From positions 1 through 26,721 of the IMG/VR virus record IMGVR_UViG_3300023284_000090: 26,721 bases of DNA; one strand, written 5' to 3'. This document shows, piece by piece, positions 1 through 26,721 of this stretch (positions are counted from its first letter, which is position 1; each line of letters begins with the position of its first letter). The notes beneath the pieces are model-generated. The model worked only from the letters and a program-made list of their open reading frames with translations, was not told where the DNA came from and searched no databases. The position numbers and the translations under genes were made by a program. This stretch comes from a virus.

Positions 1-500
1 CCTCGATCAGCATCAAGAGTATATTGTGCAGGATTGGTCTGAAGAATTGTATCTAGATATACTTGTACTTTAGCGTTATCCACTAATTTGGTGAGGGCTC
101 TATTAAAGGTATTCCCACCAAAAGTATATTGTTTTATGAGGTTGAAATCAGTCTTACTTCCGGTCCCTAAACCTAGAAAAGATCTTGCTATCTCTACTCC
201 GTTCTCATATCCAATCTCAAAGTCAGACCAATCTTTCATTCGGAATGAATGGCCCTTACCCTGTACGATATAGAAAAAGTTGATCAACTCATCAACATCG
301 AGTTTAGCCGAGGCGGGGTCTTCCTGGAACTTCTGAAGTAAGCCGAACCCCAGGTCAAATTCAGCACGAGGGACTGACCAGTTTATATTGCGCTTCTCAA
401 AACCGCTGTCCAGCTCAAGCACAGATGTGTTAAATCGCGGACCACCCAGAGCGCCACGCTCAATATTCTCATTCAATCTCACGCCTACCAGGTAAGCCAT
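1..500 (-). CDS. DUF2460 (TIGR02217, GTA g12-like) distal tail protein, partial
   Basis: Translating the minus strand from the ATG at 500 gives 166 codons with no stop before the window edge, so the C-terminus is missing. The N-terminus carries the family pattern: a Gly-Gly-Pro-x-Phe-x-Thr segment near residues 19-24, then Ser-Gly-Phe-Glu-Lys-Arg, a Trp-Ser-x-Pro-Arg segment, and an Asp-Glu-Leu-Ile-Asn-Phe-Phe stretch followed by Gly-His-Ser-Phe-Arg-Met-Lys-Asp-Trp-Ser. These match DUF2460 proteins, which in gene transfer agents and many siphophages of Gram-negative hosts form the distal tail ring below the tube. The ATG shares its A with the stop of the tape measure gene (TAATG), so translation is probably coupled. 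Position directly after the tape measure fits a GTA-like g12-g13-g14-g15 tail-tip block continuing beyond the edge; that continuation is inference. Confidence 0.85.
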   Translation of the reverse strand, partial: MAYLVGVRLNENIERGALGGPRFNTSVLELDSGFEKRNINWSVPRAEFDLGFGLLQKFQEDPASAKLDVDELINFFYIVQGKGHSFRMKDWSDFEIGYENGVEIARSFLGLGTGSKTDFNLIKQYTFGGNTFNRALTKLVDNAKVQVYLDTILQTNPAQYTLDADR

Positions 501-3472
501 TAACGTCTCCTCCTGGCCTGATTTATGCCGGCCAAAGCTCTATTCTGAATTTGGGATTGTGATTTCACGAAGCTATCCGCGTCCCTGGCCTGTATGTTGA
601 ACACCTGGTTCACGGGCGCCTGAACCCCACCACCGCCCCTTGGCGTTATGCTAACATCCTCACCATCTCTAGCGGCAAACTGGATCAGGCGGTTGTCTAT
701 GCCCGGTAGAGCAGCGGCTGCGCTGTTGGCATCAACCCTGAACGACCCGCCCCGCTGAAACGGGATGAGTGCTTGTGCAGCGCCCGCCGCAGATAGGGTG
801 TTCCCACCGATCCCTCCACCAAAACCGCTGAGACCTCCACCACCTATAAGACCACCAAATCCTTTAATTAAACTACCGAGGAAGCCACCACCTCCACCGC
901 TAATGCCACCTTGGAAACTCGCTAGCGCTTGCTGAGTACCGAGCCTAATAAGACCTTGAGCGATAGTCCGGAAGAAACTATTGATACTAAGCTTACCAGT
1001 TTCTGCGAACTGAACTACTGCATCCTCAATATTCTTGAAAGCAGTAGTAAAAGCTTCCTCTGTTATAGCTGCCGCATCGGTAGCATCAGCCTGAAGCTTC
1101 AGGATAGCTCGTTCTGCCCCGGCGCTAGCTGTGCGTTGGGTTTCCAGCAGCTCCAGCCTAGCATCACGACGTAGGCCTATGGCTTCCTCTGCGTTAATTG
1201 CACCTCCAGCCTCTGCTTTGGCCAGATCTTGTAATGCCTGTTCATATTCAAATGCCGCATTAGAGGCTCCTACCAACTCCCGTTGAAGCAATTTCAAAGC
1301 CTCAACTTGACGCCTCTCGCTGAAAGCACCGGCCGCGACAGCTTTGTTAAGATCCTCCTGAGCTTTTTCCAAATCCCTAGAGTTCTTCACCGCTGTAAAG
1401 AAACGATCCACAATGGATTGCCCTGCCGCAGCTTCTTCTTCCTTAAGGAGCTTTATACGTTCTGCTAAGAATTTATTAGATATTTGATCAGCTTCCGCCG
1501 CAGATCTGTTTAGTAGAATTGCTTCAAGCCTAATCAGATTTGCTTTTGTCTGTGCATCAGCTAATTTCTCTGTTAATGTTCTCTGCTCCTCCAAAAATTC
1601 TAATAGGTTAGGAGCTATTTCTTCTTCAATTTCTTTCACCAAGCGAGCTTTCTCATCGGCTAAAATTTTCTCAGCCGCAGCTTGATCAAGTGTTTTCTCT
1701 GTAAGAAGGTCTCTCAGCTTGGATAGCTCCACATCAATTCGTATAGCTCGCTCCGATAACGGCAGACTGGCTTCGAACAATTCCTCAGCCGCATCCTTCT
1801 GTTTCTCCAGTTCCTTGGTTATAGCTTTATCTCTAGCTTCCTTCTTCTCTTGCGCCTTCTCAAGTTTATCTAACTCAGTAACTAATCTACGAATTTCATC
1901 AGTACCAGCCTTTGTAGAATCAAAAGTTTCATCAGCGGCATCAAGAGCCTCAGCTATAGCTTGATTAAGGGGAGTTCGTTTCAACTGAGCTATTTCGAAA
2001 TTTAGATCTTTAATTTGATCTGTTATTTTTTCCGTAAACGTTACTTCAGTAGCAGCCAGTCTTTCACTAGCAGCAAGATCACGGAAAATAGCTTCTATCT
2101 TCTGAAGATTGTCCCCAGCTTCAACAACATCTTCAGATAATTGTTGAAAACGCTGTCTCTCCTTATCCAGGCCTAGAAAAGATCTAAGTTTATTCAATGC
2201 TTCAAAATTTTGAAAACTTTTATTAGACAATCTTTCCTTAGACTCAGCTTTCAAAATCTTCAACCTAGCAAACCGCGCTTCCGCATCATTCCGTATTTCT
2301 CTAGCTTGTTTAGCTGTTGATATTGCATTCTTTTTAATTACTTTAGTTTGTTCATTTAAAAGCATAGTCTCCTTTTCTATTTGTTCACTCAGGTTCTCAG
2401 TAGCGGTAGATAATCCTACTGTAACTGCAATTAACGCAGCTAGACCGACCGCCAACAAAACAGCAGGGTTAAGAAGGAAAGCTAAATTCAATTGCAAGAC
2501 TAAAGCCCGTAAGAAAGATATGGCAGTGCCAGCAGCCGTAGCACTAGCCGTCATAGTTATTAGGGCTGTATTTGTTGCAATTAGGGCTACCGGTAACAAA
2601 ATAGAAAATAACTTAATAATACCCAGGGACAGTAAGAAAGCAAACGCACCAGTTACCAAACCCAAATTATCGGCTAAGAAAGCAAATGCGTCACTCACTC
2701 CTCCTATAACAGAGGCAAATCCAGCGAACAATCCTGTGGATGTTGAAAGCCTATCCAAAAACACAGTAAAGTTTGTAGTCAAGTTGGCCAAAGCTTGGTC
2801 AATTGTAACAACAGTGTTAGCAAATTGCTCACCTATCCGACCTTCCGCTGCCTGGAATGCCTTAATTAACCTATCAGTGGTGAGCTGTCCAGTAGTTCCC
2901 AGTTCACGAAGCTTTCCAATAGTAACGTCAAACTCATCAGCGATAATACGAGCCACTAACGGCAACTGCTCAAGCACAGATCGCAACTCATCACCTCTTA
3001 GAGCGCCACTAGCAATACCTTGAGAGAATTGAACTAGAGCGTTACGTGCTTCCTGAGCCGTTGATCCACCCAGAATAATGGCCTGGTTCAAAGTTCTCGT
3101 AACCCCTATCAATGTCTGAGTGCTAAGACCCAAATCTTTAGCACCCAATGCTAGACGAGCGAAAGCATCACCCGTAGCATCTATACCTGTTCGGGTCTCC
3201 AGAGCTACCTTGATCAGAGCCTCTTGAGCTTCAATAGCAGCAGAGAAGCTACCGAGCGTGGCCTGCAATCGGTTACGAAGATTGATGAAAGAATCCGCCA
3301 ATTCTGTGAACCTGCCAATAACCCGAGCAGCAGCCACCACAACCAAAGCATTCCTGAGCTGCTGTAGAATCGTAGCAGACCTTTTAGCACTCTTACCGAT
3401 TCTATCGAGGTTACGCTGTACGGTCTTGGTGCCGCGCGTTTGAACCTCAATGATAATACGTTCAGTAGCCAT
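500..3472 (-). CDS. Tail tape measure protein
   Basis: This 990-residue protein is the longest in the window. Residues about 50-245 match the TIGR02675 tape-measure domain (segments such as QFSQGIASGALRGDELRSVL and the following LPLVARIIADEF). A hydrophobic stretch (about 247-355) could be the part that inserts into the host membrane. Residues about 360-780 are highly charged and helical, as expected of the coiled-coil ruler. From about residue 808 there is a lambda gpH-like C-terminal segment (FTTAFKNIEDAVVQFAETGK), a glycine-rich stretch, then GGSFRVDANS and a final Arg cluster. The family sets tail length and is ejected with the DNA. At about 1.5 angstrom per residue the tail would be near 150 nm, which is an estimate. 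Both ends overlap their neighbours by one base (TAATG). Confidence 0.93.
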   Translation of the reverse strand: MATERIIIEVQTRGTKTVQRNLDRIGKSAKRSATILQQLRNALVVVAAARVIGRFTELADSFINLRNRLQATLGSFSAAIEAQEALIKVALETRTGIDATGDAFARLALGAKDLGLSTQTLIGVTRTLNQAIILGGSTAQEARNALVQFSQGIASGALRGDELRSVLEQLPLVARIIADEFDVTIGKLRELGTTGQLTTDRLIKAFQAAEGRIGEQFANTVVTIDQALANLTTNFTVFLDRLSTSTGLFAGFASVIGGVSDAFAFLADNLGLVTGAFAFLLSLGIIKLFSILLPVALIATNTALITMTASATAAGTAISFLRALVLQLNLAFLLNPAVLLAVGLAALIAVTVGLSTATENLSEQIEKETMLLNEQTKVIKKNAISTAKQAREIRNDAEARFARLKILKAESKERLSNKSFQNFEALNKLRSFLGLDKERQRFQQLSEDVVEAGDNLQKIEAIFRDLAASERLAATEVTFTEKITDQIKDLNFEIAQLKRTPLNQAIAEALDAADETFDSTKAGTDEIRRLVTELDKLEKAQEKKEARDKAITKELEKQKDAAEELFEASLPLSERAIRIDVELSKLRDLLTEKTLDQAAAEKILADEKARLVKEIEEEIAPNLLEFLEEQRTLTEKLADAQTKANLIRLEAILLNRSAAEADQISNKFLAERIKLLKEEEAAAGQSIVDRFFTAVKNSRDLEKAQEDLNKAVAAGAFSERRQVEALKLLQRELVGASNAAFEYEQALQDLAKAEAGGAINAEEAIGLRRDARLELLETQRTASAGAERAILKLQADATDAAAITEEAFTTAFKNIEDAVVQFAETGKLSINSFFRTIAQGLIRLGTQQALASFQGGISGGGGGFLGSLIKGFGGLIGGGGLSGFGGGIGGNTLSAAGAAQALIPFQRGGSFRVDANSAAAALPGIDNRLIQFAARDGEDVSITPRGGGGVQAPVNQVFNIQARDADSFVKSQSQIQNRALAGINQARRRR

Positions 3473-3948
3473 TAAGTTACCTCAGGCTTTGGCTTTCTGC
3501 CCTCAAGGGCTCCTCGTAAACCTGCCTTAGCAGCTAGAATGCCGGCCTGTACAGCTTTCTCTTTCATCATATCAGGAGCCGTCCTAGCTCTGCCGTCATT
3601 CAACGTCTCTATATAATCCACATTATTGGCTATAAATATAGACGGGGCGTTCACCTTCCAAGTTTTTATAACATTCCTGCCCTGAGTGATAGCTGCGCTA
3701 GCGTTAGCCCTCTCTTTAAAGCCAAGCTTCATACCAGGTGCATATGGGGGGATCTCACCGAGAAAAGGATTGCCTATAGTAACAACCCAATTAGATCTTG
3801 CAAATCCCGTATCAACTCGGGTAGCCCTAACAGCAGTAACGTGAGCTTTACCAGCAGCTTTGCGCGTAGCTTGGGTTATACCGGTTCGGATACGACCGTT
3901 GAGCTTTCCTATGGTCTTAGGTAAATCTTCAAATCTACTCGTAGCCAT
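3472..3948 (-). CDS. HK97 gp10-like tail component
   Basis: This 158-residue basic protein resembles the HK97 gp10-like / minor tail component family. The features seen are a segment RVDTGFARSNW (residues about 44-54, the 'VDTG-x-LR' type signature), an Ala-rich helix before it, and YIETLNDGRARTAPDMMKEK near the C-terminus, where this family usually has 'YA-x-x-x-E-x-G-T' followed by a final helix. Family members act at the neck or tail-completion stage. Here the gene lies unusually late, between the tail chaperone and the tape measure instead of next to the head-closure gene. ATG overlaps the upstream stop (TAATG), and its own stop overlaps the tape measure start in the same way. Exact structural role is uncertain; a tape-measure-associated role is possible. 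Confidence 0.7.
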   Translation of the reverse strand: MATSRFEDLPKTIGKLNGRIRTGITQATRKAAGKAHVTAVRATRVDTGFARSNWVVTIGNPFLGEIPPYAPGMKLGFKERANASAAITQGRNVIKTWKVNAPSIFIANNVDYIETLNDGRARTAPDMMKEKAVQAGILAAKAGLRGALEGRKPKPEVT

Positions 3949-4328
3949 TACTTTCGTTTCCCGATACTCATGCTTGGCTTGTTCTGCTGTCCGCCAATCT
4001 TCTTATTCTTTCTAGTGCTCGCCTTATGGCGTTGTCCCAGATAAACAACATCAAGAGATTTTAGGATCAGTACAAGCCTCTCAAACTCATGACCCACTAT
4101 ATTATATCTAATAGCGAAATCATTTATAGCGGTCCACGGGATAGGGCCTTCACCTCCCATGCCCGTAGATCTACAGGTAGCCAGTTCCCAAAAAACCAGG
4201 AGATAAAATTCCAAGCCGAAATCTAATTCTGGTTTATCCACAATGAAGTCAGGCAAATCTTGATTGCCTATACGAGCCAGCTCTCTCAGTCTATCTTCCT
4301 TCTCGCCATACTCTAACTGCCAAAGCAT
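3948..4328 (-). CDS. Tail assembly chaperone, frameshift (T) part
   Basis: This 126-residue reading frame lies where lambda has the T part of G-T. It has a segment CRSTGMGGEGPIPWTAINDFA, written here in two parts: CRSTGMGGEG then PIPWTAINDFA. This resembles the C-terminal halves of tail assembly chaperones. No ribosome binding site precedes its ATG at 4328. Instead the upstream chaperone gene ends with the slippery heptamer GGGAAAC directly before its TAA. A -1 slip there reads Leu-Ser-Ala-Val and then this frame, giving a fusion of about 272 residues (from the 4765 start). So it is most likely made only as the C-terminal part of the fusion, not alone. The C-terminal 30 residues are Lys/Arg-rich, and the stop overlaps the next start. 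Confidence 0.82.
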   Translation of the reverse strand: MLWQLEYGEKEDRLRELARIGNQDLPDFIVDKPELDFGLEFYLLVFWELATCRSTGMGGEGPIPWTAINDFAIRYNIVGHEFERLVLILKSLDVVYLGQRHKASTRKNKKIGGQQNKPSMSIGKRK

Positions 4329-4336
4329 GACGGCGC

Positions 4337-4765
4337 TTAGTTTCCCGCGTCAGCCTCGGTTTGCTCATCCTGGAAATTGGTCATCTCCATAGCCATCTCA
4401 CGAAGGTCGCTAAGTAGCTCTGGTAGATCTTTAAACAGCGACAGGGCACGCATCTTGGAGAATGGGATCATTTGACCCTTACGGTCTGTCACCCCCGTCC
4501 AGTCGAGCAGCACGGCCTCTACAAAGGTCTCCAACAAGATAGCCTCGGCCACCTCGTTGTCAATCTGGGCCGCTCTACCTTTCTTGGCTCGCTCCATCTT
4601 GGCCCTGTGTGGCCGCATCTTGGCCTCAAGAACCTGAGCAAACTTGGTATTGTGACCCCCGGCGCGGGCAACTAGGAACTTGCCGTAGTTAACACCATAG
4701 TCGACCCAAATACCTTCGGTCTCCATGGCTTCATCAGTAGCGAACATCTCGTAGATGTTTGGCAT
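4337..4765 (-). CDS. Tail assembly chaperone (lambda gpG-like)
   Basis: From the ATG at 4765 this is a 142-residue protein. The pattern is typical of siphophage tail chaperones upstream of the tape measure: GKFLVARAGGHNTKF (residues about 28-42), then Met-Arg-Pro-His-Arg, a helix ending in FVEAVLLDWTGVTD, and an acidic C-terminus. Such proteins coat the tape measure during tail assembly and are not in the finished virion. The frame is open to a GTG at 4774, but AGGAG ends one base before that GTG, while the ATG at 4765 has a nine-base spacing, so I chose 4765; the ATG at 4771 is an intermediate option. A terminator-like hairpin lies just upstream, which could lower its output relative to the tube protein. 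Confidence 0.85.
   Translation of the reverse strand: MPNIYEMFATDEAMETEGIWVDYGVNYGKFLVARAGGHNTKFAQVLEAKMRPHRAKMERAKKGRAAQIDNEVAEAILLETFVEAVLLDWTGVTDRKGQMIPFSKMRALSLFKDLPELLSDLREMAMEMTNFQDEQTEADAGN
4340..4346 (-). promoter_or_regulatory. Programmed -1 frameshift site GGGAAAC
   Basis: On the minus strand the last codons of the chaperone gene read GCG GGA AAC TAA, so the heptamer G GGA AAC sits in the exact X-XXY-YYZ register with the zero-frame stop right after it. Slipping back one base puts the ribosome in the frame of the 3948-4328 gene. Lambda uses GGGAAAG at the same place between G and T. What is seen: heptamer, register and open -1 frame. What is inferred: that it is used, and at what efficiency. 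Confidence 0.85.
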
Positions 4766-4786
4766 CGTCATCACTCCTTATGTGAG

Positions 4787-4842
4787 AAAAAATCGAGCGG
4801 TTTTCTGGCCCTTGACTCGGGACTTGTATGCGCTCCGCTCGA
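4787..4842 (-). terminator. Terminator-like stem-loop before chaperone genes
   Basis: On the minus strand TCGAGCGG (4842-4835) and CCGCTCGA (4800-4793) form a perfect 8-bp stem followed directly by six T residues (4792-4787). The loop is long (34 bases), with a small inner CCC/GGG pairing. It looks like an intrinsic terminator or attenuator between the abundant tube protein and the chaperone/tape measure genes. The long loop makes full termination doubtful. Confidence 0.5.
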
Positions 4843-4880
4843 ACTCTGCGCGATTTTGGCCCGGCTACGGGCGGTAGTCA

Positions 4881-4901
4881 GGGGGACCACTACAGTCCCC
4901 C
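4881..4901 (-). other. Stem-loop after tube protein gene
   Basis: A perfect 7-bp inverted repeat, GGGGGAC (4881-4887) with GTCCCCC (4895-4901), lies seven bases past the tube protein stop. On the coding strand no T-run follows, so it is more likely an mRNA 3'-end stabiliser or pause element than an intrinsic terminator. A second small hairpin (GCCCG/CGGGC, 4859-4872) is next to it. Confidence 0.5.
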
Positions 4902-4907
4902 CTTTGT

Positions 4908-6800
4908 TTAAGTTGAAGGATCTGCCGCATTAGGCAGGAAGTCGTAGAACATCATGAGCAATGTGTGATTGAACACGCGGTCGGCGCCGGCTGGAATATC
5001 CAGAGGCAGGGTGATAGGCTCATCCTGCTCAACATCCAGTCTACCATCACCCAGAGTTATCAACGGTACGTCCACCAATATGCCAGACTTGGCACCGGTA
5101 GCTCCCTTTACCATGGCGAAGTCCAACGTGATATCGTCGTTATTCCGGATGGAGGTTACAGCCGTAACACTAGCGAAATAAGCCTCCATAGAACCTTCGA
5201 CATTGAACTGACCAGCCGTCACATCGAACGCGCCAAGTACCGAGATGGCCTTGTTCGGGCTGATGTTGTTGTTGATCACGACAGAGAATTCAGTCACGAA
5301 GGCGAACAGAGCTGTTGGGTTAGCCCCAGCCCCGGTTGTACGATCTAGGATAGACAGCTTCAAGCGTGCCATATCATTCGAGGTGTTGAACGCATCCTCA
5401 GAAACCAGAGCTGGCCGTGTACCTGCCTTCAAAGTGGTAGGACCATCGATCGTAGTAGAGTCGATAGCCACCCCTGATACACTCACCGTGATCTTGTCAG
5501 CCGTAGCGAAGGTGAAAGTTATTTCATTTGGCGTCCAACCTTCTAGGTACTCAGCCTGGATCTCAGCCGGCAACGCCTCATCGGGCGGCCCAAGCTGACG
5601 TTCTAGCTGGTAAGTGCGACGACGTTGTAGCGTGCTATCACTCTCGTTCTTGAGCACCCGACCAAAGAACAACCGGATAAACTCAGCCGTGTTGGCTTCC
5701 GTTACCATAGTACTGGCCGTCTTGTCAAGGGTCAGCACATTGGCAGCTATGGCGTTGATACGAACGAAACCGTTATTTGCGGCCGTCAGAAACTGGTTAC
5801 CGGCAGCACCACTTGTATCTCCACCGATGAAGATCCATTCACCGGGGATCAAGCCCAGAGTAGTGAAGTCCAATGCAGTAGAAGTCAAAGTAGGAAGTGA
5901 ACTACCACCAGCAGCGACCACATCAATGTCTCCCACAGCTCCTTCAAAGCCGACCGTGGTCATGGTAGCCGCAGCAGCAGGAGAAGCATCGGTGATTAAG
6001 TTCGTGCTCACACCGATTACATTGTTGGCCACCGTATCAACAAGCTTGAGACCGTTGTTGGCCACATCATTGTTGCCGGTCAGGAATACGAGATCACCAA
6101 CTTGCCAGGTAATAGCGTTGGCGTAGGTCAGGGTCAGGGTGAGTGCGGCATTGCCACTACCAGTTACAACCGTGGTAGCCGTGCCCGCACCTGTGTCAGT
6201 ATCCGTACGTCCCTCACGCCCACCACCGGCAATACCGGCTAGGGTTAGGAGAGAAACGGTGTCTACCACACCACCAGTTACGGCGGTTACAATGAACCGA
6301 GCATTGATGGTAGCGTTGGCATCAACTACCTCGGCTACATCACCCACGGCATAACTTGCACCACCAGCCACAACCACAGCAGAAACTGCTTTACGGCTGT
6401 CTACGGTGATGTCATCAGAAGTGGTCAAGATATCAGTAATCGTGAAGTCGGCGTTCTGATCGAAAGTACCCGCTCTCCGTGGCTGGCGGTCAACACCCAC
6501 ATCACTCTTACGACGGAAGTCAGCGAAGAAGAACCCCTGGAGTACGTCCGCAAGGTTATCCTGGGTAAGATCAGACTCAAACCCACCATCAGCGTCGAGG
6601 TCCACAAGAACACCTTTCTGTCGTTGGCGCCCAGAGTTGATTGGGTTTCGAGCAACGGTCGTAAATTCACCACCGAAACTATCGTAGCTGTTCGGCTCTA
6701 ACGGAATCCAATCGTTCGCGGTATTGGCGACACCGATAGACGTTTCCTCCTGATACCGAAGCCCCGTCACATTGGAGTCAATTTTACTAACAGTAACCAT
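4908..6800 (-). CDS. Major tail tube protein
   Basis: This 630-residue protein follows the tail terminator and precedes the chaperones, the standard place of the tube protein. Residues about 1-100 look like a phage tail-tube domain: GLRYQEETSIG, then WIPLEPNSYDSFGG, an Arg-Asn-Pro-Ile segment, GVLVDLDADGGF and DNLADVLQGFFF. It is much longer than usual tube proteins (150-300 residues). The middle part contains beta-rich Ala/Thr/Gly/Val stretches, including an Ala-Ser-Tyr-Ala-Val-Gly-Asp segment (residues about 148-154) of a type also present in the two capsid-adjacent paralogues, and a second Gln-Val-Gly-Asp segment near 233. These inserts probably decorate the outside of the tube. GAGGAT precedes the ATG, and stem-loops follow the stop. 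It could be read only as 'tail protein', but the order strongly favours tube. Confidence 0.85.
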   Translation of the reverse strand: MVTVSKIDSNVTGLRYQEETSIGVANTANDWIPLEPNSYDSFGGEFTTVARNPINSGRQRQKGVLVDLDADGGFESDLTQDNLADVLQGFFFADFRRKSDVGVDRQPRRAGTFDQNADFTITDILTTSDDITVDSRKAVSAVVVAGGASYAVGDVAEVVDANATINARFIVTAVTGGVVDTVSLLTLAGIAGGGREGRTDTDTGAGTATTVVTGSGNAALTLTLTYANAITWQVGDLVFLTGNNDVANNGLKLVDTVANNVIGVSTNLITDASPAAAATMTTVGFEGAVGDIDVVAAGGSSLPTLTSTALDFTTLGLIPGEWIFIGGDTSGAAGNQFLTAANNGFVRINAIAANVLTLDKTASTMVTEANTAEFIRLFFGRVLKNESDSTLQRRRTYQLERQLGPPDEALPAEIQAEYLEGWTPNEITFTFATADKITVSVSGVAIDSTTIDGPTTLKAGTRPALVSEDAFNTSNDMARLKLSILDRTTGAGANPTALFAFVTEFSVVINNNISPNKAISVLGAFDVTAGQFNVEGSMEAYFASVTAVTSIRNNDDITLDFAMVKGATGAKSGILVDVPLITLGDGRLDVEQDEPITLPLDIPAGADRVFNHTLLMMFYDFLPNAADPST

Positions 6801-6814
6801 TAATTTTATCCTCT

Positions 6815-7258
6815 TTACTTCACTCGGTCATATTCAAATTCCGCAACAACATTGGTTTGATACCAAGGGCCATCTTGGCCAATATCAGTTGCGCGCACGT
6901 TGCGAAACTCGATCCTATCCGAGCCAGTACTTGTCCCTTCAAAGGCATCAACAGCTAAGTCTACCAGAGGATCAGCCACTGTCAAGCCGTCTCCGGATAT
7001 ACTGAAAATCTGAACCGTTATTAACCCAAATCTTCTGAACCGCTGTCCACCACCGCCTAATGATACTCTACCACCCACAGTAGATTGAACGGCTGTAGTG
7101 AACTGAATAGTAATCCTAGCATACGAGGCGTTATTTGGCAAATCTACATGTTTGTCATCATAGATTAAAAGAGGGATAGGGGGAGTTCCAGCATCCCAGG
7201 CTGTCTTGAATTGCAGCAGGATCTCATCTCTAGCAGTACCCCGAGCTGTAATAGGCAT
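6815..7258 (-). CDS. Tail terminator protein
   Basis: This is a 147-residue protein with the look of gpU/DUF4128-type tail terminators: an N-terminal helix (ARDEILLQFKTAW), a strand YARITIQF, a Gly-rich turn, then RFRRFGLITVQIF and a C-terminal GPWYQTNVVAEFEYD. Tail terminators cap the tube and make the joining face to the head. It lies between the head-closure gene (stop two bases before this ATG) and the tube protein gene, the usual order of head closure, terminator, tube. The family call rests on pattern and position. Confidence 0.8.
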   Translation of the reverse strand: MPITARGTARDEILLQFKTAWDAGTPPIPLLIYDDKHVDLPNNASYARITIQFTTAVQSTVGGRVSLGGGGQRFRRFGLITVQIFSISGDGLTVADPLVDLAVDAFEGTSTGSDRIEFRNVRATDIGQDGPWYQTNVVAEFEYDRVK

Positions 7259-7260
7259 GA

Positions 7261-7659
7261 TTACTGCCGCACTTGAACGTCATACATGATACGCAGAGGG
7301 CCAGGCTCTATCAATTCCGCAACTATAATCTTCCAACGCACAGTGCCATCCAGAATATGATCGTAATCCTCCACCTTAACGTTCAGCGTTCCCGTAGTCT
7401 CATCCTCTACATCGCTGGCCGCAATCAGCACCCGCTTGTCACCTCGCCGAATTAGATCCCCATCTACGTCTTCCTTCTCATATTCGATGAACACACCTTT
7501 TACCACGGTAGAAATGGTACTAGCCTCTGTACTACCACGCCAAGGCTTTGCAGGATCTGTGAAATTGGCCTGATCCCTCCGTACTATGGTCAAGTCTCGA
7601 CCGTTCTCGCTAATTAAGCGGTCAGCCAAGGCTCGGAAATTAGCATAATTGAGGGCCAT
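7261..7659 (-). CDS. Head closure / head-tail joining protein
   Basis: This 132-residue protein is beta-rich, with GRDLTIVRRDQ, an Asp-Pro-Ala-Lys-Pro-Trp-Arg-Gly segment, GVFIEYEKEDVDGDLIRRGD, KRVLIAASD and a final VRWKIIVAELIEPGPLRIMY. The pattern (Pro-Trp-Arg, then 'Gly-Asp-x-x-Val-Leu-Ile', then Trp-x-Ile-Val) is common among phage head-tail joining proteins that plug the connector before tail attachment. It directly precedes the tail terminator gene. Its ATG lies one base after the upstream stop (TAACATG), with AAAGG before it. Confidence 0.72.
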   Translation of the reverse strand: MALNYANFRALADRLISENGRDLTIVRRDQANFTDPAKPWRGSTEASTISTVVKGVFIEYEKEDVDGDLIRRGDKRVLIAASDVEDETTGTLNVKVEDYDHILDGTVRWKIIVAELIEPGPLRIMYDVQVRQ

Positions 7660-7660
7660 G

Positions 7661-8026
7661 TTAAACCTTTGTAATATCTTGAACTATGAGAGCCTTACCC
7701 ACAATCAGGGTTGATATGGCGCCAGCTCCGTCAGTCTGTTCAATATCGTAAAAATAAGTTGCAGGCGCAATGTCGGTATCGGTAACTGATGGAGCGAAAG
7801 ATACCTTCCCATTAACAGCATCTGTAAGAACTCCGGTGATAGTGAACTGTTGATTTGCGGTAGTTGTTGGGGTCTTCTCAGAATTAACCGTCAGTTTAAA
7901 ACTAAAACCAGTAATATTTACAGCCACTCCCGCACTATCTTGAATGATAAACCCTTTAGGATCGCTATCACCGCGTCCCCAGCAAATAGTCTTAGTGGTA
8001 TCTTTGGTTTTGTCTATGACTGCCAT
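7661..8026 (-). CDS. Probable beta-sandwich virion protein (BppU-N-like)
   Basis: This 121-residue protein begins MAVIDKTKDTTKTICWGRGD and continues with PKGFIIQDSAGVAVNITGFS, SFKLTVNSE, GKVSFAPSV and a final TLIVGKALIVQ. The pattern of an initial 'Gly-Asp' edge, a 'Val-Asn-Ile-Thr-Gly' strand and a closing hydrophobic strand resembles the N-terminal domain of BppU/DUF2479-type phage receptor-complex proteins. The similarity is weak. It sits between the long repeat protein and the head-closure gene; start and stop are joined as TGATATG with the upstream gene. Likely role: a virion attachment or display subunit; function not established. Confidence 0.5.
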   Translation of the reverse strand: MAVIDKTKDTTKTICWGRGDSDPKGFIIQDSAGVAVNITGFSFKLTVNSEKTPTTTANQQFTITGVLTDAVNGKVSFAPSVTDTDIAPATYFYDIEQTDGAGAISTLIVGKALIVQDITKV

Positions 8027-8027
8027 A

Positions 8028-10118
8028 TCAAACCCCTATGTCATTCCCAAGTTTTATAATAATATCTGCTAGACTTGGCACCGTTATACCAGCCGCACCA
8101 GTTGATCCATCTATCAGTATGCCAGCAGCTTGTAGAATTGGAATGAATTGTGCAACAAATGGAGGTACTGTGATGACTTGCAGTCCAACACCCGATTGTA
8201 TAATTAAAGCTAGAAGTTGAGCACCAGCGCCACTGAAAGTCTCTATACCAATACCAGATTGAGTAAGAGTTGTCAATAATTGGGCTCCGGCACCGCTGAA
8301 AAGTTCTATACCAGCACCAGCTTGAGCAAGATTGGAGAGTAGCTGAATCCCCGTTCCGCTAATCGTTTCCACGCCCACACCAACCTGAAGAAGCTGGGTA
8401 AGAAGTTGGTTACCGACACCGGAAGGTTGCATAACACCCACACCAGATTGAAGTAGCTGGGACAGGAGTTGAACGCCCGTTCCCGTTATCGCAATTGTGT
8501 GAGTGCCCACACCCGATTGAAGGAGTTGGGCAAGAAGTTGTATACCAGAGCCAGATGGCTGCATAAAGCCTACGCCGGATTGGAGAAGTTGCGCCAGTAA
8601 CTGAATGCCAGTTCCACTAAACGTTTGCACCCCAACACCGGATTGAAGAAGTTGAGCTAATAGCTGAACCCCGGTACCCGAAGGCTGCATGACGCCCACA
8701 CCGGCCTGAAGGAGTTGGGCTAGGAGTTGAACGCCTGTACCGCTAAATGTCTCTGCACCGACGCCGACCTGTAAAAGCTGGGCCAGTAATTGAGCACCAG
8801 ATCCAGAAGGCTGCATAACACCAACACCGGCTTGAAGTAGCTGAGCTAGCAATTGAGCACCAGTACCAACAGCAGTTTCTGTGTGAACTCCTACACCGGC
8901 TTGAAGTAGCTGAGCTAGCAATTGAACGCCAGTACCTGATGGCTGCATAACGCCGACACCGGCTTGAAGTAGCTGAGCCAAAAGTTGAATACTTGTACCA
9001 CTGAAGGTTTCCACACCAACACCGGCTTGAAGTAGTTGAGCTAGCAGTTGGACACCAGTACCTGATGGCTGCATAACACCGACACCAGCCTGGAGTAACT
9101 GAGCTAATAGTTGTACACCTGTCCCACTAAACGTCTGTACACCGACACCAGATTGTATAGGGTTTGATAAAATCTGAACACCGGTTCCAATAAACTTTTC
9201 TTCACCCACACCTGCTTGAGTCACATTCTCAAGAAGCTGAACACCGGCGCCAGAGGGCTGCATAACACCTACACCGGCCTGAAGTAACTGAGCTAGAAGT
9301 TGAATTCCGACACCACTGGCAGCAGGGGGGCCTGATGACGATATATAGGAATTCAAAAAAGGCTGACCCGGAATCATAAATGAATGATTACCAGCGAAAG
9401 CGGCAATATTATTTTGCCAATGTATTATACGAGTTATGGATGCTGCCACGGCAGCGGCGGCAACAGCGGGTCTAATAGGATATCTTTGACTTGGGTAATA
9501 AATATCTGGCGGATGAACGAAGTCCGTTAAAGTTCCTGACTCAGTGTTTACAGTTCCATACTTATCCGCTCGATTACGGATCATGGGCCGATAGGCAACC
9601 AAACCATTTGGGATAAACAAGGGACTGGCGCCGGAACCGAGAATTGCAGCCTCTGCGGCGCTCAACTCCCGATCCCACATGGCGTACTCGGCCATGGCGC
9701 CGACAAAGGCCCCCCCACCGGTTCCATTCTGTCCGATTCTATGCACGTCGGTGGACGAGATCGGACTAACCTCGGAACCACCCGACAGGTCTATATCCAG
9801 AACGCCGTCGAGATAGACCTGGACCCGCTTTGGAGACGCCCCAGCCTCTACCGTCAGAAGCACGTGATACCATTGATTCACGTTTAGCGTAGAGCCACCA
9901 TTATTAGTATCGTCTATCTTGCAGTTAAGGGTGTCTTGACTGGGCGAGTTGTCCCGCACGGCGAGCCAGTGTGGTTCCGAGACATCAGCAATCGTGGCGA
10001 TAGTCTGACCACCTGTGTCGGCCGTCGTACGAAATCGGACGCTAAGTGAGACCGCCGCAGAGTTCGGGTTAGCGAAGTGCGGGAAATCGAGCCGTGCTGA
10101 TGCGAATGTCGTCGCCAC
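8028..10118 (-). CDS. LamG-domain virion protein with 18 tandem 21-residue repeats
   Basis: A 696-residue protein starting at GTG (10118); no ATG lies nearby and AGAG precedes it weakly. Residues 1-170 form a LamG/concanavalin-A-like domain: NQWYHVLLTV near 81-90, VYLDGVLDID at 101-110 and AEYAMWDRELS at 143-153. LamG domains often bind glycans. Residues 171-268 are a linker. Residues 269-650 are 18 tandem units, each a 16-residue core (typically GTGVQLLAQLLQAGVG) plus a five-residue joint that tends to alternate between VMQPS and VETFS/VQTFS. Units 7 and 13 have a two-residue longer joint. Residues 651-696 end the protein. The repeat probably makes a long regular fibre or solenoid holding out the LamG head or binding it to the virion. 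Function is inferred; no chaperone or intramolecular cleavage domain is visible. Confidence 0.8.
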   Translation of the reverse strand: MATTFASARLDFPHFANPNSAAVSLSVRFRTTADTGGQTIATIADVSEPHWLAVRDNSPSQDTLNCKIDDTNNGGSTLNVNQWYHVLLTVEAGASPKRVQVYLDGVLDIDLSGGSEVSPISSTDVHRIGQNGTGGGAFVGAMAEYAMWDRELSAAEAAILGSGASPLFIPNGLVAYRPMIRNRADKYGTVNTESGTLTDFVHPPDIYYPSQRYPIRPAVAAAAVAASITRIIHWQNNIAAFAGNHSFMIPGQPFLNSYISSSGPPAASGVGIQLLAQLLQAGVGVMQPSGAGVQLLENVTQAGVGEEKFIGTGVQILSNPIQSGVGVQTFSGTGVQLLAQLLQAGVGVMQPSGTGVQLLAQLLQAGVGVETFSGTSIQLLAQLLQAGVGVMQPSGTGVQLLAQLLQAGVGVHTETAVGTGAQLLAQLLQAGVGVMQPSGSGAQLLAQLLQVGVGAETFSGTGVQLLAQLLQAGVGVMQPSGTGVQLLAQLLQSGVGVQTFSGTGIQLLAQLLQSGVGFMQPSGSGIQLLAQLLQSGVGTHTIAITGTGVQLLSQLLQSGVGVMQPSGVGNQLLTQLLQVGVGVETISGTGIQLLSNLAQAGAGIELFSGAGAQLLTTLTQSGIGIETFSGAGAQLLALIIQSGVGLQVITVPPFVAQFIPILQAAGILIDGSTGAAGITVPSLADIIIKLGNDIGV
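8169..9314 (-). repeat. Coding tandem repeat, 18 units of about 63 bp
   Basis: The DNA repeats with a 63-base period (69 bases for units 7 and 13), in frame with the protein. Most units differ at silent sites, but 8824-8856 and 8893-8925 are identical over 33 bases, 69 bases apart, which suggests recent local duplication or gene conversion inside an older array. Units 2, 3 and 15-18 are the most diverged, so turnover seems concentrated in the centre. Confidence 0.9.
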
Positions 10119-10121
10119 GGT

Positions 10122-10634
10122 TTAAGTCTCTTTGACGTGGATCGCCAGCAGTTGAAAATCACCCGCCGCCGTGTCACCTCCATCAGCCTGGTCCCGCTCC
10201 AGTTTGAATCGGAACGCATCGCCAGCTACAACACTATCCATTTGCGCCCCATTGGTGAACGTTATTGTTGATAAAAATAGTGCGTCCTGAGTATCATTAG
10301 CAGTCTGAGTAACCGCTTGCTCAGCCGCGAAATCGTTCGCCCCGCCGAGATCAACCCCAGCCTCTACTCGTTCTAGAAACCCGTCCAACTTCACGTCATC
10401 TGTCGTGTTGGCCGTATCCATTGCTCCCCAGACTTCAACCGTAAGCCCACCACCACCGTAGTGCTCAGGCATAATAGCTTGCCAAATCATACTTTCGTTG
10501 GCACCACTGTCAGCGAAATCCAAAACCAATCTAATCCCTGTAGTCGCTGTTATCTCGTCTACGGTGGCCGGATTCGATGTAGGCGGAATACCACCCAGCG
10601 CCTCAAATACTGCCAATGTATCTCCAGATGCCAT
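10122..10634 (-). CDS. Phage virion-type protein of unknown function
   Basis: This 170-residue acidic protein starts MASGDTLAVFEALGG and contains RLVLDFADSGANESMIWQAI, MPEHYGGGGLTVEVWGAM, FERVEAG-like and ITFTNGAQMDSVVAGD segments, ending FQLLAIHVKET. This layout (a 'Met-Pro-x-His-Tyr-x-Gly-Gly-Gly-Leu-Thr-Val' core strand and a C-terminal 'Gly-Asp-x-Phe-Arg-Phe-Lys-Leu-x-Arg-Asp') recurs among uncharacterised structural proteins of tailed phages and suggests a single beta-sandwich. It lies in a run of display-type genes. It may be a head or neck decoration subunit; that is inference. Confidence 0.65.
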   Translation of the reverse strand: MASGDTLAVFEALGGIPPTSNPATVDEITATTGIRLVLDFADSGANESMIWQAIMPEHYGGGGLTVEVWGAMDTANTTDDVKLDGFLERVEAGVDLGGANDFAAEQAVTQTANDTQDALFLSTITFTNGAQMDSVVAGDAFRFKLERDQADGGDTAAGDFQLLAIHVKET

Positions 10635-10638
10635 GTCC

Positions 10639-10911
10639 TTAATCCAATGCTGTTCCTACTTCGCCACCAGTTGACCTACCACTAATTACTGTGTCGAAGT
10701 TCGCGCTGTTGAGCGCCGTGTCCAATGCCGACAACTCGGTATCCAACGCCGCCTTAATACCTTCTATAGGGGTACCCGTAACCAACGGATTTGCCGTTAC
10801 GAATTTCGTCCTCACAAGATTAAGTTTCACCATCTCTGCTCGCATTATACTTAAAGAATTGGCGGCAGCGTTGATAAGAACCTGAACCTTTTTATTATCT
10901 GTGTTAGCCAT
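10639..10911 (-). CDS. Small hypothetical protein
   Basis: This 90-residue, mostly helical protein (LINAAANSLSIMRAEMVKLN, then IEGIKAALDTELSALDTALN) is not recognised. The ATG has a good AAGGAG seven bases upstream. It sits inside the display-protein cassette and ends with a Gly-rich tail. Helical character differs from its beta-rich neighbours, so it could be an assembly partner or adaptor instead of a displayed domain, but nothing in the sequence decides this. Confidence 0.6.
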   Translation of the reverse strand: MANTDNKKVQVLINAAANSLSIMRAEMVKLNLVRTKFVTANPLVTGTPIEGIKAALDTELSALDTALNSANFDTVISGRSTGGEVGTALD

Positions 10912-10922
10912 ATTTAATCTCC

Positions 10923-11693
10923 TTAAACCACAGTAAAGATCGTAATAATTCTATCATCCGGAGCGCCAGGTGTACCGCCGGTCGCGGAAAATTTAAGCGT
11001 AATTATGGACCCGTTTAAATCAGCCGCCACCGCATCGTACTGATACACACCATCACCTATCTCTGTTACAGTTCCCCCAGCCGCCGAAAAAGAACCAGCA
11101 CTGTCAATAGCTCTTTCGACAGTTATCCCTGTCGCTCCCGTCACTGGGGTAACATGATCCGATGCCGCCACGAACAAAAAGTGGATATCATCAAGAGCCG
11201 TGTTGGTTTGAATACCTATTGCTCTGGCGATCTTGTTAATGGCATCCGTCGCGAACTTAGTGGCTGCGAAAGCGTTGGCGTTGATGGCGGCGGCCGTGAG
11301 AACATTGGCCCCCATTCCAGTCACCTGAACGTCGAGTGTATCGGTTCCTAATGCGGCGAACAATGAGTCATATACCGTTGCGTTGACTACCATAAACTCA
11401 AGACGTACGGGAAGCATTAATGAATCATCGTTGATCAATAAGGTTAGAAATCCCTCGGTATCAGTATCTCCAGTTGAAAGATCCAACGTGTAGTATCCAT
11501 CTGCACTAGTGATAGCCGCAACAGTACCAGTTATAGCAGTAACAACGAGTGCGGTAGCGCCATTATATTTAATCAATTCAGCTTCATCAGCACCAGCGAT
11601 AGTCATAGTTGTAACAGGTGTAAATCCATCGCCAACGGCAACCACAGGCCCGACGAGAACCTCAACTGCGGTATCTGCTTTTAAGAACAACAA
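10923..11693 (-). CDS. Beta-rich phage virion-type protein
   Basis: This 256-residue protein starts at TTG (11693) with AGGAG eight bases upstream and no ATG nearby. Residues about 1-105 look like one beta-sandwich (VTTMTIAGADEAELIKYNGA, GYYTLDLSTGDTDTEGFLTL), followed by a linker with DVQVTGMGANVLTAAAINAN and a helix, then a second beta domain (residues about 170-256; ITVERAIDSAGSFSAAGG, GVYQYDAVAADLNGSIITLK). The middle linker type is common in phage structural proteins between two Ig-like parts. Probably displayed on the capsid or neck; not matched to a named family. Confidence 0.6.
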   Translation of the reverse strand: MLFLKADTAVEVLVGPVVAVGDGFTPVTTMTIAGADEAELIKYNGATALVVTAITGTVAAITSADGYYTLDLSTGDTDTEGFLTLLINDDSLMLPVRLEFMVVNATVYDSLFAALGTDTLDVQVTGMGANVLTAAAINANAFAATKFATDAINKIARAIGIQTNTALDDIHFLFVAASDHVTPVTGATGITVERAIDSAGSFSAAGGTVTEIGDGVYQYDAVAADLNGSIITLKFSATGGTPGAPDDRIITIFTVV

Positions 11694-11704
11694 CGTCCTT
11701 ACTC

Positions 11705-12394
11705 CTATGCCAAATTGTGCTTCGTGTGGTGATACATCGCAATTGGGATACTCACTCCTGAGGGTGCAGCTTCTATAACACAGCCGAGCGTGGAGTTATC
11801 CGCAGCGCCGCCGCCATGCGTCCAACTCAAGGTAACGGAACCAGCGCCATCCTCCGATGCCGCCCACATGTCGAAATTCGATCCAAAATCCGCAAGTTCT
11901 GCCTCGCCACCACCTGGTACAAAGTTGGAGGCAGTTCCCAGCCAGCCAGCAATACAGAACCCGAGATCGTCAGCACCTTGGGTAACTGCAACACTTCCAG
12001 GACTAGTGGCCCCTTCGTCCGTTTGCTTATCGCTCAATGGCGTCGTAGAGTCCATATTGGTCATGGACACGGCAACAGCTTCAACCTTCTGCGCGTTGCT
12101 ATTGTCTATCGTGATCTGAACGTCGGCCGTCTTAGGTGTTGGACCGGTATGCCGCCATATCTCCAATCGTAGCTTCCCATGAGTAGGGTTGAAATCCGCA
12201 AACTTGGTCAACGCTTGATTCGCAGTCGGCTGGTCCCAGATAACTGATAACACTTCCTTACCGGCGTCGGTGACTTCAAGGAGAATCCCGACTAGCAAGC
12301 CCTCACCCGAATTCACCACATGGGAGGCGGGCACGCTCGCCTGGTTACCGTCGAATGAACCGGTCGTGACAGTCTGGGTCGCTACTTGTACCAT
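11705..12394 (-). CDS. Beta-sandwich virion-type protein
   Basis: This 229-residue protein shows alternating strands (LLVGILLEV, KLRLEIWRHTG, DVQITIDN, VEAVAVSM) in a jelly-roll-like pattern and ends with SIPIAMYHHTKHNLA. A C-terminal 'Ile-Pro-x-x-x-x-His-His' tail like this is seen at the ends of many uncharacterised phage display proteins. The start ATG lies 12 bases after the upstream stop with only a weak binding site, so translational coupling is likely. No catalytic motif seen. Confidence 0.6.
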   Translation of the reverse strand: MVQVATQTVTTGSFDGNQASVPASHVVNSGEGLLVGILLEVTDAGKEVLSVIWDQPTANQALTKFADFNPTHGKLRLEIWRHTGPTPKTADVQITIDNSNAQKVEAVAVSMTNMDSTTPLSDKQTDEGATSPGSVAVTQGADDLGFCIAGWLGTASNFVPGGGEAELADFGSNFDMWAASEDGAGSVTLSWTHGGGAADNSTLGCVIEAAPSGVSIPIAMYHHTKHNLA

Positions 12395-12406
12395 GACATA
12401 GCTCGT

Positions 12407-13405
12407 TTATGTGGCAGTCGGACCCTGAGGGAAAGCCACCGTCCAAGAGGTCATGCTAATTGTGGCGCCACTAACGATAGCCAAAGTGTTGAAGTTAAAG
12501 TCACCGGCCGATGTATCGGCGTGACCGTCTATGTGACTATTCAACGGCGTTGGGAACGAATTAGAGGACGATGCACGAACATAGTTAAGAGTAGCAGTCG
12601 CATCCGCAGAAGTATCATCTGCAATCGCGTTAGCCGTGCCAAGTGCATTCGGTGAATCATCAGAGGCAGCACCAAATGCCGGAGTTCCAAGATCCAGCGA
12701 GAACAATAGGGTACCAGTCGTTGCCGCATTCGGATCAACAGGCTGCGAACCAGACCGCCCTTCAAGCATACCGTCTGCGGTTCCCTCGTCAAGAAGGTCA
12801 AGCGCCGGATCAAGCGCCGCCTGAGCGAACGCGATACTGACATTAGTAACCAGTGTATACAGAACGTCGGGGTCTCCCCGGTGAACCGTTTCACTGAAGA
12901 ACTCTTGCGTCTCAGGTAGAGGATCTGCTCCAGAACCGTCCTCACCACGCTCCCGAACATTACCAGCAGCACGCTCCTCATCCTCGCCAGCGTATAGCGG
13001 CCATTCAGCCAACAGCATACCGTGTCGGGTTAATCGCTGACCAACCGTACGGGCACCAATCTGAACAGTACCTATTCGACCAGGAACGTGCTGTCCTTCT
13101 ATGTCTATAGCAAGTTTCTCAGCGAGCAAGTCAGCAAGAACGGCGTCAGAACGAGGCTCTGAATGTTCGGCCCACAGACTCTCGAATTCGGCAAGTGGAT
13201 CAGGACCAAGCTGGCGACGAAACTTAGCCAGAATATACTCATGCTCATCCTTGAAATGCATGTTGTACAAATTCTGGAGAGCCCAATCCTGGCCAAAGAT
13301 GGCAACGTCGGAATTACTCTTTGAGTAACGGCTAGGCTGTGTGAACGCCGCCGCCCAATCCTTGGAAGCCTGGTCAAGAGTTACAGTGTCTAGAGTTCGT
13401 GCCAT
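12407..13405 (-). CDS. Two-domain virion-type protein (unknown N-domain, phage beta C-domain)
   Basis: This 332-residue protein has two clear parts. Residues 1-175 are charged and mixed, with WAAAFTQPSRYSKS and FKDEHEYILAKFRRQLGPDP, and are not recognised. Residues about 190-332 (IAFAQAALDPALDLLDEGTA, MLEGRSGSQPVDPN, TGTLLFSLDLGTPAFGAAS, DTSADATATLNYVRASSSN, DFNFNTLAIVSGATISMTSW) match a module that commonly stands alone in tailed phages near head-tail genes. The protein therefore looks like a fusion of an anchoring or novel N-domain with a common displayed domain. AAGGAAAG precedes the ATG. It directly follows the head-tail connector gene. Confidence 0.65.
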   Translation of the reverse strand: MARTLDTVTLDQASKDWAAAFTQPSRYSKSNSDVAIFGQDWALQNLYNMHFKDEHEYILAKFRRQLGPDPLAEFESLWAEHSEPRSDAVLADLLAEKLAIDIEGQHVPGRIGTVQIGARTVGQRLTRHGMLLAEWPLYAGEDEERAAGNVRERGEDGSGADPLPETQEFFSETVHRGDPDVLYTLVTNVSIAFAQAALDPALDLLDEGTADGMLEGRSGSQPVDPNAATTGTLLFSLDLGTPAFGAASDDSPNALGTANAIADDTSADATATLNYVRASSSNSFPTPLNSHIDGHADTSAGDFNFNTLAIVSGATISMTSWTVAFPQGPTAT

Positions 13406-13438
13406 TTTGATCTTTCCTTTTAGAAGTCGGTAATTAAA

Positions 13439-14083
13439 TTAATCACCACGAACCAATCTAACATTCATGCTAGATCTAAGCAATTCCTCAAGCCATAGGT
13501 CGGCTTCTGGATACTCCGGAATAAGAAAATCATTCACTAGAGAAGATTTCACGCCAGTTGCACCAGCAGCTAGGTTCTTGCCTAAAGTTTGCGAAGTGGT
13601 CTCAAACCACCGCTCCTCCTCTAAAGGCCCAAGCTTATCCTTACGTCTAAAAATCTCACCGGTATCGCCTTGTTCTGGACGAGTACCTGTACTATCAGTT
13701 AGGTCTTGCTTAGGGACAGGGAGGGGCGGGTCAGGTGCCAAAGTACCACAAATAGCTGCTCGTAATGCATATTCAGATGTAGCTTTAAGAATCTGACGAG
13801 GTATAGCATCAGAACCGGATAGCAAAAAACCATCATCATCGAAAGCATCTAGTCGAGGCCACTCTAACCCTTGGTCCTTGACTTTTCGAAGCCCACGAAA
13901 TCGGCGGCCAAAACGCTTGTCAATATAATCTGACGCACGAATAATGGCCTCCTGTTGTTCTACGCTAGTGAAATCAACCCACGCAGAATTACCACGATCA
14001 CCATGATGTGTGGTTACACTTGCTACACTAATGTACGCATTAGCGCCGGCATCTCCAGAACCAGTTTCAACCAAGAACGCCAT
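13439..14083 (-). CDS. Head-tail connector (DnaT-like/Ad1 type)
   Basis: A 214-residue protein. Its N-terminus follows the phage family often named 'DnaT-like ssDNA-binding protein': FLVETGSGDAGANAYISVAS, then HHGDRGNSAWVDF, EAIIRASDYIDKRFGRRFRG and GLEWPRLDAFDDDGFLL, with IPRQILKATSEYALRAA. Members with this pattern in virion operons act as connector proteins below the portal; the DnaT name is not supported here by any replication context. A strong GGAGGTGAG site precedes the ATG. The residues from about 130 on are longer and more charged than in typical members. Downstream lies a display-protein cassette separating it from the head-closure gene, which usually follows directly. Confidence 0.78.
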   Translation of the reverse strand: MAFLVETGSGDAGANAYISVASVTTHHGDRGNSAWVDFTSVEQQEAIIRASDYIDKRFGRRFRGLRKVKDQGLEWPRLDAFDDDGFLLSGSDAIPRQILKATSEYALRAAICGTLAPDPPLPVPKQDLTDSTGTRPEQGDTGEIFRRKDKLGPLEEERWFETTSQTLGKNLAAGATGVKSSLVNDFLIPEYPEADLWLEELLRSSMNVRLVRGD

Positions 14084-14111
14084 AACTCACCTCCATTAGA
14101 GGCGAGCCGGA

Positions 14112-14330
14112 TTACATCCCGCCCGCACCCTTATCCGGACCCTTAAGTCCTGGTGACAGACCACGAACCTGAGGAGCTGGATTAGGTCGGTTCACACGAG
14201 AAGGGCCAAGGTTCTTGTTGGACGGACCTGTACGGCGATTAGCCATTGACTTGTCCATCATCGCTCTACCAGTACCAACCGTGGTGCCCATGTTACTGCG
14301 CTTGCTTGGCTCACCCACACTTACAGCCAT
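14112..14330 (-). CDS. Small basic, disordered protein
   Basis: This 72-residue protein is rich in Gly, Pro, Asn, Arg and Lys (PSRVNRPNPAPQVRGLSPGL) with no predicted regular fold. AAGGAG lies seven bases before the ATG, which supports real translation. It follows a small hairpin (14350-14366). It may be a minor virion or DNA-packaging-associated peptide; not recognised. Confidence 0.55.
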   Translation of the reverse strand: MAVSVGEPSKRSNMGTTVGTGRAMMDKSMANRRTGPSNKNLGPSRVNRPNPAPQVRGLSPGLKGPDKGAGGM

Positions 14331-14349
14331 ATCTTTATCTCCTTGTTAA

Positions 14350-14366
14350 GGGGTGTCAACCACCCC
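14350..14366 (-). other. GGGGTG/CACCCC stem-loop
   Basis: A perfect 6-bp stem with five-base loop between two small genes. On the coding strand it is followed by TTAAC, too short a T-run for a confident terminator. It contains a TTGACA, but the -10 at the right distance is poor, so I do not call a promoter. Confidence 0.4.
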
Positions 14367-14373
14367 TATTCGG

Positions 14374-14673
14374 TTAAGTCTTGGCACTGACCACTTCCGG
14401 CGCGTAGGCGATGTAGTCGTTGTCCGTCGCCAATGGGCCAGCGGGGGTCGCACCAATCTGCACAACCGTGTCGAAATATCCTGCCGGATAAACCGGCTCA
14501 GCATTAGCTCCAGATTCAACAGGTTGAGAAGCATTCAATCCCGTGATAGCCTGTGCTATATGCTGGGCATTCGTTTGACCATCATCGTTGTTGAGGATGA
14601 CTTCACGAACACGGTTACGATCATTGGTCACGCCTTGATCAGTACGTGTGATTAAAAATAGTCCTGCTGCCAT
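14374..14673 (-). CDS. Small hypothetical phage protein
   Basis: This 99-residue protein (MAAGLFLITRTDQGVTNDRN, a middle helix TNAQHIAQAITGLN, then PVYPAGYFDTVVQIG) is not recognised. AAGGA precedes the ATG, and a candidate promoter lies about 35 bases upstream. Context between capsid-associated and connector genes suggests a head or neck role, without further support. Confidence 0.6.
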   Translation of the reverse strand: MAAGLFLITRTDQGVTNDRNRVREVILNNDDGQTNAQHIAQAITGLNASQPVESGANAEPVYPAGYFDTVVQIGATPAGPLATDNDYIAYAPEVVSAKT

Positions 14674-14707
14674 GGTTCCTTACTCCTGTCCAAAACGTAA
14701 CTTTAAA

Positions 14708-14735
14708 ATAATACTATAAGATAACTTCGTGTTAA
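14708..14735 (-). promoter_or_regulatory. Candidate sigma-70 promoter
   Basis: On the minus strand TTAACA (14735-14730, 5 of 6 to consensus), a 16-base spacer and TATTAT (14713-14708, 5 of 6) lie in an A/T-rich gap. It would drive the small gene at 14673 and the connector/display genes after it. It lies just after a perfect GCAAAT/ATTTGC hairpin that contains the previous stop codon. Confidence 0.42.
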
Positions 14736-14750
14736 GCAAATCCTATTTGC
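14736..14750 (-). other. GCAAAT/ATTTGC stem-loop over a stop codon
   Basis: A perfect 6-bp stem with a three-base loop. It contains the TAG of the Lys-rich gene and touches the -35 of the candidate promoter. No T-run follows. It may be a 3'-end or attenuation element. Confidence 0.35.
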
Positions 14751-14886
14751 GTTTCACTGCACCGGATTTCAACTCACCCTGAAGTTTACTCTTTTGAGCC
14801 TTAGTAAGCGGAGAGCCGCTAGACAGAAGAAAGCCAATCTGTTTAGCAGATTTTTTCTTCTTGCCCCCTGATTTCTTAACCGCCAT
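14743..14886 (-). CDS. Lys-rich 47-residue phage protein
   Basis: From the ATG at 14886 the product begins MAVKKSGGKKKKSAKQIGFL and ends KSKLQGELKSGAVKRK. The frame is open to 14931, but this ATG lies two bases after the upstream stop (TAG GA ATG) with GAGGCGTAGGA before it, so the shorter start is preferred. Small proteins of this shape, with a basic N-terminus followed by 'SAKQIG-x-LLSSGSPLTKAQKSKL', are common in phage head regions. It may bind DNA or the portal; unknown. Confidence 0.65.
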   Translation of the reverse strand: MAVKKSGGKKKKSAKQIGFLLSSGSPLTKAQKSKLQGELKSGAVKRK

Positions 14887-14888
14887 TC

Positions 14889-15551
14889 CTACGCCTCTAA
14901 TGCCGTCTCCATGGCTTTGGTACGTGTCCAACCAGGGATTGCTGCTTCAACGTCGTCTCGGGTTATGCCGGCTCTGCCGTATGCTTCCTCAACAGCGTTC
15001 AATTTTGGCTTGCCCGCCATCGGGCCTGTCACAACCCAATGAGAATTGACATCAGGGTCCAGCTTCAGTATCGCCGTCCGCATGTCGACATTTATCACCG
15101 TCTCCGGTTCAGTCGGCTCCGGCCGGTTCGCTGCTTCCGGGAACTCGGGAACCCCGGCGTGTCTGTGTCCGTCCCGATCGGAATCAAACCCGGTATTCCT
15201 GGCTTCGGCTTCAGCATCGCTAACGGAGACATCTGCTCCTTGTGGGGTAGGTCTCTCCCGAGACGATCGAACTCGGCTCCGAACACTTGTTGCCGGCCCC
15301 GATTCGGTTTCCTTATAAACTTCATCTGTGCCACCGGCTACTTCCTCCTCCAAAGCTAAAGCTTGATCGTATTCGACGGTCCCCCGTGCGTACGCACCAT
15401 AAAAACTTAGAACTCTGAGCACAGCACCCATCTTATCGGATGCTTGAATAATATGGGATACTCCCTTCACAAACGGATGACCGTTTATGTTAATTGTTTG
15501 ATCCTTACGAGGCCCAAACAAACGAAATTGATACTGCATTACTTGTGACAT
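14889..15551 (-). CDS. Head-region protein with Mu gp35/HI1506-like C-terminus
   Basis: A 220-residue protein if the third of three ATGs is used (15551; TGGAG lies six bases before it; the frame also starts at 15557). The N-terminus, with YQFRLFGPRKDQTININGHP, is beta-like. The middle (residues about 75-145) is charged and probably disordered. The C-terminus, AILKLDPDVNSHWVVTG then KLNAVEEAYGRAGITRDDVE, resembles the C-terminal fold of Mu gp35/HI1506-type proteins found next to capsid genes ('Asp-x-x-x-x-x-His-Trp', then a helix-turn-helix-like end). It may be a head-completion or decoration factor. Only the C-terminal match is suggestive. Confidence 0.6.
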   Translation of the reverse strand: MSQVMQYQFRLFGPRKDQTININGHPFVKGVSHIIQASDKMGAVLRVLSFYGAYARGTVEYDQALALEEEVAGGTDEVYKETESGPATSVRSRVRSSRERPTPQGADVSVSDAEAEARNTGFDSDRDGHRHAGVPEFPEAANRPEPTEPETVINVDMRTAILKLDPDVNSHWVVTGPMAGKPKLNAVEEAYGRAGITRDDVEAAIPGWTRTKAMETALEA

Positions 15552-15593
15552 CATCATCTCCAGTTAATTAGTGGGGGGATCTTTTGTCCCGTA

Positions 15594-15620
15594 TCAAAAC
15601 ACCCTATCACATGAGGGTAG
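15594..15620 (-). terminator. Candidate intrinsic terminator after second capsid-adjacent paralogue
   Basis: On the minus strand TACCCT, an eight-base loop and AGGGTG form a 6-bp stem (one G-U pair) followed by TTTTGAT. It lies just after the 15641 gene. The stem is modest, so it probably ends only part of the strong capsid transcript. Confidence 0.45.
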
Positions 15621-15640
15621 CGGTAAGCAAATCCCCTGAA

Positions 15641-16540
15641 CTAAATCACAATCACCCTGGCCGGCGTGAAAGGAATAGCTTGTAAGGCCACACTCAGAGC
15701 AGCACCCGCCGCACCTTCATGAGTTATAGTACCCAAGAAAACAGTTTCAGGTGGTTGACCATTGTGACGGAATTCCACAGTGATAGTAGCATCACCTATG
15801 TTATCACCAGCTTGAGCCAATGTTAAAAGTCTCGGCCCTGCCGCCCCTTCCGACATTTCAATTTTTGGAGTTATACTTGGAAACATAGTTAATTCGGTAA
15901 CAGCTCTTGATAGGATAGCCTCAAAAGATCCAGGTGCAAAACTTAGAAGATCTTTTATAGTCGTACCTGTACCACCACCATCTGTAGTGGGGCTATTGAA
16001 AGCTGTTCCAAGAGGTTGATCCACTTCAGTTGGAAGGATTTCATACTCTCCAGGATCTTCTAATTCGATATTTCCAACACCGCTCCCGCCAGCAAGAGTA
16101 ACAATCCTGAAGGTTGTAGGGCGAGTAAAGGTACCTCCAGTTATAGTTAAGATATCATCAACAGCATATCCAGTACCAAGGCTACTCTTTATGGCCGTTC
16201 TTACACCAAGACGAGGTTTGCCCAATATCCCTCTAGCTGAATCTCTGGAAAGGCCATCAACCGTTACCACCATAGGGTCGATTACTTGAGCAGCGCCACC
16301 TGTGATACGACAAAATAATGTCCAACCATCAGCTCCAGAATCAGCCAGAGTAGTGCCCACGACTAATTCAGTAACCGTAGCCGCTAATCGCCATAGGTCA
16401 TTACCATCACCAGTAAATCGGCCTTGAGCAGCGCGTCGTGCGCCAGCTTCATCCGCAGCGAAGATAACCATACGGCGAGTGTTCCCCTTCATGTTACTGA
16501 AAGGGGCACTCTTAGATAATTCTAGAAGATAATTAGGCAC
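15641..16540 (-). CDS. Capsid-adjacent virion protein, paralogue 2
   Basis: This 299-residue protein starts at GTG (16540); the start is supported by alignment of its first residues (MPNYLLEL) with those of the neighbouring paralogue (MPNFIVAL). The two proteins share MxIFAADxAGARRAAxGRF, a TVTELVVGT segment, ARITGG/CRITGG and the C-terminal SEGAAGxRLLTLA followed by VEFRHNG. Residues about 118-196 form a beta-rich module with Gly-Tyr-Ala-Val-Asp-Asp, GGTFTR and a Pro-Gly-Glu-Tyr turn. The position just after the major capsid protein, and likely high expression, suggest a capsid decoration or cement protein. That role is inferred; no characterised homologue is recognised. Confidence 0.65.
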   Translation of the reverse strand: MPNYLLELSKSAPFSNMKGNTRRMVIFAADEAGARRAAQGRFTGDGNDLWRLAATVTELVVGTTLADSGADGWTLFCRITGGAAQVIDPMVVTVDGLSRDSARGILGKPRLGVRTAIKSSLGTGYAVDDILTITGGTFTRPTTFRIVTLAGGSGVGNIELEDPGEYEILPTEVDQPLGTAFNSPTTDGGGTGTTIKDLLSFAPGSFEAILSRAVTELTMFPSITPKIEMSEGAAGPRLLTLAQAGDNIGDATITVEFRHNGQPPETVFLGTITHEGAAGAALSVALQAIPFTPARVIVI

Positions 16541-16559
16541 AGGGATGCGCCCCCATACC

Positions 16560-17441
16560 TTATCGGAAGGTGCGAATTCGAGGTGGTGCTATAGGCGTAG
16601 CTGGGATAGCAGCCGTAAGCACAGCAGCAGCAATACCCTCGTCTACAATAGTGCTAACCAAGACAGTCTCAGCCGTACCGTTGTGACGAAACTCGACCTC
16701 AATAGCCGCATCTCCAATGCCGTCTCCAACGGTAGCAAGTGTCAGGAGCCGAGCACCGGCAGCACCCTCGGAAAGATCTAGAGAAGCTGTGAGATCAGCA
16801 AAAGCCGCCAGAGATGTAGTGAGTCGAGCCAGTAGAGAGTGGTAGCTTCCTTCAAGAGCCATCGTGAGATCAATGGTGGCTGCCGTTCCACCACCACCTG
16901 TTACAGGGTTAGCTGTAAGGGGTGTAGGAGCAACAGTATAGTCACCGGGATCGACCAATTCAATAGCGGTGATAACACCAGTTGATACGGTAATTACACG
17001 GAAAGTAGCTGCCCTGGTGAAAGTACCACCTGCCGCCGTCAAGATCTCATCAACCACATAGGTGGCAACGCCACCAGAGTTAAGAGCGATAGAACCCACA
17101 TGGAACCTATCAGTTCCTGTAATCCGACCCTTAGCAGCATCCTGGTTCAAGCCATTAATCTCAGCAACAATGGGATCAACTGTCTGAGCTGGCCCGCCTG
17201 TAATCCGAGCATACGCTGTCCAAGCATCGTTATCGCCGGCATCAGCTAGATCAGTACCAACCACTAACTCAGTTACGGTAGCAAGAGTATTCCAGAGTTC
17301 GTTACCGTCCCCATCAAATCTACCAGCGGCAGCACGTCGAGCCCCGGCCGCGTCAGCCGCAAAGATGATCATCTGAGTAGCAGCATCACCAAGGTTTCCG
17401 TAAGTGGCGCTTTCAGGTAAAGCTACAATAAAGTTTGGCAT
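16560..17441 (-). CDS. Capsid-adjacent virion protein, paralogue 1
   Basis: A 293-residue protein and the sister of the next gene downstream, with a high share of identical residues across the whole length by eye; they are clearly products of a tandem duplication. Shared landmarks are GARRAAAGRFDGDGNELW, TVTELVVGTDLADAG and ARITGGPAQTVDP, then the beta module (residues about 118-192, with VVDEILTAAGGTFTRAATFR and ELVDPGDYTVAPT), and the C-terminal LDLSEGAAGARLLTLA. It lies directly after the capsid gene and the strong stem-loop at 17475-17501. Likely a head decoration protein; the ATG has GAGGAT before it. Confidence 0.65.
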   Translation of the reverse strand: MPNFIVALPESATYGNLGDAATQMIIFAADAAGARRAAAGRFDGDGNELWNTLATVTELVVGTDLADAGDNDAWTAYARITGGPAQTVDPIVAEINGLNQDAAKGRITGTDRFHVGSIALNSGGVATYVVDEILTAAGGTFTRAATFRVITVSTGVITAIELVDPGDYTVAPTPLTANPVTGGGGTAATIDLTMALEGSYHSLLARLTTSLAAFADLTASLDLSEGAAGARLLTLATVGDGIGDAAIEVEFRHNGTAETVLVSTIVDEGIAAAVLTAAIPATPIAPPRIRTFR

Positions 17442-17474
17442 ATTCGTTATCCTCTTGGTTTAGTAGGTTAGTGG

Positions 17475-17501
17475 TAGGGGAGTGTTCGAAACACCCCCCT
17501 A
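17475..17501 (-). other. Strong stem-loop after capsid gene
   Basis: TAGGGG-A/G-GTGTT pairs with AACAC-T-CCCCTA to make a 12-bp stem (one G-U pair) closed by a three-base loop. No T-run follows on the coding strand, so it probably protects or processes the capsid mRNA 3' end or dampens read-through; it is not a classical terminator. Confidence 0.6.
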
Positions 17502-17514
17502 ATCCACCGCGTTC

Positions 17515-18489
17515 CTAGTTGGTGATACCAGAGGCGCAGGCCAGTCCCAGTTCAGAGAATAGGGCAAGGCCGGCATACCACTTCACGCGCCAGATACGTT
17601 CGTCCTTGGTCTCGGACTCACCGACATCCACCACATCAATACCAGCAGCCATCTCAGCCGTGAGGCCAGCGATACCATGCTGACGGCCACCTTCATCCAG
17701 CGTACCGGCGAAGAAGGTCGTAGCAGTAGTGGTCGCACCCTGCGTCTGATCGATTGGAATGTAGTCGTTACGGAACATAGGCACATTGCTGTATGCGGGA
17801 ACCGTACGCCCAGAAGGCAGTTCAACGACCTCATTAATGGAAGCGCCGCCGAGAGCACGAAGGAGGCTCTTATAAGAGCGGATCGTGCGCTGGTTCATGG
17901 CAATCCAGTCAACATCGCCATCCTTGTCGATAACGAGGTCCATGACTTCATCCATCACGGCGAATGCGAGAACATCACCGTTAGCAGCCACGGCAGCAAC
18001 AGTTTGAGCAGCAGCGCAAAGCGCCAACAGACCAGGGAAGGTCTCGTTGGTACCGTCACCATTGATCAACATGTCCTGATACTTACGACCGGCCGACTTT
18101 GCCTTTGACCCGATTTGGGTCTCTGTCTGGTCATTGCCGTCGCTTGAGCGAGTTGCCTGGATAAGGCCGTTCACCTCTGCGTCACCCATGATGGTGGTCA
18201 GAGATGCCGTTACCTCGGTGAAGGTTGCTGCATTCTTAGCAGCCTGACGCTCGGTCAAGTTAGAACCAGCAGAAGCACTAGAACCGATCACACCATCGGT
18301 GTCACCGATACCTACTGTAGCAACTGGACCCAACAGAGCTTCGCGGTTATATTTTAGAGCGTTACCGTTAATACCGTCAAACGGTAGAACTTCGAACATG
18401 CGGTTGACCGTGACGATCGACTCAATCACGCCTGCAACCAGCTCATTCTGTCCGAGCTTGGCACTTTCGGCCAGGGTTACGGATGGCAT
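17515..18489 (-). CDS. Major capsid protein (HK97 fold)
   Basis: A 324-residue protein following the scaffold gene. Features of HK97-fold capsid proteins: an N-terminal helix region (LAESAKLGQNELVAGVIESI), an extended loop segment (AALLGPVATVGIGD-like stretch, residues about 50-64), a long helix with KNAATFTEVTASLTTIMGDAE, and the common 'Gly-Asp-Gly-x-Asn-x-x-Phe-Pro-Gly-Leu' at residues 144-154, which precedes the P-domain. The C-terminal part (AGIDVVDVGESETKDERIWR, then KWYAGLALFSELGLA) forms the typical end strands. No long N-terminal delta domain is present, consistent with the separate scaffold. Start: ATG with AGGAGG upstream. It has its own promoter (18625-18653) and a leader of about 130 bases. 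Confidence 0.9.
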   Translation of the reverse strand: MPSVTLAESAKLGQNELVAGVIESIVTVNRMFEVLPFDGINGNALKYNREALLGPVATVGIGDTDGVIGSSASAGSNLTERQAAKNAATFTEVTASLTTIMGDAEVNGLIQATRSSDGNDQTETQIGSKAKSAGRKYQDMLINGDGTNETFPGLLALCAAAQTVAAVAANGDVLAFAVMDEVMDLVIDKDGDVDWIAMNQRTIRSYKSLLRALGGASINEVVELPSGRTVPAYSNVPMFRNDYIPIDQTQGATTTATTFFAGTLDEGGRQHGIAGLTAEMAAGIDVVDVGESETKDERIWRVKWYAGLALFSELGLACASGITN

Positions 18490-18624
18490 TGGTTCATTCC
18501 TCCTATTGCATCATTCCGTGTTAAACCAAAACCGGCGTGAGGTGCGACCTCTCGTCACTGTTAGACCTCGTGATCACCTTTACAAGCATCTCACTTGTAC
18601 AGGGTCACACCGAAACTTTAGAAC

Positions 18625-18653
18625 ATTCTCTCAGGTAAATAAACTCTTGTCAA
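18625..18653 (-). promoter_or_regulatory. Sigma-70-like promoter of the capsid gene
   Basis: On the minus strand a perfect TTGACA (18653-18648), a 17-base spacer and GAGAAT (18630-18625, 4 of 6) lie just after the scaffold stop. Transcription should begin near 18618, leaving a leader of about 130 bases before the capsid ATG that can form TACAAG/CTTGTA and GAGGT/ACCTC hairpins. It shares TTGACAAG with the scaffold and terminase-side promoters. Confidence 0.65.
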
Positions 18654-18656
18654 GTT

Positions 18657-19499
18657 TTATACCCGAGCCGGCGCTCCCCTACCGTCATTATACTGTTTCT
18701 TCTGTAAACCAATTTTAATCTTTTCAACAGGCGACAACTCTCGCTGATGATTTATCGGAGTTATATTCGCCCGATTTAGCGAACCAGGACGTACCCCAGC
18801 GCCAGGAGCTTGTTCACTCTCAAAGGCTCGGGCAAACGCATCCTTGGTCTTCATCTCAGTTATAAGTCCAGCCACACCCATAAGACCACCGGAGCCGTCA
18901 AACCGGGAGTCACCCTGATCATCCAATACCGTGACGCTATAACTCCCGTCGTCATTTCGAACTACCTTGCACTGTGACAACACATGAGGTAAGAGAAGTT
19001 CAATAGATCCCTTCGCCTCAGCCAGAGCACGAGATGCCGCATCAGAGATTAGATGTTTGGACAAAGCGCCACGCATCTCACCCAGTTCGGCATCCTTAGA
19101 TGTGCCCAACTCAGCGAAACGTTTCTCCCAATCGCCGTTCACCTTGTCAAGGTTGATCTTAATCTCTTTACCACCCTTAACCTGTCCCTGAAGATCCTCC
19201 ACGAAAGCCTGTAAAATGGCAGCTACACCGTCGTCACCGATCTCCAAGCCAAAACTCTGTGCAAGATCCTCGACAGATTTACTAGCAATCCGTCGAGTTG
19301 CGTTCTCATCTGTGACTTTCTTCTTGTCCACCCGTAAACCTGCTAGAGTCTTAGTAGTGCCAATGTAGTCAGCTACCAAACCTTTAGCAGTATCGGATAT
19401 AATAAATTTACCATCTGACTCGCCATAAAGCCCATGATATTTCTCTGGTACATTCTCAAGTGAGTCTACGGTACCATGTTCTGCGAAATCGAAGTCCAT
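18657..19499 (-). CDS. Scaffolding protein
   Basis: A 280-residue, highly charged, helical protein directly before the capsid gene. The N-terminus, ENVPEKYHGLYGESDGKFII, is the pattern typical of many phage scaffolds ('Val-Pro-Glu-x-Tyr-x-x-Leu-Tyr'). The middle is coiled-coil-like (residues about 45-165), and the C-terminus carries SPVEKIKIGLQKK, a basic amphipathic helix as used by scaffolds to bind capsid subunits. Scaffolds direct procapsid assembly and leave before DNA packaging. No protease domain is present. ATG follows AAGGAG. A promoter and a 13-base hairpin element lie in its leader. Confidence 0.82.
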   Translation of the reverse strand: MDFDFAEHGTVDSLENVPEKYHGLYGESDGKFIISDTAKGLVADYIGTTKTLAGLRVDKKKVTDENATRRIASKSVEDLAQSFGLEIGDDGVAAILQAFVEDLQGQVKGGKEIKINLDKVNGDWEKRFAELGTSKDAELGEMRGALSKHLISDAASRALAEAKGSIELLLPHVLSQCKVVRNDDGSYSVTVLDDQGDSRFDGSGGLMGVAGLITEMKTKDAFARAFESEQAPGAGVRPGSLNRANITPINHQRELSPVEKIKIGLQKKQYNDGRGAPARV

Positions 19500-19521
19500 C
19501 GTCTTTTCTCCTTAATTAGTA

Positions 19522-19534
19522 CAGCATCCCGCTG
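19522..19534 (-). promoter_or_regulatory. CAGC-GGGAT-GCTG leader hairpin, copy 2
   Basis: The 13-base element CAGCGGGATGCTG lies between the scaffold promoter and its ribosome site; the stem here extends by two further pairs. The identical 13 bases occur in the leader at 25948-25960. Shared sequence plus hairpin in the same relative place (promoter, element, binding site, start) suggests a regulatory leader. Confidence 0.5.
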
Positions 19535-19543
19535 CACATTACA

Positions 19544-19571
19544 AAAATACCAGATAGGCCAATCTTGTCAA
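19544..19571 (-). promoter_or_regulatory. Sigma-70-like promoter of the scaffold gene
   Basis: On the minus strand a perfect TTGACA (19571-19566), a 16-base spacer and TATTTT (19549-19544, 4 of 6). Transcription should begin near 19537, just before the 13-base hairpin, which would then sit at the 5' end of the mRNA. Confidence 0.55.
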
Positions 19572-19580
19572 GTCGATCGT

Positions 19581-19937
19581 TCATACCTCTCTGACGGGAA
19601 ACCACATCCAACCAGTCCTACCCCGGCTATCACGGGCAGTCCAAACATCAAACACTACACCGTCTAAACGGGTAAAGCTCCATACCTTAGTCATAAGCGT
19701 CACTGTAACGGGGGGGTTTTGGGTAAGACGACTATCAAAACATACGTTACCTTGGGCAGACATGTATTCAATATACCCTTCTAGCCCTTGTAGTGCTACA
19801 ATACGTGATAATTCTTTAGCATCCTGCTCAGTCAAACAATAAGCCAAAGACTTAATCTTCTCGCCTGCTGTTTGGGCTTGAGCAAAACCAAAGGGAAACA
19901 TCGTTAGGAACATGAATACTATTAGATACTTAAACAT
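19581..19937 (-). CDS. Predicted secreted protein of unknown function
   Basis: A 118-residue protein with a clear signal peptide: MFKYLIVFMFLTMFPFGFAQ followed by AQ-T, so cleavage by signal peptidase I after Ala-Gln-Ala (about residue 21-22) is expected. The mature part is about 96 residues with two cysteines (34 and 67) that could form a periplasmic disulfide, and it ends TARDSRGRTGWMWFPVREV with a Gly-Trp-Met-Trp turn suggestive of an SH3-like or small beta fold. No lysis or exclusion family is recognised. AAGGAG precedes the ATG. Its place inside the head gene block, just before the scaffold promoter, suggests an accessory gene (a 'moron') that could alter the host envelope, for instance against superinfection. 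That is inference. Confidence 0.7.
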   Translation of the reverse strand: MFKYLIVFMFLTMFPFGFAQAQTAGEKIKSLAYCLTEQDAKELSRIVALQGLEGYIEYMSAQGNVCFDSRLTQNPPVTVTLMTKVWSFTRLDGVVFDVWTARDSRGRTGWMWFPVREV

Positions 19938-19951
19938 AATTATCTCCTTAG

Positions 19952-20158
19952 TTATCCGCCCATAAGGGGCTGTTTGCGTCTATCCCAGGCTTCTTTATAA
20001 TCGGTCTCAAATCTGGGGTCTCGTTCGATAGTCTGCTTAATGATAGCGGTACCAATACCCGCCAGGTTAGCAGCAACCTTCTCACTCTTTCCTTGTCGAA
20101 TTTGAAAAAGAAACGGTCCAATCCAACCAGGTACATGACGTAGAACAGGGAGTGTCAT
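19952..20158 (-). CDS. Small HTH protein, TerS-like domain (copy C)
   Basis: This 68-residue protein carries the same pattern as the two other TerS-like proteins in the window: Phe-Leu at the start of a helix (FLFQIRQGKSEKVAANLAGI), then a turn and a second helix ending with Asp-Pro-Arg-Phe and a Trp within KEAWDRR. In this family a hydrophobic 'Ala-Gly-Ile' turn separates the two helices of a helix-turn-helix. It lacks the oligomerisation and C-terminal portions. AGGAG is nine bases upstream, and the ATG lies four bases after the previous stop. A competing frame (19948-20136) is less likely because it begins inside this gene without a binding site. May modulate packaging or simply be a decayed copy. 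Confidence 0.6.
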   Translation of the reverse strand: MTLPVLRHVPGWIGPFLFQIRQGKSEKVAANLAGIGTAIIKQTIERDPRFETDYKEAWDRRKQPLMGG

Positions 20159-20162
20159 AACA

Positions 20163-20699
20163 TCAGTCTCCTCGCTTGATTCTCATTAACTGGTTCTCTA
20201 CCGGCTTGGCTTCCAGCTCTATCACGGTCTGTTTGGAATGCATGAGCTGGGTTCTCTCCTCCCACTCTCCGTCACTGGGAGCTGTCATGGGTAGGATAGC
20301 TACACCAAAGTTTATATTGGTATCACCAAACCGAGCACTGTCTCGATAGGATGGGTCCAGCTTACGTAATACGAACATCAATAGGGAATCAGAATAGTTA
20401 ACTTTATGTCCCACCACATCACCTTTGTACATGATCGGTTCCATCACACCATTTTCAGCACGCTCAATAGCCACATCACCAAGATGATCAGCAGCGGCCG
20501 ATAGGGCTAAATCCCAATCAGCGGCAAAATCGTCATCGTCTCGCCGCATCTTCTGAAGGAAGGCTGTACTTGTGTAACCAACAGCACGCGCAGAAACCCC
20601 AACTCGCCCTGTTCTGGCCAGCAGTTCAAGAAACTTAGATCGCTTCTTGCGCGACATCCTCATAGAGGAAATAGGCGCATTAACTATAGCCCTATTCAC
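20163..20699 (-). CDS. Probable small terminase subunit (TerS-like copy B)
   Basis: A 178-residue protein with the layout of phage small terminases: basic N-terminus (MSRKKRSKFLELLARTGRVG), helix-turn-helix with SARAVGYTSTAFLQ, then RRDDDDFAADWDLAL, AIERAENGVMEPIMYKG and YSDSLLMFVLRKLDP (residues about 104-118). That last segment and the 'Glu-Arg-Ala-x-Asn-Gly' are typical of the family. TerS binds the packaging site and regulates the large subunit. It lies downstream of the portal, not beside the large subunit, which is unusual. The GTG start is supported by a GTGA overlap with the stop of the Lys-rich gene. The smaller protein at 25664 is a competing TerS candidate. Confidence 0.68.
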   Translation of the reverse strand: MNRAIVNAPISSMRMSRKKRSKFLELLARTGRVGVSARAVGYTSTAFLQKMRRDDDDFAADWDLALSAAADHLGDVAIERAENGVMEPIMYKGDVVGHKVNYSDSLLMFVLRKLDPSYRDSARFGDTNINFGVAILPMTAPSDGEWEERTQLMHSKQTVIELEAKPVENQLMRIKRGD

Positions 20700-20791
20700 T
20701 TCTTGCCACCCTTCTTCTTCTTACTCTTGCGAACAGCCTTCTTAGCCTTCTTCTTGGCCGGAGCCTGAACTTTATTTACGTGTTGCGGCAT
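20696..20791 (-). CDS. 31-residue Lys-rich micro-protein
   Basis: This short frame (20791-20696) encodes 31 residues starting MPQHVNKVQAPAKKKAKK and ending KKKKGGKK; over half of the residues are Lys or Arg. GGGAG precedes the ATG, and the frame overlaps the upstream gene by 20 bases. Its stop overlaps the GTG of the TerS-like gene (GTGA), the classic arrangement for coupled translation. It may bind DNA or RNA, or serve mainly to couple translation; function unknown. Confidence 0.6.
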   Translation of the reverse strand: MPQHVNKVQAPAKKKAKKAVRKSKKKKGGKK

Positions 20792-21005
20792 AACTCTCCC
20801 TCACTTCCGAATCAAGAACTATAACGTTATCCCCAACAGGGATGTCCTCCCTTGAGCCCCCATCATCACCAACCAAATCAGTGAGATCAGCATTCGAGGT
20901 TATAACCATCTTGCCGGCGAATATGCACACACCGATGACATCACCCATATCGTTGCCGTCTATGTCCCTTATCTTGGCGTTCTGGAGCATCGTCAGCAGT
21001 TCCAT
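20772..21005 (-). CDS. Small hypothetical protein after portal
   Basis: This 77-residue protein is acidic and beta-like: AKIRDIDGNDMGDVIGVCIF, GKMVITSNADLTDLVGDD, then REDIPVGDNVIVLDSE. Its ATG directly follows the portal stop (TAA ATG) with AGGAGG upstream, so it is made with the portal. Not recognised; no motif for catalysis. Confidence 0.62.
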   Translation of the reverse strand: MELLTMLQNAKIRDIDGNDMGDVIGVCIFAGKMVITSNADLTDLVGDDGGSREDIPVGDNVIVLDSEVRESYAATRK

Positions 21006-22544
21006 TTATTCCTCCTGAGTACGTGGTGATGGTTCTATATCCTTACCCTCTCCTGGGGTCTTTCGAGTAGTACCATCCTCCACGGTTGGGTCAAAGGTTC
21101 CTGGGATCTGAGGCTGGAGAGGCTTGAGAACCCTATCCTCCAGAACGAGCTGCTGGAAATCATCATCAGCATCGTAATCCTCTGGCAATATGCCGAGACG
21201 CTTAGCCTGCTTGATAGCCGCTAGACGACTTATATCACGATCCTTGCGCATCTCCATTAGATGCTTGTTCATCTCCTTATCGATCGTGTCTGGACCGAAA
21301 TCAGAGGTTATAGTAACCGTGCCACCCTCGGCTTGGTTCAACCATACAGCATGAATCTTGAGTGCATTGTTCATGGAGTCCGTAAACCGAACAACCATAT
21401 CTTGAAGGGGACTAACAGACTCAACGCTGTCTAACGTTCTACCCGTAGCTGTTTCGCCAGTAGGCTGTTTCTTAAGGAAGGTTGCACCATACGCTTCCAT
21501 ATCATCTTCCAGATCTTCCAGCTCCTTCCTTCCCGCTTCGATAGATTCACCCTTGTGCTCCACATAGTAGAAACGGCCGTTTGGATCTTTAGTAGTCAGA
21601 AGCTGACGAGGCCCAATAGCCATCGTAGCACCACCCTGCTCAGTAGCACCCGCCACTGCTAACATAGGGAAACGCACAACAGTTAAGATGTTAATCTGAT
21701 CACTCATAGACTGCCAATGACGAATATTCAAAAATGCTAAATCTTCCAGGGGCGGTTTAGATGTCAAAAATCCAGTCCGTTGACTATAATATGTAATGAT
21801 CGGAATGAAATCAATTCCTGTGGGACCGCTTTCTATAATCTGCCACTCATCTTTCTTCTTTTTGGTTTTAATCTTCTCCCATACTTGGAAAAATCCAGGC
21901 TCTATGACCCGAATACGCTCATGAACAACTTCAGCAAAGCCTATACGCTCTATAACATTTTCCCGTAGTCGTACGTGAGTATACATCTCCCGCAATTCCC
22001 CGGAATTAGGGTCAGGGATCACCATAACTTCCGCAAAAATCATGTTCTCTGGTTGAATGAGGGTCCAAAACGGCCGACGCCCGCCCGCACGATCATCTGC
22101 CAGGGTAACAAGCAATGCATCTGGATTCATCTGAGGCATGTCAATCATCACATGGCAGAAACCTTTGGCCAAACCGCAACGAAACCATTCCCGAGCGAAG
22201 GTAGTAATGTCGTTACCCTGTAAATCAACATTCTCTAGTTGTTCAGCAATATCTTCAGGGACATCATTGTTCAAACGTACCGGGTCACTAAATGGGCGTC
22301 CGACAAAATGATCTAGAGTAAGCTCCAACGCATTGAACAGGATGTTGATTTGCAACCGTTCGCGATAGTTACCATCACTCTCCTCGGTATGCTGAGGCAA
22401 GTAGACAGACCCCGCCTCTCTCATAGATTGAGTGCCACCCATGAGCGTTTCGATCATAGCCCACGAATGGATCATCTCATCCCAAGCTAGAGATTTGGTT
22501 GACGGATCATCCGGGTCTTTATCATTTGCCAAAAGATGTGGCAT
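21006..22544 (-). CDS. Portal protein (DUF4055 type)
   Basis: A 512-residue protein with the DUF4055 portal pattern. LPQHTEESDGNYRERLQINI (residues about 49-68) is followed by LTLDHFVGRPFSDP (76-89), an 'Asn-Val-Asp-Leu-Gln-Gly-Asn-Asp' segment leading to FAREWFRCGLAKGFCHVMID, then QPENMIF, GIDFIPIITYYSQRTG, PLEDLAFLNIRHWQSMSD, and the long C-terminal helices (KELEDLEDDMEAYGATFL and RKDRDISRLAAIKQAKRLGI). Portals form the dodecameric ring at one capsid vertex and the docking site for the terminase. Its ATG comes one base after the stop of the zinc-ribbon gene (TGATATG), with GAGGA upstream. The C-terminal tail is Pro/Glu-rich and probably disordered. Confidence 0.87.
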   Translation of the reverse strand: MPHLLANDKDPDDPSTKSLAWDEMIHSWAMIETLMGGTQSMREAGSVYLPQHTEESDGNYRERLQINILFNALELTLDHFVGRPFSDPVRLNNDVPEDIAEQLENVDLQGNDITTFAREWFRCGLAKGFCHVMIDMPQMNPDALLVTLADDRAGGRRPFWTLIQPENMIFAEVMVIPDPNSGELREMYTHVRLRENVIERIGFAEVVHERIRVIEPGFFQVWEKIKTKKKKDEWQIIESGPTGIDFIPIITYYSQRTGFLTSKPPLEDLAFLNIRHWQSMSDQINILTVVRFPMLAVAGATEQGGATMAIGPRQLLTTKDPNGRFYYVEHKGESIEAGRKELEDLEDDMEAYGATFLKKQPTGETATGRTLDSVESVSPLQDMVVRFTDSMNNALKIHAVWLNQAEGGTVTITSDFGPDTIDKEMNKHLMEMRKDRDISRLAAIKQAKRLGILPEDYDADDDFQQLVLEDRVLKPLQPQIPGTFDPTVEDGTTRKTPGEGKDIEPSPRTQEE

Positions 22545-22545
22545 A

Positions 22546-22713
22546 TCAGTAGTCCTCTATCTTTACTATGCTAGTAATATATTCACAAAAAGGGTTCATA
22601 CAGGATAATGTGTTAAATCCAAGTTCATCATCTTCCATCACGTTCATCCTCTGTAGAAGATCGCCACAATCAGGACAAACATCCGGAACAAAAGGTTCCA
22701 CTAGCATAATCAT
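22546..22713 (-). CDS. 55-residue zinc-ribbon micro-protein
   Basis: The frame from ATG 22713 encodes 55 residues: MIMLVEPFVPDVCPDCGDLL, then QRMNVMEDDELGFNTLSCMN and a C-terminal half with PFCEYITS. The four cysteines are C13, C16, C38 and C43, with CPDCG typical of a zinc knuckle. AGGAG lies seven bases before the ATG, and the stop is joined to the portal start (TGATATG). This fills what would otherwise be a gap. Zinc-ribbon proteins often bind nucleic acid or protein; specific role unknown. Confidence 0.65.
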   Translation of the reverse strand: MIMLVEPFVPDVCPDCGDLLQRMNVMEDDELGFNTLSCMNPFCEYITSIVKIEDY

Positions 22714-22723
22714 TTAGAAACTC

Positions 22724-22918
22724 CTATACTGGGGTAACCTGAACATCATCTTGATCTATGTCAATTTCGACCTCATCAACATAGATAACCATAGTAACCT
22801 CGGTTGCTTCGTTAGGGCGCAATTTCATGTCCAATTCTCTCACCCAGAACTCTATTTTGTTACCGTTATTATCCCACATTTCCAGGTCATTGCTGTTACG
22901 GCCTACTTTGATCTTCAT
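22724..22918 (-). CDS. Small hypothetical beta-rich protein
   Basis: From ATG 22918 the protein has 64 residues (MKIKVGRNSNDLEMWDNNGN, then LRPNEATEVTMVIYVDEVEI). The frame extends to a TTG at 22924, but AGGAG is nine bases from the ATG and only three from that TTG. The pattern of two short beta sheets with a 'Pro-Asn-Glu-Ala-Thr' turn is not tied to a family. Its start context is part of a 27-base direct repeat with the gene upstream. Confidence 0.55.
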   Translation of the reverse strand: MKIKVGRNSNDLEMWDNNGNKIEFWVRELDMKLRPNEATEVTMVIYVDEVEIDIDQDDVQVTPV

Positions 22919-22940
22919 CGTCAAAAACTCCTTCTTGTCA
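22914..22940 (-). repeat. Translation-start repeat, copy 1
   Basis: These 27 bases are identical to 23236-23262 and hold, in coding order, TGACAAGAAGGAG, TTTTTGACG and ATGAA: binding site, spacer and start codon. The copy begins at the stop codon of the preceding gene. Confidence 0.85.
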
Positions 22941-23240
22941 ATCTTCGTTTCTAAGTAAACCTATTATAGCATCTAAATCACCACAACGTTCTTGAAGTTG
23001 TTTTGTAGCCCTTTGACACTCTGCTCGATCACTGACTAGAATCTGTCTAACTTTAGATAGTCTAGCCTCAAGAACTATATTCACCATTTCCGCCATATCT
23101 TGTGATTGCTTAGGACTAACATGATCAATAAAAGCGTTTACATGAATAGGATTTACCAAAATAGTAAGAACCTCTTTAAGAACGCTCTTAGTCTTAAGAT
23201 CAGCTTGCCCCCTAGTTGTATACGTGCGCAAATCATTCAT
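22938..23240 (-). CDS. Small helical hypothetical protein after TerL
   Basis: From ATG 23240 the protein has 100 residues and is highly helical (KTKSVLKEVLTILVNPIHVN, SQDMAEMVNIVLEARLSKVR, then QLQERCGDLDAIIGLL). It could form a coiled coil. The ATG lies two bases after the terminase stop (TGA CG ATG), with the ribosome site inside the terminase 3' end. A TTG at 23246 is possible but badly spaced. Unknown function; an ancillary packaging factor is possible by position only. Confidence 0.6.
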   Translation of the reverse strand: MNDLRTYTTRGQADLKTKSVLKEVLTILVNPIHVNAFIDHVSPKQSQDMAEMVNIVLEARLSKVRQILVSDRAECQRATKQLQERCGDLDAIIGLLRNED

Positions 23241-23262
23241 CGTCAAAAACTCCTTCTTGTCA
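23236..23262 (-). repeat. Translation-start repeat, copy 2
   Basis: Identical over 27 bases to 22914-22940. Here the copy also encodes the last residues of the large terminase (Thr-Arg-Arg-Ser-Phe-stop), so the same DNA is coding in this copy and mostly untranslated in the other. Confidence 0.85.
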
Positions 23263-24841
23263 TGCCGGGAACTTCCCAGTTTAACCGATATCTAGTTTGA
23301 TCGGCGTGATGGTCTTCATACGTATCAGGAACTTCATCAAGATCCTTTTCATCTCGGGGCATCGGTGGACACAGTTGAAGCCACCAGAAACATGTGTCAC
23401 AAACGAAAAACCCTGGATGCTCCCTAGACCCATCTGGGTTGGGGATGGCATTCTGAAGCTTAGTGCGCAGCATCTCCCAACCACGTTTTCGTGAACCCTT
23501 AGATTTGTCAGCCCTCTCCCACTCAATTCCAGCATCTTCCATATCATCCGCAGGACACCTACCCTGACGATCACTGAGCTTATTATAGATTTCAGTATCT
23601 GCCGGCCCTGGCTGTACCCTTGCTCGGGTTCCGCCGGGGCTCCGTAGTCCCCACTCTAACTCACGATCAAAGATGCCAGCTCCGATCTTCCTGGCCGCTA
23701 ACCGTACCCCTGTATTGTCCCCACCCGTAGTCCCATACCATTCATTCCACAAAATTATATCACCACGAACGTTTCCAATCAAGCGGCCTTGGATTTCAAT
23801 CGGCTCACCGTTGCTTTCCAGATACCAACCAACCGCAAACGGACTACTCTGCCCATGATCATAAGAACGAGTAATAGTCCATCCATGAGGAATTTTATCA
23901 ACGGGTATAGTAGGTAAAACATGAACATGTCGATCAAAAATGTCGTCAATCATTCCTCCCGCAGTAATATCCCAACGACCCTCTATCCAGGCTTGGGCTT
24001 GAGCAGGGTTGGCCGCCGCCTCTCGCACTTGTGTCGGGTACATAGGTACATCGTGGAGCAGCAGGAAATTCTCGGATAGTGTCCCATGAATAGCCACTCG
24101 TGGCATCTCTCCCGGCCGACGTACCACATGTCCTCGACGCTGGGGTAACTCGTAACGGCGCTTCACCCAATTGTGACCAGGCCCATATGGGTTGGTGGTT
24201 GATCGTATACGACAAGGTATACCACCCGTCGCACGACAACAGGACATCATCATCCGGAAGGCTTTGTCGTTCGGCCATTGTGTCAATTCTTCCCAACCAA
24301 TCCAAGGATACTCGTGACCGTGGTACTCACCATAGAAACGCTCGTCTTCCATGTGACGTAGCAAAAGCGCCTCACCCGTAGGCCAAACGGCTTGATAATC
24401 AGCTTTCGATTTAAGGAAACGGAAACCGGGATATAGCCGGTACATCCACTCCTCAATCTTAAGTACCACATCATCAAGGTCACCAAGCTTCTGACGAAAT
24501 AATACTCCGCGCCATGTCTTACCATAACCTTTACCTACTTCTTTCGCAAAGTCCATAATCAAGGTTAAAGTTTTCCCAGGTCCACGAGTTCCTTCATACA
24601 ACGCCTCGAATATAGGACACTCAAGAAATGAATACTGGCTTCCCGGCAATGGCATCCACACAGGGGTCTCGGTTTTCCCACTTTCGTATTTTACTTGGGG
24701 CTTCCACTCAGTAGACTGATCATCCGTGTACTCGCGAAGAAACCACGCCATCTCAGAACCGTCAGCTCCAGAAGCAACAATTTTCTTTTCCACGATTGTG
24801 AAGTCTCTAGCCACGCAAGTGCGCCCATTCAGCGTCGTCAA
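23243..24841 (-). CDS. terL: Terminase large subunit
   Basis: Up to 532 residues. ATPase domain: Walker A GTRGPGKT at residues 84-91, Walker B-like PWIGWEEL at 179-186 with the acidic pair E184/E185, and coupling motif STTNP at 214-218. Nuclease domain: Asp in RSYDHGQ (about D328), PGPADTEIY (D415) and the terminal DHHADQTRY (D514), the three acidic positions of the RNase H-like packaging nuclease. TerL powers DNA entry through the portal and cuts the concatemer. The longest frame starts at TTG 24841 and overlaps the upstream gene; GTG 24793 or ATG 24751 are also possible because no start has a clear binding site, but all keep every motif. Small genes follow immediately, with the portal about 0.7 kb further on. 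Confidence 0.93.
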   Translation of the reverse strand: MTTLNGRTCVARDFTIVEKKIVASGADGSEMAWFLREYTDDQSTEWKPQVKYESGKTETPVWMPLPGSQYSFLECPIFEALYEGTRGPGKTLTLIMDFAKEVGKGYGKTWRGVLFRQKLGDLDDVVLKIEEWMYRLYPGFRFLKSKADYQAVWPTGEALLLRHMEDERFYGEYHGHEYPWIGWEELTQWPNDKAFRMMMSCCRATGGIPCRIRSTTNPYGPGHNWVKRRYELPQRRGHVVRRPGEMPRVAIHGTLSENFLLLHDVPMYPTQVREAAANPAQAQAWIEGRWDITAGGMIDDIFDRHVHVLPTIPVDKIPHGWTITRSYDHGQSSPFAVGWYLESNGEPIEIQGRLIGNVRGDIILWNEWYGTTGGDNTGVRLAARKIGAGIFDRELEWGLRSPGGTRARVQPGPADTEIYNKLSDRQGRCPADDMEDAGIEWERADKSKGSRKRGWEMLRTKLQNAIPNPDGSREHPGFFVCDTCFWWLQLCPPMPRDEKDLDEVPDTYEDHHADQTRYRLNWEVPGMTRRSF

Positions 24842-25145
24842 GCGCCTTCATATAGGTGCTTTCGTACTGGCCAGCCAGCATCATCCCCACGATGATCTTT
24901 TCACCGGGGGTGATTAGCTGAACACGGTTCAAAACACAAACATTACTGATCCACACCAGTGTTCGAAACCAAACACGTTGAGCCCAGTTCGGCGGATAAG
25001 TATAATGAAAACTACGCCAAACAAAGGTACCCTGTTTGTGGTGGGCGTAAGCCCAATGGTGAAGACGACCTCGTATGCTACGCTTCCAGTCGACGTAAGT
25101 TTTGCACTTGTCGAAGGTCTTTTGTGAACAGATATCTGCTGCCAT
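24807..25145 (-). CDS. Hypothetical protein upstream of TerL
   Basis: A 112-residue protein rich in aromatic and basic residues (HHWAYAHHKQGTFVWRSFHY, then RVWFRTLVWISNVCVLNRVQ). It resembles no known family in my reading. The middle hydrophobic run might be an amphipathic or membrane-touching helix, but charges interrupt it. AAGGA lies upstream, and the frame ends inside the terminase start region (35-base overlap with the longest terminase frame). Confidence 0.55.
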   Translation of the reverse strand: MAADICSQKTFDKCKTYVDWKRSIRGRLHHWAYAHHKQGTFVWRSFHYTYPPNWAQRVWFRTLVWISNVCVLNRVQLITPGEKIIVGMMLAGQYESTYMKALDDAEWAHLRG

Positions 25146-25162
25146 AACCTTAAAGTCCTTAT

Positions 25163-25363
25163 CTAGCCATCGAAGATCGCTTGAGTTGCTTTGTTAAGTG
25201 CCCAATAGGCTTCCATGGTTGTTATATCAGAAGTCAGCAGGAATAAACCCTCACCCTTATGACCGATGACGATAACCTTATCCAGTCCCTCCCGTTTTGC
25301 TCGGGCAAGAGTCTGATCCACGCTCATGGTAACATGCTGGTCAAGCTCTACTACCTCACCCAT
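25163..25363 (-). CDS. Small phage protein of unknown function
   Basis: This 66-residue protein (MGEVVELDQHVTMSVDQTLA, KREGLDKVIVIGHKGEGLFL, then AYWALNKATQAIF) has an alpha-beta-alpha shape with a 'Val-Ile-Val-Ile-Gly' strand and a 'Trp-Ala-Leu-Asn-Lys-Ala' final helix. Similar short proteins recur in phages near packaging genes without assigned function. Its ATG overlaps the end of the 52-residue gene by eight bases (ATGGGTGA), so translation is coupled. Confidence 0.6.
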   Translation of the reverse strand: MGEVVELDQHVTMSVDQTLARAKREGLDKVIVIGHKGEGLFLLTSDITTMEAYWALNKATQAIFDG

Positions 25364-25514
25364 TAAGATATTTCACTCTCACAGCTAGCTTCTGAATTGC
25401 ATCATATAGTTCATCAGAAGCATAAGATTTTGTATCATATATAGCCACTACGTCTTCAGCAGCCAGTTTAATCTGTTCAAGATCATACATCTCAACCAAC
25501 TCAAGATTGTTCAT
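25356..25514 (-). CDS. 52-residue micro-protein, paralogue b
   Basis: This short frame encodes 52 residues (MNNLELVEMYDLEQIKLAAE, then YDTKSYASDELYDAIQKLAV). It pairs with the 57-residue protein just upstream: both have Ala-Ala-x-x-Val-(Val)-Ala-(Val/Ile)-Tyr-(Asn/Asp) followed by Ser and a second helix with Glu-(Leu/Met) and Ile-x-x-Leu. The start context AGGCACCCTGATGAA nearly repeats that of the paralogue. Acidic, helical, unknown function. Confidence 0.55.
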   Translation of the reverse strand: MNNLELVEMYDLEQIKLAAEDVVAIYDTKSYASDELYDAIQKLAVRVKYLNG

Positions 25515-25674
25515 CAGGGTGCCTCACTTCCATGCCGAGAATCGTGTCACACAGCTCGTCAATCACTTCACGCATCTCAGCAGTCAAGCCAGAGTTAGCG
25601 TTGTACACAGCCACTATTCTTGCAGCATCATCAACAAATGCGTCATAGAACAAATCGTTGTATCTATGCTTCAT
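25501..25674 (-). CDS. 57-residue micro-protein, paralogue a
   Basis: This short frame encodes 57 residues (MKHRYNDLFYDAFVDDAARI, VAVYNANSGLTAEMREVIDE, then LCDTILGMEVRHPDEQS). It overlaps the HTH gene upstream by 11 bases and the paralogue downstream by 14. With paralogue b it forms a tandem duplication that fills the 300-base stretch 25364-25663. Two-helix protein; function unknown. Confidence 0.55.
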   Translation of the reverse strand: MKHRYNDLFYDAFVDDAARIVAVYNANSGLTAEMREVIDELCDTILGMEVRHPDEQS

Positions 25675-25933
25675 CGGGGTGCCTAGCTTTCACAGCAGCC
25701 ATACACTGTTCCCTGGCCTTAGCAAGGTGTTCCCTTGCCTGAGCCATTAAATAGTCTTCCAAATATTCAAGGTAAGCTTCTGCTTGTGCGCGATCGAACT
25801 TAACGTTCTTTGCAGCCATCCGGTCAAGTTGATCACACGATAAACCTGAAACCTTACAAGCCTTTACCGGATCGCCGTGTTCGCGCAGTTCGTGTAGAAA
25901 GCGATCAGGCCTAATGTCAGTTACAGTACCCAT
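25664..25933 (-). CDS. Small HTH protein, TerS-like domain (copy A)
   Basis: From ATG 25933 (GGAGG five bases upstream) this is an 89-residue protein with the TerS-type N-domain: FLHELREHGDPVKACKVSGL, then LSCDQLDRMAAKNVKFDRAQ, and a long helix LEYLEDYLMAQAREHLAKAR that could oligomerise. The frame extends to 25984, but that start has a poorly spaced site. As first gene after the main promoter and nearest to TerL, it could be the real small terminase subunit, acting with or instead of the 178-residue protein at 20163. Its leader carries the shared 13-base hairpin. Confidence 0.6.
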   Translation of the reverse strand: MGTVTDIRPDRFLHELREHGDPVKACKVSGLSCDQLDRMAAKNVKFDRAQAEAYLEYLEDYLMAQAREHLAKAREQCMAAVKARHPDEA

Positions 25934-25947
25934 CTTCTCCTCCGGCC

Positions 25948-25960
25948 CAGCATCCCGCTG
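25948..25960 (-). promoter_or_regulatory. CAGC-GGGAT-GCTG leader hairpin, copy 1
   Basis: The same 13 bases as 19522-19534, here about 45 bases after the predicted transcript start and directly before the GGAGGAG site of the HTH gene. If the hairpin forms it lies three bases from the binding site and could hide it. Confidence 0.5.
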
Positions 25961-26011
25961 TCCAACGGGGAACCCATATCTCATGGACTCCCATGTGTCA
26001 TCATTTTCTCC

Positions 26012-26040
26012 ACCATAAGGTACTTGACACGGCTTGTCAA
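26012..26040 (-). promoter_or_regulatory. Main late-operon promoter, leftward
   Basis: On the minus strand a perfect TTGACA (26040-26035), a 17-base spacer and TATGGT (26017-26012, 4 of 6). Transcription would begin near 26005 and run into the packaging and head genes. The -35 is one arm of the palindrome TTGACA-CGGCT-TGTCAA. Confidence 0.65.
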
Positions 26041-26052
26041 ATATGGTAGGTT
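26024..26052 (+). promoter_or_regulatory. Candidate rightward promoter for tRNA genes
   Basis: The other arm of the palindrome gives a perfect TTGACA on the plus strand (26024-26029) with a 17-base spacer and TAGGTT (26047-26052, 3 of 6). It would read toward the tRNAs. The -10 is weak, so this call is tentative. Confidence 0.4.
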
Positions 26053-26111
26053 ACGACCTTATAGAAAAAGGCCCGAACGGGGGTGGGCGCCCTACATAGA
26101 GAAAGAGACCA

Positions 26112-26156
26112 GGCCCCATCCAGTAGGCGCAACACTTGTACTACCTGGATGGGGCC
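26112..26156 (+). other. 12-bp perfect inverted repeat before tRNA-Cys
   Basis: GGCCCCATCCAG (26112-26123) pairs exactly with CTGGATGGGGCC (26145-26156), with a 21-base loop. No T-run follows. It ends seven bases before tRNA-Cys, so it may be a processing signal in the tRNA precursor or a structured RNA of its own. Confidence 0.6.
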
Positions 26157-26163
26157 GACCAAC

Positions 26164-26237
26164 GAACCGGTGTCAGAATGGCTATGTGCTAGGCTGCAAC
26201 CCTGGTTATGGGGGTTCGAATCCCTCCCGGTTCTCCA
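26164..26237 (+). tRNA. tRNA-Cys (GCA)
   Basis: Acceptor GAACCGG pairs with CCGGTTC; the anticodon stem CTAGG/CCTGG closes the loop CTGCAAC with anticodon GCA. The T arm is GGGGG-TTCGAAT-CCCTC. The discriminator is U, as expected for cysteine tRNA, and CCA is encoded. Confidence 0.9.
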
Positions 26238-26278
26238 TCCCCTGTCTGCCCGAAAGGGTAGGTGGGGGGCCAGAATTT

Positions 26279-26353
26279 GCGGATGTAACTCAGTGGTAGA
26301 GTGTGATCTTGCCAAGGTCAAAGTCGTGGGTTCGAATCCCATCATCCGCTCCA
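26279..26353 (+). tRNA. tRNA-Gly (GCC)
   Basis: Acceptor GCGGATG with CATCCGC; D arm ACTC/GAGT; anticodon stem TGATC/GGTCA with loop TTGCCAA (anticodon GCC); T arm GTGGG-TTCGAAT-CCCAT; U discriminator and encoded CCA. All four stems are intact. Confidence 0.92.
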
Positions 26354-26359
26354 AAATAT

Positions 26360-26434
26360 GCGACATTGGTGTCAATGGAAGCACGTTAGGTTTCCACCCT
26401 AAAAGCGCGAGTTCGAACCTCGCATGTCGCTCCA
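26360..26434 (+). tRNA. tRNA-Gly (TCC)
   Basis: Acceptor GCGACAT with ATGTCGC; D arm GTGT/GCAC; anticodon stem TTAGG/CCTAA with loop TTTCCAC (anticodon TCC); T arm GCGAG-TTCGAAC-CTCGC; encoded CCA. It lies six bases after the GCC tRNA, so the two are probably co-transcribed. Confidence 0.92.
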
Positions 26435-26721
26435 AGATCCCAAAGACGATCGTTATGGGGAGTTAGCAGCTCCGCTGGGTCGCCCCCTTATCGCTTTGGG
26501 GGCCGGTGAACAGCCGCTGGCAGCGATCCTCGGCGGGATTCAAAAATCCCTGAAGACTGATAGTCTCTGAAATATGAGTGGTTCGGCTCGGACGGGATTC
26601 TAAATTCTCCGAACGTACTAGCGGCGGCTGGGCTCGATAGTCGGAGATCGCAACTGTTCCTGATCCACAGGTGGCTCCGGTCGTCATAGCCGAACGAGGG
26701 CAAACAGAGGATCAGCACCTT
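26435..26721. other. Unassigned structured stretch at right edge
   Basis: No supportable gene is seen. Several stem-loops are present: GCCCCC/GGGGGC (26482-26503), GGGATT/AATCCC (26535-26550) and AGACT/AGTCT (26554-26566). A GGGATTC motif recurs at about 26586-26610. Two overlapping minus-strand frames here have improbable protein content. A larger structured RNA cut by the window edge is possible, but I cannot name one; tRNA, tmRNA and group I intron signals were looked for and not found. Confidence 0.35.

What the first reader, a model, noticed from the sequence alone, without database searches (positions are those of the whole stretch)
8028..10118. LamG protein with an 18-unit, two-state repeat fibre
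Eighteen 21-residue units alternate, mostly, between joints ending VMQPS and VETFS/VQTFS, giving a 42-residue higher-order period. Units 7 and 13, six apart, share a two-residue longer joint beginning with His-Thr. The core of Gly-x-Gly, hydrophobic pairs and Gln is unlike common phage fibre repeats. Such regularity predicts a rigid rod presenting a glycan-binding LamG head, with length tunable by unit number.
Basis: partly seen in the sequence, partly recalled or inferred. Interest (0 to 1): 0.65.

Follow-up and report, generated by a model that had tools for sequence, protein, structure and literature searches.

The report
Phage adhesin with solenoid-rod repeat stalk
This gene of an uncultured tailed phage encodes a sugar-binding-type head on a stiff rod of 18 near-identical coils, from a repeat family missing from the protein-family libraries searched that travels with a connector protein known from phage receptor-binding complexes, so it is probably part of how the virus sticks to surfaces.

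Summary
On the minus strand, 8028-10118 encodes 696 aa: a LamG/ConA-like domain (Pfam E 3.7e-15), 18 tandem units of 21 aa (units 7 and 13 have 23 aa) and a 46-aa tail. The 42-aa super-period sits in the joints. AlphaFold2 folds 12 units into an all-beta solenoid (pLDDT 86), so the predicted rod is supported for a monomer.

N-terminal heads are swapped (LamG, Ig-like, propeller-like), arrays have 5-35 units, and three joint types are shared. VMQPS-type joints avoid neighbouring each other. (2) A partner gene, 12407-13405, carries the domain of phage 7-7-1 garland protein, which contacts tail fibres (PDB 9rkv; profile E 1.6e-9). Searching with the partner alone recovered array units beside it in every new contig with enough downstream sequence. 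(3) In several named phages the garland-domain gene lies near another 21-residue-period protein; one in 7-7-1 was found in virions. (4) Units identical in protein have randomised codons, so this array is old, not freshly copied.

Best reading: a virion adhesin with a solenoid stalk. Virion location, orientation and glycan binding are inferred.

The parts
8028..10118 (-). Gene of the LamG + repeat protein, 696 aa, GTG start
9648..10091 (-). LamG / ConA-like domain, aa 10-157
   Evidence: Pfam PF13385 E 3.7e-15, 56.8 bits against cut-off 27.6
8169..9314 (-). Array of 18 units, aa 269-650, predicted beta-solenoid
   Evidence: units listed; AlphaFold2 of units 1-12, pLDDT 85.9, pTM 0.78
8868..8936 (-). 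Unit 7, 23 aa, long joint VHTETAV
8484..8552 (-). Unit 13, 23 aa, long joint THTIAIT
8031..8168 (-). C-terminal tail, aa 651-696, resembling those of L004 and G010
   Evidence: sequences side by side
12407..13405 (-). Partner gene, 332 aa: helical N-terminal part and garland-type C-terminal domain
   Evidence: model pLDDT 76.6
12422..12844 (-). Garland-type domain of the partner, aa 188-328 (phrog_3758)
   Evidence: PHROG E 2.9e-16; PDB 9rkv_A Foldseek E 9.2e-7 prob 1.00, VIA Z 13.2, profile E 1.6e-9
7661..8026 (-). Small protein just downstream of the array, phrog_1084, unknown function; a small beta-type protein follows the array in several relatives

Best explanation
The protein is a phage virion adhesin built as head, rod and anchor. 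An N-terminal LamG domain is the exchangeable binding head. The 18 units fold as an 18-coil beta-solenoid, 21 residues per coil (about 8.6 nm if each coil rises 0.48 nm). The C-terminal side docks it to the virion, helped by the garland-type partner encoded at 12407-13405. Shown: repeats, LamG match, family relatives, co-occurrence with the partner, the partner's homology to the 7-7-1 garland protein. Predicted: solenoid fold. Inferred: virion location, orientation, partner contact, glycan binding.
For: LamG at E 3.7e-15. Solenoid model, pLDDT 85.9. Array beside the partner in seven records first found through the repeat and, when searched from the partner, array units in all seven new contigs with downstream sequence, two of them near-identical. 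Partner domain matches PDB 9rkv_A by fold and profile; the 7-7-1 paper says garland proteins interact with short and long tail fibres. A 21-residue-period protein near the 7-7-1 garland genes, gp108, and garland gp103 were found in virions by MS. N-terminal heads differ while C-termini are alike in window, L004 and G010.
Against: No proteomics for this phage. Garland proteins sit at the baseplate in 7-7-1, but this cassette lies between head-tail adaptor and head-closure genes and its position varies between phages. The repeats of 7-7-1 and other named phages differ in sequence from this one. Four models of five have lower confidence, 67-80. Several garland-domain phages show no periodic neighbour.
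Confidence: 0.55

Rival explanations
1. A capsid or neck decoration (head fibre), working like T4 Hoc: C-terminal anchor on the head, N-terminal variable domains outward, used to hold on to surfaces or glycans rather than as part of the tail receptor-binding complex.
For: Gene position between head-tail adaptor and head closure; in L102 and L104 the cassette lies between portal and coat genes by eye. PHROGs files the partner domain under head and packaging. Hoc has a conserved C-terminal anchor and variable N-terminal domains. 7-7-1 has capsid fibres of unknown protein.
Against: The solved homologue of the partner is at the baseplate. In G005 the cassette follows what looks by eye like a tail-tip gene, and in Vibrio phage 367.14 the garland gene lies among baseplate-like genes.
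Confidence: 0.25
2. The array is chiefly an assembly scaffold or string that holds garland-type connectors together, and the N-terminal domain is secondary.
For: A511 gp105 dimers are joined by an extended chain, and what joins the Milano garland is unknown. The strict pairing of array and garland domain fits.
Against: The array is predicted compact and solenoid, not an extended string. Heads are large and exchanged.
Confidence: 0.1
3. Not a virion part: a secreted or host-cell-surface protein expressed during infection.
For: No virion proteomics for this phage; in G001 the cassette lies near lysis-like genes.
Against: The partner domain is a virion protein in 7-7-1, and the window neighbours that PHROGs names are structural.
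Confidence: 0.1

Closest known systems
Agrobacterium phage 7-7-1 and Milano receptor-binding complexes (garland proteins with tail fibres or spikes)
   Same: Homologous garland domain; in 7-7-1 two proteins with 21-residue period lie near the garland genes, one with a large N-terminal domain before a short 21-residue repeat.
   Different: The window partner has an extra N-terminal part of about 180 aa; repeat sequences differ; the cassette is not in a baseplate cluster here.
Mycobacteriophage minor tail proteins with internal repeats (Charlie gp22, Papyrus gp32)
   Same: 21-residue period upstream of a garland-domain gene.
   Different: Unit sequence differs, and Charlie's periodicity is only marginal.
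T4 Hoc head fibre
   Same: Layout as a lead: variable N-terminal binding domains and a conserved C-terminal end (PMC10385173).
   Different: Ig-domain string rather than solenoid; no homology to Hoc was tested.
Curli subunit CsgA and right-handed beta-helix adhesin domains (HMW1, EtpA)
   Same: Stacked short coils; VIA Z about 20 to each.
   Different: No Curlin_rpt match; Gln spacing 7/14 instead of Q-x10-Q; no sequence homology found.

Membership tests
Laminin_G_3 / ConA-like lectin domain | Match to the Pfam model above its cut-off | tested here: met
   PF13385 56.8 bits against 27.6, aa 10-157
Laminin_G_3 / ConA-like lectin domain | Glycan binding | not testable with these tools
   needs a binding assay
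Garland / fibre-network connector (partner gene 12407-13405) | Homology of the C-terminal domain to 7-7-1 garland protein | tested here: met
   profile E 1.6e-9, Foldseek E 9.2e-7, Z 13.2 over 127 residues at 3.2 A
Garland / fibre-network connector (partner gene 12407-13405) | Homodimers forming a ring that contacts fibres | not testable with these tools
   single chains only could be modelled
Curlin repeat (CsgA) | Match to Curlin_rpt PF07012 | tested here: not met
   no match at E <= 10 in 10 records, control rings in E. coli
Curlin repeat (CsgA) | Q-x10-Q kernel | tested here: not met
   conserved Gln at positions 5 and 12 of a 21-residue unit (motif)
Trimeric tail fibre / tailspike | Homotrimer | not testable with these tools
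   only single chains can be predicted here
Trimeric tail fibre / tailspike | N-terminal anchor, C-terminal receptor binding | tested here: inconclusive
   heads vary at the N-terminus and C-termini are alike within one lineage, which suggests the reverse, but anchoring was not shown
T4 Hoc | Hoc C-terminal capsid-binding domain | not tested
   no direct comparison made; used only as an analogy

The most novel reading that the evidence does not exclude
Garland-domain connectors and 21-residue-coil solenoid proteins are a widespread, undescribed two-part adhesion system of tailed phages, in which repeat sequences diverge beyond recognition while coil length and partner are kept. The 21-residue-period proteins of 7-7-1 and Atu_ph07, phages whose fibres are partly unassigned, would belong to it.
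Probability: 0.35. Interest if true: 0.65.

Novelty: new variant of a known kind. Interest (0 to 1): 0.5.

Why it matters
It links an unnamed repeat family to a connector domain of solved structure, giving a concrete handle on adhesion appendages of uncultured phages and testable candidates for unassigned virion proteins in the cultured phages 7-7-1 and Atu_ph07. The joint rules (M-type coils avoid each other; HT-type long joints recur) and codon-scrambled identical coils show what selection holds constant in a solenoid rod.

Tried and rejected
Curli/amyloid membership. Pfam, PHROG, NCBIfam and PDB sequence searches for the repeats gave nothing significant; the weak DnaG_DnaB_bind hit on the LLAQLLQ core is below cut-off. 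Tblastn of array proteins against cultured phages found no repeat match, but BLAST's low-complexity filter may hide arrays. A genome-contig scan gave 39 pattern hits, none with four or more family units in register; the pattern needs three conforming units, so absence from bacterial genomes is not proven. One viral scan was wasted by my spacing error. Positional orthology of units is clear only for L008/L018; window against L004 and G010 shows no diagonal. Handedness: the model aligns better to right-handed folds, but AlphaFold2 gave both hands for curlins depending on the alignment (PMC10192328), so it is not claimed. Literature searches found no description of this repeat in the held library.

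Full report
What is there. The window is a 26.7-kb linear virus record with a tailed-phage structural module: portal, scaffold, major head protein, head-tail adaptor, head closure, tail terminator, chaperones and tape measure are recognised by PHROGs; ORF 23243-24841 looks like a terminase large subunit but was not searched. ORF 8028-10118 on the minus strand has a LamG domain at aa 10-157, 18 units at aa 269-650 and a 46-aa tail. The regularity is far beyond chance. The 42-aa super-period is in the joints, not the cores.

Old, not freshly copied. Cores of units 4, 5, 7 and 10 are identical over 16 residues, yet use different codons. Over all unit pairs, codon positions 1+2 agree at 0.805, while four-fold third positions agree at 0.40, against 0.36 expected at random (codon-level test). 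Synonymous sites are therefore near saturation and the protein sequence is held by selection. G007 is the contrast (0.77 against 0.44), an array with recent copying. This argues against recent length change by unit duplication in the window phage, although relatives differ in unit number.

A family. A search with the protein gave one relative with an unrelated N-terminal domain, G001. Degenerate DNA patterns for the unit gave more in IMG/VR; about half of the first pattern's 24 hits were chance. The consensus is G-x-G-[AV]-Q-x-L-x-x-[LVF]-x-Q-x-G-x-G plus a 5-residue joint. Array sizes run from 5 to 35 units, some truncated by contig ends. Heads include LamG (window, L104), Ig-like and propeller-like forms; apart from LamG these names are by eye. 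Joint types VM.P..E.F. and long HT.... recur across phages. M-type joints are neighbours 3 times where 15.4 are expected over nine arrays, with 0 of 20,000 shuffles as low. I defined the classes after seeing the data, and the arrays are not fully independent.

Fold. AlphaFold2 on units 1-12 with 33 aligned segments gave an all-beta solenoid, pLDDT 85.9, pTM 0.78, about two strands per 21 residues; the five models ranged from 67 to 86. Foldseek against PDB was weak (best E 0.027). VIA-align gave Z about 20 to right-handed beta-helices at 2.7 A and to CsgA at 9.1 A. That solenoid reading therefore rests on the model and these structural alignments; I could not view coordinates. The BFVD search listed, with poor superposition, two proteins of Agrobacterium phage Atu_ph07. 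One of them, named Hat/HatR and 1438 aa long, appears to be the garland-neighbour protein that later showed the 21-residue period.

The partner. Gene 12407-13405 has homologues in seven of the records first found through the repeat. To test the link without circularity I searched IMG/VR with the partner alone: 15 contigs, nine of them new. L095 and L103 end just after the gene. L092, L100, L101, L102 and L104 have arrays downstream, in L096 the first unit starts at the contig end, and L098 has two units. L100 and L101 are near-identical, and the L104 array is short. The partner's C-terminal domain matches PDB 9rkv chain A of phage 7-7-1 by fold and by sequence profile (E 1.6e-9). The 7-7-1 paper describes a garland of homodimers interacting with short and long tail fibres, and the Milano paper relates garland proteins to T4 gp8 and A511 gp105, connectors of receptor-binding proteins. 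That chain A is the garland protein is my reading of its length and of the paper; a profile of the domain finds two genes in the 7-7-1 record, one of 141 aa like chain A.

Wider pattern. I examined 14 loci of named or deposited phages with this domain. The proteins with clear internal periodicity all lie within about four genes of it: Vibrio phages K354, 501E54-1 and 367.14, Papyrus, Atu_ph07 and 7-7-1 (two proteins), all at lag 21, and VSN-002 at lag 23. Charlie and RHph_N46 are marginal; Troll4, JacoRen57, KPP25, Rollin and LR797314 show none. The two large Vibrio phages are related. In 7-7-1, gp103 (garland type), gp107 and gp108 (21-residue period) were found in virions by MS. Gene numbering differs between the two 7-7-1 papers; mine follows JQ312117.

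Mechanism. I favour a virion adhesin: exchangeable N-terminal head, solenoid rod, and an anchor at the C-terminal side with the garland-type protein as connector. The rod would be about 8.6 nm at 0.48 nm per coil (general solenoid geometry, from knowledge). Heads differ while C-termini are alike in window, L004 and G010, which points to N-terminus outward, as in T4 Hoc. Where on the virion it sits is open: gene position suggests head or neck, the solved partner homologue suggests the baseplate.

Noticed in passing
window 15641-16540 and 16560-17441: Two adjacent ORFs between the major head protein and the connector genes look like tandem paralogues (similar openings MPNYLLELSKSA / MPNFIVALPESA); no search was made with them.
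   Followed up: no
window 4908-6800: 630-aa tail protein matching phrog_290 (411 positions) over nearly its whole length, so it carries a large insertion.
   Followed up: no
window 26164-26434: Cluster of three tRNA genes (Cys-gca, Gly-gcc, Gly-tcc) at the end of the record.
   Followed up: no
L111 9296-10318 and 10312-11739 (phage 7-7-1, JQ312117): Two proteins with 21-residue period near the garland-type genes; the first, gp108, was found in virions.
   Followed up: partly
L106 9398-11023 (Vibrio phage 367.14): Very regular 21-residue repeat of another type (GQAAIDEQPDELTASGALTNS) directly after a garland-domain gene.
   Followed up: partly
L014 1370-4831: Longest array of the set, 35 units with five long joints, in a 1154-aa protein.
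   Followed up: partly
L015 9430-11898 (G007): The one array whose units still share codons (four-fold identity 0.77 against 0.44 at random), that is, recent unit copying.
   Followed up: partly
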